A stretch of DNA of 64,000 nucleotides from Methanococcoides methylutens MM1 (GTDB lineage: Archaea > Halobacteriota > Methanosarcinia > Methanosarcinales > Methanosarcinaceae), in the NCBI RefSeq assembly GCF_000970325.1, contig NZ_CP009518.1, positions 558,001 to 622,000 of the forward strand, in the 5' to 3' direction. Below the pieces are notes generated by a model. That model worked only from the letters and a program-made list of their open reading frames with translations, was not told the origin of the DNA and did no database searches. The translations under genes were made by a program, and so were the position numbers. Of this stretch, positions 1 through 64,000 are shown piece after piece (within the stretch, counting starts at the first letter, position 1; every line of letters starts with the position of its first letter).

Positions 1-509
1 GTGCAAAGTCACAGGTTGTAGGTGTATTTGACAAGAGCCTTTGCAGGCTTATGGCAGAAGCTCTCTGCAGGCTTGGAAAGGAGCATGTACTTGTGCTTCA
101 TGGTGATGGGATGGATGAGATCAGCACTCTTTCCGAAACATACATCGTTGAGCTTAAGGATGGTCTGATCACAACATACACAATAACTCCTGAGGAGCTT
201 GGTATCCCAAGGGCTAAAGCTACTGACATTGTGGGCGGTACGCCGGAAGAGAATGCCAGGGACATTCTTTATATCTTCAATGGTGAGAAAGGTCCTAAAA
301 GGGATATTATCGTTGTCAATGCTGCAGCTGCGATCTACGTTGCAGGCATGACTAACTCTATCAAAGAAGCTATTCCAATTGCAGAAGAGGCAATTGATAG
401 CGGAAAAGCATTAGACAAACTGAAGCAGTTCATCGAATTCACATCCGGCAAAAAGGTGGAAAATGAATCACTCAACGCGTGTCAAAGTATGCGGCATGAG
501 GTCTGCTGA
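1..509 (+). CDS. trpD: anthranilate phosphoribosyltransferase, 3' part
   Basis: TrpD transfers the phosphoribosyl group of PRPP to anthranilate, the second step of tryptophan synthesis. Only the C-terminal 169 or so residues are present: the reading frame is open to the left edge from base 3, so the gene starts upstream. The visible part has the family's HGDGMDE stretch (about base 100) and continues to a TGA at 507-509. The 3' end overlaps trpF by 47 bases, which implies translational coupling in a trpD-trpF-trpE-trpG operon. The ATG at base 51 is internal and is not the start. Confidence 0.9.
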   Translation, partial: AKSQVVGVFDKSLCRLMAEALCRLGKEHVLVLHGDGMDEISTLSETYIVELKDGLITTYTITPEELGIPRAKATDIVGGTPEENARDILYIFNGEKGPKRDIIVVNAAAAIYVAGMTNSIKEAIPIAEEAIDSGKALDKLKQFIEFTSGKKVENESLNACQSMRHEVC

Positions 510-1137
510 AGACATCGACCTTGCAGTAATTTCTGGTGCAGATGCAGTTGGTTTCATAACCGATGTTCCTGTGGAAACTCCAAGGAAGATCGATCTCAAA
601 AAGGCTCGGGAACTTATTCCTTGTGTGCCTTTTTTTGTGGATTCCGTACTAGTCATCATGCCGGAATCTGCTACTGAGGCAATCGATATGATAAATTCAG
701 TAAGACCCGATGTGGTCCAGATCCACAGTCCTCTTGATATTGATAATATGAGATCGGTTCGTGATAATACGGATGTTAGAATTATTCGTACTTTCCATGT
801 TCCTTCTGAAGGCGATGTAATGGTCAGTGGTCTTGTTGATGAGGTCAATTTACTTTCATCTGAGGATCTTATCGATGGTATCCTGCTGGATTCCTATGTT
901 TCCGGTAAGGTCGGTGGGACTGGTAAGGTACATGATCTTTCCATAAGCAGGCAGGTAGTGGAACTTGTGGATGTACCTGTGGTACTTGCAGGTGGTCTGA
1001 ACGCTGACAATGTCGCAGAGTGCGTAAAGCAGGTCTCTCCCTTTGCTGTGGATACGGCTTCAGGTGTGGAAACAGATGGAAAGAAGGATGCAGAAAAGAT
1101 AAGGCGTTTTGTAAATGAGGTCAGGTGTGCCAGATGA
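463..1137 (+). CDS. trpF: phosphoribosylanthranilate isomerase
   Basis: TrpF converts N-(5-phosphoribosyl)anthranilate to the ribulose-phosphate form (CdRP) by an Amadori rearrangement. The 224-residue product is a normal-length single-domain TIM barrel. It shows the N-terminal VKVCGMR motif with the catalytic Cys, and a late VLAGGLN loop that binds phosphate. The start at 463 lies inside trpD and is preceded by AAGGTGGAAA, a workable Shine-Dalgarno site. trpE begins inside its last codons, so the genes are coupled. Confidence 0.92.
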   Translation: MNHSTRVKVCGMRSAEDIDLAVISGADAVGFITDVPVETPRKIDLKKARELIPCVPFFVDSVLVIMPESATEAIDMINSVRPDVVQIHSPLDIDNMRSVRDNTDVRIIRTFHVPSEGDVMVSGLVDEVNLLSSEDLIDGILLDSYVSGKVGGTGKVHDLSISRQVVELVDVPVVLAGGLNADNVAECVKQVSPFAVDTASGVETDGKKDAEKIRRFVNEVRCAR

Positions 1138-2705
1138 TATCGTTCGATCTTACAAAGGATGAGTTCACAGAACTTGTGAGCAGCTCAAAAGGACCTTCAC
1201 TTGTACAGCTTATGGCTAAAGTGAGGTCGGATTGCTCTCCTTTGCAACTATATACTACGTTTCAGAATGAAGATTACTCTTATATGCTTGAATCAGTGGA
1301 AAAGGAAAAAAGGCATGCTCGTTTCTCTTTCGTTGGTGCCTATCCTGATGTTGTGGCTAAGATAAGCGGGCGTCAACTTAGTCTTGAATACGGGGAAGAC
1401 TCTGTACTTATTGATACGATCCGTTCAAAACTGGATATTGAATGTGAGAACATATTGGACGATGGTTCTGTCCTGAAGGCTGACATAAAGGCTGGTTCTG
1501 ATGTGGTGGATGCACTCCGTGCAGTGTTCCCCACAGCTGACGGCACTACTCTACTGAACGAAAAAAGGTTTGACAGACAGACCTTCCTTGGAGGTGCCAT
1601 TGGTTACAATGGTTATGACATGATCTATGATTGCTGGTTAGATATCCAGAGGCGTCACCAGTCAGATGTACCTGATATGCAGTTCATACTTACCACAAGG
1701 ACATTTGTCTTTGATCATCTGACCGACGAGACCTATATGGTGCTAACCCCCTTCGCAGGTGAAGGTTGTGATCCTGATAAATTATACGATGATGCATTAA
1801 AGGAAGCAGAAGAAATGTGCCAGTGTCTCCGTGATGCTGTGGATGTGGAACTTGGCGACCTTCCCGAGTTGTCAGGATCATCAGAAGCTATCTGTAATAT
1901 GGATCAGGATGCATTTGAAAAGGCCGTAGTAGCAGCCAAGGAACATATCCTGGACGGTGATATCTTCCAGGTGGTACTTTCCAGGCGTTATTCAATGGAA
2001 ATAGAGCAAACTCCTCTGGAATTGTATCGTACTCTCAGGGGTATCAACCCCAGCCCTTATATGTATCTCTTCAGCTTCCGCGACCTGAACATCGTGGGTG
2101 CAAGTCCAGAGACACTCATGACAGTACATGAGCGCAAGGTCATAACGAATCCTATTGCAGGCACATGCCCTCGTGGAAAGGATGAAGATGAGGACGATGA
2201 ATATGCTGCTAAAATGATGTCTGACAAGAAAGAGCGTGCAGAACATGTTATGCTTGTGGATCTTGGAAGGAATGATGTACGCATGGTTTCCAAATCCGGT
2301 TCAGTGAAGGTGAGTGATTTCATGAGCGTTGTGAAATATTCTCATGTCCAGCATATTGAAAGCACAGTTTGTGGGGAACTTCGACCTGAATGCGACCAGT
2401 TCGATGCAACACGTGCCATCTTCCCGGCAGGAACCCTCTCCGGTGCCCCAAAGATAAGGGCAATGGAGATAATTGATGAGTTCGAACCATCGGCACGTGG
2501 TGTCTACGGCGGAGGTGTGGGGTATTATTCCTGGAATGGTGATGTCGACACTGCCATTGTCATAAGGACGGTTATAATCAAGGACGGGGTTGCCAATGTA
2601 CAGGCAGGTGCCGGTATCGTTGCTGATTCCGATCCGACGTATGAATATGAGGAAACAGAGCGTAAAATGGCTGCAATGATAGCTGCTATGGGAGGTAAAA
2701 GATGA
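1134..2705 (+). CDS. trpE: anthranilate synthase component I
   Basis: TrpE makes anthranilate from chorismate, using ammonia released by TrpG. The 523-residue product has the N-terminal regulatory region with a LES motif (in YMLESVE) of the type that binds tryptophan in feedback-inhibited enzymes. The chorismate-binding core follows, with GAPKIRAMEII and the late AGAGIVADSDP stretch. The ATG at 1134 is chosen because GGTG sits six bases upstream; a GTG at 1125 would add three residues. It overlaps the end of trpF, and its own end overlaps trpG by ATGA. Confidence 0.93.
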   Translation: MISFDLTKDEFTELVSSSKGPSLVQLMAKVRSDCSPLQLYTTFQNEDYSYMLESVEKEKRHARFSFVGAYPDVVAKISGRQLSLEYGEDSVLIDTIRSKLDIECENILDDGSVLKADIKAGSDVVDALRAVFPTADGTTLLNEKRFDRQTFLGGAIGYNGYDMIYDCWLDIQRRHQSDVPDMQFILTTRTFVFDHLTDETYMVLTPFAGEGCDPDKLYDDALKEAEEMCQCLRDAVDVELGDLPELSGSSEAICNMDQDAFEKAVVAAKEHILDGDIFQVVLSRRYSMEIEQTPLELYRTLRGINPSPYMYLFSFRDLNIVGASPETLMTVHERKVITNPIAGTCPRGKDEDEDDEYAAKMMSDKKERAEHVMLVDLGRNDVRMVSKSGSVKVSDFMSVVKYSHVQHIESTVCGELRPECDQFDATRAIFPAGTLSGAPKIRAMEIIDEFEPSARGVYGGGVGYYSWNGDVDTAIVIRTVIIKDGVANVQAGAGIVADSDPTYEYEETERKMAAMIAAMGGKR

Positions 2706-3292
2706 AAGTATTATTCGTGAATAACCGTGATTCTTTCGTCTGGAATCTTGTGGATTATGTTTCCATGTTCGAATCTGATACTCTTGTCGTTCCGAACTCC
2801 ATATCTGTAGATGAGGTCAGGGAAATATCACCTGATGCAATTGTTATATCACCTGGTCCGGGAAATCCTGAGAATGATCGTGATGTCGGTAGCTGTATTG
2901 ATATAATACATGAATTTGGCAGTAAGATCCCTATGCTTGGTGTTTGTTTTGGCCATCAGGCCATTAACACTGCATTCGGTGGAACGATCGCACGCTCGAA
3001 AGGAGGTCCTGTTCATGGTAAGGCCTCAGTAGTAATCCATGACACTTCACCATTGTTCGATGAAATTCCGACCTCATTCTATGCGGGCAGGTATCATTCC
3101 CTTTCAGTCGAGAGGATTGCTGATGATCTGGAAATAACTGCACAGGATGAGAATGGTCTTATTATGGGCCTCAGGCACAGGGAATATCCGATATATGGAG
3201 TCCAGTTCCATCCGGAGTCTGTTCTGACCCCTGAAGGGATGAAGCTCATTGAGAATTTCCTGAAGGTCGCAGGTATGGAAACGAAGGATTAA
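2702..3292 (+). CDS. trpG: anthranilate synthase component II (glutamine amidotransferase)
   Basis: TrpG hydrolyses glutamine and passes ammonia to TrpE. It is a class I glutamine amidotransferase of 196 residues. The catalytic Cys82 lies in the nucleophile elbow GVCFGHQ, and His170 and Glu172 lie in QFHPES, so the triad is complete. The start overlaps the trpE stop (ATGA), which suggests coupled translation and equal subunit amounts. trpC, trpB and trpA do not follow; the next gene is unrelated to tryptophan. Confidence 0.94.
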   Translation: MKVLFVNNRDSFVWNLVDYVSMFESDTLVVPNSISVDEVREISPDAIVISPGPGNPENDRDVGSCIDIIHEFGSKIPMLGVCFGHQAINTAFGGTIARSKGGPVHGKASVVIHDTSPLFDEIPTSFYAGRYHSLSVERIADDLEITAQDENGLIMGLRHREYPIYGVQFHPESVLTPEGMKLIENFLKVAGMETKD

Positions 3293-3312
3293 TGTTCGTT
3301 AGGGGCATGTGA

Positions 3313-3864
3313 ATGTGCATGATAATCGGACTTACCGGAACTCCCGGCACAGGAAAGACCTCTGTCTGCAGGATCCTTGAGGCTCATGGGTATCGTGTAA
3401 TTCACATGAACGAACTCATCAAGAGTGAACATCTCTATTCTGAGGTCGACAAGGAAAGAGATACTGTTGTAGCTGATATGGACAGGGTCTTTTCCAGGGT
3501 ATGTGAGCTTGTGGGAGATGATTCTGATGTGACCATACTTGACAGTCATATGGCTCACCATATTGCTGATACGGTAATTGTTCTGCGTACTGCTCCTTCA
3601 GAACTTACCCAACGCCTGAAAGCGCGCAGTTATTCCGAGTCTAAAGTGCAGGAGAACGTTGAAGCTGAATGTCTTGATGTTGTTCTAGTGGAATCAGTGG
3701 AGTGGTGCCAGAAGGTCTATGAGGTGGACACTACAGGAAGAATGGCTGAGGACGTTGAAGAAGATGTTGAGAGAATCATCTCCGGGGTTCTTTCAGGCGA
3801 TGACACTCTCGTTTACGAGCAGTATAAACCAGGTTCGTTCGACTGGAGCGAAGAAATATTCTAA
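3313..3864 (+). CDS. AK6/Fap7-type adenylate kinase
   Basis: This is a P-loop NTPase of the AK6 (Fap7/hCINAP) family. In eukaryotes and archaea these act as a weak adenylate kinase/ATPase in the last step of small-subunit rRNA maturation. The Walker A motif GTPGTGKT is at residues 9-16, and the family's DSHMAHH stretch follows at about residue 76. At 183 residues the length is normal. A second ATG at 3319 would remove two residues. The gene lies 20 bases after trpG and may share its transcript, but its role is ribosomal by family knowledge. Confidence 0.85.
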   Translation: MCMIIGLTGTPGTGKTSVCRILEAHGYRVIHMNELIKSEHLYSEVDKERDTVVADMDRVFSRVCELVGDDSDVTILDSHMAHHIADTVIVLRTAPSELTQRLKARSYSESKVQENVEAECLDVVLVESVEWCQKVYEVDTTGRMAEDVEEDVERIISGVLSGDDTLVYEQYKPGSFDWSEEIF

Positions 3865-3886
3865 GCACTTCTGAAAAACAGATTTC

Positions 3887-4084
3887 TTATTTTGGGATTG
3901 GTTTGTCAGGTGTTACTCCGTAATATTCGGTCCTTGCCTTTCCCCATATACAGCCATTTTTTCCTACTATTTTCAATTCAAGTTTTTGCAGTGCTTTTCC
4001 TACACTGTTTCCTGCTCTTGCCGATCTGCATACCGGGCAGTATTTTTCACAGAATACAGGTGTTTTTCCTTTTGATGTTGTCAC
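3887..4084 (-). CDS. small conserved Cys-containing protein
   Basis: This is a 65-residue reading frame on the reverse strand, starting with GTG and preceded by AGGAGA seven bases upstream (plus-strand 4092-4097). The product has CEKYCPVC near the N-terminus, GKNGCIWGKAR in the middle and YYGVTPDKPIP at the end. This pattern recalls a family of short Cys/Trp-Gly-containing archaeal proteins, but I cannot name a function. The Shine-Dalgarno site and biased composition argue that it is real. It would be convergent with the AK6-type gene, whose stop is 22 bases away. Confidence 0.6.
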   Translation of the reverse strand: MTTSKGKTPVFCEKYCPVCRSARAGNSVGKALQKLELKIVGKNGCIWGKARTEYYGVTPDKPIPK

Positions 4085-4297
4085 TTTGAAATCTCCTATG
4101 CTATTTGATTCATTTTTTTAATGAATATGTTTGACTTAGATTGCCAAAAAATCTATGTTTCGATCATCTAATATATTTGACTGTCACAAATATGTACTGG
4201 GAGGATGCTTAGTATAGTGGAATGACTTTGTTTTTCAAAACAAAATTTGATATACTTTTCAATCCTCTTTATTATATTATCATAAGGAAGTATTGCT

Positions 4298-4759
4298 ATG
4301 AAATTTATAACGATGGGATGCATTTTTCTTTTAATGGCTGTGCTGGTGGTGTCTGGTTGCTCTGCTCCGGATGACGGTCAAAAAGAGGTTTCAGAACTTG
4401 CCCGGGATCTTGGGATTGATGTTGTAAGCACCTCTTTTGATGATTTTGGCGCAATTTTCTGTGATCCAAATTCTTCTTCTGAGAATATTTCAATTCTTGT
4501 TGATGAAGAGTACAAAGGTAACTTCGTCCAGTGGACAGGTATAGTATATGCTATTACTGACAACGGAAGGTCATATACGGTACAGGTAAAACACTGTCAG
4601 GATTCTCTTACTGATGCAGCTGTGACATTCAATATTAATGAGAATGAAGCTGTTTCTAAGCTTATAAAAGGACAGGAGGTCACATATCTTGGCAGGGTCA
4701 CCAGATATCAGAATGGTGTTGGTTTTTGGGTGGAAGAAGCTTATCTTGTACCGGAGTGA
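4298..4759 (+). CDS. predicted lipoprotein with OB-fold-like domain
   Basis: The 153-residue product has a short charged N-terminus, a hydrophobic stretch and a lipobox-like SGCS (Cys21), so it is probably exported and lipid-anchored. The mature part has alternating strands (QWTGIVYAI, SYTVQVKH, QEVTYLGRV, FWVEEAYLV), suggesting a small OB-fold-like beta barrel, as in other archaeal lipoproteins of this size. Function is unknown. AAGGAAG lies nine bases before the ATG, and a TATA-like TTTGATATAC sits at 4246-4255, so the gene probably has its own promoter. Confidence 0.7.
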   Translation: MKFITMGCIFLLMAVLVVSGCSAPDDGQKEVSELARDLGIDVVSTSFDDFGAIFCDPNSSSENISILVDEEYKGNFVQWTGIVYAITDNGRSYTVQVKHCQDSLTDAAVTFNINENEAVSKLIKGQEVTYLGRVTRYQNGVGFWVEEAYLVPE

Positions 4760-4817
4760 ACTAAAAAAAGAACTAATTATTTAAATGAAATTAACGATCT
4801 ATAAATAAAATTACCAT

Positions 4818-4850
4818 AATGGTGTTTTGGCACCATTTATCTTTTTTAAT
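4818..4850. terminator. hairpin terminator between convergent genes
   Basis: A 7-bp stem (AATGGTG/CACCATT) with a six-base loop is followed by ATCTTTTTT on the plus strand. It lies between the lipoprotein gene and the leftward nadM gene and probably ends transcription of the former. Confidence 0.6.
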
Positions 4851-4862
4851 CGTTTTTCTATT

Positions 4863-7418
<2,556 letters not shown>

Positions 7419-7505
7419 TTAAATCCTCCAATTTAATAATGCTATTCAGGATTACATGCATACATTAAAACCTTATTGGTTTATCCCGAACGTCTGGTTA
7501 TTATT

Positions 7506-7547
7506 TATGCTAAGCTTATATCGGTTTGTACAAATTTCCGTAGCATA
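7506..7547 (-). promoter_or_regulatory. mer-fpoF promoter with nested palindromes
   Basis: On the reverse strand a BRE/TATA element (CCGATATAAGC, plus 7514-7524) lies about 95 bases before mer. Directly upstream is a perfect 10-bp palindrome, TTTGTACAAA (7525-7534). A perfect 7-bp inverted repeat (TATGCTA 7506-7512, TAGCATA 7541-7547) encloses both. The layout suggests a regulator or TATA-proximal factor. The transcript start would be near 7490, giving a leader of about 70 nt. This is inferred from spacing only. Confidence 0.5.
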
Positions 7548-7918
7548 CACTTAAAAATTATATTTCTCATCTCACATTTTTAAAGAAGAGATTTATTTTC
7601 CCTGTCCTGCAGATTTTCAACAGTCCTGCTGTGGTCTATTCTGTTCAATACCGATATGCATAAATATGTATCTAACGTATTTTTAAGAGTAATTACGAAT
7701 CCATGTGATGTGGTTACAGGGACTTTCCGGGGTTATCTTTCAATGCATTTGGGAACTGTGTTGGTGGAATTCTAAATGTAGCTATCAAACATTTCTTTCA
7801 ATGTGTCTGAAGATAATTCTCAGGGAATTATTGCTGATTTTCCTGGAAAGACCCTGTAAAGTATAGACTTTGAACACTATTGGAAAAGCACCTTTTCGAA
7901 AAGACATCAGGTGATCTA
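7548..7918. other. intergenic region between mer promoter and DUF2180 gene
   Basis: No convincing gene is seen in these 370 bases. The stretch is AT-rich and has several TATA-like words around 7655-7685 (for example GCATAAATATG) that could serve the rightward redox cluster. Codons in frame with the first DUF2180 gene exist upstream of 7919 but look non-coding. Confidence 0.4.
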
Positions 7919-8155
7919 ATGAAATGTTATGAATGTGCAAAGAACGGAAAAGACACAGATGCCGTAGGTATCTGTATCGTATGTGGTGAAGGAGTTTGTA
8001 AAGACCATCTTAAGCGTGAGAAAATACCTCTATGGGATGGTGAGTTTGATGTCAAGCTCAGGTGCATGGGCGAATCATGTAAACTAAAGGATGTGGATCC
8101 ACAGCTTAAGATATTGTGCACGAAATGCCATTATGCTCTGGTGGAGAACAATTGA
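7919..8155 (+). CDS. DUF2180 family protein (first copy)
   Basis: This is a 78-residue cysteine-rich protein of the archaeal DUF2180 type. It has CYEC at the N-terminus, then CIVCGEGVCKDHL, then C...ESC and a final CTKCH. The paired Cys and His residues suggest zinc or iron-sulfur binding. The start at 7919 follows AGGTGATCTA and matches the N-terminus of the paralogue just downstream. It heads the redox gene cluster. Function is not known. Confidence 0.8.
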   Translation: MKCYECAKNGKDTDAVGICIVCGEGVCKDHLKREKIPLWDGEFDVKLRCMGESCKLKDVDPQLKILCTKCHYALVENN

Positions 8156-8162
8156 GGTGATC

Positions 8163-8387
8163 ATGATGACAAAATGTTATGACTGTATGGAAGAAGGCAA
8201 AGAAACTGAAGCTGTAGCTGTTTGCATCGTATGTGGAAAAGCTCTTTGTATGGATCATTCAAAAGAACTGATTCTCCCTGTTTCTGTCGGGAAGCCGCCT
8301 CATGTCAAACACCTGCACAATGGACTTCCAAGGAACATGTGCAACTATTGCTTGGGCAATGTAGTAGATGAAGGATTCTGTGTGTGA
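8163..8387 (+). CDS. DUF2180 family protein (second copy)
   Basis: This 74-residue paralogue of the preceding gene has the same opening (CYDCMEEGKETEAVAVCIVCGK, with LCMDH after it) and a final CNYC. It starts at tandem ATGs (8163, 8166) after GAGGTGATC, seven bases beyond the first copy. The N-terminal halves are clearly homologous while the C-terminal halves have diverged, so this is an old tandem duplication. A metal-site or redox accessory role is an inference from context. Confidence 0.78.
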   Translation: MMTKCYDCMEEGKETEAVAVCIVCGKALCMDHSKELILPVSVGKPPHVKHLHNGLPRNMCNYCLGNVVDEGFCV

Positions 8388-8430
8388 TTAGGTCCGTAAT
8401 CATATTCTAATTCAAAAGGAAGTGTTCATA

Positions 8431-8778
8431 ATGAGTGAAAGCAGAGAAGTAATTGAAAGTATTGGGGAAAAGATGGGTTTTACTCCTCAGGTTCTTGAAA
8501 CACTGGAGTCCATTGATCCTCAGTTTGTCAGAAAGTACACCCGCTGTGATCATAAGATCCTGACCGATGGTGCCCTTCCGGCAAAGACAAAGATCCTGAT
8601 GGCACTTGCTGTAGTAGCATCCAAGCAGTGTGAATCATGTACTGTGGCTCAGATGAGAAGCGCATTAAAACATGGTGCTACAAAAGAAGAAATTATGGAA
8701 ACAATGGAAGTTATTTCCATCACTTCAGGAGCACCTGCTGTTGCAGCATGCCGTGATGCACTGAAATTGTTAAAATAA
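8431..8778 (+). CDS. carboxymuconolactone decarboxylase / AhpD-like protein
   Basis: This 115-residue helical protein of the CMD/AhpD fold has the thiol motif CESC (in [19 protein letters not shown]). That matches the CxxC...H arrangement of AhpD-type alkylhydroperoxidase partners, so a thiol-based peroxide or disulfide role is likely. The ATG at 8431 follows AAGGAAG. A GTG at 8422 in the same frame is less well placed. It lies 40 bases after the DUF2180 pair. Confidence 0.82.
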
Positions 8779-8937
8779 ACCAGAAACTCGTTTTTAAGTG
8801 GGTATGAAGGTATGGTTCAATAAAGGAATGCATTCTTATGTGCTTCCTTCTTTTCTTTGGAGCCTTCCTTCTTTTTATTATCGTTCCACTTAATTATCAA
8901 ATCACTATAATGAATAACGAATCTAGGAGGAGTTCAT

Positions 8938-10329
8938 ATAAGGTCTGTTCATCTTTGTTCTGTCCTGTTACTATTCATATCGTTCATCCTGTTGGTCGCA
9001 GGGTCTGCTGTTGCAGTAGAACCAACAGGGTTTGGTGAAGTTGATTCGGAAGACTTCGACAGTCATTCAAAGTGCGCTAACTGTCATGCCATAATACGCA
9101 GCCAGTGGGAGGGAAGCATGCATGCTTATGCTTATACTGATCCGCTCTATCAGGCTGAGTTGGTTATGGCCAGTGAAGACACCGGCGGACAGACTGATGA
9201 GTTCTGTGTGCGCTGCCATTCTCCAATAGGTGTTATGGGCGGCGAGATACCTCCTCTCGATAATTCAATGGCGAGTGATATTGCTCTTGAAGGTGTCCAG
9301 TGTGATTTCTGTCATACTGTTCCTGAAGGTGATGTTGGAAATGGTGCATTTGTTTCCACTCCCGGAGAGGTGAAGTGGGGACCACATGACGATGCGCCAT
9401 CAGCTGCCCATGAATCCGAGTTCAATGAGTTTTATACTGAGGCTGAGTATTGTGGGATGTGTCATAATGTGAACAGCCCGTTCAATGGCTTGCCTCTTGA
9501 TGATACCTACACTTCCTGGTCTGAGAGCCAGTATGCTGAAGATGAGGTCACATGTCAGGACTGTCATATGACTCCGGGAATAACGCAATTCGAGGCAAAC
9601 CCGGGCAGAGCCGCATCCGGTGCATCTAAGAGGGATCATATCTCAATACATGAGATCGTCGGAGGAAATGTCTTCATGCTGGAAGAGCTCAGTGATGGTC
9701 TGTACGGAGAAAAGGCTGTGGAGAGGCTTCAGATGGCTGCAACGCTCGATGTCTCTGTGCCAGAAGAAGCAGCCCCTGGTGACGAGGTCACTATTGATGT
9801 TTCGATTACCAATTCCGGGGCCGGACATAAGCTTCCAACGGGAATTACCGAGGTAAGGCAGATGTGGCTTGAGGTGTCTGTTACCGATGCCGAAGGCAAG
9901 ATGTTGTACAGTTCTGGCCAGCTTGACTCAGAAGGAACTATCGAAGATGCAGTCATCTATCATACAGTTCTTGCCGATGCTGACGGTGAAATAACTGACA
10001 AGCTATGGGAGGCTGAATCCATTGTTTCAGATAACCGGATCCTTCCTAAAGAAACAGAAGTTGAATCCCATTCCTTTGTAATGCCTGAGGATGCCGCAGA
10101 CCCTATACTCGTTGAAGCAAAGTTATTATATCGTTCTGCATCTCAGGATATGGTAGATGAACTGTTTGGTGAAGGTACCTATGATGTTCCGGTGATCGAT
10201 ATGGCCAAAGACTATGGTTCCATCAATGGTGAAGCTGATGTCCCATCTAACGGAACACCAGGATTCACTGGTCTCCTGCTTGTAATATCCCTGGTCGCAG
10301 CAATTGGTATCTTAAGGGCCAAAGAATAA
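8938..10329 (+). CDS. exported pentaheme cytochrome c, PGF-CTERM tail, apparent AUA start
   Basis: The product has five CxxCH heme-binding motifs (CANCH, CVRCH, CDFCH, CGMCH, CQDCH) in its first half. A beta-rich domain with GAGHKLPTG follows, of the kind found after heme domains in other multiheme cytochromes. It ends in PGF plus a hydrophobic segment and RAKE, a PGF-CTERM-like archaeosortase signal. Starting at ATA 8938, five bases after GGAGGAG (8926-8932), the first 26 residues form a good signal peptide (basic, then LLLFISFILL, then AGSAVA). No ATG, GTG or TTG exists in frame between the stop at 8911 and the TTG at 8992, and that TTG would delete the signal peptide. The gene is probably for extracytoplasmic electron transfer. 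Confidence 0.8.
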   Translation: MRSVHLCSVLLLFISFILLVAGSAVAVEPTGFGEVDSEDFDSHSKCANCHAIIRSQWEGSMHAYAYTDPLYQAELVMASEDTGGQTDEFCVRCHSPIGVMGGEIPPLDNSMASDIALEGVQCDFCHTVPEGDVGNGAFVSTPGEVKWGPHDDAPSAAHESEFNEFYTEAEYCGMCHNVNSPFNGLPLDDTYTSWSESQYAEDEVTCQDCHMTPGITQFEANPGRAASGASKRDHISIHEIVGGNVFMLEELSDGLYGEKAVERLQMAATLDVSVPEEAAPGDEVTIDVSITNSGAGHKLPTGITEVRQMWLEVSVTDAEGKMLYSSGQLDSEGTIEDAVIYHTVLADADGEITDKLWEAESIVSDNRILPKETEVESHSFVMPEDAADPILVEAKLLYRSASQDMVDELFGEGTYDVPVIDMAKDYGSINGEADVPSNGTPGFTGLLLVISLVAAIGILRAKE

Positions 10330-10345
10330 CGTTGGAGGAATTAAC

Positions 10346-10975
10346 ATATCTGGTAATTCAATTAAACTTCTTGGAATATCCGGAAGTCCCCGAAAGAAGG
10401 GGACTGATCATATGGTCAGGGAAGCCCTGAAGTTCGCAGATGAGAAATTTGATGTGGAAACTGATTATTTCTCTGCAAAAGGAAAGGACCTGAAGTTCTG
10501 TATCCATTGTGACCATTGTGTCCGGACCAAACAGGGCTGCATTCATAAGGACGATATGCTGGAACTCTATGAAAAGATGCAATGGGCAGATGCCTGGATC
10601 ATCGGTACTCCTGTTTACCAGGGAACAATCAGTGGTCAGACAAAGGTCATGATGGACAGGTGCCGTGCTGTGGTTGCCCGTGATCCAAAGGTCTTCCTTA
10701 ACAAGGTGGGTGCAGGAATGGCCGACGGTGGAGATCGCGTTGGCGGTCAGGAGCCTGCATTGCAGACGATCCACAACTTTTACATCATCAGTGAAATGCT
10801 TCCGATCTCTGGAGGCTCCTTTGGTTCAAATCTTGGAGGTACTTTCTGGTCACAGGACAAGGGCGCTGAGGGCATAGAAGAGGACGAGGAGGGTTTGAGA
10901 AGCATGCGAAAGACTGTCCGTAAGCTGATCCGGACTGCCCAAATGGTGAAGAAAGCATCTGTGGAGGATGAATAA
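10346..10975 (+). CDS. iron-sulfur flavoprotein (Isf family), apparent AUA start
   Basis: Isf-type flavoproteins carry FMN and a [4Fe-4S] cluster and pass electrons from ferredoxin, with proposed roles in reducing O2 or H2O2. The 209-residue product has the FMN phosphate loop GISGSPRKKGT near the N-terminus and the compact cluster motif CIHCDHCVRTKQGC. The first ATG (10412) lies after the FMN loop and cannot be the start. No GTG or TTG precedes it, but ATA 10346 is seven bases from GGAGGAA and gives the family's N-terminus. The stop is directly followed by the next ATG. Confidence 0.85.
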   Translation: MSGNSIKLLGISGSPRKKGTDHMVREALKFADEKFDVETDYFSAKGKDLKFCIHCDHCVRTKQGCIHKDDMLELYEKMQWADAWIIGTPVYQGTISGQTKVMMDRCRAVVARDPKVFLNKVGAGMADGGDRVGGQEPALQTIHNFYIISEMLPISGGSFGSNLGGTFWSQDKGAEGIEEDEEGLRSMRKTVRKLIRTAQMVKKASVEDE

Positions 10976-11674
10976 ATGGAATTTGAAGCACCTATTACTG
11001 AAATTATACCGCAGACTCATGACGTTAAGAGTTTCAGGTTCGAAAGGCCTGAAGATTTTGAGTATAAAGCCGGACAGTATTTCTTTGTAAGCATTCCTGT
11101 GGCTGGAGATATTCAACGTAAGCCTTTAACTATTTCAAGCAGTCCTACCGAAAAGGGATTTCTGGAATTTACCAAGAAGCTCACCGGACATGAGTTCTCT
11201 AATGCACTTGATGCTATGGAGGTTGGTGATGTTCTGACCATAAACGGTCCCTACGGCAGGTTTACTTTTGAAGGTGAGTTCGATAAGATCGCCCTGATCA
11301 GTGGTGGTATAGGTATAACTCCTATGATCAGTATCTGCAGATATTGCAGTGACAAGAAGACCGGCACTGATCTCATTATCCTGAGCAGCAACAAGGCTGC
11401 TGAAGACATTGCTTTCAGGGAAGAACTTGAGGAAATGGATAATGAACATTCCAACCTTAAAGTCGTTCACACTCTTACCAGGGCTGACGATGACTGGCCT
11501 GGTTGTAAAGGACGCATATGTGATACTATTATCATGGACTATATCCCCGATTTCATGGATCGTGTGATCTATGTATGTGGTCCTCCGGCAATGATGAAAG
11601 CAACAGAGGAATTGTTGCTTAACATGGGTGTGCCTAAGGAACAGATAAAGAAGGAAGCACTTGTTGGTTTCTAA
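10976..11674 (+). CDS. FAD/NAD(P)-binding ferredoxin reductase-like oxidoreductase
   Basis: This is a 232-residue ferredoxin-NADP reductase-superfamily protein. The N-terminal FAD barrel has RKPLTISSS, the usual RxYS-type FAD motif in degenerate form. The C-terminal nucleotide domain has SGGIGITPMIS and ends with YVCGPPAMMKA. There is no ferredoxin domain, so it would pair with a separate carrier. It begins immediately after the iron-sulfur flavoprotein stop codon, so the two probably function together in moving electrons between NAD(P)H or ferredoxin and FMN/FeS centres. Confidence 0.88.
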   Translation: MEFEAPITEIIPQTHDVKSFRFERPEDFEYKAGQYFFVSIPVAGDIQRKPLTISSSPTEKGFLEFTKKLTGHEFSNALDAMEVGDVLTINGPYGRFTFEGEFDKIALISGGIGITPMISICRYCSDKKTGTDLIILSSNKAAEDIAFREELEEMDNEHSNLKVVHTLTRADDDWPGCKGRICDTIIMDYIPDFMDRVIYVCGPPAMMKATEELLLNMGVPKEQIKKEALVGF

Positions 11675-11726
11675 GAAGTATTATTAACAATATTGTTCGA
11701 AATTATGATCAAATGAGGTGAATTAT

Positions 11727-12299
11727 ATGGATCTAAAAGGAAGTGAAACTGAAAAGAACCTGCTTAAGGCTTTTGCAGGTGAATCACAGGCGAGGAACAG
11801 GTATACCTACTTTGCATCAGTCGCAAGGAAGGCAGGATACCAGCAGATATCTGCTATCTTTGCTGAAACCGCTGACAATGAGAAGGAGCATGCAAAAAGG
11901 CTCTTCAAGTTCCTTGAAGGTGGCGAGGTGGAGATTACAGCTTCCTATCCTGCAGGTATCATCGCTGATACAAGGGCCAACCTTGAAGCTTCTGCTGATG
12001 GTGAGAACTACGAGCATACTACAATGTATCCGGAGTTTGCAGAAGTGGCTGAAAAGGAAGGTTTCCCTGAGATCGCAGAGGTATTCAGGAATATAGCTAT
12101 TGCAGAGAAAGGCCATGAAGAACGCTACCGTAAACTTGCTGACAACATGGATCACGAAATGGTCTTCAGAAAGGACGGTACTGTTGCATGGAGATGCCGC
12201 AACTGTGGATACATCCACGAAGGTCCTGAACCGCCTGAAGAATGTCCTGCATGTGCACATCCACAGGGATATTTTGAGCTAAAGGCTGAAAACTATTGA
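11727..12299 (+). CDS. rbr: rubrerythrin
   Basis: Rubrerythrin reduces H2O2 at a non-heme di-iron site. The 190-residue product has the ferritin-like four-helix domain with two ExxH-type pairs ([20 protein letters not shown]). A C-terminal rubredoxin-like domain follows, with [10 protein letters not shown] and [11 protein letters not shown]. The start at 11727 follows GAGGTGAATT, and an in-frame GTG at 11718 overlaps that site. It sits in the oxidative-stress/redox cluster. Confidence 0.93.
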
Positions 12300-12314
12300 T
12301 TGTGAGGTTGTAAC

Positions 12315-12863
12315 ATGAAACGTATAGCATGGGGTATTACCGGTTCCGGGGATCAGATAAAAGAGACCTATGATGTAATGCATGATATCAAGGAACGGAC
12401 TGACATTGAGTTCATGGTATTTCTTTCAAAGGAAGGGGAGACCGTGATGAAATGGTATCGTATGTGGGATGATATCCAGAGGGATTTCCCTAACTTCAAG
12501 ACCGATGCAGGCCCGAATTCTCCTTTCATTGCCGGTCCTCTCCAGGTAGGCCATTATGATGCTCTTATTATCGCACCGGCTACTGCCAATAGTGTTGCCA
12601 AGATGGTACACGGTATTGCTGACACGCTGGTGACGAATGTGGTCGCACAGACTGCCAAGGGTGATACTCCTATCTATGTGCTGGCAGTTGACCAGAAAAG
12701 GGGAACTGTGGATACGTTTGCACCAAATGGAAAGAAGATGACTCTTAAGATGCGTGAGGTTGATGTTTCCAATTCGGAAAAACTCGCACAGATGGAGAAC
12801 ATCACATTGCTTGAGAAACCTGAAGACCTCTATGCTCTTGTAGGTTTGGAAATGCCTGAGTGA
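12315..12863 (+). CDS. afpA: archaeoflavoprotein AfpA
   Basis: AfpA-type proteins are homodimeric FMN proteins that accept electrons from ferredoxin and hand them to downstream reductases. The prototype is from Archaeoglobus fulgidus. The 182-residue product has the flavoprotein/Dfp fold, with WGITGSGD near the N-terminus and the APATANSVAKMVHGIADTL stretch of the FMN site. It starts after GTGAGGTTGTAAC and closes the redox cluster. It is followed by a GC-rich hairpin. Confidence 0.85.
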   Translation: MKRIAWGITGSGDQIKETYDVMHDIKERTDIEFMVFLSKEGETVMKWYRMWDDIQRDFPNFKTDAGPNSPFIAGPLQVGHYDALIIAPATANSVAKMVHGIADTLVTNVVAQTAKGDTPIYVLAVDQKRGTVDTFAPNGKKMTLKMREVDVSNSEKLAQMENITLLEKPEDLYALVGLEMPE

Positions 12864-12880
12864 ACCTGGCGATTCGGTTC

Positions 12881-12897
12881 GGGGGGAATATCCCTCC
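12881..12897 (+). terminator. hairpin at end of redox cluster
   Basis: GGGGGG, an AATAT loop and CCCTCC form a 6-bp stem 18 bases after the afpA stop, followed by AT-rich sequence. It probably ends the cluster's transcript and separates it from the convergent DUF429 gene. Confidence 0.5.
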
Positions 12898-13001
12898 TGA
12901 TCATTTATTTATTGTCTATTTTGATAAGATTAGATTGTTCCTCATTTGAACTGCCACGTTTTTATCTTTTTCTTTGTCTTAGTTTTTGTTTGAATTGTTC
13001 C

Positions 13002-13829
13002 TCAGTCGTAGATCATACCTTCTGAGATGTACTCTTTTGCTAAGGATGCACGCTCATCCATTCTCTGTAGGGCAATATATGCTGCGTATGCTGCAAGTAT
13101 GCTATCAAGGGCATCACCCTCTGTGTCCTCAAGAGCTGCTTCTACGACATGATCTTCAAGTTCTATCTTCCATGTCTTCATGGCAGACAGTATCATGCGC
13201 CGGTTTTCCAGTTCCCTTTCGTTCTTTCCTTTGTAGGGCATGTAGATATCTTTCCTCTTGAGGGTGCAGGCAGGGCAGACCTCTGCCAACAATGCCTTTT
13301 CAGGGTGAGGTTCCTGTATTGGAATTATGCGTGCAGATCCTTTTTTTAGCAGTGGTTCGACGATGTAACTGATCCCATAGTATGTCTGCTTGTAAAGCCT
13401 GAGGTTATATGTGCAAAATGGGGCTTTTTTCTGAATTTCAGTCTTGCGCTTAACTTCTTTATTGCCCATACTATTGCGGCATTTGGTGCGAAAGTCTTCG
13501 GGAGAGTTGTACGTTTTAGAAAAGTTAAGTATGGAACTTTCCCAGTTTTGGTCATTGTTAAGTGCTTCGGGCAGTCCCATTGAAAGGTCAAGGCCGAAGA
13601 TAGCTTTCGCTTTGGTTGAAATAAGTTTGCGGAGAAAAGAAAGGCAGTTGTCCCTTTCCTTGCCGGTGTTTTCGGGCATCAGCTCAGAGATCGGGCAACA
13701 ATTATCGATGTGAAGTGTTCTGCTGTGTATTGTGCCCCTGCTGACCCATATCTTCTTACATGCGGTCTTTGATCCGCTGAAGTCAATCCCGTATACAAGG
13801 GATTTCGGGCTGGCAGGGGGTGAGGGCAT
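13002..13829 (-). CDS. DUF429 family protein
   Basis: The 275-residue product has an N-terminal GIDFSGSKTA and a later IFGLDLSMGLP, placing it in the DUF429 group of predicted RNase H-fold proteins. A C-terminal region ends with EGDALDSILAAYAAY, whose acidic residues match the late Asp of that fold. Catalytic function is unproven. The gene lies just downstream of ino1 (7-base gap) on the same strand and may be cotranscribed with it. Confidence 0.7.
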   Translation of the reverse strand: MPSPPASPKSLVYGIDFSGSKTACKKIWVSRGTIHSRTLHIDNCCPISELMPENTGKERDNCLSFLRKLISTKAKAIFGLDLSMGLPEALNNDQNWESSILNFSKTYNSPEDFRTKCRNSMGNKEVKRKTEIQKKAPFCTYNLRLYKQTYYGISYIVEPLLKKGSARIIPIQEPHPEKALLAEVCPACTLKRKDIYMPYKGKNERELENRRMILSAMKTWKIELEDHVVEAALEDTEGDALDSILAAYAAYIALQRMDERASLAKEYISEGMIYD

Positions 13830-13836
13830 TTGGGTA

Positions 13837-14940
13837 TTAGTTCTCTCTCTTGCCTTCGATGAATTCGTTTGTCATGCGGAACGCATCATCATCAGGGAAC
13901 TGCTTTGGTGGGTGCTTCATGAAGTATGATGCCGGGGAATAAAGTATTCCTCCTGTTCCTCTTTCCAGTGCGATCTTACAGCAGCGGATAGCATCGATGA
14001 CAACGCCTGCGGAGTTTGGTGAATCTTCCACTGAAAGGCGAAGTTCAAGGTTCATTGGTACATCTCCGAAGAGCTTACCTTCCATCCTCAGGAAGCATAG
14101 CTTGTTGTCCTGCTGCCATGGGACGTAATCGCTTGGTCCTACGTGGATGTTGTGATCGTCCAGTCTCTCTGCAAGAACGGACTGTACTGCTTCTGTCTTT
14201 GATGTCTTCTTGGAGGAAAGCCTGTTCCTGTTGAGCATGTTGAGGAAATCAGTGTTACCGCCAGTGTTAAGCTGGTATGTCCTTTCAACCTTGACACCCC
14301 TTTTCCTGAACAGGTCTGCAAGGGTCCTGTGGGTGATGGTTGCTCCAAGCTGTGCTTTTATGTCATCTCCTATGATAGGAATTCCCTTCTCTTCGAACTT
14401 CTTTGCCCATTCAGGGTCACTGGCAATGAAGATCGGCATGTTGTTGACAAGGGCAATACCTGCATCGAGTGCACACTGTGCATAGAAGCGTGTTGCAATT
14501 TCAGAACCTACCGGGAGGAAGTTCAAAAGGATCTGTGCGCCGGAATCCTTCAACACGGACACGATCTTTTCATCTGAGGACTCTTCTTCATTTGCAGGTA
14601 TGAACCTGTAATCGTCATCGTAGTTGACCATATGTTCGGAAACTCCGTCCTTGATGTTACCCATTGTGACCTTTACGCCGGTCTCTGGTATGTCGGAACA
14701 AAATACCGTTGTGCAATTAGGGGCTGCAAAAATAGCTTCAGCAACATCCTTTCCGACCTTTCTCTCGTCGATGTCGAATGCCGCTACTACTTCAATATCA
14801 AAAGGCTTGTACCCGCCGATATCCCAATGCATTAGTCCTATCGCATCTTTTTCCGCTTTGTCTTTATAGTATTCAAGGCCCTGGATCAGTGAACTGGCGC
14901 AGTTGCCAACTCCCACGATTGCGATCTTTATTTTGTCCAT
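13837..14940 (-). CDS. ino1: myo-inositol-1-phosphate synthase
   Basis: This enzyme makes inositol 1-phosphate from glucose 6-phosphate through an NAD-bound intermediate. In methanogens it supplies inositol headgroups for archaeal phospholipids. The 367-residue product starts with the Rossmann motif IAIVGVGNCASSL and has the family's LLNFLPVGSEIATRFYA and INNMP-like segments (VNNMPIF). A TATA-like run (ATTATATATTTTATATC on the reverse strand, near 14976-14992) lies 40-50 bases before the start. Confidence 0.93.
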   Translation of the reverse strand: MDKIKIAIVGVGNCASSLIQGLEYYKDKAEKDAIGLMHWDIGGYKPFDIEVVAAFDIDERKVGKDVAEAIFAAPNCTTVFCSDIPETGVKVTMGNIKDGVSEHMVNYDDDYRFIPANEEESSDEKIVSVLKDSGAQILLNFLPVGSEIATRFYAQCALDAGIALVNNMPIFIASDPEWAKKFEEKGIPIIGDDIKAQLGATITHRTLADLFRKRGVKVERTYQLNTGGNTDFLNMLNRNRLSSKKTSKTEAVQSVLAERLDDHNIHVGPSDYVPWQQDNKLCFLRMEGKLFGDVPMNLELRLSVEDSPNSAGVVIDAIRCCKIALERGTGGILYSPASYFMKHPPKQFPDDDAFRMTNEFIEGKREN

Positions 14941-15220
14941 AACACTTCCTCTTAACTAAAGTGAACAATATTCATGATATAAAATATATAATCGTTATGC
15001 ATTGTCCTAATGTTTACAGTCTCATAAAAAGCTTTCTAAAAAATAACTCTTTTGTAAAACTATTCAAGTTTAATACAGTCTCCTGATGTCAGAAAAGTTT
15101 TTAAGTTGTGAAAACCGTTTCTTCTTTGGGAAATCTTATTTCTGTACCGATGGGGAAAACAAATACAGGTGTCTACATATGCCTGTTATTTCTTTGGAAT
15201 ATACAATATAAGGAGATGGT
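14941..15220. other. divergent intergenic region, ino1 / ferritin-like gene
   Basis: No gene is seen. The left part holds the ino1 promoter noted under ino1. The right part ends in AAGGAG (15210-15215), the Shine-Dalgarno site of the ferritin-like gene. No clear inverted repeat was found. Confidence 0.4.
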
Positions 15221-15712
15221 ATTATTCAGGATGTATCAGATGAATTCTCTAATGTGGGCGATATAGGTTCTGTTGAAGAGGCAGTAAAGCTTGGGATCTC
15301 TTTTGAGGACCAGGGGAGGGACTTTTATCTTGAATTTGCAGAATCTGCTACGGATCCTGCTGCCAAAGACATGTTCCTGTACCTTGCAGGAGAGGAGAAG
15401 AAACATGCCCAATATTTGCAGAGCTATATGTCAGGCGAGGAACTTTCCATTGAGGAAGAGGCAGATATGCCTGATTTCAGGGAAGCATTCTCTTCAGAGT
15501 TCACTGAGGACAAGCTTGGTGAGGTCGGTGTGATGCTGGCTGCCATGAGGCTTGAAAGAAAGACCGAAGATCTCTATTTGATGCTTTCCAGTGTATCTTC
15601 TGATCCTGATCAGCGCGAGTTCTTTGAAAAGCTTGCAGCAGTTGAAAGGGGTCATTATGACCTGATCGATGGTTTGCTTGCAACAGTTACAGGCTTCAGG
15701 ATGCAGACGTGA
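15221..15712 (+). CDS. ferritin-like (rubrerythrin-type) protein, possible AUU start
   Basis: This four-helix ferritin-like protein lacks a rubredoxin tail. Its helices carry the metal-ligand pattern (FEDQGRDFYLEFAE, LAGEEKKHAQYL, RLERKTEDLY, VERGHYDLID). The best Shine-Dalgarno site, AGGAG at 15211-15215, is five bases before an in-frame ATT (15221), giving 163 residues. The first conventional start in frame is GTG 15254 (152 residues), which has no ribosome-binding site. ATGs between them are out of frame. It precedes F420H2 oxidase by 26 bases, which suggests a joint role against oxygen and peroxide. Confidence 0.75.
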   Translation: MIQDVSDEFSNVGDIGSVEEAVKLGISFEDQGRDFYLEFAESATDPAAKDMFLYLAGEEKKHAQYLQSYMSGEELSIEEEADMPDFREAFSSEFTEDKLGEVGVMLAAMRLERKTEDLYLMLSSVSSDPDQREFFEKLAAVERGHYDLIDGLLATVTGFRMQT

Positions 15713-15738
15713 ACTGCTGAGTTTTCAGAGGTAATCTG

Positions 15739-16971
15739 ATGGATCAGAAAGATGAGAACCTTGAGATTGCAAAAGGCATCTACTGGGTTGGAGCAGTTGA
15801 CTGGAACCTGCGCGACTTCCATGGCTATGCGACTCCCAGGGGAGGTACCTATAATGCTTATCTTATAATTGACGAAAAGATAACCCTTATAGATACTGTA
15901 AAAGCTGAGTTTGCTTCCGAGATGATCGAAAGGATCCGCAGGATTGTAAATCCTTCCAAAATCGATTATGTGATCTCGAATCACGTGGAGATGGATCACT
16001 CCAGCGGCCTGCCTGCGCTCATGGAACTTGCAAAGGATGCAACGGTCTTTTGCACAAAGCATGGAAAGGCAGGATTGAATGAATATTATGAGTCTGGCGG
16101 ATGTAGTAACTGGAATTTTGAGGTAGTTAAAACCGGCGATGAGCTCAATATCGGTTCCCGCAACATGATGTTCATTGAGACGCCAATGCTGCACTGGCCG
16201 GACAGCATGCAGACATACCTGAAAGAGGACAAAATTCTGTTCTCCAACGATGCTTTCGGACAGCATCTTGCCACGTCCACAAGGTTCGAGGATGAAGTGG
16301 AGGGCGGAGCGATGGAAGATGCTGCTATCTATTATGCCAATATCCTGATGCCTTTCGGGTCAAAGGTGATAAAGTATGCCGAGAAGGTTACGGAACTTGG
16401 TCTTGAGTTTGATATGATAGCTCCTTCACATGGGGTGATCTGGAGGGAGGATCCTTCCCGTATCATCGATGCCTACCTAAAATGGGCTCAGAAGGAGGTC
16501 GTTCCAAAAGTGCTGATTATTTATGATACTATGTGGAATAGTACTGAGATAATGGCAAAGGAGATCCTTGAGGGCGTTCGCGAAGGCGGTGTCGAGGCCA
16601 GACTTTTCCATCTGCGCAAGAACGACTGGAGCATGATGGTAAAGGAACTGATGTACTCTCCGGTGATAGCTATTGGATCGCCTACGATGCATGGAACCAT
16701 GTTCTATACCGTGTCGGGTTTCCTGACATACATGAGAGGCCTTCGTCCTAAGGATAAAAGTGCAGTTGTGTTCGGCTCATATGGCTGGGGTGGCGGTGCT
16801 GTAAAAGGTATTGAGGAGATCCTGGAGAAAGCCCGGTTCGATATAGTTGAACCCGGTCTGCAGGCAAAGTACAGGCCTTATGAAGATGATCTCAGGGCTT
16901 GCAGGGAGCTTGGTATCAGGCTTGCAGAACTTGCACTGAAGAAAAGCAGTTATCTCAGGCCAGCCAGATAA
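15739..16971 (+). CDS. fprA: F420H2 oxidase (A-type flavoprotein FprA)
   Basis: FprA reduces O2 to water with F420H2, an oxygen-defence reaction in methanogens. The 410-residue product has an N-terminal beta-lactamase-like di-iron domain with HVEMDHSS (HxExDH motif) and a later His in APSHGVIW. The C-terminal flavodoxin domain starts around VLIIYDTMWNSTE and binds FMN. GAGGTAATCTG precedes the ATG. It is cotranscribed with the ferritin-like gene and is followed by an FTR-like gene. Confidence 0.93.
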   Translation: MDQKDENLEIAKGIYWVGAVDWNLRDFHGYATPRGGTYNAYLIIDEKITLIDTVKAEFASEMIERIRRIVNPSKIDYVISNHVEMDHSSGLPALMELAKDATVFCTKHGKAGLNEYYESGGCSNWNFEVVKTGDELNIGSRNMMFIETPMLHWPDSMQTYLKEDKILFSNDAFGQHLATSTRFEDEVEGGAMEDAAIYYANILMPFGSKVIKYAEKVTELGLEFDMIAPSHGVIWREDPSRIIDAYLKWAQKEVVPKVLIIYDTMWNSTEIMAKEILEGVREGGVEARLFHLRKNDWSMMVKELMYSPVIAIGSPTMHGTMFYTVSGFLTYMRGLRPKDKSAVVFGSYGWGGGAVKGIEEILEKARFDIVEPGLQAKYRPYEDDLRACRELGIRLAELALKKSSYLRPAR

Positions 16972-17040
16972 AGCTAATTGAGTATGATCAATTGAATTAA
17001 TTATTGAATATATTTATTGACTAAAAGGAAGTGAGAACAA

Positions 17041-17316
17041 ATGAAATTTGAGGGTGAACTCGAGGAAGAATTCTATCAGAGATCAAAGAAAAACGCAGAG
17101 ACAACCGGATATAAGCTCAACAGTGATTATGATGTGATCACCACTGCCGTTAAGGGAATCTGCAACAACAAGCGTGAGTTTGGTGAATATTACTGTTTCT
17201 GCCAGAAGAGGACAGGCGATAAGGAAAAGGATAAGAAGATAATCTGTCCATGTGCTGCACGCAGTCGTGATGTAGAGACACGCGGTGCATGTCGCTGTGG
17301 GCTTTATATCAAATGA
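17041..17316 (+). CDS. ferredoxin:thioredoxin reductase catalytic-subunit-like protein
   Basis: This 91-residue protein has the FTR beta-subunit cysteine pattern: CFC, then CPC 16 residues later, then CRC. These residues would hold a [4Fe-4S] cluster next to a redox disulfide. The variable subunit of plant FTR is absent, as usual in methanogens. The family reduces thioredoxin-like proteins with ferredoxin electrons. GGAAGTG lies before the ATG. The position beside fprA fits a redox-homeostasis role. Confidence 0.85.
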   Translation: MKFEGELEEEFYQRSKKNAETTGYKLNSDYDVITTAVKGICNNKREFGEYYCFCQKRTGDKEKDKKIICPCAARSRDVETRGACRCGLYIK

Positions 17317-17329
17317 AAATGATCAACTG

Positions 17330-17347
17330 AAGGGCCGTATGGTCCTT
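17330..17347 (+). terminator. hairpin after FTR-like gene
   Basis: AAGGGCC, a GTAT loop and GGTCCTT form a 7-bp stem (one G:U) 14 bases after the stop, followed by a T-rich stretch. Confidence 0.55.
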
Positions 17348-17582
17348 TAATACTTTATTTATTTTCATTTATCTTATCGTTTTAAAATGGGTATCTTTTT
17401 TCCATAATCCTTCCTGTTACAGTGTTGTGCAGCATAGTTAGTTATATTTAGAAGGATGTGTTTTATGATAGTTGAAGGACACAGTTTATCATTATTGGAC
17501 ATACATAAACAGCAGTTAGTGTCCATATCAAGATCACAGATCATTGGTTCAAAGACCATTGATCATATCCGGAGATACAAAA

Positions 17583-19154
17583 ATGAAAGTATTGATAAGT
17601 GATTCATTATCAGAGGAAGGAGTTTCAAAACTTCAGGAGCATTTTGACGTAGATGTCTCAACAGGACTCTCAGAGGATGAGCTTGTAGAGAAGATCGTAG
17701 ATTTCGATGCTCTCGTGATCCGCAGCGGTACACAGGTTACCAAAAGGGTCATCGAGGCTGCAGACAACCTTAAGATCGTTGGAAGGGCTGGTGTTGGTGT
17801 GGACAACATCAATATTGATGCTGCAACTGAAAAGGGTATTATTGTTGTGAACGCCCCTGAAGGTAACATGCTCTCAGCAGCAGAGCACACGATCGCAATG
17901 ATGATGTCAATGGCAAGGAACATTCCTCAGGCAAATGCTTCCCTTAAGGCAAAGAAATGGGAACGTAAGAACTTCATGGGTGTTGAGGTAAACGGCAAGA
18001 CACTCGGTGTCATCGGTCTTGGTCGCATTGGTGCTGAAGTTGCTAAACGTGCACAGGGGATGGAAATGGATATCCTTGGCTATGATCCTTTTGTCACAGA
18101 GGAACGTGCAAAGTCCATGGGTGTGGAGCTTACTACTGTTGATGATATTGCAAAGAGGGCTGACTTCATTACTGTTCACACGCCACTTACAAAAGAGACC
18201 CGCAATATCCTTGACGCAGCGCAGTTCGATATGATGAAGGGCAATGCCAGGGTCATCAATTGTGCCCGTGGTGGTATCATTAATGAGGAGGCTCTTGCAG
18301 ATGCACTTAAAGCAGGCAAGATCGCAGGTGCTGCTATTGATGTGTTCACAAGCGAACCACCATTTGACTGTCCTTTCATTGACATCGACAATGTTATTGT
18401 GACGCCTCACCTTGGTGCTTCTACCGAGGAGGCACAGGTCAACGTCGCAGTTTCAGTTGCGGAAGAGGTCATATCTGTCCTTAATGGTGGCTCTGCCCGC
18501 AATACTATCAACATTCCTTCTGTCAAACCTGATGTAATGGCAGTACTGGCTCCGTACATAGGTCTGGCAGAGACTCTTGGAAGTGCAGTAGCACAGCTCC
18601 TTGATACAAATTATGATAAAATCGAGATCTCCTACAAGGGTGAGATCTCTGAGAAGGACACAAGGGCTGTGACAGTTGCGGCTGTAAAAGGTGTCCTCGA
18701 GGTTGCGTTGGATTCTGCTGTGAACTATGTGAATGCACCAGCTCTTGCAAAGTCAAGGGATATCGAGGTTGTAGAAAGTAAGTCTGAAACCTCTGATGAG
18801 TATGCTTCTGCTATCAGTATCAAGCTGTATCAGGATTCCGTTTCAAGGTCTGTTACAGGTGCTGTAGTCGGAAATGAAGCAAAGATCATAACCATCGACG
18901 GTCAGCACGTGGATATAGTTCCAAAAGGTTTCATGATCGTTTCCAACCATATCAACCGTCCGAATGTGATCGGACCATGCTGCCTGGCACTTGGAGCTAA
19001 TAACATCAATATCTCCGGCATGCAGGTAGGCCGTGCAGAAGTTGGCGGACAGACTATAATGGCATTGAATGTAGATGCTGAGGTTTCCGAAGAGATTCTT
19101 GATGAGATCCGTGGAATTGATGGCATAATCGATGCAACACTTGTGACACTTTAA
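17583..19154 (+). CDS. serA: D-3-phosphoglycerate dehydrogenase
   Basis: SerA oxidises 3-phosphoglycerate to phosphohydroxypyruvate, the first step to serine. The 523-residue product is the long archaeal/bacterial type. It has a 2-hydroxyacid dehydrogenase core ([24 protein letters not shown], the catalytic His in TPHLGAST), an intervening domain and a C-terminal ACT domain (from about [11 protein letters not shown]) for serine feedback. The ATG at 17583 follows GGAGATACAAAA; the frame is open 13 codons further but without a site. Confidence 0.94.
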
Positions 19155-19170
19155 TCCGATGTCACCAAAG

Positions 19171-19190
19171 CACGGGCCTGATGGTCCGTG
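19171..19190 (+). terminator. hairpin after serA
   Basis: CACGGGCC, TGAT and GGTCCGTG form an 8-bp stem (one G:T) 16 bases after the serA stop. The following T-run is weak, so termination is probable but not certain. Confidence 0.45.
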
Positions 19191-19226
19191 TTGCATTTCA
19201 GGATCAAATGGGAGTATTGATCACAT

Positions 19227-19709
19227 ATGATGAGAAAGCGAGTATATCACCGATTTCCTCACAGAGAGGTTCAGTTCGAGCAAAAGCACCGTTACTATTC
19301 AGACCTCCCTTATTTTGTGAGGGTCATGGCTGGTATGGATGGCAAGTTCGGAATGTTCGTGACCGAATCCACGACCAAGAAAGGACATCGTATCCAGGCC
19401 AAAAGGGAGATCGGTGTTGAGATCGCAATGAATGGTCTGGATTTTGCTCCTCTTAATTATGAGACTGTGGACTCTATGATCGATACGATCGAACCTGAAG
19501 GGATTATTGATTTCAGGGTTACCCTTACCTATAGTTACCTCGACGGGAAGTATAATCGTGTACCTTTAAAAGGTGATGTCTATCTTGTGCGAGCGATCCT
19601 TGAATCAGAAGTACTTACCCTGAGGATCAATCACATAGATGGTCAGGAACGTACCGAATGTGGTAGGGTGGCAGATACTATTATAGATGAACTTCGACGT
19701 GGTGCATGA
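19227..19709 (+). CDS. conserved archaeal protein of unknown function
   Basis: The 160-residue product is rich in charged and aromatic residues (RVYHRFPHREV near the N-terminus) with no transmembrane segment or motif I recognise. The ATG overlaps the DUF2240 gene at its end (GCATGATGG), so the two are coupled. A nucleic-acid or ribosome-related role is suggested only by position beside the ribosomal-protein cluster. It could start one codon later at the second ATG. Confidence 0.7.
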   Translation: MMRKRVYHRFPHREVQFEQKHRYYSDLPYFVRVMAGMDGKFGMFVTESTTKKGHRIQAKREIGVEIAMNGLDFAPLNYETVDSMIDTIEPEGIIDFRVTLTYSYLDGKYNRVPLKGDVYLVRAILESEVLTLRINHIDGQERTECGRVADTIIDELRRGA

Positions 19710-20176
19710 TGGACGAACTCAGTCTTGTAGTGGTATCACCTTTCAAAAAGAGTGCCACATCATCCCTTTCTATAAAGGACTTTGAGTTTTCCTTATCCTT
19801 CGATCTCAAGTGGATGTCTCCGGCACAGGCATCAAAAGTAAGGGATCAGGCGATCATGTCATCTCTCCTGAAGATAGATGGTGGGATGCTTGTTCTCAAT
19901 ATGGATGCTGATGCCATCGATGTTCCTGCAGGTTTCAAGCCATCTGCCGACCTCTTTCGGGAAAAAGGCAATATTGAGAAGATCATGGACCTTCTGGTAA
20001 CAAATGGTGGTATAAGTAAAAAAGAGGTCGTATCCCGTATAAATGTCAAACAGGATTCCCTGTCAGGTCTTGTTGATGCGGAAGTTGCCGCAGTGCTGGT
20101 TGCTCATGAAATGGGGTGTGATGCAGGTGATCTCTTTGATGAGATCTATCAAAGAGTTTCCGGAATCTCTGACTAA
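19706..20176 (+). CDS. DUF2240 family protein
   Basis: The 156-residue archaeal protein has an N-terminal SLVVVSPFKKSA and a C-terminal region with GGISKKEVVSRIN and GLVDAEVAAVLVA, as in DUF2240 proteins. The helical GISKKEVV segment may be a small winged-helix or helical repeat. Function is unknown. It overlaps the preceding gene by four bases and stands just before rpl18e, so it may belong to the ribosomal-protein region. Confidence 0.72.
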   Translation: MMDELSLVVVSPFKKSATSSLSIKDFEFSLSFDLKWMSPAQASKVRDQAIMSSLLKIDGGMLVLNMDADAIDVPAGFKPSADLFREKGNIEKIMDLLVTNGGISKKEVVSRINVKQDSLSGLVDAEVAAVLVAHEMGCDAGDLFDEIYQRVSGISD

Positions 20177-20331
20177 TTTTATGTTCTACCATGTATAAAT
20201 CTCAATTTCGCATAATCTTTATGTACTATTAATATAATTATGTGCAACTCCAGTTAATTATTGACTGGCATGTCTTCAAAGATGTTCGAACGCAGAAATG
20301 CGTGAGTAAGAAAATCTTGCGGAGGGACATT

Positions 20332-20712
20332 ATGGGAAAAAAAACACAAGTAAAAATCTCAAGGAAAACTAATCCAAGGATTCCATCGTTGATTGCAGTG
20401 CTGAAGGATTCAGCACGTGAGAACGAGGCACCTATCTGGAGAGATATTGCAAAGAGGCTTGAAACACCTGGCAGGAACTATGCTGAGGTAAATCTGAGCA
20501 AGCTCAACAGGTACACATCAGAGAACGAACTGGTAATGATTCCTGGAAAGGTACTGGGCGCCGGTGTACTGGGTCACGCTGTAACTGTTGCAGCACTTGG
20601 TTTCAGCGCAACTGCCATTGACAAGATCACAAATGCAGGTGGAAAGTGCATGACCATCGAACAGGCTCTGGAAGAAAACCCAGCAGGTTCTGGTATCAGG
20701 ATCATGAAGTGA
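20332..20712 (+). CDS. rpl18e: 50S ribosomal protein L18e
   Basis: L18e is an archaeal/eukaryotic large-subunit protein of the L15/L18e fold. The 126-residue product begins [10 protein letters not shown] and has the [11 protein letters not shown] segment. The frame is open 30 codons upstream, but GCGGAGGGACATT places the start at 20332. It opens the conserved archaeal operon with L13, S9 and RpoN. Confidence 0.95.
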
Positions 20713-20722
20713 GGTGTTTCAA

Positions 20723-21142
20723 ATGACAGTAATCGATGCAAATGGTTTAATTATGGGCAGGCTTGCAAGTAACGTTGCAAAGAGACTGCTTTCAGGCGAG
20801 GAGATCGCAATTGTAAATGCCGAGAATGCTGTGATCTCAGGTTCAAAGGTAACCACTTTTGAAGAGTATGATGAGATCAGGAACATGGGCACACGTGAAT
20901 TCGGTCCATACTTCCCAAAAAGACCAGACAGGATCCTCAAGAGGACCGTCAGGGGAATGCTTCCATACAAGCGCCCAAGGGGAAGGGAAGCAATGGCTAA
21001 CCTTAAAATCTACGTAGGAATTCCTGCTGAGTACAAGGACGCAGAACTTACAACTGTCGATGGAGCAAACATGACACGCTTAAGTTCTAACAAGTATGTG
21101 ACCATCGGTGATGTAAGCCGCAAACTGGGCGGAAAGTTCTAA
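20723..21142 (+). CDS. rpl13: 50S ribosomal protein L13
   Basis: L13 is a universal large-subunit protein. The 139-residue product starts [16 protein letters not shown] and has the [17 protein letters not shown] stretch typical of archaeal L13. GAGGTG lies seven bases before ATG 20723; an in-frame GTG at 20714 belongs to that site. It follows rpl18e by ten bases. Confidence 0.95.
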
Positions 21143-21155
21143 GGGAGATTTATTC

Positions 21156-21560
21156 ATGTCTACTAAAGTTGTTAATTCATCAGGTAAGAACAAGACTGCA
21201 ATTGCACGCGCAACAGTCTCTGCAGGTACAGGTAAGGCAAGGATCAACAAGAAACCTGTTGAGATCTATGAGCCTGAATTTGCAAAGCTCAAAATACTCG
21301 AACCTCTTATGCTGGCATCCGATGCTGTTTCCAGCCTTGACATCGACGTTAAGGTAAGTGGAGGCGGAATCATGGGCCAGGCAAACGCGATCAGGACAGC
21401 TATCGCAAGAGGTATTGTTGAGTGGACCAACGACACCGACCTGAGAGATGCTTTCATGGCATACGACAGGAACCTTCTGGTAAACGACTCCAGACAGAAG
21501 GAGACCAAGAAGTTCGGTGGACCTGGTGCTCGCGCTAAATATCAGAAATCTTACAGGTAA
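21156..21560 (+). CDS. rps9: 30S ribosomal protein S9
   Basis: S9 is a universal small-subunit protein. The 134-residue product has the [20 protein letters not shown] opening, [18 protein letters not shown], and a C-terminal basic tail ending KYQKSYR that reaches the P-site tRNA. It follows rpl13 by 13 bases after a GGGAGA site. Confidence 0.95.
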
Positions 21561-21571
21561 GGTAGGTACTA

Positions 21572-21760
21572 ATGATTCCAGTTCGCTGTTTCACATGTGG
21601 AAAAGTAATTGCAGGAAGCTGGGAAGAGTACGACCGGCGTGTAAAGGAGGGCGAAGACCCTGCTGCAGTCCTTGATGACCTTAATTTCACAAGGTATTGC
21701 TGCAGGCGTATGTTCCTCGCACACGTCAACCTTGTCGATATGATGGCTCCATATCAGTGA
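21572..21760 (+). CDS. rpoN: RNA polymerase subunit N (Rpb10)
   Basis: RpoN helps join the D/L platform of archaeal RNA polymerase. The 62-residue product starts [13 protein letters not shown] and has a later YCCRRM, giving the CFTC...CC zinc site. GGTAGGTACTA precedes the ATG. It lies 11 bases after rps9, the usual archaeal order. Confidence 0.95.
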
Positions 21761-21761
21761 A

Positions 21762-21867
21762 GGGACCGTAGGGTAGCCTGGACCATCCTTCGGCGTTCGG
21801 GACATGGCTCTTCTTACAAGTCTGTGCGAACCACGCCGGTACCTGAGTTCAAATCTCAGCGGTCCCA
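21762..21867 (+). tRNA. tRNA-Pro (CGG) with a 31-nt intron
   Basis: The acceptor stem GGGACCG pairs with CGGTCCC (discriminator A at 21867). The T arm is CTGAG-TTCAAAT-CTCAG. The anticodon stem CGGCG (21791-21795) pairs with CGCCG (21834-21838) only if about 31 bases (21802-21832) are removed after position 37. That is the canonical archaeal intron site. The spliced loop is TTCGGGA with anticodon CGG. The gene begins two bases after the rpoN stop, so it is probably cotranscribed and processed from the ribosomal transcript. Confidence 0.88.
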
Positions 21868-22075
21868 TGATACCCTTTTAAGGAACACTGATTGGGGCAG
21901 ATATCGTGTATGACCATATTCGGAGGGATTCCGAATAACCACTTTCACATTTAACAAACCAAAATAACAGATCAACATAACTGCTTTTGCTTCGTGGTTA
22001 TTTGTTAATATGATATTACTTGTCTATACATCCGATTTGTTCTTTCTAATGACGGACTTTTTATAAGGTGATCAG

Positions 22076-22255
22076 TTGAGCAAAGAGAACTATACCAGAT
22101 ACGAGCGTGCAAGGATCATCGGTGCAAGATCACTTCAGATAGCAATGGAGGCTCCGATACTTATTGAAGATGAGAGCACTGATTCATTGCGCATCGCTAC
22201 AATGGAATTTGAGAAAGGTGTTATACCAGTTACAGTAAAGAGAGATTTCGAATAA
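22076..22255 (+). CDS. rpoK: RNA polymerase subunit K (Rpb6)
   Basis: RpoK is the archaeal counterpart of Rpb6/omega and stabilises the polymerase clamp. The 59-residue product starts with TTG at 22076 after AAGGTGATCAG. It contains [18 protein letters not shown], the Rpb6 core, and ends PVTVKRDFE. Enolase, which often sits between rpoK and rps2 in archaea, is absent here: rps2 starts 13 bases later. Confidence 0.93.
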
Positions 22256-22268
22256 TTGAGGTGAATAT

Positions 22269-22913
22269 ATGGAAGCTACAGAAAATATTGAAGTTAACGC
22301 GGAAGAGACCGCAGCAGCACAGGAGACAACCGAATCAACATCATTAGTACCAATCGATGAGTACCTTGCAGCAGGTGTTCACATCGGTACACAGCAGAAG
22401 ACCCAGAACATGATGAAGTTCGTCTACCGTGTAAGGACAGATGGCCTTTACGTTCTTGACATCCAGTCAACTGACGAGAGGATCAGGTCAATTGCACACT
22501 TCCTTTCAAAATATGACCCTGCAAGGGTACTTGTTGTATCCGCACGTCAGTACGGACAGTTCCCAGCTACAATGTTCTCCAAGGCAATCGGTGCAACTTC
22601 AAGAGTTGGAAGGTTCATCCCTGGTACTCTGACAAACCCTGCACAGGAAGGCTTCTATGAGCCTGATGTAGTTATTGTTACAGACCCTGCAGGAGACGCA
22701 CAGGTCATCAAGGAAGCTGTGAACGTCGGTATCCCTGTTGTAGCACTCTGTGATACAAACAACATGACATCCAACGTTGACCTTGTCATTCCAACCAACA
22801 ACAAGGGTAGGAAAGCACTGTCACTTGTTTACTGGTTACTTGCAAGGGAAGTCGCAAACGAAAGGGGAATTCCTTTCAACTACGAGCTTACTGATTTCGA
22901 GACAGGTCTTTAA
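22269..22913 (+). CDS. rps2: 30S ribosomal protein S2
   Basis: The 214-residue archaeal S2 has an acidic N-terminal extension of about 25 residues, then [24 protein letters not shown] and [21 protein letters not shown] precedes the ATG. It follows rpoK closely and completes the ribosome/RNA polymerase part of the cluster before the Memo gene. Confidence 0.95.
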
Positions 22914-22993
22914 ACGACCTGTTCTCATTTCTCCGTTGCACCATTACTCATACAGTAGATGTCCCATCGGGGGATTCAAGAGGTGACAATAGT

Positions 22994-23788
22994 ATGAGAC
23001 AACCGGCTGTTGCAGGACAGTTCTATCCGTTAAGCCCCAAGAACCTTAAAAAAGAAATCTCCAGATGTTTCCAGGGCATTGAGATCACTCCTCGTGATGT
23101 GATCGGAGCAGTAGTACCTCATGCGGGGTACATCTATTCAGGACAGGTTGCAGCAAGCGTTTATGCGACCCTTCCAAAAGCTGACACTTACATATTTTTC
23201 GGACCTAACCATACAGGCTATGGTTCCCCTGTGGCAATGTCACAGGATACATGGAAGATGCCTTTTGGAGACATTGAAACAGACAGGGATATCGGCAAGC
23301 TTCTTGCAGGTACGATAATCGACATGGATGAGATCGCCCACAGATTCGAGCATTCTATCGAAGTGCAGATACCTTTCCTCCAGCACAGGTTCGGGAACGA
23401 TTTCAATATTCTGCCTATATGCATGGGCATGCAGGATGAGGAAACGGCTGTGGAAGTAGGTCAGGAAGTTGCACGTGCGGCCAAAGAGTCCGGAAAGAAA
23501 GTTGTCTTCATCGCATCAAGCGATATGTCACATTACGTTTCAGCAGAGCATGCTGACCGGGTGGACCATTATTTGATCGATGCTGTCCTTGATATGGACG
23601 TGCCGGAATTTTATCGTAGAAGGGCTGAGGAGAACATTTCAGCCTGCGGATACGGACCTATCTCAGCAATGCTGAGCGCTGCAAAGGAATATGGTGCAAA
23701 GAGCACCGAACTGGTGAAATACGCTAACAGTGGAGATGTCTCTGGTGATCCTATGGTGGTAGGATATGCCGGTATCATTGTGGAATGA
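22994..23788 (+). CDS. amrB: Memo-family protein (AmmeMemoRadiSam protein B)
   Basis: The 264-residue product belongs to the Memo family, which is related to LigB-type extradiol dioxygenases. It begins RQPAVAGQFYP and has VPHAGYIYSGQVA, FFGPNHTGYG, a mid HSIEVQIPFL and SSDMSHY, which carry the conserved His residues. The Memo, AMMECR1 and radical SAM (AmrS) proteins co-occur in archaea; the radical SAM partner is at 29.3 kb in this window. The biochemical role in archaea is not settled. Confidence 0.9.
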   Translation: MRQPAVAGQFYPLSPKNLKKEISRCFQGIEITPRDVIGAVVPHAGYIYSGQVAASVYATLPKADTYIFFGPNHTGYGSPVAMSQDTWKMPFGDIETDRDIGKLLAGTIIDMDEIAHRFEHSIEVQIPFLQHRFGNDFNILPICMGMQDEETAVEVGQEVARAAKESGKKVVFIASSDMSHYVSAEHADRVDHYLIDAVLDMDVPEFYRRRAEENISACGYGPISAMLSAAKEYGAKSTELVKYANSGDVSGDPMVVGYAGIIVE

Positions 23789-23812
23789 TTTCTGTAAACG
23801 GGGCTTTTTAAG

Positions 23813-24724
23813 ATGATAACATGTTCAGCACCTGGAAAGGTCTACCTTTTCGGTGAACATGCCGTGGTTTACGGCGAACCTGCTGTATGTTGTGCAGTAG
23901 ATATACGTACGCGTGTAAGTGTTGGCCCTGCAGATTCAGTTACAATTAGTTCTTCTCTTGGTACCACAGGAATTGACTTTGAGACCCACCCTTATGTTTC
24001 AGCAGTCGTTGAACGTTTCCGGGAAATAACATCTCTTGAAGGTGTAAGCATCCGGATCGTTTCCGAGATCCCGGTAGGCTCCGGACTCGGTTCCTCCGCA
24101 GCTGTCACCATAGCTACCATAAAGGCACTTGATACCCTGCTTGGAACCGGCCTTGAACTCGATGATATTGCCCGGATGGGGCATGAAGTGGAGCAGAGGA
24201 TACAGGGTGCTGCAAGCCAGACCGATACCTATGTATGTACCATGGGTGGTGTTGTCATGATACCCCAGCGTAAGGGACTTGACCTTATTGACTGCGGGCT
24301 CGTTATAGGAAATACAAACATTTTCTCTTCCACAAAGGAGCTAGTGGCAAATGTTGCAGAGCTCAATGAGAGCTTTCCGGAAGTAATAGGTCCGGTACTG
24401 TCATCCATTGGGATGATGTCAACTGTGGGAGAGGATCTGGTAAACTCAAAGGATTATGTTTCCGTAGGCAAGCTCATGAATATCAATCAGGGTCTTCTGG
24501 ATGCGATTGGTGTGGGTTGTGCTGAATTAAGTTCATTTACATATGCTGCCCGCAATAATGGTGCTTATGGTGCGAAGATAACCGGTGCCGGAGGCGGTGG
24601 TTGTATGGTTGCCATCGCTCCCCGTGAACGTGTGGATGATGTTGCGGCTGCTATTGCTGCTGCCGGTGGGGAAGTTGTTGTTACGGAAGCAACGGATATT
24701 GGAGTAAGGGAGGAATCCCGGTGA
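23813..24724 (+). CDS. mvk: mevalonate kinase
   Basis: MVK phosphorylates mevalonate in isoprenoid synthesis for archaeal lipids. The 303-residue GHMP kinase starts with SAPGKVYLFGEHAVVYGEPA, has the PVGSGLGSSAAVT phosphate loop, and the C-terminal KITGAGGGGCMVA motif. Its stop overlaps the GTG start of ipk (GTGA), so the two are coupled. Confidence 0.95.
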   Translation: MITCSAPGKVYLFGEHAVVYGEPAVCCAVDIRTRVSVGPADSVTISSSLGTTGIDFETHPYVSAVVERFREITSLEGVSIRIVSEIPVGSGLGSSAAVTIATIKALDTLLGTGLELDDIARMGHEVEQRIQGAASQTDTYVCTMGGVVMIPQRKGLDLIDCGLVIGNTNIFSSTKELVANVAELNESFPEVIGPVLSSIGMMSTVGEDLVNSKDYVSVGKLMNINQGLLDAIGVGCAELSSFTYAARNNGAYGAKITGAGGGGCMVAIAPRERVDDVAAAIAAAGGEVVVTEATDIGVREESR

Positions 24725-25494
24725 CCTCAACAGAAGATATTACAATATTGAAGATAGGCGGAAGCGTTATTACCGATAAGAATTCGGAAGACGGCCTTGC
24801 CTGGGAAGAAGAGATCATACGCATTGCGCGCGAGATCTCAGGATTTGAAGGAAAACTTATCATTGTGCATGGGGCCGGTTCATACGGACACCCTCAGGCT
24901 AAGAGGTATGCACTTACCGAAGGGTTCCATGCAGAAGGTGCAGTTGTCACTCACAAGGCAGTAAAATCCCTGAACAGGATCGTAGTGGACATCCTGAACG
25001 ATGAGGGTGTCAATGCCATAGCTGTGCACCCAATGGGTTGCACCGTTGCAAAGGGTGGCAGGATCTCGGAGATGTATCTTGGAAGCATTCGTATGATGCT
25101 TGAAAAAGGTCTTGTTCCGGTACTGCATGGTGATGTGGTCATGGATACTGAGAAAGGTGTATCCATCGTATCAGGTGACCAGGTGATCCCTTACCTTGCA
25201 ACAACGCTGGGGGCTTCCCGTATTGGCGTTGGAAGTGCTGCAAATGGTGTCCTTGATGACGAAGGTAATACTATCCCTGTTATCACTTCGGATAATTTCG
25301 AAACCGTTAAAGGATATATCGGAGGCTCAGCAGGTACGGACGTGACCGGTGGTATGCTCGGGAAAGTGCTTGAGATGCTGGAGCTTGGAAAAGCATCAAG
25401 TATAACTTCGTATATATTCAATGCAACTATTGCAGGGAATGTTTCGAGTTTTCTGAATGGTGAGAATATAGGAACTGCAATAAAGGATTCTTAA
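24721..25494 (+). CDS. ipk: isopentenyl phosphate kinase
   Basis: IPK converts isopentenyl phosphate to IPP in the archaeal mevalonate pathway variant. The 257-residue amino-acid-kinase-fold protein has LKIGGSVITDK at the N-terminus. It also has VHGAGSYGHPQAK, whose His distinguishes IPK, and SGDQVIPYLA. The start is GTG 24721 inside the mvk end. The mevalonate-5-phosphate dehydratase and decarboxylase steps are not in this window. Confidence 0.93.
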   Translation: MTSTEDITILKIGGSVITDKNSEDGLAWEEEIIRIAREISGFEGKLIIVHGAGSYGHPQAKRYALTEGFHAEGAVVTHKAVKSLNRIVVDILNDEGVNAIAVHPMGCTVAKGGRISEMYLGSIRMMLEKGLVPVLHGDVVMDTEKGVSIVSGDQVIPYLATTLGASRIGVGSAANGVLDDEGNTIPVITSDNFETVKGYIGGSAGTDVTGGMLGKVLEMLELGKASSITSYIFNATIAGNVSSFLNGENIGTAIKDS

Positions 25495-25517
25495 TTACAT
25501 TTACAGGTTTGATAAAT

Positions 25518-26588
25518 TTGAGTACGTCCAGAAGAAAGATAGAACATCTTGAGCATTGTGCGCAGCGTCCGGTAGAATCAAAGGATGTCACATCAGGCTT
25601 TGACGATGTCATGCTTGTACACAGGGCACTGCCTCAGATAAATATGGACGAGATCGACCTTTCCACAGAGATATTTGGGAAGGAATTAAAAGCACCATTT
25701 TTGATTGCATCAATAACCGGTGGTCATCCGGATACCAAACCGGTAAATGCAGCACTTGCAGAAGCCGCTGAAGAGATGGGTATTGGTATCGGTGTAGGTA
25801 GCCAGAGAGCTGCCATAGAGGACCCGGAGCAGGAAGATTCATTCAGTGTTGTACGTGATGTTGCTCCGAATGCATTTGTCTACGGGAACATCGGCGCAGC
25901 CCAGCTCAGGGAATACGATATGGAAGCCATTGAAAGGCTTGTGGAAATGCTGGATGCGGATGCAATGGCAGTTCATCTTAATTTCCTTCAGGAAGCTATA
26001 CAGCCTGAGGGCGACAGGGATGCTACAGGTGTGCTTGAAGCTATAGAAGAAGTTTGTTCACTGAAGGTTCCAATCATTGCAAAGGAGACCGGTGCAGGTA
26101 TCTCCAAAGAGGACGCCCAGATGCTCAAAGAAGCAGGTGTCAGTGCAATAGATGTCGGGGGAGTTGGCGGAACAAGCTGGTCCGGTGTAGAGGTCTATCG
26201 TGCGAGGGAAAGCGGCGATAAGGTATTCGAGGATCTTGGGAACCTGTACTGGGATTTCGGAATTCCCACCGTTTCCAGTGTTCTTGAATGCAGGAACTAC
26301 CTTCCTGTGATATCCACAGGTGGTGTCAGGACAGGTCTTGACATTGCAAAATCCCTTTCTCTGGGAGCATATGCTGCAAGTGCAGCGCTTCCTTTTGTTG
26401 CACCTGCACTGGTAGGGAAAGATGCAGTTGTGGAGAGCTTGTCAGCCATGCTCAATGAATTGAGGGTTGCGATGTTCCTTTGCGGATGCGGGAGTGTAAA
26501 TGAGCTTCGCACCGAGTCAAAGGCAGTGGTCACAGGCTGGACGAAGGAATACATCACACAGCGTGGCTTTGACATAAATGAGATCTGA
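25518..26588 (+). CDS. fni: type 2 isopentenyl-diphosphate isomerase
   Basis: Fni interconverts IPP and DMAPP and needs FMN and reduced nucleotide. The 356-residue TIM barrel has SRRKIEHLEHC, FLIASITGGH, GVGSQRAA and DVGGVGGTSW, which fit type 2 IDI. The start is one of two TTG codons (25509, 25518). The second gives the family's STSRRK beginning and I prefer it. It follows ipk by 23 bases in the isoprenoid operon. Confidence 0.93.
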   Translation: MSTSRRKIEHLEHCAQRPVESKDVTSGFDDVMLVHRALPQINMDEIDLSTEIFGKELKAPFLIASITGGHPDTKPVNAALAEAAEEMGIGIGVGSQRAAIEDPEQEDSFSVVRDVAPNAFVYGNIGAAQLREYDMEAIERLVEMLDADAMAVHLNFLQEAIQPEGDRDATGVLEAIEEVCSLKVPIIAKETGAGISKEDAQMLKEAGVSAIDVGGVGGTSWSGVEVYRARESGDKVFEDLGNLYWDFGIPTVSSVLECRNYLPVISTGGVRTGLDIAKSLSLGAYAASAALPFVAPALVGKDAVVESLSAMLNELRVAMFLCGCGSVNELRTESKAVVTGWTKEYITQRGFDINEI

Positions 26589-26627
26589 GTTTAAGGGTTT
26601 AGCTGGATCTCAAGTTTAGTAAAATAA

Positions 26628-26653
26628 GGCCGGACATTTAAATGGTCGGTCGT
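26628..26653. promoter_or_regulatory. imperfect palindrome before RNase J
   Basis: GGCCGGACATTTAAATGGTCGGTC reads nearly the same on both strands (arms CCGGACATTT/AAATGGTCGG with two mismatches). It lies 40 bases after fni and about 90 before the RNase J start. It could be a weak terminator hairpin or an operator. Confidence 0.35.
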
Positions 26654-26742
26654 AATGATATCAAAAATCACATTCATTTTTTGGTCAAAGGGCCAAAGGA
26701 ATAATTTGTATTGAAAGTAACCAGAAGATATTGGAGGTAAAT

Positions 26743-28086
26743 ATGACAGATATTGGAATAATAGCAGTAGGCGGATATAATGAAATGGGCCGCAACATGA
26801 CTGCTATAAGAGTAGACGAGGACATCATTATCGTAGATATGGGTCTGAGATTGGACAGGGTCCAGATCCATGAGGATGTGGAAATTGATAAGATGCATTC
26901 CCTCGAATTGATCGAAATGGGTGCGATCCCTGATGATACGATCATGAAGCAGGTCAACGGTAATGTTGCTGCTATCGTTTGTACACACGGTCACCTTGAC
27001 CACATCGGTGCGATCTCAAAGCTTGCACACAGGTACACCGCACCTATCATCGGAACACCATACACTGCTGCTCTTGTTAAACAGCAGATCGAATCCGAGC
27101 GTAAGTTCGGTGTAAAGAACAGGATCATCCCTGTTGAGGCAGGTGGTATCTACCAGGTCAATGATGAAGTTTCCATTGAACTTATTCGTGTCCAGCACAG
27201 TATCATTGATGCTGTTTTTGTAGCAGTCCACACACCTGCAGGTGCTATTCTCTATGCCTGCGATTTCAAGCTTGATCGTACACCTACACTGGGTGAGCAG
27301 CCGGACTTTGACAGGCTCAGGGAGCTTGGAAAGGAAGGCGTCATCTGCATGATGGTGGAGAGTACCAATGCAAAACGTGCCGGCAAGACACCATCTGAGA
27401 GGATCGCTCACGACATGCTTCGTGATGTACTTCTTGGTACAGAGGAATCCGACGTTGGTATGATCGTAACGACCTTCGCTTCACACATAGCTCGTATTAA
27501 CTCGATTATCCAGTTCGCTGAAGAGATGGGTCGTATCCCTGTATTGATGGGCCGTTCCATGGACAAGTATGTAGTAACTGCAAAGGAAATGGGATACATT
27601 GATTTCCCTGATAATGTAGAGATCTACGGTAAGAGGAAGGATATCGATAAGGCGTTCAAGAAGATCATGAAAGAAGGTAAAGAAAAATACCTGCCTATTG
27701 TAACAGGACATCAGGGTGAGCCTGGTGCTATTCTTTCACGAGTTGCAAAGGGTGATACTCCTTATGAGATCGAGTCCGGTGACCGCATTATCTTCTCTGC
27801 AAACGTGATCCCAAGTCCGATGACACAGGCAAACCGCTATTCTCTGGAGACCAAGATCCGAATGAGGGGTGGCCGTATCTATGACAACGTCCACGTTTCA
27901 GGACACGCATACCGTGAGGATCACTGGGAGCTTCTCAGGTTGATCAATCCGGAACACGTAATTCCTGCACATGGTAATATCGAGATGCACAGTGCCTATA
28001 TTGAGATGGCAGAAGACGCTGGCTACATCCTGGGCGATACCGTACACCTGTTAAGGAACGGTGAAGAATTATATATTGAAGAATGA
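26743..28086 (+). CDS. rnj: archaeal RNase J (beta-CASP ribonuclease)
   Basis: Archaeal RNase J is a 5'-3' exoribonuclease of the metallo-beta-lactamase/beta-CASP family. The 447-residue product has THGHLDHIG (motif 2), AHGNIEMH near the end, GRSMDKY and TGHQGEPGA of the beta-CASP domain, and YACDFKLDR. The ATG at 26743 follows TTGGAGGTAAAT. It stands between isoprenoid genes fni and idsA, an arrangement conserved in many methanogens. Confidence 0.93.
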   Translation: MTDIGIIAVGGYNEMGRNMTAIRVDEDIIIVDMGLRLDRVQIHEDVEIDKMHSLELIEMGAIPDDTIMKQVNGNVAAIVCTHGHLDHIGAISKLAHRYTAPIIGTPYTAALVKQQIESERKFGVKNRIIPVEAGGIYQVNDEVSIELIRVQHSIIDAVFVAVHTPAGAILYACDFKLDRTPTLGEQPDFDRLRELGKEGVICMMVESTNAKRAGKTPSERIAHDMLRDVLLGTEESDVGMIVTTFASHIARINSIIQFAEEMGRIPVLMGRSMDKYVVTAKEMGYIDFPDNVEIYGKRKDIDKAFKKIMKEGKEKYLPIVTGHQGEPGAILSRVAKGDTPYEIESGDRIIFSANVIPSPMTQANRYSLETKIRMRGGRIYDNVHVSGHAYREDHWELLRLINPEHVIPAHGNIEMHSAYIEMAEDAGYILGDTVHLLRNGEELYIEE

Positions 28087-28117
28087 TCATTTGAATTATA
28101 ACATGGTCGTGGTTAGT

Positions 28118-29086
28118 ATGGATCTTATGGATGAAATAAAAAAACGAAGTGTTCATGTCGATAAGGGTATAGGGGAAATGCTCCCCATCGAGCATCCTGA
28201 AGAGCTTTACAGAGCATCAAGATACTTGCCGGATGCAGGTGGAAAACGCCTCCGTCCTGCAGTCCTTATGCTTGCTACTGAGGCTGTGGGTGGCGATCCA
28301 ATGTCAGTTGTTCCGGCAGCAGTGGCTCTGGAACTTGTCCACAATTTCACCCTTGTGCATGACGACATAATGGATAATGATGATGTAAGGCGCGGAATGC
28401 CTGCAGTTCATGTAAAATGGGGTAGTGCAGGTGCTATCCTTGCAGGAGATACTCTCTATTCCAGGGCTTTTGAGATCATCTCATCTATGGAGAAGGACCC
28501 TGAAAGCATACTGAAGTGTGTCGCTCTTCTTTCAAAGACATGCACGGAGATATGCGAAGGACAGTGGATGGATGTTGATTTCGAGACACAGGAGACTGTC
28601 ACAGAAGAGGAATACCTTGAGATGGTCGAGAAGAAGACATCCGTGCTCTATGGTGCAGCAGCAAAGGTCGGTGCCCTGCTTGGCGGAGCTTCTGATGAAG
28701 TTGCAGATGCGCTTTATGAGTTTGGTCGTCTTGTAGGTATAAGCTTCCAGATACAGGATGATGTTATCGATATGGTAACTCCTGAGGAGATCCTCGGCAA
28801 GGTCCGTGGAAGTGACCTTATAGAAGGCAAGAGAACACTGATAGCTATTCATGCCCTCAACCATGGTGTTGAGCTTGATATCTTCGGAAAAGGCGAGGCT
28901 GTCACTCCGGAACAGATCGACGAGGCAGTTGCCATACTTGAGAAGTCTGGTTCTATTGGCTATGCTCAGGAACTATCTGCATCCTATCTTGAAGAAGGTA
29001 AAAAGATGCTTGATATTCTCGAAGACTCCGAAGCAAAGGATACCCTGCTCGCTGTAGCAGACTATATGGTAACAAGGAACTACTGA
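28118..29086 (+). CDS. idsA: short-chain isoprenyl diphosphate synthase (GGPP synthase)
   Basis: IdsA condenses IPP with allylic diphosphates to farnesyl and geranylgeranyl diphosphate for archaeal lipids. The product (about 322 residues) has the first Asp-rich motif DDIMDND, the GGKRLRP stretch and the second Asp-rich motif DDVID. ATGs at 28103 and 28118 are both possible; the second matches the usual MxLxDEIKKR beginning. The RNase J stop lies 31 bases upstream, so it is probably in the same transcript. Confidence 0.92.
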   Translation: MDLMDEIKKRSVHVDKGIGEMLPIEHPEELYRASRYLPDAGGKRLRPAVLMLATEAVGGDPMSVVPAAVALELVHNFTLVHDDIMDNDDVRRGMPAVHVKWGSAGAILAGDTLYSRAFEIISSMEKDPESILKCVALLSKTCTEICEGQWMDVDFETQETVTEEEYLEMVEKKTSVLYGAAAKVGALLGGASDEVADALYEFGRLVGISFQIQDDVIDMVTPEEILGKVRGSDLIEGKRTLIAIHALNHGVELDIFGKGEAVTPEQIDEAVAILEKSGSIGYAQELSASYLEEGKKMLDILEDSEAKDTLLAVADYMVTRNY

Positions 29087-29126
29087 TACTGTTCCTTTAC
29101 CTTCTTTTCTTTTTGTTTTTTCTTTT

Positions 29127-29167
29127 CACCATCAACAATTGAAGGTGATTATTTTCTTTTTTTGATG
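29127..29167 (+). terminator. terminator at end of isoprenoid operon
   Basis: The stem CACC-A-TCAA / TTGA-A-GGTG (one A:A mismatch, CAA loop) is at 29127-29147, followed by TTATTTTCTTTTTTT. T-runs lie on both sides. It ends the idsA transcript 40 bases after the stop codon. Confidence 0.6.
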
Positions 29168-29297
29168 ATTTCTTTTAGTTTTACTCAGAATTTGTTCTAC
29201 TCTGTTACTGGTCTCTACTATTTTGTTTGGTTTTCTTTGTTCTACTTTAAAGAAGGGTTTTTAAGCATACGTGATAATGTTGTCTTGGGGAATGCTG

Positions 29298-30323
29298 ATG
29301 CTTAAAGAAGCGATGTTCTATGAAAAGCTGGATGAGGGGAAGGTACAGTGCAACCTGTGCAATCACAGGTGCAAGATAGGTGAGGGCAAGACGGGTATCT
29401 GCGGGGTGCGGGAGAATCGTGATGGTACACTTTATTCACTGATCTACAACACTGTCTCAAGTGAGGCTGTGGATCCTATCGAGAAGAAACCCCTGTTCCA
29501 TTTCAATCCGGGATCAAAGGCATATTCCCTGGGCACCATCGGATGCAATTTCAGGTGTAAGCACTGCCAGAACTGGACGATCTCGCAGGTAAAGCTGGAT
29601 GAGGCAGCATCTGTGGAGATCACTCCGGAGGAAGCGGTTTCCAGAGCCCTTGCAACAGGTTGCAGGTCGATCGCATGGACCTACAATGAGCCTACCATCT
29701 GGTATGAGTACACCTATGATTCTGCAAAGCTTGCAAAAGAAGCAGGACTTGATACTGTCTACGTAACCAACGGCTTCATAACTCCGGAAGCTTTGAAGCA
29801 CATCTCACCATACCTTGATGCCTTCAGGGTGGATATCAAGGCCTTTACAGAGGACTTCTACAGGAAAGTTGCCAGTGCCAGGCTGGCACCTGTGCTGGAA
29901 TCCGCGAAACTGGCAAAGGAGCTGGGGATGCATGTGGAGGTCATAAATCTCATAATTCCCACACTGAACGATTCCGAGGATGAGCTACGGCAGTTGTCCA
30001 CCTGGGTATATGAGAATCTGGGGGCTGATACTCCTATACACTTTACCCGCTTCCAGCCTCATTACAAGATGAAACACCTGCCTCCAACATCGGTTGAAAC
30101 AATTGAAATGGCTCATGACATTGCAATTGATGTGGGTCTGAAGTATGTTTATGTTGGAAATGTGTTCGGGCACAAGTATGAGAGCACATATTGCCCTTCA
30201 TGTGGGGAGTTGTTGATAGGGCGCGGTCTATTTGATGTGAGTGAGTACAATATAAATCCGGAGAACAAGTGCCGCAATTGCGGGGAGCCTATCAATATAT
30301 ATGGTGGATTTGGTGGCCTTTGA
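29298..30323 (+). CDS. amrS: AmmeMemoRadiSam radical SAM enzyme
   Basis: AmrS belongs to the PflA-like radical SAM group. The 341-residue product has GCNFRCKHCQNW, the CxxxCxxC cluster motif. Upstream is a Cys-rich N-terminal segment CNLCNHRC...GICGVR, and downstream a C-terminal zinc-like CPSCGEL/CRNCGE. The ATG at 29298 follows GGGG by seven bases; ATGs at 29277 and 29292 are in frame but less well placed. Its Memo partner is 6 kb away. The reaction is unknown. Confidence 0.88.
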   Translation: MLKEAMFYEKLDEGKVQCNLCNHRCKIGEGKTGICGVRENRDGTLYSLIYNTVSSEAVDPIEKKPLFHFNPGSKAYSLGTIGCNFRCKHCQNWTISQVKLDEAASVEITPEEAVSRALATGCRSIAWTYNEPTIWYEYTYDSAKLAKEAGLDTVYVTNGFITPEALKHISPYLDAFRVDIKAFTEDFYRKVASARLAPVLESAKLAKELGMHVEVINLIIPTLNDSEDELRQLSTWVYENLGADTPIHFTRFQPHYKMKHLPPTSVETIEMAHDIAIDVGLKYVYVGNVFGHKYESTYCPSCGELLIGRGLFDVSEYNINPENKCRNCGEPINIYGGFGGL

Positions 30324-30469
30324 TGGCTATTTTTTTGTCTTTTCAAGGCCAAAAATCACTACTTTTTCTTCAATTTCCCCTTTGTCGCAGACCTTTTTGG
30401 GATTTCGAACAAAAGGTTTAAAACCCATAAGTGCATTAGGAGGATTCGTGCGTCGAAGCACAATCAAGT

Positions 30470-30542
30470 GCCGCTATAACTCAGTTGGTAGAGTGTCTGG
30501 CTGTTAACCAGAATGTCACAGGTTCGAGCCCTGTTGGCGGCG
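30470..30542 (+). tRNA. tRNA-Asn (GTT)
   Basis: The acceptor GCCGCTA pairs with TGGCGGC (discriminator G). The anticodon arm is TCTGG-CTGTTAA-CCAGA with anticodon GTT at 30503-30505. The T arm is ACAGG-TTCGAGC-CCTGT. All arms pair well, and there is no intron. Confidence 0.95.
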
Positions 30543-30563
30543 TATTCTACTTCCTTTTTTTGA

Positions 30564-30638
30564 GGGCCTATAGCTTAGTCAGGTTAGAGCGCCCGGCTCA
30601 TAACCGGGCGATCACCGGTTCAAATCCGGTTAGGCCCA
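30564..30638 (+). tRNA. tRNA with CAT anticodon, probably tRNA-Ile2 (AUA-decoding)
   Basis: The acceptor GGGCCTA pairs with TAGGCCC (discriminator A). The anticodon arm is CCCGG-CTCATAA-CCGGG, and the T arm ACCGG-TTCAAAT-CCGGT. The anticodon CAT would be Met by default. The GGGCC acceptor and A73, though, resemble archaeal tRNA-Ile, where C34 is modified to agmatidine to read AUA. I favour Ile2, with elongator Met as the alternative. Confidence 0.85.
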
Positions 30639-30739
30639 TCTCAACTTATTCTTGTGATTACTATCTGAAATTACTATTTTATATTGGTGAGATCTGATAT
30701 TCGTAACATTTTTACAGAATGCAAACCAATTTTATATTT

Positions 30740-31444
30740 ATGGTAGCTGTAAGCGGATATCCACCTGCTGATCGTACCTCTTTTAAATGTGACCTTATGA
30801 GCTTTAAGGAATCATATAACCTTGCTAAGATCCTTGCCAGAAATATAAAGGATTCCGGGAATTTGCCTGATATGATCATTGCTATCGGCAGGGGTGGATA
30901 TGTACCTGCCCGGTTAATATGTGATTTCCTCCTTTTTGATAACCTGACAACAATAAAGATCGAGCATTACAAGGGGGCTGCAGATATTCAGGAGATGGCG
31001 ACGCTCAGGTTCCCGCTTTCAGCTGATATAAGTGGCAAAAAGATCCTTGTTGTGGATGATGTTACAGACACGGGTAAAACACTAAGAGTTGCTGTGGAAT
31101 ACCTGGAATCTCTTAAACCGGCAGAGATCAAGACTGCAGTTCTCCAGCACAAGATCTGTTCCGATTTCGTGCCGGACTATTATGCAAAAAAAATTGTTAA
31201 ATGGCGCTGGATAATTTACCCATGGGCCGCTTACGAAGATCTTGCAGGTTTTGCCGAAAACATAATTGGTGAGAGGACTTTGACAACCCGACAGATCTGC
31301 AACGAGTTTGATTCCCGCTACAATATCTCCTTAAGACAATCGAATCTGACAGAAATACTCGAAGACCTTTATGCAAGGGGAAGTATAGATCACATTTATG
31401 GTGATGAAGATACACTGTGGAGAAAAGTGACCCTCGTGAAGTAA
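30740..31444 (+). CDS. phosphoribosyltransferase with C-terminal winged-helix-like region
   Basis: This type I phosphoribosyltransferase has the PRPP-binding motif ILVVDDVTDTGKTL and an N-terminal AIGRGGYVPARL. About 75 C-terminal residues (from about RTLTTRQICNEFD) look like a helix-turn-helix domain. Archaeal proteins of this kind are annotated as purine (xanthine/guanine) phosphoribosyltransferases or as regulators. The start is uncertain: ATGs at 30719, 30740 and 30797 are in frame, and 30740 keeps the expected PPADRTSFKCDL lead-in. A TATA-like TTTTATATTG lies at about 30675. Confidence 0.8.
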   Translation: MVAVSGYPPADRTSFKCDLMSFKESYNLAKILARNIKDSGNLPDMIIAIGRGGYVPARLICDFLLFDNLTTIKIEHYKGAADIQEMATLRFPLSADISGKKILVVDDVTDTGKTLRVAVEYLESLKPAEIKTAVLQHKICSDFVPDYYAKKIVKWRWIIYPWAAYEDLAGFAENIIGERTLTTRQICNEFDSRYNISLRQSNLTEILEDLYARGSIDHIYGDEDTLWRKVTLVK

Positions 31445-31484
31445 ACCGCAGATATATCCTCAAGTCCTTTGGAAATTCGGTCTC

Positions 31485-31817
31485 TTAGATTTCTACTTGA
31501 TACTTCCTGCCTTCTTCTGTTGGATGATATATTATCCAGTTCCCACTCTTCTCTCTCCGTATAAGCCCATTGTCCACAAGGATCGACAGGTGGTATGAAA
31601 GTTTTGAATCGGGCATGCCTGTTATCTCTTTGATGAGGCAGACACAAAGGGGTTGAACCAGTACCAGATTGAGAATCTTCAGGCGGATTGATGAGGATAG
31701 TGCATGGTGTATACTGCTCTGCCGGGCGATGCTTTCATCATCTGCGATCCTCAGTGCAATGCCTTCAGCTCCCCCAAGCAGATTCACTTCGTTTTCGATC
31801 GGTTCAGGAATTATCAT
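31485..31817 (-). CDS. ArsR-type winged-helix transcription regulator
   Basis: The 110-residue product has an ArsR-like HTH: SSIRLKILNLVLVQPLCVC, then KEITGMPDSKLSYHLSILVDNGLI, then the wing EKSGNWIIYHPTEEG. A CVC pair in helix 3 is at the place where many ArsR sensors bind metal or a redox signal. Targets are unknown. It lies convergent to the phosphoribosyltransferase and on the same strand as the glycosyltransferase upstream. Confidence 0.82.
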   Translation of the reverse strand: MIIPEPIENEVNLLGGAEGIALRIADDESIARQSSIHHALSSSIRLKILNLVLVQPLCVCLIKEITGMPDSKLSYHLSILVDNGLIRREKSGNWIIYHPTEEGRKYQVEI

Positions 31818-31927
31818 TAGTGCACCAACTGGAATTAGTATTGTTCAAACATATGGACATGTAAACGTTGTCTTTATTATGGCGGCTGAAGTGAAATATC
31901 TTTTGTGCTGTGTGTATCTTCCGGATC

Positions 31928-33058
31928 TCATTGCATGTACTTTGATTCCAGCATCCTCGTGATGGCAGACGGCCCGCTAAGCTCATTGGAGAGCTCTTGC
32001 AGTTCCCTGCTCTTCTCTACCAGCTTACCTTCCTTTGTGATCTCATGGATGTGTTCAAGGAGTTTTTCAGGTGATATTGAATAGTCCAGTCTCTTTCCAC
32101 ATCCATCCTCTTCCAGTGCAGTGGCATTGTTCTGTTGTTCGTTGTGATCGATGTCCGGGAATGAGAGCATAGGGATGCCAAAAGAGAGTGCTTCCATCAT
32201 TGTACTATGGCCTCCAGGTGCTATGACAAGGTCGGAACTTTTGATGTATGGGAACTGGTCCTCTATGAATTTGAGTATTGTAACGTTGTCCGGGAGGTCG
32301 GTAAAGTCCTCGGGATCGACACTGGGGCCTGACAGGAGAGTATAACTGATCATTTTGTCCAGTTTTGCTGTTTCGATTACCTTCCTGAAGATTGGTTCGC
32401 GATATCCGAAACCGCCTACAGTGGATAGCACATGGGGTTTACTAAGTTCTGCCCTGGTGACCTCTTCATACTTTTTCCCCACAAGAGGGCCACTGTAGAA
32501 TATGGCATCATCCAGCTCTTCCTGAAGCTCAAGGTTCATGCGGCAGATCGTATATGGCATGGGATAATCAGGTATTATAATCCCATCTACTCTACGGAAT
32601 ATTGCATTGTAGAATGATTTTGTGAACCTGCCAATGGCTTTCATGAAAGTTCCCTTGTTGTAGAAGAATTCCTCCATGTTGGACTGGTTCATCATCAGGT
32701 GGACGGGCTTCTTCCTGAACATTGCAGCTATGGCGGCGGTGTAATGGCTGTCTGATACCACCACCTGAGGATCGAACTCTTTCAGTTGTCTGTTGATCTT
32801 CAGGATGCCTAATAGTTCTCCGCTTTTGATGGTGGCCAGAATGGATGCTTTAAGGTCAAGGCTGCCTGCATTTCCAACAAGCTGTATCTCGGGAGGTATC
32901 TCTATGGTTGGCAGTCCTTTTTTGTCGATCAGTTCCCTGGAATATCCATAGGCACCAATAAGGACATCATGGCCTTCTTCCTGCATCTGTTGGGCAAGCG
33001 GAATGCAGCGGCTAGTATGACCGAGTCCTTCTCCACATACGAAGAGCATAATTCTCAT
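31928..33058 (-). CDS. GT28-like glycosyltransferase
   Basis: The 376-residue protein resembles the MurG/UGT-like GT-B family (MJ1255 group). It has an N-terminal VCGEGLGHTSRC and a C-terminal donor-site region IAPGGHSTMMEALSFGIPML with DHNEQQNNA. These are predicted nucleotide-sugar transferases. There is no membrane span, so it would work at the cytoplasmic face. Its neighbours are a SEC59-like lipid kinase and a flippase-like protein, which suggests a lipid-linked sugar pathway. Confidence 0.85.
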   Translation of the reverse strand: MRIMLFVCGEGLGHTSRCIPLAQQMQEEGHDVLIGAYGYSRELIDKKGLPTIEIPPEIQLVGNAGSLDLKASILATIKSGELLGILKINRQLKEFDPQVVVSDSHYTAAIAAMFRKKPVHLMMNQSNMEEFFYNKGTFMKAIGRFTKSFYNAIFRRVDGIIIPDYPMPYTICRMNLELQEELDDAIFYSGPLVGKKYEEVTRAELSKPHVLSTVGGFGYREPIFRKVIETAKLDKMISYTLLSGPSVDPEDFTDLPDNVTILKFIEDQFPYIKSSDLVIAPGGHSTMMEALSFGIPMLSFPDIDHNEQQNNATALEEDGCGKRLDYSISPEKLLEHIHEITKEGKLVEKSRELQELSNELSGPSAITRMLESKYMQ

Positions 33059-33161
33059 AGTTATTTCCTTTCCCTGAATTCATCTTTTATTTAGATGGAT
33101 CTCTATTTTATTCAGTCTAATTAACTTTATTCTTTTTCATTTGAGGCTATTGCTTATCTAA

Positions 33162-33761
33162 TCAAAACAAAGAATATGCGATCAAAACGAGATATCCGGC
33201 AAGACCTGAAAATAGAGGTATCATTAGATTATCGTCCAGTTTGTATGTCAGGGTTTCAACTATTGTGGCTGCTAAAGCCATTGTTAAAGCTATTATCCAG
33301 TTTGAGAGGAACAGGTAGCCAATGCATAGGTTTACCAGGAACTCGGAGATCACTCCTTCCCATGCCCTGTCCGGCAGACCTTTTATCCAGTTCCTGCCAT
33401 AGCTTATTCCTATAAGGGCAGCCGCACTATCTCCAAAAGTTGTCATTAATATTGCTGCAGATGCAATCTCCTTTGGAAAAACGCTTATGACGATGATACT
33501 TCCGATCAGGAATTGTATATTCCCACTCAGTTTGTTCTTCTCCTTTGAACGGTAAAGTTTCCAGAAGATCGGAATTTTAATTTCTTTTTCCACCCGGAAA
33601 TACTCTATTACAAGAAAACAGCAAAGAACCAGTGTCAAAAGATCAAGTGTGAGCTCTTTTCCAGAATAGTAGTATATTATGACAATAAGTAAAGATACAA
33701 AATGTATGCTTTTTCTGAAAAATTCTTTAAAAAAGACAGATCTTTGTATATTCGATAGCAT
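33162..33761 (-). CDS. SEC59/DGK1/VTE5-family lipid kinase (CTP-dependent)
   Basis: The 199-residue membrane protein has about six hydrophobic segments. Its conserved region MTTFGDSAAALIGISYGRNWIKG matches the GD(S/A)xAxxxGxxxG motif of the dolichol kinase/diacylglycerol kinase/phytol kinase family. These use CTP to phosphorylate polyprenols or lipids. In archaea this could provide dolichyl phosphate for N-glycosylation or salvage isoprenoid alcohols. The substrate cannot be told from sequence. Confidence 0.82.
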   Translation of the reverse strand: MLSNIQRSVFFKEFFRKSIHFVSLLIVIIYYYSGKELTLDLLTLVLCCFLVIEYFRVEKEIKIPIFWKLYRSKEKNKLSGNIQFLIGSIIVISVFPKEIASAAILMTTFGDSAAALIGISYGRNWIKGLPDRAWEGVISEFLVNLCIGYLFLSNWIIALTMALAATIVETLTYKLDDNLMIPLFSGLAGYLVLIAYSLF

Positions 33762-33976
33762 TCTGTTGTCCCTTTAGTTCCGGTTTAATCCAATCCAGGT
33801 TTTTTTCTCATAATGAGTAACTATTCCTTATCAGGCTCATTCTAAATATTTCTCCCAATTATTATGTTCTTTGTCTATGATCTGTTCGATTCTGTCCACC
33901 AAAACAAATCAATTATATGTGACTACGAATATATTATGTAGCATTATTTCGACTTAAGTGTCGTGCTATTATAGGA

Positions 33977-35014
33977 ATGATATATGTGAACAATCTAAGA
34001 AAATGGCTCTCAATTTCGCTTCTTATAAGTGCCATTTCCATTGTTCTTGTCATGGTCTATACGATAGATCCACAGACTCTGGACCTTATCCATAATATCA
34101 GGCCGGAGTTCCTGCTGGCTGCAGTTGTCCTGCACCTTAGCTCCTTCATATTCTGGGGACTGCGAACAAGGTCTATGTGTGGTTCACTTGGTTTTAAGGT
34201 AGGTATCTCAAGGTCTATCGAGATCGTAACATCAAGTACTTTCCTTGCATCAGTAACTCCGTCATCAATAGGCGGGGAACCACTGAGGATACATCTTCTC
34301 AACCAGGACGATGTTCCCGTTGGGAGCGCCACAGCGGTGGTACTTGGAGAAAGGTTGCTTGACGGTATCCTGATAATGATGGCAGCTCCCGTAGCACTGC
34401 ACCTGTTCCGAAGGGCGATATCTATTTCCGGTCTGGACATAGTGATAATGGCCGGGGAACTGGGTCTGGTATTTGTGTTTATGGTGGTCCTATATGCGGT
34501 ATGGCATCCCCATCAGACCAGGAAAGCGCTTAAATTCCTGCTCCATCGGATCGCAGGTTTCCTGGGTAAAGGAGAGGATCCACGTCTGGACAGGGTAATG
34601 GGGAAAATGGATATGATAATAGAGGACTTCCACTATAGCATGGCATTCTTTGTAACCAAAGGGCATAAAGGACTGCTATTTGGAAGTATCTATACCATCC
34701 TGTTCTGGCTGGTCGAGTTTGCCATGGTTCCTGTGATCCTCATGGGGCTGAATCAGCCGCCATCGATCCTTATCTCCTTTGCTGCCCAGGTGCTGCTCAT
34801 GATCCTGCTGGTAATACCGCTCACTCCGGGTTCAAGTGGTGTTGCAGAGCTTGGTGCAACTTCCCTGTTCTCGGTGTTCGTTCCGGCCTATATGGTTGGG
34901 ATCGTTGTCGTGGCATGGCGTGTCTTCACGCTTTACATGAATCTTATCGTAGGTGGATTTGTGAGCTTTAAAATACTAAAGGACACAGATTATATTCGAA
35001 ATATGATGAAATAA
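33977..35014 (+). CDS. flippase-like integral membrane protein (LPG synthase TM family)
   Basis: The 345-residue protein with about seven to eight transmembrane segments belongs to the lysylphosphatidylglycerol-synthase TM/UPF0104 family. It has conserved TPSSIGGEPLR, VVLGERLLDG and TPGSSGVAELG motifs. The soluble synthetase domain is absent, so it is the flippase-like part alone. It lies divergent from the SEC59-like gene across 215 bases. Confidence 0.83.
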   Translation: MIYVNNLRKWLSISLLISAISIVLVMVYTIDPQTLDLIHNIRPEFLLAAVVLHLSSFIFWGLRTRSMCGSLGFKVGISRSIEIVTSSTFLASVTPSSIGGEPLRIHLLNQDDVPVGSATAVVLGERLLDGILIMMAAPVALHLFRRAISISGLDIVIMAGELGLVFVFMVVLYAVWHPHQTRKALKFLLHRIAGFLGKGEDPRLDRVMGKMDMIIEDFHYSMAFFVTKGHKGLLFGSIYTILFWLVEFAMVPVILMGLNQPPSILISFAAQVLLMILLVIPLTPGSSGVAELGATSLFSVFVPAYMVGIVVVAWRVFTLYMNLIVGGFVSFKILKDTDYIRNMMK

Positions 35015-35083
35015 GCCCACCAATTACTGATAATAACGGGAAGCGATATTTGAATTAAACACAATACTTATGCGAGTAATAGA

Positions 35084-35476
35084 ATGTTTCCAATAATAGC
35101 CGTTGATATCTCAGGCCGTCACAGGATAGGACAGGGGTACTACATGGTCTGTGCTGCTGTTGCAGTCGATGTGTCTGCAAGTCATATCGAATCAGTATCT
35201 CAGATAGCCATCAAACCGTTCCTGACCGCATCACCACCCGGTGTTGCTGATGTTGTCAGTATTATCGAAACAACTGTCGCTGAGATCAAGTATCCAGGTA
35301 CCATCATAGTGGAGCATGGAGATCTTTACAACCAGCCGGAGTGGCTTTCTCAGAAAATGTTCTCCCGTGAGTTCAAATATCAGGAATCCTTGAGTGAAAG
35401 GTTGGCGATAGAATTTGCCCACCATGTATCCCTGAGTTCGAGAAATCTTCTTATGAAGGAATTGGCTATTGATTGA
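35084..35476 (+). CDS. DUF2209 family protein
   Basis: The 130-residue product has a strand-rich N-terminus (FPIIAVDISGRHRIG...YMVCAAVAVD), as in RNase H-like folds. It resembles DUF2209 proteins known from methanogens. Function is unknown. Its last three codons and stop lie in a 7-copy ATTG repeat, so the C-terminus depends on the repeat's phase. The gene precedes hflX. Confidence 0.65.
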   Translation: MFPIIAVDISGRHRIGQGYYMVCAAVAVDVSASHIESVSQIAIKPFLTASPPGVADVVSIIETTVAEIKYPGTIIVEHGDLYNQPEWLSQKMFSREFKYQESLSERLAIEFAHHVSLSSRNLLMKELAID

Positions 35477-35495
35477 TTGATTGATTGATTGATTG
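35468..35495 (+). repeat. tetranucleotide microsatellite (ATTG)7
   Basis: Seven perfect copies of ATTG begin in the last codons of the DUF2209 gene and run through its stop. Every reading frame meets TGA within 12 bases of such a repeat, so changes in copy number cannot fuse the flanking genes. Confidence 0.95.
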
Positions 35496-35571
35496 TCCAG
35501 TTGTTCGTTCGGCTCCTTTATTGAATGGATACCGGATCACCTGTCTTTATTGTTCGTTACAAGGTAGTAAT

Positions 35572-36822
35572 ATGAGAAAAGCCATTGTTGTCCAGCGTAA
35601 TGACCCGAATGCCGATGAGGCTGAGAATGAGCGAAAGCTGGCGGAACTTAAAGAGCTTGCACATGCTTCCGATTACACTGTAGTGGGGTCAATGGTACAA
35701 TCACGTTATCCTGATCGGAAGTACCAGGTAGGTCGTGGTAAGGTGGAAGAGCTTGCGGAGCTTGTGGAAGCCCTGGAAGCTGAGAAGGTTATCTTTAACA
35801 ATCAGCTTTCAACTACCCAGATCTATAATATTTCCGAGACCTGCAAATGTGAAGTGATGGACAGGTTCCAGCTAATCCTTGAGATATTTGCTGCAAGGGC
35901 TACCACCAGGCGTGCAAAACTGCAGGTGGAGCTTGCAAAATTACAATATGAGCTTCCTAAGGCGAAATCCATCGTCTCCCTGCTCAAGAAGGAAGAGAGG
36001 CCGGGGTTTATGGGTCTTGGAGGTTATGAGGATTCCTATGAGCAGGACATAAAGAAAAGGATAGTCAGGATCAGGACCGAGCTCATGCACTCCTGCAAGG
36101 GAAGTGAATCCCTTCGGACCTTCAGGCATGAGAGGGGATTTTCCCTTGTGGCACTGGCAGGATATACGAATGCAGGCAAAAGTACTCTTTTCCAGTTGCT
36201 TGTGAAAGAAGGGACAATAGTGGAGGATATGCTCTTTACTACATTGTCCCCGACAACACGTTCTCTTACGATCAACCAGCGCAAGGTTCTTTTGACAGAT
36301 ACAGTGGGATTTATTGAGGATCTCCCGCACTGGATGGTAGATGCTTTCAGGTCAACTCTTGATGAGATCTTTTTGGCCGATATGATTCTTCTTGTGGTGG
36401 ACATGAGCGATCCTGTTGATGTCATCAGACAAAAGCTGGCGGTAAGTCATGATATATTCTGGAAGAGGACAGGAGGTGCTACGATAGTCACAGCTCTCAA
36501 TAAGACCGACCTGCTACCAGATGAGCAACTGCAGGAGAAACTGGATGCTATTAGTTACCTTGCTCCGAATCCGGTGATGATCTCCGCAGTGTCGGGTCAG
36601 GGCATTGATGAACTTAAGCAGCTTCTGTACAAAAAACTGCCTAAATGGGAACATTCTCATATTTCCATTCCCATGTCCGAAGAAGGTATGTCTATGGTCT
36701 CATGGCTTTATGATGAAGGAATAGTTCATTCTATCGAATACGGGGATTCTATAATTATGGAAATAGAGGCACGAAATGAGATCATTCAAAAAGTAAAACA
36801 ATTCGAAATCTCTTCTGAATAA
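35572..36822 (+). CDS. hflX: GTPase HflX
   Basis: HflX is a ribosome-binding GTPase, linked to splitting of stalled ribosomes. The 416-residue product has the N-terminal HflX domain with YQVGRGKVEEL and a helical linker (ATTRRAKLQVELAKLQYELP). The G domain follows with GYTNAGKST (G1), DTVGF (G3) and NKTD (G4). The ATG at 35572 follows AAGGTAGTAAT. The frame is open upstream into the ATTG repeat, but those codons look non-coding. Confidence 0.93.
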   Translation: MRKAIVVQRNDPNADEAENERKLAELKELAHASDYTVVGSMVQSRYPDRKYQVGRGKVEELAELVEALEAEKVIFNNQLSTTQIYNISETCKCEVMDRFQLILEIFAARATTRRAKLQVELAKLQYELPKAKSIVSLLKKEERPGFMGLGGYEDSYEQDIKKRIVRIRTELMHSCKGSESLRTFRHERGFSLVALAGYTNAGKSTLFQLLVKEGTIVEDMLFTTLSPTTRSLTINQRKVLLTDTVGFIEDLPHWMVDAFRSTLDEIFLADMILLVVDMSDPVDVIRQKLAVSHDIFWKRTGGATIVTALNKTDLLPDEQLQEKLDAISYLAPNPVMISAVSGQGIDELKQLLYKKLPKWEHSHISIPMSEEGMSMVSWLYDEGIVHSIEYGDSIIMEIEARNEIIQKVKQFEISSE

Positions 36823-36845
36823 TATTAAATGAAATCTGATATTCG

Positions 36846-36872
36846 TTCGTAATAACACGAAAAGTTTATAAA
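36846..36872 (+). promoter_or_regulatory. promoter of small RNA 1: dyad + TATA
   Basis: A dyad TTCGT-N6-ACGAA (36846-36861) is followed at once by AAAG and TTTATAAA (36865-36872). The first base of the closing stem (36895) is 26-27 bases from the TATA centre, the normal archaeal start distance. Confidence 0.7.
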
Positions 36873-36894
36873 CGTTGGGAACGTTTGTATAATT

Positions 36895-36981
36895 GCGAAC
36901 GGGTTTTCTTAATAAATCCTCTTAAGTACTACACCACAAATCCCCAATGTAATCGACTTGATTCACCCCGTTCGCCTTTTT
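36895..36981 (+). ncRNA. putative small RNA 1 (about 87 nt)
   Basis: GCGAACGGG (36895-36903) pairs perfectly with CCCGTTCGC (36967-36975), followed by CTTTTT, an intrinsic-terminator-like end. The interior is mainly unpaired and C-rich (ACTACACCACAAATCCCC), with a small AATC-GACTT-GATT hairpin. There is no open frame. The C-rich part contains CACC, which could pair with GGTG Shine-Dalgarno sites; this is an inference. Confidence 0.72.
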
Positions 36982-37078
36982 GCTATTTATCCTCTATTTT
37001 CTTTGTTGTTCAGTATGGAAAGCTGTGCAAAACATTCGTTATGTCTTCTTAATAATATTAACAGATGCTTAATATTCG

Positions 37079-37104
37079 TTCGCATTTATGCGAAAAGTTT
37101 ATAT
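37079..37104 (+). promoter_or_regulatory. promoter of small RNA 2: dyad + TATA
   Basis: The dyad is TTCGC-N6-GCGAA (37079-37094), followed by AAAG and TTTATATG (37098-37105). Compared with copy 1, both arms changed together (T/A to C/G), so the symmetry is kept although the spacer differs. Confidence 0.7.
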
Positions 37105-37127
37105 GTGTTTGAAACGTTTGTATAATT

Positions 37128-37212
37128 GCGAACGGGTTTCTTCATACATCCCCTAAGTACTACACCACAAATCCCCTATGTAATCGACTTGATTCACCCC
37201 GTTCGCTTTTTT
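37128..37212 (+). ncRNA. putative small RNA 2 (about 85 nt)
   Basis: The same 9-bp closing stem (37128-37136 with 37198-37206) is followed by TTTTTT. From TAAGTAC to the end it matches copy 1 except for one base in the interior and the tail. The 5' loop is two bases shorter and differs at several positions. Confidence 0.72.
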
Positions 37213-37300
37213 ACATTTATCCTCCTATTTTTTCTTTTTTGATCAATTATGCAAAGCATTCTTCAAAAACTTTATAACAGGAGAGCACTGCATTCACTAT

Positions 37301-37978
37301 ATGCGTATTGATCTTCACGTTCATTCCTGCTTTTCAAAAGACAGCAATGCCAGCTTAGACTCCATTCTTGAACATGCAAAGAAGAATGGTCTGGATGGGA
37401 TTGCTATATGTGATCATGATACACGTGAGGGAGGCCTTGCCTGTGTTAAAAGGGCAAAGGAAGTGGGTTCTGATATTATTGTGATCCCGGGTATAGAAGT
37501 TACTTCTTCTAAAGGTCATATCCTTGTACTTGATCCCGATGGGGACATTGAATCAGGTATGACTCCTGAGAAGACCATAGAGCGTGCAAGGGAACTTGGT
37601 GCAGTTGTAATAATCCCCCATCCTTTCAAGATCACCTCACATGGTATTGGCTATGTTGAAGGACTCGATGCCGATGCTGTAGAGGTGCTTAACTCCAGGT
37701 GTGTTACAGGTGGCGCTAACAACAAGGCAAAAAGAGTAACCGGGGAACTTGGAATTCCACAGGTGGGTGGCAGTGATGCACATGAAGTGAAAATGGTGGG
37801 CTGCTCCTATACTGAGGTTGATGCTTCAGAAAGGACTCCTGAAGCCGTACTTCAGGCCATACGTGATGGAAGGGTAACTTTCGGAGGGCGCAGAACTCCT
37901 GTTTCTTATGTTTTAAAACAGGTTATAGTTGGTAGAATAAAAAAAGCTAAGCTTGCTTTAGGTATCCGAACCGGATAA
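37301..37978 (+). CDS. PHP-domain phosphoesterase
   Basis: The 225-residue product has the PHP metal motifs LHVHSCFSKDS at the N-terminus, ICDHDT, PGIEVTS, IPHPF and GGSDAHE. It is therefore a complete metal-dependent phosphoesterase domain of the YciV/TrpH type. Substrates may be nucleotides or 5'-phosphorylated oligonucleotides. It lies about 90 bases after the second small RNA and probably has its own promoter. Confidence 0.88.
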   Translation: MRIDLHVHSCFSKDSNASLDSILEHAKKNGLDGIAICDHDTREGGLACVKRAKEVGSDIIVIPGIEVTSSKGHILVLDPDGDIESGMTPEKTIERARELGAVVIIPHPFKITSHGIGYVEGLDADAVEVLNSRCVTGGANNKAKRVTGELGIPQVGGSDAHEVKMVGCSYTEVDASERTPEAVLQAIRDGRVTFGGRRTPVSYVLKQVIVGRIKKAKLALGIRTG

Positions 37979-38053
37979 TTTCATCTCTAAGTACGGTAAC
38001 AATTATGGCTCTTGCCGATTCGTTATTTCAAAATGGGGTCACATATCGGCATG

Positions 38054-39076
38054 TCATTCCTGAAGATATTCCTCATTGAACATTTTCAATATCAGAAGGA
38101 ATGTTGATATCAGGAGTGGCCCAACAATAATACCGATGATGCCGAAAAGGTAGATTCCTATAAATATTCCAAGAAGGGACACGAATGGGTGCATAGCACC
38201 TACTTTTTTCTGGATGAAAGGCCTGAGGAGATTATCGATGTTACTGATGATAAGTCCCATTATAAAGATCGCAACGGCTGCAACGTAATTCTTCAATGCT
38301 ATCTGTATAATGGTAGCAGGTATCCATATGATGGGTGAGCCGATCACCGGGACAAATGACAGTACTGCGGTGGCAACTCCCCAGAGTGTTGCTCCTTCTA
38401 TGCCTACTGCATAGAACGTCAGGCCTAATAGTGATCCCTGAAGGACTGCTATAAGCAATGTGGCAATAAGGGTGGATTGTATGACGTTCTTGAGTTCGCT
38501 CAGAATTTTGTCTGTATTCCTGTTGTTAAATGGGACGTATTCCTTAAGCTTAGTATCAAAACCAGTGTTTGTGGATGTGAACAGGTAGTATAGCAAAAAG
38601 AACATTATGATGAGGGAGATGACGTATCCACTGATGTTCTGTAGTGCTGATAGGAGATAGCCGCTCAGATATGAACCGGCAGTTGAAACCACGTTGATGA
38701 GTTTATCCTGAATTTCCAGGTCTGGCAGAACTTCATCCAGATATTCTATGTCCTCTATGATCTCAACATAGCTGATATTGGCTATAATGCTGTTTATCAC
38801 ACCCCCAAGTTCTCCGACAATGGATACGAACAGGAAGTAAAGTGGTATAAATACCACTATCAATGAAAGCAGCATCACAGTAATTGCAGATACGTCCTTT
38901 CGCAGTTTGAATCGTTCTGTAAGCAGGCAATAAACCGGTTTGAAGATCACGTAAAGAATGAATGCTCCAAGAAAAGCATTGATGTAGGGTATCAGTGCGT
39001 AGCTTAACACAACTGCAAGTATGATTATGGCCAGGAGTGCTAAGATCATCTTTACAGATCGCTCTTTTTTCATCAC
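38054..39076 (-). CDS. AI-2E family permease (UPF0118)
   Basis: The 340-residue membrane protein has the family's eight-segment pattern and FVPVIGSPIIWIPA-type core (LSFVPVIGSP) and GAMHPFVSLLGIFIG. Members have been linked to export of small molecules and to Na+/H+ exchange, so the substrate here is unknown. It follows a sensor kinase gene on the same strand by about 160 bases. Confidence 0.85.
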   Translation of the reverse strand: MMKKERSVKMILALLAIIILAVVLSYALIPYINAFLGAFILYVIFKPVYCLLTERFKLRKDVSAITVMLLSLIVVFIPLYFLFVSIVGELGGVINSIIANISYVEIIEDIEYLDEVLPDLEIQDKLINVVSTAGSYLSGYLLSALQNISGYVISLIIMFFLLYYLFTSTNTGFDTKLKEYVPFNNRNTDKILSELKNVIQSTLIATLLIAVLQGSLLGLTFYAVGIEGATLWGVATAVLSFVPVIGSPIIWIPATIIQIALKNYVAAVAIFIMGLIISNIDNLLRPFIQKKVGAMHPFVSLLGIFIGIYLFGIIGIIVGPLLISTFLLILKMFNEEYLQE

Positions 39077-39238
39077 AAGTCATCCTGTCTTATTATATTT
39101 ATAGTGTTCGAAGCGAAGGCATAAGAAGGCATGGGTTCAAACGTTGTAATGATACTATGGAGACGGTTAAAGCAATAGTATGGCATGAAATGTGATTTGA
39201 AATGTGCTGTAGCATGTCTATGGAGGCAAAAAAGAGTA

Positions 39239-40756
39239 TCATACCGGAAGCAGGACGGTAAACGTAGTGCCTGTTCCGACTTCACTCTCGACAAAAATCT
39301 CTCCCATATGTGCTTCAATGATCTTTTTACAGATATGAAGTCCGACGCCTGTGCCTCCATACTTTCTTCTGGTCGATCCGTCGGCCTGATAGAAGCTGCT
39401 GAATATGTTTGGCAGGATATCCTCCGGGATTCCTATCCCGGTGTCCGTTATTTTGATTTCTACAGTGTCATCATAGTGGGATGCTGAAACTGTGATCTTC
39501 CCTCCGGTTTGTGTGAACTTTATTGCGTTGTCGAGAAGGTGTGTGAACATCCTTTCCAGATGTTCCATGTCTCCCAATATTGCAGGAAGGTTCTTTGGCA
39601 CATTATTTTCGATCGTAAGTTCCTTCTTTTCCATATAAAGGGCACGATCTTCAATGATATCCTCGATGAGTCTTGCGGGGTAGAGTGGAATGATGTTATA
39701 TTTTATTTCCTGGGAGCGCTCCCCGCTTACGTAGAGAAGTGAATCTATAAGGTGTCTTAGCCTCTCCGTATTCCTCAGGACTGTATCATGAGCATTTTTC
39801 TGAGGATCGTTTATCGTTCCAAGTTGCTCTTCCATCAATAGTTCGCAGAACCCTTTTATGGATATCAGTGGCGTCCTTAGCTCGTAATTAAGGTTTGTCA
39901 GGAACTGGTCCTTTATGTTGTCGAGCAATTTGAGTTCAGTGTTTGCCTCTTCCATTGCGTTCTCTGCAAGCTTCCTTTCTGTGATATCATCACCGGAACT
40001 AATAGTTCCTACGATGTTCATATCATCATCACGGAGGATGACGTCATGCCAGAGTACCCATCTTTCTCCTCTGTTTCTGGTAACGATAGGTTTTTCTGAG
40101 AACTCAGGAGGTTCAATGACACCATTAATAACTCCTCTGTATCCTTTTTTAATATCTTCCCTTATGTATTCAGGCACGAAGACATCGAACCAGTTCTGTC
40201 CCATGACTTCTTCTTTTGAATAGCCGAGGACATCACAGGCCTTCTGGTTTACGAGGGTTACCTTGAAGTTCCTGTCAACGACTCCTATGATCGATCCCGC
40301 GACATCAATATAGGTCTGAACTTCGTCCCTCTCTTTAACAAGTTCATCATGCAGATGGCGCATGCGGAGTAGTGAACGTACACGTGTTGTAAGTTCAAGT
40401 TCATCAACAGGCTTTATGAGTATCTCATCTGCATTTTCCTTAATGATCTTTGCTTTTTCTTCATTTTCAAAAAGGGATGTGACAACTATAACAGGGATCA
40501 GCTCATTGCTGAGCTTTCCTTTTATTGCTTTACAGATCTTATCTCCTTCCATGTCGGGAAGGTCACTTCCAAGAAGGACAAGTTCAGGATCATCGTTTTC
40601 AACTATGCTAAGGGCTTCATGACCTCTGGTAGCCCTGATAACATTGTAGTCCTCTGAAAGAACAAGACTCAGGTTTTCAATATCCTGGTCACTTGCTTCT
40701 ACAACAAGGACCTTTGGTTTTGATTTCCCATTGTTTTCCTGAGCTTTTGATTTCAT
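39239..40756 (-). CDS. hybrid sensor protein: REC-PAS-HisKA-HATPase, both phosphosites lost
   Basis: The 505-residue cytoplasmic protein has a receiver-like domain (about 15-130), a PAS domain (about 145-265) and a C-terminal HisKA-HATPase pair (about 280-505). The receiver's phospho-Asp position in LVLLGSDLPDMEG is Gly63. The H-box reads NLNYELRTPL, with Tyr291 (TAC) where His is expected. The HATPase domain looks intact (DNAIKF N-box, DTGIGIP, GGTGVGL). It could bind ATP but not transfer phosphate through the usual residues. A scaffold or allosteric sensor role is an inference. Confidence 0.85.
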   Translation of the reverse strand: MKSKAQENNGKSKPKVLVVEASDQDIENLSLVLSEDYNVIRATRGHEALSIVENDDPELVLLGSDLPDMEGDKICKAIKGKLSNELIPVIVVTSLFENEEKAKIIKENADEILIKPVDELELTTRVRSLLRMRHLHDELVKERDEVQTYIDVAGSIIGVVDRNFKVTLVNQKACDVLGYSKEEVMGQNWFDVFVPEYIREDIKKGYRGVINGVIEPPEFSEKPIVTRNRGERWVLWHDVILRDDDMNIVGTISSGDDITERKLAENAMEEANTELKLLDNIKDQFLTNLNYELRTPLISIKGFCELLMEEQLGTINDPQKNAHDTVLRNTERLRHLIDSLLYVSGERSQEIKYNIIPLYPARLIEDIIEDRALYMEKKELTIENNVPKNLPAILGDMEHLERMFTHLLDNAIKFTQTGGKITVSASHYDDTVEIKITDTGIGIPEDILPNIFSSFYQADGSTRRKYGGTGVGLHICKKIIEAHMGEIFVESEVGTGTTFTVLLPV

Positions 40757-40891
40757 TAATACACCTGTACCCTTCCATCGATGGGGTAGTATTACAGTAA
40801 ATAAAAGTGTATAATATGATTGCGTTTGTTTCTGTGTATTGATGGAACCATGTTTTAAAAATGTTATTATACACTTATCATAGGGTATCAG

Positions 40892-42028
40892 TTATTTGAG
40901 AAGACCGATGTTCTCTTTCTTGATTACGTGGTCATAGTTCTTATATCCAAGTATCTCAGCTATCATATCCGTATGTTTTCCTTTGATAGCCTTGAGTTCT
41001 TCAGATGTGTAATCTGTAATGCCTTTTCCAAACACTTCTCCGTTACACTCCAGCTTAACGATATCGCCTCTGTCAAAGTCTCCTTCGACTTCAAGAACTC
41101 CTGATGGGAGCAGGCTCATACTATTAGATATGGCCTTTTTAGCTCCGGAATCGACTTTAATGATGCCGGAGGCTTTCCCGAGTATGATCCATCGTATACG
41201 GTTCTTGTGAACGAACTGGTTTGCGAGAAAGAGTGTTCCGATGTTCTCTCCGGAGAGCACCCTGCTGATCACATTGTCCACATTGCTGTTCGCAATGACC
41301 ATGTAGCAGCCTGCCATATTGCATATCTTTGCAGCTGCTATCTTTGTGCGCATGCCTCCAACTCCTTTCATGCTGGTGGGGCTTCCGCCATAGCTTTCAA
41401 TGGTAGGTGTGATCTCTTCAACAGTGTTTAATAGTAATGCGTCATCATGACGTTTTGGGTTCTTATTGTAGAGACCGTCGATGTCTGTCAGCAGCATCAG
41501 TACGTCTGCTTCTGTTTTACTTGCGACCATTGCAGAGAGTTTGTCATTGTCACCAAGTGTCGCTTCGATCTCGTGCACACATATCGGGTCATTTTCGTTA
41601 ATTATCGGAATAACTCCGTAGCTCAATAGTGTGGAGATACTGTTCCTCAGGTTGAGGTATGTCAATCTGTTAGTAAATGAGTCGTATGTCAGAAGTATCT
41701 GTGCTACGTTGAGTTCATATTTGCGGAAAGCTTCCATCCAGTGCTGCATCAGGAAGCCCTGTCCCACAGCAGCAGCTGCCTGACGTACAGGGATCTCTTT
41801 TGGGCGACAGTTGAGGTTCAGTATCTCGATACCAATTCCGATTGAACCGGAGCTTACCAGTATCACCTGCTTTCCGGCGTTATGCAACTCAGAGACCTGT
41901 GCTGCGACCTTTTCCATAAATTCCGTATTAAGGCTTCCATCTTCATTGCTGATCGAAGTTGTACCCAGCTTGATGACTATTTTCTTAGCATCATCCAGTA
42001 TCTCTTTTCTGTTGATCAAAGTGGACAC
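40892..42028 (-). CDS. proB: glutamate 5-kinase
   Basis: ProB phosphorylates glutamate in proline synthesis. The 378-residue product has the amino-acid-kinase core (KIVIKLGTTSIS, VSSGSIGIGIE, NENDPI, GGMRTKIAAAKI) and a C-terminal PUA domain (from about RIRWIILGKASG). The start is GTG 42028; a TTG at 42019, nine bases on with GGTG before it, is an equally good choice. It follows proA by 11 bases. Confidence 0.93.
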   Translation of the reverse strand: MSTLINRKEILDDAKKIVIKLGTTSISNEDGSLNTEFMEKVAAQVSELHNAGKQVILVSSGSIGIGIEILNLNCRPKEIPVRQAAAAVGQGFLMQHWMEAFRKYELNVAQILLTYDSFTNRLTYLNLRNSISTLLSYGVIPIINENDPICVHEIEATLGDNDKLSAMVASKTEADVLMLLTDIDGLYNKNPKRHDDALLLNTVEEITPTIESYGGSPTSMKGVGGMRTKIAAAKICNMAGCYMVIANSNVDNVISRVLSGENIGTLFLANQFVHKNRIRWIILGKASGIIKVDSGAKKAISNSMSLLPSGVLEVEGDFDRGDIVKLECNGEVFGKGITDYTSEELKAIKGKHTDMIAEILGYKNYDHVIKKENIGLLK

Positions 42029-42039
42029 CTTTTATGTTA

Positions 42040-43389
42040 TCAGTTGTTCAGGACGTCAGATAGTTCTTTGTCAAGCAACGTGTGGGTAAATGGTTTTGGA
42101 TTGTCTCCGGCATAATCAGCGACCTTGTCCCCGTTACCTAATAGAACGTACTTGTATATGACCAGTCCTTCCATTCCAACCGGGCCGCGTGCATGTATCT
42201 TGTTTGTGCTGATTCCGACCTCTGCACCTTTTCCATAGCGGAATCCATCTGCAAATCTTGTGGAGGCGTTGACCATGACACTTGAAGAATCCACAAGCTC
42301 AATGAACTGCTTTCTTTTTGCTTCATCTTCTGTGATTATTGCATCTGTGTGGTGGGATCCATAGCTGTTAATGTGGTTGATGGCTTCTTCAATGGAATCA
42401 ACCAGTTTTACTGAAAGTATAAGCTCATTGTATTCGGTCTTCCAGTCTTCTTCGGTTGCTTTTTTGAGGTTCTTTATGCCAAGATTTTCTGCAATTGTAT
42501 ATGAGTCTTCGTCAAAACGTAGCTCAACTCCTGCATCGTCGTACCTTTTGATCATTTCAGGCATGAATTCCCCTGCTATCTCCCTGTTTATCAGCAATGT
42601 TTCCATGGCATTGCACACTGCAGGGTACTGCACCTTTGAGTCTAAGCACACATCGTATGCTTTGTGCAGGTTCGCTTTATTGTCCACATAGACATGGCAT
42701 ATGCCGTCTGCATGTCCGAGGACCGAGATCCTGGTATTGTTCTGTATGAACTTCACGAAATCATTGGAACCGCGTGGGATCAGGAGATCGATGTATTCAT
42801 CCTGTGCTAGAAGATCCATTACCTCTTCCCTTGTTTCCATGAGCTGGAATGCTCCTTCTGGTATTCCTTCGGTATTTTCCATGGCTGTGACAAGTATATC
42901 AAATATTGTACGATTGGAGTTAAGTGCTTCACTGCCACCTTTGAATATGGTGGCGTTCCCGCTCTTTAAGCAAAGTGACATGATCTGCGGGACAACGTCA
43001 GGACGGGATTCAAAGATTACTCCTATAAGTCCGATAGGGCAGCTTACCTGATAGAGGTCCAGGCCGGAATCAAGTTCGAGTGTCTGGAGTGTTTTTCCGG
43101 AAGGGTCTTCCAGTTTGATAACATCGCGAATTCCGCTGATCATTCCGTCGATCTTTGAATTGCTGACCTTAAGGCGGTCTACCAGTGCCTGTGAGAGCTT
43201 GCCTTCAGCCATCATCTTTTCGGCTTCTTCGAGGTCAGCCTTGTTTGCTTCTAATATCCTGTCGCGGTTTTCGTCAAGTGCGTTGGCCATGGCTTCAAGA
43301 GCCCTGTCCTTTGTCCGAGTGTCCACACTTGCAAGTGTAATGGAGGCTATCTTTGCTTCCATTACTTTCTTTTCTATCTCTGTAGCCAT
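42040..43389 (-). CDS. proA: glutamate-5-semialdehyde dehydrogenase
   Basis: ProA reduces glutamyl phosphate to the semialdehyde with NADPH. The 449-residue product is of normal length and has PIGLIGVIFESRPDV, GNATIFKGGSEAL, the catalytic-Cys region YPAVCNAMETLL, and a late MVNASTRFADGFRYGKGAEVGIST. It forms a proA-proB operon; proC is not in the window. Confidence 0.95.
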   Translation of the reverse strand: MATEIEKKVMEAKIASITLASVDTRTKDRALEAMANALDENRDRILEANKADLEEAEKMMAEGKLSQALVDRLKVSNSKIDGMISGIRDVIKLEDPSGKTLQTLELDSGLDLYQVSCPIGLIGVIFESRPDVVPQIMSLCLKSGNATIFKGGSEALNSNRTIFDILVTAMENTEGIPEGAFQLMETREEVMDLLAQDEYIDLLIPRGSNDFVKFIQNNTRISVLGHADGICHVYVDNKANLHKAYDVCLDSKVQYPAVCNAMETLLINREIAGEFMPEMIKRYDDAGVELRFDEDSYTIAENLGIKNLKKATEEDWKTEYNELILSVKLVDSIEEAINHINSYGSHHTDAIITEDEAKRKQFIELVDSSSVMVNASTRFADGFRYGKGAEVGISTNKIHARGPVGMEGLVIYKYVLLGNGDKVADYAGDNPKPFTHTLLDKELSDVLNN

Positions 43390-43631
43390 GAAGTGATCAC
43401 CTTGTGAAAAGATAATATGGTAATATCCGGGGTTTTATTGTCCCTGTGTGATTTTAATGCTTTGGATGATGATTACTTTACTCATATAACTATCGATTTA
43501 TTGGCTTTTATTTTTGTGAAACAGCTTCTCAAATAATAAAATAGCTTTCACCAAACAAAGCTCACGCTGATCATCAAAGGTTAGTGAATATGATAAAATG
43601 CGGACCTGTTGTCCAAATCAAAAAAAGATAG

Positions 43632-43657
43632 AAAAAAGCAGGCAAAGCCTGCCTTTT
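43632..43657. terminator. bidirectional hairpin terminator after mcrA
   Basis: GCAGGC-AAA-GCCTGC with A6 before and CTTTTT after gives a U-tract on either strand. It lies 12-37 bases past the mcrA stop on the leftward strand and probably ends the mcr transcript. Confidence 0.8.
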
Positions 43658-43668
43658 TAAATTTGTGT

Positions 43669-45387
43669 TTATTTTGCTGGGATGATGAGTGATCTCTCAC
43701 CAGCTGGCTCGAACTCTCTGATTGCGCCTCTTCCAAACTCTTTCCTTGGTGCGGTAAAGTCGAATGGGAGAAGGTCATCTGCGAAGCAGACCTTGATCAG
43801 TGGGTTGACTGCCCATGCATCTCCACGTCCAGCGTGTGCTGCTGAAGCGATTGCGGTGTAACCACCCTGGTGACCTACGTTCATTGCGTAGTTAGGGTAG
43901 TTTGGACCACGGAGCTCAAGAGGCAGACCTTCGTCGGACTGGAAGGAGAATACGTTTGTAGCACCACACTGGTCCTGCAGGTCGTATCCGAAGAAACCAA
44001 GACGTCCGTGTGCTTCCTTGTGGATGTACATTGAAAGGTACCATGCGGAAAGACCAGCGTTTCCGTTTCCGGTTGCGAGTGCTGTTGCACTGCCTGCTGC
44101 TGCGGAGAGCATTGTTGCTCTCTGGGATCCACCGAAGTGGTCTTCGAGTGCTGTTGGGTACTTCTCGTAGTTCTCGAGACCATAGATTGTGGACTCTGTT
44201 GCGATGTCCTTGACAACATCCATTGTTGCCTTGACCTTGTTGTCGGTACCCTTGTTTGCTGCACCGTCGTACTTGTCGTTGATGTAGTCAACGTTGTAGT
44301 ACAGGTTGTCGTCAAGGATGTTGTTGGTGTATGCAGCGGTTGCATACTGTGTGAAACCGACACCACCAGACATGTAGGAACCGAGCCAGATCTGATCGTA
44401 GAGCATACATCCTGCACCTACTACCTCGAGAGCTACGTGTGCTGGGTCTTCTGCGTCAACACGGCTTGTCTGAACGATATCTGCCATGTGACCGAAGGAA
44501 ATTCCACCAGGCTCGTTTGGACCACGTGCACGTCTTGCTGGAAGCATGTCACCCATTGAGATAACACCAGCGTGCTTTGCTGCGTATGAAAGGTCAGCTA
44601 CTGCTGCTTCACCAGCACACATGTTGTATGCTGCGATGAAGGACATACCGACCTGCATTGCCATCCACCTTGAGGTCTGTGCACCATCTGTTGTTCTGCT
44701 TACAACGGTTGGGATGTGTGCTGCCTGCCAGGTTGTCTTTCCGATAGCTGCTTTGAGTGCTTCTGCCTGGTCTTCTGGGAACTGCTTGTTGATGTCAATG
44801 AGGAACTGGTCATCGATCTCATCTGCAAGTTCGTCGTCACCGGTGAAGATCTTTACGTAACAGTCATCTACGAGAGCTGGGTGTGTTTCGACCATGTGCT
44901 CCTGAACAACTGCTCCACCAGGGAGTGCGTGGTTGAGCACTTCAAGGTAGTGGTTGATTGTTTCTGGTGTGACTTCGATACCGAGACGCTTCTCGAGTGT
45001 CTCGTGAGCCATGTCCATACCGACGATTGTGGTTCTTCTGATGTCATCCCACATCTGCTGCATTGCAGCGTTGTTGACGTAGTGGAGGTCATCGGTCTCT
45101 ACCATGATGTCAGTACCGGAAACGAAGGATGGTGTGATTGCTCTCTGACCGAGTGGGATACCACCACAGTGCATCATTGGGTTGTAACCAACGAGTCCTC
45201 TAGCTTTAGCCATTTCCTGGCCAGCTTTCTTCATCTCGACTTTTCTTGGGTTCTGGTCGACACCAAGACGGTAGTATGTCACTTTCTTGTCAGTGATCTC
45301 TCCGCCTTCCATCTTGTTGTCGCCGTGTTCTTTTGTGAATTTGACTTCTAATTCTTTCTGGAACAGTCTCTTTCTATCATCTGCCAT
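43669..45387 (-). CDS. mcrA: methyl-coenzyme M reductase alpha subunit
   Basis: McrA carries most of the F430 active site that forms methane and the CoM-CoB disulfide. The 572-residue product has the [11 protein letters not shown] stretch, with the thioglycine and S-methyl-Cys positions. It also has the SVSTGT-like PSFVSGTDI and late [17 protein letters not shown]. The frame extends six codons further, but GAGGTGAGAAAA places the start at 45387. It is the last gene of mcrBDCGA. Confidence 0.98.
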
Positions 45388-45401
45388 TTTTCTCACCTCG
45401 C

Positions 45402-46148
45402 TCACTCTGGCTTGAATCCATATGCGGTTCTCTTCTCAAACACTGTGTGGACCCATTCGATGACCTCTGCGTCATCTCTGAATGCAACATTGTCTACACG
45501 GTAGATTGTGGTTCTCTTGGCAGCCTCTTCCTCGGACATTGGCTTTCCGAAGTCGACCTTCTTATCGATTGCCCTTCCTACCTGGTCCTTGTGCATGATT
45601 ACGACGCCATTCTCAAGGCGGCATCTGTCAAGCATGTCGAACATAATTCCATCTTCTGGGAGACGGAGTGAGTGACCGTGAACAGTTGCGCCACGAAGGC
45701 TTGCAAGTGCTGGGCAGGTCATTTCTGTCTCGAGCTGGAACTTTGCGATCTCTTCCATGTCTCTCTCACGAGCCTCAACGACCTGACGACCGGAAAGTGT
45801 TCCTGGGTCGACACCTCTGTAGTTGATTGCTGCTGCGTAGGACCTGAAGTATGGTGTTGATGGTGCGTTGTACATTGAGTCAACGAACTGAACGTACCTT
45901 ACCCTGTCACCAGCTTTTGCGCCTGGTGTTGGTTCAACTATTTCTCTGATTGAGCATTCTGGTTCACCCATCTCTGCAAGTGGTGGGTGTGTGCTTGGGT
46001 AGTCACTACCTGGTGCACGGTGTCCGAGTACTAATGTAAGATCGTCGTCAGAGACTTCCCTGAGCTTTTCGACGTCTCCGGACATGTGCTTTCTTCTGTT
46101 TTCTGCAACGGATGTTGCACCTGGATAATATTGTGCTTCGTATGCCAT
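45402..46148 (-). CDS. mcrG: methyl-coenzyme M reductase gamma subunit
   Basis: The gamma subunit completes the MCR hexamer. The 248-residue product starts [10 protein letters not shown] after AAGGAGTGTATAAT and has [28 protein letters not shown] and [12 protein letters not shown]. It lies 13 bases after mcrC and is followed by mcrA after 14. Confidence 0.97.
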
Positions 46149-46160
46149 ATTATACACTCC

Positions 46161-46763
46161 TTAGTTATCAATAGATCTCATTGTGTTCTTCACGGATTTC
46201 ACGAGTTCGTTCAACTTGTCCCTTGAACATGATTCTCCTCTTGTGACTCCTGACACAATATCCATAACTTTTCCTTTTGTTAGGGTCTCGTTATTTTTAG
46301 GCTTCACAAATTTGGTCTTAATTCCTCCCTTGGCAAAATCTTCAAAGTCAATTTTTGTCTGACAGACGATTATTGCCGGGACCTCTGCATCCTTTAGAAT
46401 TTCCCTTACTTTTTTTACCACATGGTCTCGTATATTTCCTGTATGGATAACTGCCAGTTTGTGCCTTGATATCTGCGCAACTTCTTCGGGTGTTATCCCG
46501 AATGCGCCTGATCTCATTGGTGTATCAGGTATGCCTGATCCTGAGTTCAATACCAGTACACTGACCTGTATATCCTCCCTGCGCATGCCGTATGTGAGTT
46601 CACATATCGGTTTTGTGATGTGACGTCTGCCGGGACTCATTGCGACTGTTATGACATCAGGACGTCCGGTCTCTGAAAGAGTTCCGCGTTGTGCAAGCCC
46701 TCCGCCGCGGCCGAGGCCCATTCCATGCCTGCAGTCTACAACTTGTGTCTCCCGGTCAAACAT
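46161..46763 (-). CDS. mcrC: McrC, MCR operon/activation protein
   Basis: McrC is not part of the mature enzyme; it belongs to an ATP-dependent activation complex for the nickel cofactor in the family. The 200-residue product has GMGLGRGGGLAQRGT near the N-terminus and VAMSPGRRHITKPICELTYG, as expected. It lies six bases after mcrD. Confidence 0.93.
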   Translation of the reverse strand: MFDRETQVVDCRHGMGLGRGGGLAQRGTLSETGRPDVITVAMSPGRRHITKPICELTYGMRREDIQVSVLVLNSGSGIPDTPMRSGAFGITPEEVAQISRHKLAVIHTGNIRDHVVKKVREILKDAEVPAIIVCQTKIDFEDFAKGGIKTKFVKPKNNETLTKGKVMDIVSGVTRGESCSRDKLNELVKSVKNTMRSIDN

Positions 46764-46769
46764 TTAACA

Positions 46770-47258
46770 TCATTCCGCTGGATTTAAGGTACAAATACGA
46801 TTACCCACTTTGCCTTTTGGATCTGTCAGTCCGAGGACTGTTGGATCTGCTCCAGGACCACGTTTTGCATAGTCGGAAACGGTCTGCCTGGTTGGTAAGA
46901 AAAGTCCTTCTCTGAATTCGAGTCCCATTGGAAGTAGTCGCTCACAAACTTCCCTTATATTGTCTCTTATCTCTGAGTTAAGGACTTCCAGCCTTATGCG
47001 GCCAACGATCACGGCCAAGCTAATGTCCGTTTCACCGATACGGATCGTGTCACTGAACTTATGGTTGACAATCTGTCCTGTCGCAGGACCATATGGTACG
47101 GTCACTGGAAGTCTTGGGCCCTGTACGAATGCCCTTGTGATGCCTTCTATTTTGCTCAGTTCGACGAGTAGTTCCTTTGCGGTTTCCGGGCTGAGTAACC
47201 TTCGTGGAAATATCTCGATCTGTATGAGGTTTTCTGTATTTGATGCAGAATCGACCAT
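46770..47258 (-). CDS. mcrD: McrD, MCR operon protein
   Basis: McrD co-purifies with MCR in other methanogens and may serve in assembly. The 162-residue product has IQIEIFPRRLLSPETA, GPRLPVTVPYGPATG and TDPKGKVGNRI, the family's conserved ends. The order mcrB-mcrD-mcrC-mcrG-mcrA is that of Methanosarcina. Confidence 0.93.
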   Translation of the reverse strand: MVDSASNTENLIQIEIFPRRLLSPETAKELLVELSKIEGITRAFVQGPRLPVTVPYGPATGQIVNHKFSDTIRIGETDISLAVIVGRIRLEVLNSEIRDNIREVCERLLPMGLEFREGLFLPTRQTVSDYAKRGPGADPTVLGLTDPKGKVGNRICTLNPAE

Positions 47259-47294
47259 TATTGATTACCTTCAAGATCTGTTAGAGCTCTTGGT

Positions 47295-48599
47295 TTAGAG
47301 TGCCCCTGCAACTGCCTTAATTGGCTCTCTGAATTCTTCGATTGAACCGAACACATTTCCAACAAGTCCTGATGTCTTCTCGATGGTGATCATCTGAGTA
47401 CCTGCATCAAGTGAACATGCAGCGGATACACAAGGAATTGCGAATCCTCTGGAGTGTCTTGTTACAACGTGGTTACCATTGAAGATACCTGGTCCACCGC
47501 CACCATAGATTGAGTGACTGAAGAAGGAGAATCCTACACCAGTACCCTGTGCTCTACCCATGTCACAGCCTGGAAGACCTGTTTCTTTCTCAAGCATGTC
47601 GTTGAAGTACAGGATGGTTGATGATACATTCTGAGCTGCTCTGCCTGCTGCACAGTTTACGAGTGTAGCTGCGAGCTGACCTGCTGCTGCGCATGCGTTC
47701 CACATGGAAACGTCATTTGCCTTGTAGAAGTTGTATCCGGATGGTGCCTTGTGGTCGACCTCGATGATACCTGCTTCGAGTGCTTTCTCGACAACGGTCT
47801 CGATGACTGATCCGACTGTACCGGTCTTGCCGTTCTCTTTGACCATTTCGTAGACGATGTTGTTAGCGTTAAGACCCTGATATGCGAATCCGAGTAACTG
47901 GTGTCTTGCGAATGAACCTACTGCGTTACCCATCTCGAACATACCTGCCTGCTCATATATTGAGGAGAGTGCAGCAGCGTTCATTGCCTTTCTGCCTGTG
48001 ATAGCAGCGACGTGGTTGGTCATGATGTTCCTAAGGGAGAATCCAAGACCTTCATTCTGCTGTGGTATGCTAAGAATTGATGCAACGTTTCCGCCGCTCA
48101 TGTCCATGGTCTGTGGGTAGCTACCCCAGACAGCGCCCTTTACGAGTGGTGCATCGAACATGTCGGTGTTGTATGTGTCAATGATGGTCTGTACAACAGC
48201 TGCTGCACTTACTGTACTTCCTGAAACGAAGTCAGCACCAGCGTCTGTCCTTGCGCTTGGAACCTGCACAAGAAGCTGTTTTCCGCCACCGATCACTTTT
48301 ACGTTTGTGTCATCATCGTCGCTTGTCTTTACAAGATTTGCAACAGATTCTGCGATTGCGTCTGCGTTCCCTACGATATCATACTCAAGACCACGGCCAA
48401 GGATCTGACGTCCTTTGCCACCATACTTGCCGGTTGCGAGACCTTTCTCGATACCTGCAAGGTTGACAGCTACAGTCCTCTTTGTGTCTTTGATGATCTT
48501 TCCGATTGCTGCATTTGTTGTTGGTGCGAGTGCCATTATGTCAACGCCACTTTCCAACAGTGTACCTCTGTCGTCATATATGTCTACTTTGTCAGACAC
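47295..48599 (-). CDS. mcrB: methyl-coenzyme M reductase beta subunit
   Basis: The beta subunit forms part of the F430/CoB channel. The 434-residue product starts with GTG 48599 (VSDKVDIYDDRG) after AGGAGGAAATATC. It has GYNFYKANDVSMWNACAAAGQ and GGGGPGIFNGNHVVTRHSRG. The frame is open 21 codons upstream without a site, so that extension is rejected. Confidence 0.97.
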   Translation of the reverse strand: MSDKVDIYDDRGTLLESGVDIMALAPTTNAAIGKIIKDTKRTVAVNLAGIEKGLATGKYGGKGRQILGRGLEYDIVGNADAIAESVANLVKTSDDDDTNVKVIGGGKQLLVQVPSARTDAGADFVSGSTVSAAAVVQTIIDTYNTDMFDAPLVKGAVWGSYPQTMDMSGGNVASILSIPQQNEGLGFSLRNIMTNHVAAITGRKAMNAAALSSIYEQAGMFEMGNAVGSFARHQLLGFAYQGLNANNIVYEMVKENGKTGTVGSVIETVVEKALEAGIIEVDHKAPSGYNFYKANDVSMWNACAAAGQLAATLVNCAAGRAAQNVSSTILYFNDMLEKETGLPGCDMGRAQGTGVGFSFFSHSIYGGGGPGIFNGNHVVTRHSRGFAIPCVSAACSLDAGTQMITIEKTSGLVGNVFGSIEEFREPIKAVAGAL

Positions 48600-48751
48600 G
48601 ATATTTCCTCCTAATTTTATTCCAGAAATCCCTATGGGAACCACAAATTTGAGCGATGGCACAGGAGTTTCCTACTGTTGCCGGGTTGTGTTTAATAATA
48701 TCCCCAATGGTCATTCTTCTAATTGATTCAAATTTGGAACGTCGTTTTTAG
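48600..48751 (-). promoter_or_regulatory. mcr leader region
   Basis: The transcript predicted from the TATA-like box would have a leader of about 130 nt. It includes a TCCC-ATA-GGGA hairpin just upstream of the mcrB Shine-Dalgarno site (around 48632-48642) that could affect translation. No protein-coding sequence is seen. Confidence 0.4.
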
Positions 48752-48777
48752 GTTTAAAGCTTTTGCATTTCATGCAA
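48752..48777 (-). promoter_or_regulatory. mcr promoter with dyad next to TATA box
   Basis: On the leftward strand, TTGCAT-GAA-ATGCAA (a perfect 6-bp dyad, plus 48763-48777) is followed by AAAAGC and TTTAAAC (TATA-like, plus 48752-48758). The dyad abuts the BRE position, as in the small-RNA and mer promoters, although the sequence differs in each case. Confidence 0.45.
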
Positions 48778-49016
48778 GCTCAACAATTTCCATCATCATT
48801 ATTCATTATATTAATGTGCTCTTATTGCTTTTATTCTGAAATACGGGCGCGAATATTCATACTATCTGCATACGTATATACAAATTAGTATGAATCATTT
48901 TGTCAATTATATCTTTATTAATTAATTTTGGAATGAATAATACTCAATGTTTGCCTCCCCCGTTCTTTACACCACAAAGGTTTAGTAGTACGTACATAGT
49001 CGTATCCACGATCTAT
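48778..49016. other. divergent intergenic region, mcr / mmp10
   Basis: About 240 AT-rich bases hold no convincing gene. Codons in frame with mmp10 run back to 48900 but look non-coding and end the frame without a site. A promoter for mmp10 is expected near 48960-48990 (TTTAGTAG-like words), but no box is clear. Confidence 0.35.
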
Positions 49017-50252
49017 ATGGAAATAGTCGCTGATGTCGGAGGTAACCCTGGTGTGGATTGCCGTGGGTTCTGCAAGTATTGCTATTTTAAGAAAGTAAAG
49101 GATGTACCTGCTTTTGGTTGCAAGCATTGTTTCCCTTTTTCAAAAGGATGTGACTATTGTACCAGAGGCGTCAAAGAGCTATACTCCGGCTTCAAACCTG
49201 CCCAGTATGTAATGGGTGAAGTATCACAGTCCCTCCATTTTGGTTCCGGGGATGTTGACAAGTTCACCATAAGTGGTGGTGGCGACATAAGCTGCTATCC
49301 TGAACTTAAGGAACTGGTCTCTTTCCTGTCCCAGTTCGGAAAACCAATACATCTTGGATATACCAGTGGGAAAGGTTTTACTTCCGAAGATGATGCTCTC
49401 TTTTTCATCGAAAACGGTGTTACTGAAGTTTCATTCACAGTATTTGCAACAGATCCGCAGGTCCGCGGGGAATATATGAACGATCCGGAACCGGAAGCAT
49501 CTCTTGCTGTTCTCCGGGATTTCTGTGCTCATTGTGAGGTCTACGGTGCGATCGTTGTGATCCCGGGTGTCAATGACGGTGATGTTCTTGAGAAGACCCT
49601 TTCAGACCTTGAGGATATGGGAGCTGCAGGTGCGATACTGATGCGCTTTGCAAACTCAAGGGAAGAAGGCCTTATCCTCGAGAATGCTCCGATTATGGAA
49701 GGCATCAAGTCTCATACTGTCGAAGAGTTTACCCAGATAGTACGCGATGCAGCTGCAGGGCACAGTTTCAGGATTACGGGTACTCCTCTGGAAGATCCTC
49801 TTATCGGATCTCCCTTCGCTATAAGATTACATGATGACTTGCTCGCCAAGTTGCCCGAGATAACAAAGGAAGCTACAATTATCACAAGCAGAGTTGCAGA
49901 AAGCAGACTTTCTGATATATTTGATAAGCTTGGGGGCAGTGTCAACGTCGTCGGACTGGACAAGGACATCGGATGCCTTATAACCATAGAGGATTTCCGT
50001 GACATGGACCTGTCCAATGTGAAAGAGACAGTCCTCATTCCAGGTCGTGCCTTTGTCCACGATCCCGAGGTAAAAGGACTCCTCTCCAGTGATGGGGTGG
50101 ACAGGTTTGTAAGACGTGGTCCGGATATACTTACAGTTGATGGTGAGATGTCAATAGGTATGAGTGAAGAAGCTGTTCTTGAACTTGAAATGGAGAATTT
50201 TACAGAGTTGATTCAGCATATCAATGCCATAGGTACGCCTTTGAAGAAGTGA
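49017..50252 (+). CDS. mmp10: Mmp10, radical SAM methyltransferase for McrA arginine
   Basis: Mmp10 is a cobalamin-dependent radical SAM enzyme that methylates a conserved arginine in McrA, shown for Methanosarcina and related methanogens. The 411-residue product starts [19 protein letters not shown] and has CRGFCKYC (CxxxCxxC), then Cys-rich [17 protein letters not shown]. It lies divergent from mcrB, as in Methanosarcina, which places modification and enzyme side by side. Confidence 0.94.
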
Positions 50253-50371
50253 TGTTTGAAAAGAGGAATCCGCAATTTTGCGGTAATACCTATGCACTAA
50301 TATATAGTGTCAATGGATCAATAATATGATAAAGCAATAATGCATTGATGATGCAGCTATTGCTTCTTTTT

Positions 50372-53300
50372 TCACATAAAGTCCGAAAGTCCCATCTGTT
50401 TGGATCTATCATTCTCAAAAAGTGATTTCATATCGTAACCTATCAGTTCAATGCGTTGTTTTGTATAACTGGAAACATTGTACTCTTCCGCCACTTTCAT
50501 TGAGACTTCAAGATACTTTTTAACGGCTCCTTCATGAACCGTAAGGATGACCCTGCCGCCACATTTGGGGCAACTGCCTGTGAGCGGTGGCCTGCGATAT
50601 TTAGCACCGCACTTGACACACCTTGTTCCCTGTCTCGAGAAAGCTCTCAGGTTTCCGAACATGTCCGGCAGGAAGTGTGATATAAGTACCCTCTCTGCGA
50701 CATCTGATGCATCAACGGCACGTATCTTCTTGCCCAGCTCAAGCTGCGCATCCATCTTCTCGACCATGCTTCCGAGGGTCTTGTAAGCACTTTTGAGCGG
50801 ACCCGCAGCAATGTCGGAAGTGTCATGGGTGAACATGAACTTTTCGTATTGCAAAGGGGTTCCAAGCCTGCTACTGATAAGATCAAAGGTATCTTCGAAT
50901 TCCTTTGGGTTAGTTATCTCTAGGGTAGCTTCGTAGAATTCAAGCGGATACGACTCACATACGTCTATATTATGTGCTTCCTTGTCGACCTCACTGGGGT
51001 CGAGCCTTGTGGTAAGCACAAGTGGCGCGTCCATCTTTCCTCCTCTCTTGTCCGGGAGGTATTCATGGGAGAAGTTGAGCAGCCCGTCCATAAGTAGCAT
51101 GACACAGTCCTCATCTCCGTCACAATTACGTCTTTTTGCGGCATGGAAGAATGGATGGGCGTATCCCACGGCAGCTGTGGTAAATCCGATAAGCCTTCCA
51201 AGAACTCCTGCTGATGTGTGTGGTGCCAGTCCCATAAGGAGGATGCCGACGATATCCTCTCTGGTCTTTGCATTATAATATGGATCTACCTTGTAGTACT
51301 TGACCAGAAGGTCATCGATGTACTGTGTTGTCCTCAGGAGGTAGTCAGCACAATCGTATGACACCACAAGATCCTGTACCTTCAGGCAGAGTACCTGGTC
51401 AGGTTCTGTAAGTGGCTTTCCATAAATGTCTTCTTCATAGCCCAGTTCCCTGAACTTCTCGCAGGTGACGCCTAGCTCTGAAGGTCTGATGTGGGTAAGT
51501 GGTATGTCGGACATGTCATAGCGGACTGTCCCATCTTTGAAAGTGAATAGGTCATGCTTTGCCCGGAGAATGCCCTTTTCGAGAGGTTCGGGTGTCATGT
51601 CCTTTGACATCATCCTCTTTACACCCTTGAAGGAGTCGAGGTTATCTCTCTCGCCTATTCTCTCGAACGCTTTCTGGTATATCCTTTTGAAATCTATCTT
51701 TCTCATGCTGGTGCATGTTGTCTTTGTACCGCACTTAGGGCATTCCTCTTTGTTCACGGAGATGCCGCATCTCGGGCAGAAAAGCTTGGGCAGTGTATAT
51801 TCTCCACAGTCACATCTGTACTCGAAGGTTTCCACTCCACATGCAGGGCATATCCTGTTCCCTATCTCGACAGGTATCTCGCCGACCTTTGCATTGGCAG
51901 ATGCCTTGAAACCTGCCGCGTTGTCGAGTTTTCGTGTATTTCCCCCCGCCTCTGCGATCGGGAAGAGTACATGGGGCGCCGGTGACATCTTCCGTTTATC
52001 GGATTTTTCCGGTCTTCCCATCCTTGCACCGATACGCGTTGGTGCCCTTGGACGGACCTCAAATTCCGTGATCTGGTTGATATTGTCAAGTACTTCTTCG
52101 TTTTCAAGAGTATTCCATTTTTTCCTGAGCCTGTCATCAAGTCCAAGAGTGTATATTAGTGGAAGCGGTTCCTCGACCACTATCATTCCGTCAATGATTC
52201 TGTGGAGGACAAGCAGCATCTCAAGTGTTCTTTTCACTCTGCTTGATATTGCCTCATCGTAAGGCAGCTTCAGGATAGTCCTGTCATTCTCAAGTATTCC
52301 CTGTTCTGACACGAAGTTAGCAAGGTTCTCGAATTGTTCGTTGTCGATGTCGTGCCAGAGGTATGTGAACTTCGGATGGAGTGGTACGCCGTACTTTTTG
52401 CTGATCTCCAGTGCGGTTTCCTGGTCAGGTTCCTTAAGTACACCTTCAGCAATCGATGCATCTCCTTCGGCTTTCCTGTACTCCTGTATCCACCACTCGA
52501 AACAGTAAGGTGATGGGGCAAGGGGATGGTTGTTCTCAAGGAAATCACCGTAATTGATCAGTATCTCTCCGATATCAATTATCTCTTCTATTTCCGGCCT
52601 GAATTTGTATGCGTCCTCTATAAGGTCGACCCTGACAACATCTCCTGATCTTAGCTTTATGGTAGGACCCTCAATTGAATCCACTGGTGCCATTCCTGCA
52701 GCTTTTCCGGGTCTTTCAACTTTAAGCTGTGTTCCTGGTGCGATGAAATCGTCCATTACGATCATTCCGGCCGGACTTATCCCTGCGGCTGCGAATGATG
52801 TGTTGCGTGATCTGCCGTAACGTAAACGGAAACCGCCGGGTCGGGATGGGTGGGAGAACACAGGCCTTCCGGCGATCAGGTCGCGCATGTATTTGTCTTT
52901 CGGCTTGATCTTCGGTTTTTCCTCCTTCTTCTCTTCCCCGCTGCTATCAGATGGGCCCTTTGCACCGGAAATAAGCTGGTCAAGCCACTCCCAGCCATCG
53001 ATCTTGAGCTTTCTTACATGCTTCTGTATCTTAGGGGCCTTTAATGCAAGACCTTCGGCAAGTACAAGCGCCATTCCTCCACGTACTCTGTTTGTTTCGA
53101 TCCTCTCAAGGTTGCGGTGTCCTTCAACCTCTTCTGCTTCGGTTGGCTCACCATCGATGCAGATCGGGCAATTTTCAACGATCAGCCGGATCTCTTCTTC
53201 GGATGGGGTGTACTGGAGACTTGCAACTCTTTTGTATAGCATGATCTCTTCGATGTAACGTTCAACCTCTTCTTTTCGAGGTTTATATCTGTCAATGCCT

Positions 53301-53809
53301 ACACCTCTGCGAACGTAATCGCCTACCAGGACAGATAATGCCTGTGCAGTACCTCCTGCACTGCGTATAGGGCCGGCATAGAAAATGCTGACGTATTCTG
53401 AACCGTCATCGTTCTTTCCGACACCTGCACGGTCAATTCCCTCGATCGGGGCAGCGACCACACCCTCTGTCAGCATGGCAACAGACACTCGGATAGCAGC
53501 TTCAATAGCTTCTGATTTTGAATCGAATTCACCGACTTTTCCCTGGGCAACCTCTCTTCCAAGTGCCAGTGCAGCTTCTTCCCTGGATCTCGTCTCTTCC
53601 AGTTTGCGAATGAGCTCTGCTACACCTTTGACACCAATCAGGTTCTCTACCCTGTCAGCAAGGTCCTTTGCAAGTGGGATCTCAACATGTGGCTTTGGGT
53701 CCTTTCCATTCGAACGTGCAGTGTTGACTATCTCTATCTCCTTTTTCAACGTTCCTTCAAGTGTGTTGAAGTACTCCTGCATCTCCTCGCTTGCTACAAT
53801 TTCTGCCAT
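50372..53809 (-). CDS. polC: DNA polymerase D large subunit (DP2)
   Basis: DP2 is the catalytic subunit of the archaeal replicative polymerase D. The 1145-residue product has [16 protein letters not shown] near residue 143 and two zinc-binding regions, CPACG...CDCG...CPRCG...CPKCG in the middle and CVKCG...CPKCG near the end. The catalytic [14 protein letters not shown] region lies between them. It ends QMGLSDFM, a PCNA-binding-like box at the very C-terminus. There is no intein. The DP1 subunit is not in this window. Confidence 0.96.
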
Positions 53810-53945
53810 GTTGGGTTGATCTCCCTGATTGAATTGGATATGGTTTTTGGAATTAAATAAGTGTTGATGTTCTTTGTGAAATGTTCCCGCTGGTTTTTAT
53901 AATTTGAATATTATATGATCAGTGTTATTTGAAGGAGGATCTATA

Positions 53946-54410
53946 TTGAACAGGATAATTCTTACGTTATTAGTTATAGCAACTTTATTCTCTGTACCTG
54001 CATCTGCTGATCTTTTCAGTGAACTTGATCTTGTAGTTGACGAATACAATATGAATGCCGACAGTGCACCGGCTCCGCTTAAAACTCTTTTTGGAAATGA
54101 GAACATTCTCGCGGCAATTGATATGGGGGATGGAAGCACACTTGCTTTAAAGATAGTTACCGAGGATATGTTCGTGACCGAATTCAGTGTAGCTGATCCG
54201 GATGGATCTGATTTTAACCCTTCTCTTATGATATATACTGATGAGGGCACCGTAAGTCAACTTCTTGATTCTGAGGATCCGTTAAGCGTCTTCCTTGATG
54301 CTTATGATACTGGTGCCATTGATGTTGAAGCAGCGGGATTTGTCGACAAGGTGACGCTTTCTGTTGGCAATATTATGATAAAATTATCTCAGATATTGGG
54401 TTTTATCTGA
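53946..54410 (+). CDS. exported SCP2-like protein
   Basis: The product (about 154 residues) has a signal peptide (NRIILTLLVIATLFSVPASA) and a mature domain with the strand pattern of SCP2-like lipid-binding proteins (IYTDEGTVSQLLDSEDPLSVFLDAYDTG). Function is unknown. The start is TTG 53946, seven bases after AAGGAGG; an ATG at 53922 would put the Shine-Dalgarno site inside the gene. Confidence 0.7.
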   Translation: MNRIILTLLVIATLFSVPASADLFSELDLVVDEYNMNADSAPAPLKTLFGNENILAAIDMGDGSTLALKIVTEDMFVTEFSVADPDGSDFNPSLMIYTDEGTVSQLLDSEDPLSVFLDAYDTGAIDVEAAGFVDKVTLSVGNIMIKLSQILGFI

Positions 54411-54616
54411 TTTTTTCTTTTTTATTTTCTTCATCTTCAATTTCTTCTACTTCTGATTTATCGGGCAGTATAACCTCTGCCATTCAATTTTTTAAATTTA
54501 TTCTCAAATTGATTATTAATATTTCCTTTTCAGTTTATATGTGCTTGTTAATAATGGCCTTATTCAATGCTACTTATTTTTTATTTAATGAAAGATATAC
54601 CCAATTTTTTCTATCC
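54411..54616. other. intergenic region before pycB
   Basis: These 206 bases are AT-rich and hold no gene I can support. The first 20 bases after the stop are T-rich and could end transcription of the SCP2-like gene. Confidence 0.4.
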
Positions 54617-54734
54617 TTTATATACGCTTACCAGAAAGTACATAAAAGGAGATGTTTAATTATGTACAATTTAGGCTTATTGTGAATACAAACCCCGGAT
54701 CGGGTCTAAATAGATCTAATTATGAGGTAAAACT
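54617..54734 (+). promoter_or_regulatory. pycB promoter and leader with possible 7-codon uORF
   Basis: TTTATATAC (54617-54625) is a clear TATA box. The start would be near 54646, just before AGGAG (54647-54651) and ATG TAC AAT TTA GGC TTA TTG TGA (54662-54685). A CCCG-GAT-CGGG hairpin (54694-54704) follows, then the pycB site GAGGTAAAACT. The layout of an upstream mini-ORF plus hairpin suggests translational or attenuation control, which is inferred only. Confidence 0.45.
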
Positions 54735-56450
54735 ATGTCAGTAAAAATCACGGAAACAATCCTTCGAGACGCACACCAGTCTCTTCTTGCGACACGTATG
54801 CGAACCCGTAACATGTTACCGATCATTGAAGAACTGGATGAGGTCGGTTATTACTCCCTTGAAATGTGGGGAGGTGCTACATTTGATACATGTATCAGGT
54901 ACTTGAACGAGGATCCGTGGGAACGCCTGAGGGAGCTTAAGAAGCATATGAAAAACACTCCCGCCCAGATGTTACTTCGTGGTCAGAACCTTGTGGGATA
55001 CCGTCATTATTCAGACGATGTTGTGGAAAAGTTCGTAACCAAGGCCCATGAGAACGGTATCGATATCTTCAGGATATTCGATGCTGTCAATGACATCCGA
55101 AACATGGAAAAGGCAATAACCACTGCAAAGAACGTTGGAGCTCATGTGCAGGGTACGATCAGCTACACCATCAGCCCGGTGCACACCGTGGAGAAGTATG
55201 TTGATTTCGCAAAAGAACTTGCAGAGCTTGATTGTGATTCCATCTGTATCAAGGACATGGCAGGTCTGCTTGCACCTCACGAGGCATACGAACTTATCAG
55301 CTCACTCAAGAAAGAAGTAGGTCTTCCTGTTGCACTTCATTGCCACTGCACATCAGGTATGGCCCAGATGAGTTATATGGCAGCCTGTGATGCAGGTGTG
55401 GATATTCTTGATACTGCTTTATCCCCACTTGCAGGCGGTACTTCCCAGCCACCAACAGAATCAGTTGTTGCAGCACTTGCAAGAACCAAATATGATACTG
55501 GTCTGGACCTGGAACTTTTTACCGAACCATCCAGATACTTCAAGGATCTCAAGGAAGAATATAGGGGCATACTTGATCCTATATCCGAACAGATCGATAC
55601 TAATGTCCTGCTTTACCAGATACCTGGTGGTATGCTCTCCAACCTTGTCTCACAGCTCAAGGAGCAGAATGCTCTTGATAAGTATGATGCTGTACTTGAA
55701 GAGATGCCAAGGGTACGTGAGGAGCTTGGATATCCTCCGCTTGTCACTCCTACCAGCCAGATCGTAGGAACCCAGGCAGTGCTGAACGTTCTTATGGGTG
55801 AGCGTTACAAGGTTATTCCTAAAGAGGTGAAGGATTATGCACGTGGTCTCTATGGAAGGTCACCTGCACCTATCAGTCAGGAGATGATCACTAAGATCAT
55901 AGGTGACGAAGAGCCTATTACCTGCCGCCCGGCAGATCTTCTGGAACCAGAGTACGAGACCCTCAAGAAAGAAGCAGAGGAGCAGGGTCTTGTAAAGAAA
56001 GAAGAAGATGTCCTGACCTATATACTGTATCCTGCCATTGCACCAAAGTTCCTGCTCGGTGAGGCAGAGGAAGAGGACCTTCTACCTGTGACCGTTGCCC
56101 AGGCTGCTCTGCAGGCCCATGTGGAAATTCCAACAGATTACCGTGTTGAGATCGATGGTGAGGTATTTGATGTCAAGGTAGAACCTACCGGAGGCTCAGT
56201 GCAGGTGGTCGAGAGCTCAAAGCCTGAGGTCGAGTGTGAAGGTGCAGTCACAAGCCACATGCAGGGTATGATGCTTTCCATCAATGTCAATGTTGGTGAT
56301 ACTGTTGAGGAAGGGGACAAGATCTGTGTGATCGAAGCCATGAAGATGGAGAATGCTATCCATGCTCCGTTCAGTGGTGTCGTAAAAGAGATCTATGTTT
56401 CTGAAGGTGATGCTGTCACTACAGATGAAGTTCTCATGGCTATCAACTGA
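54735..56450 (+). CDS. pycB: pyruvate carboxylase subunit B (carboxyltransferase + biotin carrier)
   Basis: PycB transfers CO2 from biotin to pyruvate, giving oxaloacetate. The 571-residue product has an N-terminal carboxyltransferase domain (TETILRDAHQSLLATRMRT, CIKDMAGLL) with metal and pyruvate-binding residues, then a C-terminal biotinyl domain with EAMKMEN. It is followed 15 bases on by pycA. With birA next, the three form a biotin-carboxylation operon. Confidence 0.95.
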   Translation: MSVKITETILRDAHQSLLATRMRTRNMLPIIEELDEVGYYSLEMWGGATFDTCIRYLNEDPWERLRELKKHMKNTPAQMLLRGQNLVGYRHYSDDVVEKFVTKAHENGIDIFRIFDAVNDIRNMEKAITTAKNVGAHVQGTISYTISPVHTVEKYVDFAKELAELDCDSICIKDMAGLLAPHEAYELISSLKKEVGLPVALHCHCTSGMAQMSYMAACDAGVDILDTALSPLAGGTSQPPTESVVAALARTKYDTGLDLELFTEPSRYFKDLKEEYRGILDPISEQIDTNVLLYQIPGGMLSNLVSQLKEQNALDKYDAVLEEMPRVREELGYPPLVTPTSQIVGTQAVLNVLMGERYKVIPKEVKDYARGLYGRSPAPISQEMITKIIGDEEPITCRPADLLEPEYETLKKEAEEQGLVKKEEDVLTYILYPAIAPKFLLGEAEEEDLLPVTVAQAALQAHVEIPTDYRVEIDGEVFDVKVEPTGGSVQVVESSKPEVECEGAVTSHMQGMMLSINVNVGDTVEEGDKICVIEAMKMENAIHAPFSGVVKEIYVSEGDAVTTDEVLMAIN

Positions 56451-56465
56451 TGCCGGGGTATAATT

Positions 56466-57959
56466 ATGTTCAAAAAAGTACTCATAGCTAACAGGGGTGA
56501 GATCGCCATACGCATCATGCGTGCCTGCAGGGAGCTTGGCATCTCTACCGTTGCTGTTTATTCCGAAGCCGATAAGAATGCTCTCTTCGCAAAATATGCG
56601 GATGAGGCATATCTGATCGGCCCCGCTCCTTCAAGCCAGAGCTATCTGAATATTGATAAGATCCTGGAAGTTGCTAAGGAGTCAGGCACAGAAGCTATTC
56701 ATCCGGGGTATGGTTTTCTTTCTGAGAACGCCACGTTTGCAAAGAAATGTGAGGAGAATGGCATAACCTTTATCGGTCCTTCAAGTGATTCTATCGAAAA
56801 GATGGGTAGTAAGATCGCTGCCAGGGCACTCATGATAGAGGCTGGAGTTCCTGTAGTTCCCGGTTATGATAAAGCGATCGAGGATGCTGATGAGGGCATT
56901 GAGATCGCAGATTCCATCGGGTATCCTGTAATGATCAAGGCATCTGCAGGTGGTGGTGGTATTGGTATGAAGATCGTCCACTCAAGAGATGATTTTGCTT
57001 CATCATTAGAATCCATCCAGTCAGTTGCAAAGTCTGCTTTTGGTGATTCTACCGTATTCGTTGAGAAATACGCTGAAGAACCACGTCATATAGAGTTCCA
57101 GATACTTGCTGATAATTACGGTAATACAGTCTATGTATCAGACAGGGAATGTTCCATACAACGCAGACACCAGAAGCTCATGGAAGAGGCGCCTTCTCCT
57201 ATCATGACACCTGAACTTCGCAAGGAGATGGGTGAAGCTGCGGTAAAAGCAGCGAAATCAATAGGTTATAAGAATGCAGGTACAGTGGAGTTCCTGTATT
57301 CAAAAGGTGATTACTACTTCCTTGAGGTCAACACACGACTTCAGGTGGAGCATGGTATCACTGAACTGGTAACCGGTATTGATCTTGCGAAGCACCAGAT
57401 CCTCATCGCAGACGGGGAAAAATTACCCTTCAAGCAAGAAGATATCAAGATACAGGGGCATGCTATAGAATGCCGTATCAATGCCGAGGATCCACTGAAC
57501 GACTTTGCACCATCTCCTGGTAAGATCAGAGGCTATCGTTCTCCGGGAGGGCCAGGTGTGCGTATGGACAGTGGTGTCTATATGGGCTACACTATCCCGC
57601 CTTTCTATGATTCCATGGTCGCAAAATTAAGCACATGGGGAAGTGATCGTGATGAGGCCATCAATAGGATGAAGAGGGCTCTTTATGAGTTTATCATATA
57701 GGGAGTCACTACCAACATACCATTCCATAAAGCTGTCCTGGACAATGAAGCATTTGTACGTGGTGACCTGACAACACACTTCATTGATGACTATAACATC
57801 ATAGAAGATGTCAAAAAGGTCGTCGAACGTGAGCATGAAAAGAATATCACTCTTTCATCGGTGCTTTGTTCCAATTCCAGAAAGGCTGCAGCCGCAAGTG
57901 TGGCGGTCGGTGCCTACGTGAATGCTGCAAAACAGCAGAACAATCAACAGACTAAATAA
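56466..57959 (+). CDS. pycA: pyruvate carboxylase subunit A (biotin carboxylase), in-frame UAG
   Basis: PycA carboxylates biotin with ATP and bicarbonate. The reading frame spans 497 codons with a TAG at codon 412 (57699-57701). Up to the TAG it has the ATP-grasp core ([38 protein letters not shown]). Past the TAG the family sequence continues in frame ([12 protein letters not shown]...) to TAA 57957-57959. E. coli AccC has Asp at the equivalent position in IIDG, so TAG may derive from GAG. In a UAG-decoding methanogen this would be pyrrolysine. Otherwise the protein would end at 411 residues, short of the C-terminal domain. Confidence 0.85.
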
Positions 57960-58011
57960 GGTCTGTTGATATATTCTTTTATAATGGCATATTGATGTGG
58001 GGGTCTCTATC

Positions 58012-58977
58012 TTGGCTGATAGGAAAATGGATATTATAAGAGCTTTGAAAGAAGCAGGCGAAGCACCCATCTCCGGGGAAGATCTGGGTGAGAAACTGGG
58101 TATATCCCGTACAATGGTGTGGAAATACATAAAAGCCCTGGAAGAGAATGGTTACGTAATTGAATCATCCCCCGGGGCAGGTTATGTTCTTGTTTCCCCT
58201 CCTGATAAACTCTATCCGGCCGAGATCAGCATTGGGCTTGATACTTCTATTATTGGAAATGATATCCACTATTTTGAGACTGTTGATTCTACCAATGATG
58301 TGGCAAAGAAAATGGGTATTAGGGCCGAAGAAGGAACTATTGTTGTCGCTGAAGTGCAGGAAAACGGACGTGGTCGAAAAGGAGATCCGTGGATCTCTCC
58401 AAAGGGGGGCATATGGCTTTCTGTTATCCTTAAACCGTCTATTCTCCCTGCTCATGCACCGCGACTTACTCTTATGGCAGGAGTTGCTGTTGCCAATGCC
58501 ATGAGGCAGTTTGGTGTCGATGCATCTATAAAATGGCCAAACGATGTTGTCATTGGTAAAAAGAAGATATGTGGTATCCTGACAGAAATGGATGCCGAAG
58601 CGGACCATATTGGCTTCGTGGTTATTGGAATTGGAATCAATGCCAATGTCCCTGTTGAAGAGCTTCCTGAAGAATTGAGGGAGGGTTCTATGAGCCTGAG
58701 TTCCATTAAAGGAGAACGCATAAACAGGGCGGAGTTCGTTCAGGCTTTATTAAAGTCTCTTGAAACAGAATACCTGCGTTTCAAAGTGGATGGCTCCACT
58801 AAGATCCTGGAAGATTGGATATCTTTGTCCAATACTATTGGAAGGCAGGTTGACGTTATAACTCCTCACAAGATCATCTCAGGAAAAGCTACAGGAATTA
58901 ATCCTGATGGTGCTCTGATAGTTGAAAATGATGAAGGTGTACATGAAGTCATTGCAGGTCGATGTATCTATAAATGA
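58012..58977 (+). CDS. birA: biotin-protein ligase with N-terminal HTH (BirA)
   Basis: BirA attaches biotin to PycB and may repress biotin-linked genes. The 321-residue product has an HTH domain (LGEKLGISRTMVWKYIKALEENGY), a catalytic core with GRGRKGDPWISPKGGIWLS and KWPNDVVI, and a small C-terminal SH3-like domain. The start is TTG 58012 after GGGGGT; a GTG at 57997 and an ATG at 58027 are in frame. It follows pycA by 52 bases. Confidence 0.93.
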   Translation: MADRKMDIIRALKEAGEAPISGEDLGEKLGISRTMVWKYIKALEENGYVIESSPGAGYVLVSPPDKLYPAEISIGLDTSIIGNDIHYFETVDSTNDVAKKMGIRAEEGTIVVAEVQENGRGRKGDPWISPKGGIWLSVILKPSILPAHAPRLTLMAGVAVANAMRQFGVDASIKWPNDVVIGKKKICGILTEMDAEADHIGFVVIGIGINANVPVEELPEELREGSMSLSSIKGERINRAEFVQALLKSLETEYLRFKVDGSTKILEDWISLSNTIGRQVDVITPHKIISGKATGINPDGALIVENDEGVHEVIAGRCIYK

Positions 58978-59552
58978 TGGTGTTTGATTTGAGCACTGGT
59001 ATAAATTACAGGCAATCTGTCCTGCTTTTCATTTTAATTTCATTTCTTGTAATGCCGACTTTAGCTGTTGAGGCTGCCGAGATAAGGCCTGAGGTACTGT
59101 TGGATGGAACTGGTATCTTTATAGAATCCGGCGATTCCTGGGAGTTCAGTCAGGGGTATGTTTTTGTCGTCAAGGATGTGAATGAAGATGGGGGTGCATG
59201 GGTAGAACTTTCACTCGATGGTGCTCTTCTAAAAGATGTGATCCTTCAGGAAGGTGACGTCTTTGTATATTCTCGCGATTCCAAAGAGATATTCAATATG
59301 ACAGTTGATACTATTTATTACGGTTCGGATGCTGAGCTGGTGACCTTCAAGCCGGTTTATCAGTATCGTGATATTGCTCTCCCGGCTCCGCTACCCGATG
59401 AGCCCGAAAACTCTTCAAATGAGTCCGAGGTCCCATCTATTCCAGATGATCCTTCTGACAGAAATATTCCGGGTTTTGGTTTTTTGATGTCATTATTGTC
59501 ATTGACATCGATCTTTATCTTCAGTCGCTTTTTTATTAATAAGTTAAAATGA
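58974..59552 (+). CDS. predicted surface protein, PGF-CTERM-like tail
   Basis: The 192-residue product has an N-terminal signal peptide (LLFILISFLVMPTLAVEA). A domain with S-layer-family features follows (SGDSWEFSQGYVFVVKDVNEDGGAWVELSLDG). After it comes a Pro/Ser/Asp-rich linker and IPGFGF plus a hydrophobic segment and basic end, a PGF-CTERM-like sorting signal. It overlaps birA by four bases. It probably stays at the cell surface after archaeosortase processing. The S-layer-like domain is single, so it is not the main S-layer protein. Confidence 0.75.
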   Translation: MMVFDLSTGINYRQSVLLFILISFLVMPTLAVEAAEIRPEVLLDGTGIFIESGDSWEFSQGYVFVVKDVNEDGGAWVELSLDGALLKDVILQEGDVFVYSRDSKEIFNMTVDTIYYGSDAELVTFKPVYQYRDIALPAPLPDEPENSSNESEVPSIPDDPSDRNIPGFGFLMSLLSLTSIFIFSRFFINKLK

Positions 59553-59594
59553 TTTCATCTAGGTCAATAAATAGCCAAATCTAGATGAAATTAT
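59549..59594. other. 11-bp perfect inverted repeat, convergent gene ends
   Basis: ATTTCATCTAG (59552-59562) and CTAGATGAAAT (59581-59591) are exact reverse complements with an 18-base spacer, between the surface-protein and coiled-coil genes. It could be a bidirectional terminator, but there is no T-run on either side. Confidence 0.5.
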
Positions 59595-59666
59595 CTGAAA
59601 AATGAAATATTGTCTATATATAAATTAAGGAAATCAAATCAATAAAAAAGTTAGAAAATCTTAAGT

Positions 59667-60593
59667 TCAGAACTTAAGATCTCCCTTTTCCATAAGCAAT
59701 TTGAGATCCTGAAGACTCATCTTTCCTGTCTTCTCGAACTTCTCTTTTGCAACACTGTGTTGTTCATCTATCTTCTTCTCATCCTTTTCAAGCTGGATAT
59801 CGTTGAGCTTGTCAAGATAGACACTGAGTTCATCCCTGAGCTGTGAGATCTTTGTCTTTAAGGGGTCGATCTTTTCCCTTATTGGGGACACTACGTCATA
59901 TGTTTCCTTGATCTGGGAATGGTACATATCAGCTTCTTTTCGAAGCTCATCTACCTTCTTATAGCTCTCAAGCATTGTCAGATGATGTTTCTGTGATTCT
60001 TCTGCAAGCTCCTTGATGTTTCCACCTGGTGTGCCATCTGCCTTGTAGATGGATTCGGATTGTTTGTAAGTCTCGACTATCTTTTTGTGAATATCATCTG
60101 CAGTGCTGGCAGAGTCGATTCTCTGTTTTAGGTCTGTCAACCTTGAGAATATGTCGATCTCATGTTTCAGTGGTATATCAGCGTTAAGGAACTTGTCCAG
60201 TTCTGCTGCATATGCCTTTGAGAGGGACTCCACACTTCCTCTGGAAAGCTTGTTGTACTCATCACGTTTTGCTTTGAGCTCGGAAATACTGCCTGTGATC
60301 TTGTCCTTCTCGCCACGGACTTTTTCATTTGAAGCTTTGATCTCAGCGATTTTCCCATTGACCTCATCACGCAGCTTCTTCTCTTCACGTGCCTTTGTTG
60401 CAAGCTCTTTTACCTGAGCATTAAGCTTGTCCCTTTTTTCCTTAAGCTCATCGATGTTTGTTCGGTGGAGTTTGAGTTCCCTGAAGACGCCTTTAAGGGT
60501 ACGTTCGTTCTGTGAGATCTTTGTCCTGTAATCGTTGACCACATTCTTGAGATCCTTCTCACTCATCGTTGCCGGGTCCTGTAGTTCGCTCAT
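59667..60593 (-). CDS. coiled-coil protein (COG1340-like)
   Basis: The 308-residue protein is almost wholly heptad coiled coil with Glu/Lys-rich repeats, from about residue 15 to 290. It has a short break near the middle (DGTPGGNIKELAEES). It is like the archaeal COG1340 family, whose members may bind RNA polymerase or structural complexes, but no function is proven. Its start overlaps the upstream coiled-coil gene by four bases (ATGA), so they are coexpressed and may form a complex. Confidence 0.75.
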   Translation of the reverse strand: MSELQDPATMSEKDLKNVVNDYRTKISQNERTLKGVFRELKLHRTNIDELKEKRDKLNAQVKELATKAREEKKLRDEVNGKIAEIKASNEKVRGEKDKITGSISELKAKRDEYNKLSRGSVESLSKAYAAELDKFLNADIPLKHEIDIFSRLTDLKQRIDSASTADDIHKKIVETYKQSESIYKADGTPGGNIKELAEESQKHHLTMLESYKKVDELRKEADMYHSQIKETYDVVSPIREKIDPLKTKISQLRDELSVYLDKLNDIQLEKDEKKIDEQHSVAKEKFEKTGKMSLQDLKLLMEKGDLKF

Positions 60594-61252
60594 GCGTCTG
60601 CCTCCTGTGTCTTATCTTCGCTGGAGGGAAGCTTTTCCCAGTACTCAAGGGCTTCATTATGGCTCTTTATCCTGTTGTCAAGCCAGCCATGGCGAGGTGT
60701 GAGTTCCTTGAGCTCTTCTCTTGCTTTCTGGAAGGCGCTCTCTAAGTTATTTTCAGTGCCGCTGATGCCTGCAAGCTCAGTACTTGAGGTAATAGCTTCA
60801 CTTACTCTCGTCCTTATCTGCTGGACTGCTTTCTGGATTTCTTCCTGGGTTCCCATGCCATTCAGTTTATTAAGAAGCTCTTCAACGATCTTCTTTTCTT
60901 CATCGATATCAAAAGCACGCTTTACTTTGGTGATGTCATCCTTTATGCCATGCATCAGTTTATTATCAAGCAACTTTTCATCTATCTCGTCGAACATCTC
61001 TTCGAGGGTGTTTTCAGCCTGATGGTACAACTGCTGGCGTTTTTCTTTTAGCAGTTCGATGCGGCTTAAAACATCTTCCTTATCTTTCTTTGAGGATTCG
61101 ACCTGTTCTTTCAGTACCTTCACTTTCTCTTCGAGACCGCTGAACTCGCGGTTGTATTCTTCAAGAAGGCGCTTATGCTTTGTGATCACATTCCTGACCA
61201 GTTCATTCCTGTCAAGAATGGAGATTTCATTACTTTGTGTACTCTCACTCAT
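60590..61252 (-). CDS. coiled-coil protein, partner of the next gene
   Basis: The 220-residue protein has strong heptads, with a first coil at about residues 25-95 (KHKRLLEEYNREFSGLEEKVK), and a second Glu/Lys-rich stretch later. There are no transmembrane or catalytic motifs. The gene lies 71 bases after the DUF424 gene and overlaps the larger coiled-coil gene, which suggests a heteromeric coil. Confidence 0.72.
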   Translation of the reverse strand: MSESTQSNEISILDRNELVRNVITKHKRLLEEYNREFSGLEEKVKVLKEQVESSKKDKEDVLSRIELLKEKRQQLYHQAENTLEEMFDEIDEKLLDNKLMHGIKDDITKVKRAFDIDEEKKIVEELLNKLNGMGTQEEIQKAVQQIRTRVSEAITSSTELAGISGTENNLESAFQKAREELKELTPRHGWLDNRIKSHNEALEYWEKLPSSEDKTQEADA

Positions 61253-61323
61253 AGTTCCACCAAATTTATGTCAGAATTTTGATGTTGTGTAATTTATAAT
61301 CATAATATGGAATTAATATGAAA

Positions 61324-61614
61324 TTATAATCTGTATAGCTGGGCATGTGGGATCCCTTCGATATAGATTATGCATCCGGGATCTATCAGGCCTGCATCGA
61401 TAGCACATTGTACTGCACGCTTGCCAAATATGTTTGCTGTTGTGGCATTTGCAATGGCTTCAATTATCTTTTCTTCAGGTGCAATTTCACCTTTATAGAA
61501 TGATTCGGCTATTTCGACAACCAATTCACCCTTTCTAAGTTTTTTACCTATCAGTTCCCTGTCACAGACCGCAACGATCATCTGATTTCCGGATTTGTGT
61601 ATTTTCAGGTACAT
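61324..61614 (-). CDS. DUF424 family protein
   Basis: The 96-residue archaeal protein has HKSGNQMIVAVCDRELIGKK, a mid region ATTANIFGKRAVQCAIDAGLI, and a C-terminal IYIEGIPHAQ. It is typical of DUF424, a small alpha/beta fold found in most archaea with no assigned function. It follows mcm by ten bases, so it is probably expressed with the replicative helicase. Confidence 0.85.
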   Translation of the reverse strand: MYLKIHKSGNQMIVAVCDRELIGKKLRKGELVVEIAESFYKGEIAPEEKIIEAIANATTANIFGKRAVQCAIDAGLIDPGCIIYIEGIPHAQLYRL

Positions 61615-61624
61615 ATGTTCACTT

Positions 61625-63715
61625 TTATACTATTTTTATGTGCTTGTTATCAGGTGACAACAGGTCTCCCTGTCTTTTCATTTTAGTGATCAGCTCTTCT
61701 ACCCTGTCCCTTTCTATATTTTCACTTTCAGCTTCTGCATAGACCTCTTCAAGAGGCGCCTTGGAACCTGCGTGCCTTTCACTGACACGTGCAATGATGT
61801 CTTTGACAAGGTGTATTTTATCTCTCTGGCTCTTGCTAGTACCTGATGCGATCACATCTACATCTAATGCACCTGTGTCCGGGTCAACTCCCACCTGTCT
61901 CATACAGGCCATGGATATTCTTGTGGTCCGCTTTGCATCATCCAATGTAACTACATTACTTAAACGTATGCGAGCACTGGCTTCGGCAAGCCTGACAAGG
62001 GCTTCCAGCTGCCTTGCTGTAACAGGAACCGGTGCATCTTTTCCTTCTCCCTGCCGTCTAAGGTCGAGGTAATAATTAATAATATGCTCGCGGGCCTCAT
62101 CTTCCATGATCGGGAACACTTTCCTTCTTGCATAGGCCACATATTTTCTCATCAGGTCATTGTCGATAGTAGGAAGTATGACCTCCATATGTGATTCCAC
62201 ATCTTCCTCTGATACCGTTGATGTGGGGAGCTTTTGCCTTTGTTCTGAAAGTTCTCCTGCGTAATGGGATTTCAGAATGTGGTTTGCGATGTTACTGTCC
62301 TTCGTGCGGTCAGGCACATCAAGAAGTATGAATATAAGGTCAAACCTGGAAATTAGCGCAGGTGGCATGTTGATCTGTTCGGCAAGTCCTTCATATTTGT
62401 CGAACCTTCCATATTTTGGATTGGCAGCACCAAGGAGTGCACATCTTGATTTAAGGGTTGCAAGGATACCTGCTTTTGCGACACTGATGGTCTGCTGTTC
62501 CATAGCTTCGTGCAGTGCGCTCTTATCTTCCTTGCTCATTTTGTCCATTTCATCCACTGATGCCAGACCCATATCTGCCATCACAAGAGCACCGGCTTCC
62601 AGTGTCCAGCGTCCGTCGCCAAGGTCATCCTTGACCGCTGCTGCTGTCAGACCACTGGATGATGCGCTTTTACCGGATGCGAATACTCCTCTGGGTGAGA
62701 TCTTCACCATGTAACGGAGCAACTGACTTTTTGCGATACCGGGGTCACCGACCAGGAGGATGTGTATGTCACCCCTGACACGGGATCCGTCGGGGAGCAT
62801 TTTAGGAACTGCTGAGAACAGCTGAAGGCTGAGTGCTTCCTTTATGTCCTCATAGCCGTAGATAGATGGTGCGATGGATCCGATTATATTGTTGTAGATG
62901 TTCGGATCTTTGCTCATGTCAAGTATTGTTTCTTCATCTTCCGGTGTTATGTCAAGCTCATCGAATTCCTGGTCTACATATTCGAGGGAGTTGGCATGAA
63001 GGACAAGGTCATAGAATGTTGATTTTCCTTCCCTTAAGGTCCTCTGGTGTGAGCGAAGTATTCCATTTATTACAAGACGGTCACCTGGCTTCACAATACC
63101 TGCAAGGTCATCCTCTGCATCAACGTCGAGACTTTGCGGTTGTGAACCTCCTTTGAGGTTCTCCGGTGATTCCTGTACCTGAAGTTTCTGTGCATCCACG
63201 AAGGTGGACTGATCGATAAGTAATTTGAAAGGTCCCTTCTTACCACAAGATTCATTCTCACATTCATTTGGTTCTACGAACTTAGGACCGTCCTGTGGTT
63301 CATAGCTTGTGTTTTCACATCGCATGCACATGAATGCTGCATTCGTAACTTTTGGCCTGACCTCTGTAGCCTTGCGTATCATGCCTTCGATTGATATGAA
63401 CTTTAACAAATGCTTGCTACGCAGATCCCTTATGCCAATGCGGTTTGGGATATTTATAAACTGGACGTGTGCATCATCGAGATCTTTTTCGATAGGGATG
63501 TCGATCTCACGAAGTGCTTGCTCAGCATAGGGGATAACGTCATCAGGGTGCTCAAGCAGTTCATGTGCAAGATCTGAATCGAATTGTTCAAGGTCCGGGA
63601 AATCGACCACAATGCTTCGCATTTCGGGATATTCGTTGGCCAGCAGAAGAATATCATCCCAATAGTATCTCTTCAGGAAATCCCTGAATTTTTCATCCCA
63701 TTTAATTTCACTCAT
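61625..63715 (-). CDS. mcm: MCM replicative helicase
   Basis: MCM is the hexameric replicative DNA helicase. The product (696 residues from ATG 63715, 699 from GTG 63724) has an N-terminal domain with zinc-binding CMRC...CENESC. The AAA+ core follows with GDPGIAKSQ (Walker A), SVDEMDKM (Walker B) and SRFDLIF (arginine finger). A winged-helix C-terminal region ends at the stop. Both starts have weak sites. The DUF424 gene follows. Confidence 0.96.
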   Translation of the reverse strand: MSEIKWDEKFRDFLKRYYWDDILLLANEYPEMRSIVVDFPDLEQFDSDLAHELLEHPDDVIPYAEQALREIDIPIEKDLDDAHVQFINIPNRIGIRDLRSKHLLKFISIEGMIRKATEVRPKVTNAAFMCMRCENTSYEPQDGPKFVEPNECENESCGKKGPFKLLIDQSTFVDAQKLQVQESPENLKGGSQPQSLDVDAEDDLAGIVKPGDRLVINGILRSHQRTLREGKSTFYDLVLHANSLEYVDQEFDELDITPEDEETILDMSKDPNIYNNIIGSIAPSIYGYEDIKEALSLQLFSAVPKMLPDGSRVRGDIHILLVGDPGIAKSQLLRYMVKISPRGVFASGKSASSSGLTAAAVKDDLGDGRWTLEAGALVMADMGLASVDEMDKMSKEDKSALHEAMEQQTISVAKAGILATLKSRCALLGAANPKYGRFDKYEGLAEQINMPPALISRFDLIFILLDVPDRTKDSNIANHILKSHYAGELSEQRQKLPTSTVSEEDVESHMEVILPTIDNDLMRKYVAYARRKVFPIMEDEAREHIINYYLDLRRQGEGKDAPVPVTARQLEALVRLAEASARIRLSNVVTLDDAKRTTRISMACMRQVGVDPDTGALDVDVIASGTSKSQRDKIHLVKDIIARVSERHAGSKAPLEEVYAEAESENIERDRVEELITKMKRQGDLLSPDNKHIKIV

Positions 63716-63724
63716 CTGATCCAC

Positions 63725-63834
63725 ATTTGTCCTTTTTTAGAATGATTATTATATGTATCGCAGTTAAAAACATCATAATACATATCAATATTTCGAGCCG
63801 ATATAATCATCATTGGATATGTAAGGAGGTACTT
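63725..63834. promoter_or_regulatory. promoter region of mcm
   Basis: On the leftward strand ACATATAATAATC lies about 40 bases before mcm and is a plausible TATA box. The rest is AT-rich without a gene. Confidence 0.35.
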
Positions 63835-64000
63835 TCACTTGATCAGTTGCTGTATCCTTCCAAAAAAGCCCCTTAATGTCTGTACTTCCCTTGGCATGAG
63901 CTGTGCCCTTCCGAAGATCCTTTTGAACATAAGATGTGTTTTTTCTTTTTTATGCTCCGGGTACTGGATATCGTCCAGAAGTTCTCCTATGTGCTCGTGA
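63835..64000 (-). CDS. TrmJ-like RNA methyltransferase, C-terminal end (partial)
   Basis: The frame on the reverse strand is open from the right edge (codon-complete from 63999) to TGA at 63835-63837, about 54 residues. The end KRIFGRAQLMPREVQTLRGF matches the C-terminal helix region of TrmJ/SPOUT methyltransferases (compare RRLFTRARP...ELNILRG in E. coli). The catalytic domain lies outside the window, so the assignment is tentative. It precedes mcm on the same strand. Confidence 0.6.
   Translation of the reverse strand, partial: HEHIGELLDDIQYPEHKKEKTHLMFKRIFGRAQLMPREVQTLRGFFGRIQQLIK

Follow-up and report, generated by a model that had tools for sequence, protein, structure and literature searches.

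The question raised by this locus is what is made from two tandem units that lie between an hflX gene and a PHP-domain gene of Methanococcoides methylutens MM1, and which regulator controls them. An earlier note on the same DNA, a stretch of 64,000 nt here called the window, took them for duplicated small-RNA genes with promoters of their own, and the dyad, TATA box, 9-bp stem, T-run and 233-bp spacing that it described are all found where it placed them (Table 1). The units occupy 36846-36981 and 37079-37212, and in each the dyad and TATA box are followed by a 9-bp panhandle, with arms GCGAACGGG/CCCGTTCGC that are the same in both copies, and by a T-run, T5 after the stem of copy 1 and T6 after that of copy 2. 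The stems start at 36895 and 37128, the TATA centres lie 26-27 bp 5′ of each, and the predicted RNAs are ~87 nt (copy 1) and ~85 nt (copy 2) long; ACTACACCACAAATCCCC is common to the two loops with no differences. The element GTTTGTATAATT stands directly before the predicted +1 (36883-36894 and 37116-37127), and the promoters designated type I and type II are alike in this respect. Tandem genes for tRNA-Asn and tRNA-Met are found elsewhere in the window, at 30469-30638.

Table 1. Features of the two units and their flanking genes, in window positions.
Feature	Position	Strand	Remark
hflX-type GTPase gene, conserved upstream neighbour	35485..36822	+	Pfam GTP-bdg_N, HflX_C; synteny
Predicted MsvR box, copy 1, TTCGTAATAACACGAA	36846..36861	+	begins 49 bp before predicted +1; motif per PMC3729527
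TATA box, copy 1, TTTATAAA	36865..36872	+	right after BRE-like CGAAAAG; position conserved in relatives
Promoter-proximal element GTTTGTATAATT, copy 1	36883..36894	+	similar in type I and type II genes
Panhandle stem 5′ arm, copy 1, GCGAACGGG	36895..36903	+	
Loop, copy 1, G-poor, mostly unpaired	36904..36966	+	
Panhandle stem 3′ arm, copy 1, CCCGTTCGC	36967..36975	+	
T-run, copy 1, terminator-like	36977..36981	+	
Predicted MsvR box, copy 2, TTCGCATTTATGCGAA	37079..37094	+	
TATA box, copy 2, TTTATATG	37098..37105	+	
Panhandle stem 5′ arm, copy 2	37128..37136	+	
Loop, copy 2, G-poor	37137..37197	+	identical to loop of single-copy gene in relative G004
Panhandle stem 3′ arm, copy 2	37198..37206	+	
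T-run, copy 2	37207..37212	+	
PHP-domain protein gene, conserved downstream neighbour	37301..37978	+	Pfam PHP, PHP_C; synteny

Both RNAs fold better than 200 of 200 dinucleotide shuffles (z -3.4 and -3.6) and hence pair more than chance would have it. A DNA search finds the unit in other genomes of the genus. Of 186 genomes of the order, 66 carry the exact stem pattern, every one of them within the window's own family, and the reversed control has none. Since a set of exact matches cannot show variation in the stem, a covariance model was built and the family was searched with it; 93 of 112 genomes match at E 0.5 or better, and the new matches carry other stems, among them GTGAGCGGG/CCCGCTCAC, ATGAGCGGG/CCCGCTCAT, ACGAGCGGG/CTCGCTCGT and GCTGACGGG/CCCGTCAGC. 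For 25 sequences of several classes, chosen as matches to this first model and thus favouring paired stems, 99.1% of stem cells are paired, with two-sided changes in 5 of the 9 stem pairs (29 cells), and sliding the stem partner as a control lowers the pairing to 25-49%. The inner CGGG/CCCG pairs are nearly invariant across the same 25. The compensatory changes were not built in, because the first model had been trained on a single stem sequence. Judged by comparison of the aligned arms, the conserved panhandle is an RNA stem. The earlier note had staked its proposal on relatives preserving the stem, TATA box and T-run, and had pointed to a search for further copies and covariation; the relatives keep the stem, the TATA box and usually the T-run, and the search brought both more copies and compensatory stem changes. 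With this recurrence, these changes and folds that beat shuffles, the identification of the two units as small-RNA genes with their own promoters is well supported, so far as sequence can speak to it. That they belong to no known RNA family is borne out by the Infernal/Rfam comparison the earlier note had called for: Rfam 15 has no match at the gathering threshold for either unit or for the paralogues, the best matches of the units being chance hits to miRNA models far below threshold, and neither ARAGORN nor the tRNA model detects a tRNA or tmRNA in the units.

In most of the Methanosarcinaceae genera sampled, homologues are flanked by hflX and a PHP-domain gene. The order hflX-RNA-PHP is seen in genomes of Methanosarcina size (g7), in g11, g5 and g14, and in Methanolobus where the gene is of type II; hflX also adjoins the RNA at the g3 and g12 loci. 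So constant a place between two genes would suit a cis element that yields no RNA of its own and serves either hflX, as a terminator or processing site of its mRNA, or the PHP gene, as its leader; this is very improbable, given that each unit has its own TATA at a fixed distance, that the PHP gene has a TATA-like sequence of its own near 37270, and that the type I genes of Methanolobus, like the other classes, have unrelated neighbours. It is barely conceivable that the units encode a short peptide, as an mRNA or a dual-function RNA: some M. mazei sRNAs are translated (PMC11456600), but here the loop lengths of close relatives differ by non-multiples of three, the copies contain the start-stop ATGTAA, and by inspection no reading frame is kept across relatives. 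The tandem pair is present in the window genome and a near relative (G008), with one copy in G001, G004, G005 and G007. Copy 1 looks like a derived duplicate, unless a copy has been lost in the other genomes; it seems the derived one because it is copy 2 whose loop equals that of the G004 single copy.

The dyad in each promoter is TTCG-N8-CGAA, identical to the box published for MsvR, a repressor with HTH and V4R domains that responds to thiol redox state and is unique to methanogens (PMC3729527). Binding of TTCGN7-9CGAA by the M. acetivorans protein (MaMsvR) requires the reduced state, and its box B covers the BRE alongside the TATA box, where binding was inferred to repress; the motif alone is insufficient, since a TTCGN8CGAA inside M. 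acetivorans rpoK showed no binding in vitro (PMC3729527). Among class-A genes, 34 of the 35 type I promoters have the box start at -49 and the remaining one at -48, counts that are not independent, as type I promoters are mutually related, and that are drawn from several genera; the box is present in 0 of 16 type II promoters. Apart from the box, the TATA box and a GTTTGTAT element, the type I promoter region diverges. Throughout the 2.39-Mb genome, TTCG-N8-CGAA-N3-TTWATA has 2 sites, both of them these promoters, and the reversed control has 0. In Methanosarcina, the same box-TATA pattern picks out the msvR promoter. The same layout is also seen in Methanolobus G013 (box at G013:C1:1522447) before an Fe-S_biosyn (PF01521) gene, L202:1144-1473, a candidate MsvR target on that ground.

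The earlier note had described the dyads as covarying, their arms having changed together (TTCGT/ACGAA against TTCGC/GCGAA). This is so for the two copies, but it does not extend to 35 relatives, in which the outer position varies freely (T/A 13, T/G 13, C/A 7, C/G 2) and only the TTCG...CGAA core is fixed. Arm covariation was therefore rejected, and the dyad is better described as a fixed, predicted MsvR-binding box. The window genome itself encodes MsvR (G000:C1:838742-839464; 45% identity, HTH_5 and V4R domains), and in the promoter of this gene TTCGGATACTACCGAA precedes CTTTTATATA with a gap one base shorter than that of the sRNA promoters. In G023, a g14 genome whose only gene of this class is a box-less type II gene, the msvR promoter is likewise without an exact box. 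G018 and G019 have neither a detectable msvR match nor a match to model R2 (see below), those of G018 being weak evidence in a genome only 80% complete. Box-less type II genes occupy the hflX-PHP locus itself in Methanolobus and g14, and thus the RNA does not depend on MsvR control.

In the window, then, a TTCGN7-9CGAA repeat sits by the BRE and TATA box of an AT-rich promoter, and msvR is in the same genome. The layout is that of the known MsvR promoters, those of M. acetivorans msvR and M. thermautotrophicus msvR/fpaA, where the DNA is AT-rich and TTCG-N8-CGAA covers the BRE, adjoining the TATA box; the published MsvR targets are protein genes, whereas the units here are non-coding RNA genes, and no report of an MsvR-boxed sRNA was found in the open literature. 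From this promoter architecture we strongly infer that MsvR controls both sRNA promoters. The dyad might instead be bound by another regulator, of the ArsR/TrmB type or the “cold box” factor proposed for Methanolobus sRNAs, with a trigger other than redox. MsvR binding is known to depend on context (PMC3729527), and a “cold box” is reported upstream of nine cold-induced sRNAs in M. psychrophilus (PMC5378194). Nonetheless, the dyad agrees fully with the MsvR box in its N8 spacing, its TTCG/CGAA core and its place over the BRE, and the msvR promoters of these genomes likewise carry the box next to their TATA, so that such a regulator is distinctly improbable.

What the RNA would act upon is harder to read. 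The loop, ~60 nt and C-rich, is largely unstructured, as follows from a G content averaging 2% in type II and 8% in type I. For 59 window genes selected with a simple script, pairing of the loops with start regions is ~2 kcal/mol stronger than pairing with coding sequence, but this preference is no greater than that of composition-matched shuffled loops (30 shuffles; loop1, loop2 and both own-genome paralogues). The real 16S tail beat its shuffles in the same test, in which start codons had been chosen with the help of that tail, to its advantage. A specific anti-Shine-Dalgarno sequence was rejected, since the loops gain no more from start regions than their shuffles do; the C-richness suggests a general leaning towards purine-rich ribosome-binding sites, with no evident fixed anti-SD motif. 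The earlier note had suggested that a CACC-containing segment could mask GGTG ribosome-binding sites, and had proposed target prediction with the C-rich segment. The prediction was run and yielded no conserved target: shuffled loops do as well, and the 30 loci examined for the conserved ribosome-binding target TTGTGGTG-N-ATG contained no convincing site, nearly all hits lying within coding frames, hflX included. One such site (L368, G006) precedes a 418-aa frame and was not seen in other species.

That shuffled loops pair equally well with start regions would also be expected of a protein decoy or scaffold, in which panhandle and C-rich loop titrate an RNA-binding protein (Lsm, cold-shock or TRAM-type) in a CsrB-like or Y-like manner. 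The nearly invariant CGGG/CCCG pairs, and a core, CCCCCACTCCCC, that recurs across families as a protein site would, speak for such a role. On the other hand, class A loops differ strongly between genera yet remain G-poor, and a single protein site in the loop should have left a motif common to all classes, of which none was seen; we regard the decoy as unlikely, if worth keeping in mind.

The best explanation, and in our judgement a likely one, is that the units are an oxidation-induced pair of trans-acting sRNA genes, switched by MsvR, with loops that pair with mRNAs. The RNA genes and their stem, the promoter layout and box position, the synteny and the presence of msvR can be read directly in the genomes compared. 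From its own TATA promoter, each copy would yield an ~85-nt RNA with the 9-bp panhandle, a ~60-nt open C-rich loop and a U-run end. By analogy with the published biochemistry of M. acetivorans MsvR, the reduced protein would repress, excluding TFB/TBP from its place on the BRE next to the TATA and keeping the genes off under reducing conditions; oxidation would release it from the DNA and allow synthesis of the RNA. The loop, once made, would pair in trans with G-rich parts of mRNAs, most probably at ribosome-binding sites or close by, and lower the translation of its targets; this pairing and its targets we only infer.

The two units do not stand alone. A second covariance model, R2, which covers all classes, has matches in 166 of the order's 186 genomes, frequently 3-6 copies in each. 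In a draw from the whole phylum, matches beyond the order were scarce and weak, the best at about 1e-4 (the E-values of these short-calibrated models are rough), and a broad contig scan returned chance matches, mostly to high-GC bacterial sequence. Matches in other families of the order share one plan, consisting of RYGAGCGGG, a U-rich stretch, CCCCCACTCCCC and a closing arm. Of 21 members from these families, 18 have a TATA-like sequence at -34 to -24 but only 3 have one at a control position, and this is independent support because the promoter is not part of the model. The units themselves have a covarying closing stem like RYGARCGGG/CCCGYUCRY, a G-poor, C-rich loop and a TATA ~26-32 bp before the stem, as family members do, and two further members are encoded in the window genome (G000:C1:26487-26543 on the minus strand and 2053466-2053518 on the plus strand).

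Other members form tandem arrays at G158:C1:553613-554369, G156:C1:3260952-3261449, G041:C28:17768-18325 and G041:C153:26454-26699; duplication is therefore common in the family. Class B members in Methanolobus and g6 (L252, L266) have in both genera a Sua5/YwlC-like gene on one side and an Mrp-type antiporter operon on the other, as assigned by eye from the translations. Two genomes of another family, f5, each have one member (L325, G102:C190:96-147; L347, G054:C95:25600-25654) with TTCG-N8-CGAA at -20, not -49, and the TATA near -50; there the dyad could be a box that overlies the start site, or else form a hairpin at the 5′ end of the RNA. These matches suggest a large family of panhandle sRNAs, multi-copy across the order and absent from Rfam. 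It is an evenly balanced proposition that the gene pair is the redox-switched branch of this family, with one scaffold under different promoters and relatives of the scaffold in the order's other families, and that MsvR drives an sRNA network for the response to oxygen.

The nearest published RNAs are M. mazei sRNAs 41, 154 and 162, which act by pairing. Like the window units, sRNA41 and sRNA154 are intergenic and independently transcribed (predicted, for the window), come from the same archaeal family and have been proposed to mask ribosome-binding sites; they respond to nitrogen, and sRNA154 is described as having two stem loops. A class-B member could be sRNA41. M. mazei also has duplicated homologous sRNAs, sRNA162 and sRNA171, but these are 191 nt long with three stem loops and are reported only in Methanosarcina (PMC3510493). 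Bacterial OxyS, a trans sRNA induced by oxidative stress and acting on many mRNAs, is a functional analogy under a different regulator. Members of the family may already stand, unnamed, in the transcript lists of M. mazei or M. psychrophilus. The window RNAs are likely archaeal trans sRNAs of a new scaffold family, with a redox repressor as the likely switch.

The locus bears on the question of how strict anaerobes, methanogens among them, detect oxygen and live through it. To our knowledge, MsvR is among the few dedicated redox regulators of methanogens to have been studied, and in Methanosarcina the only direct target established for it is its own gene. The sRNA genes give it a precise and conserved candidate target that is an RNA. 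If this reading is true, they would represent a class of riboregulators in which MsvR, known only for protein genes, drives sRNAs; and the wider family, if true, would be a large archaeal sRNA family with several copies per genome, a common scaffold for riboregulation in methane-cycling archaea.
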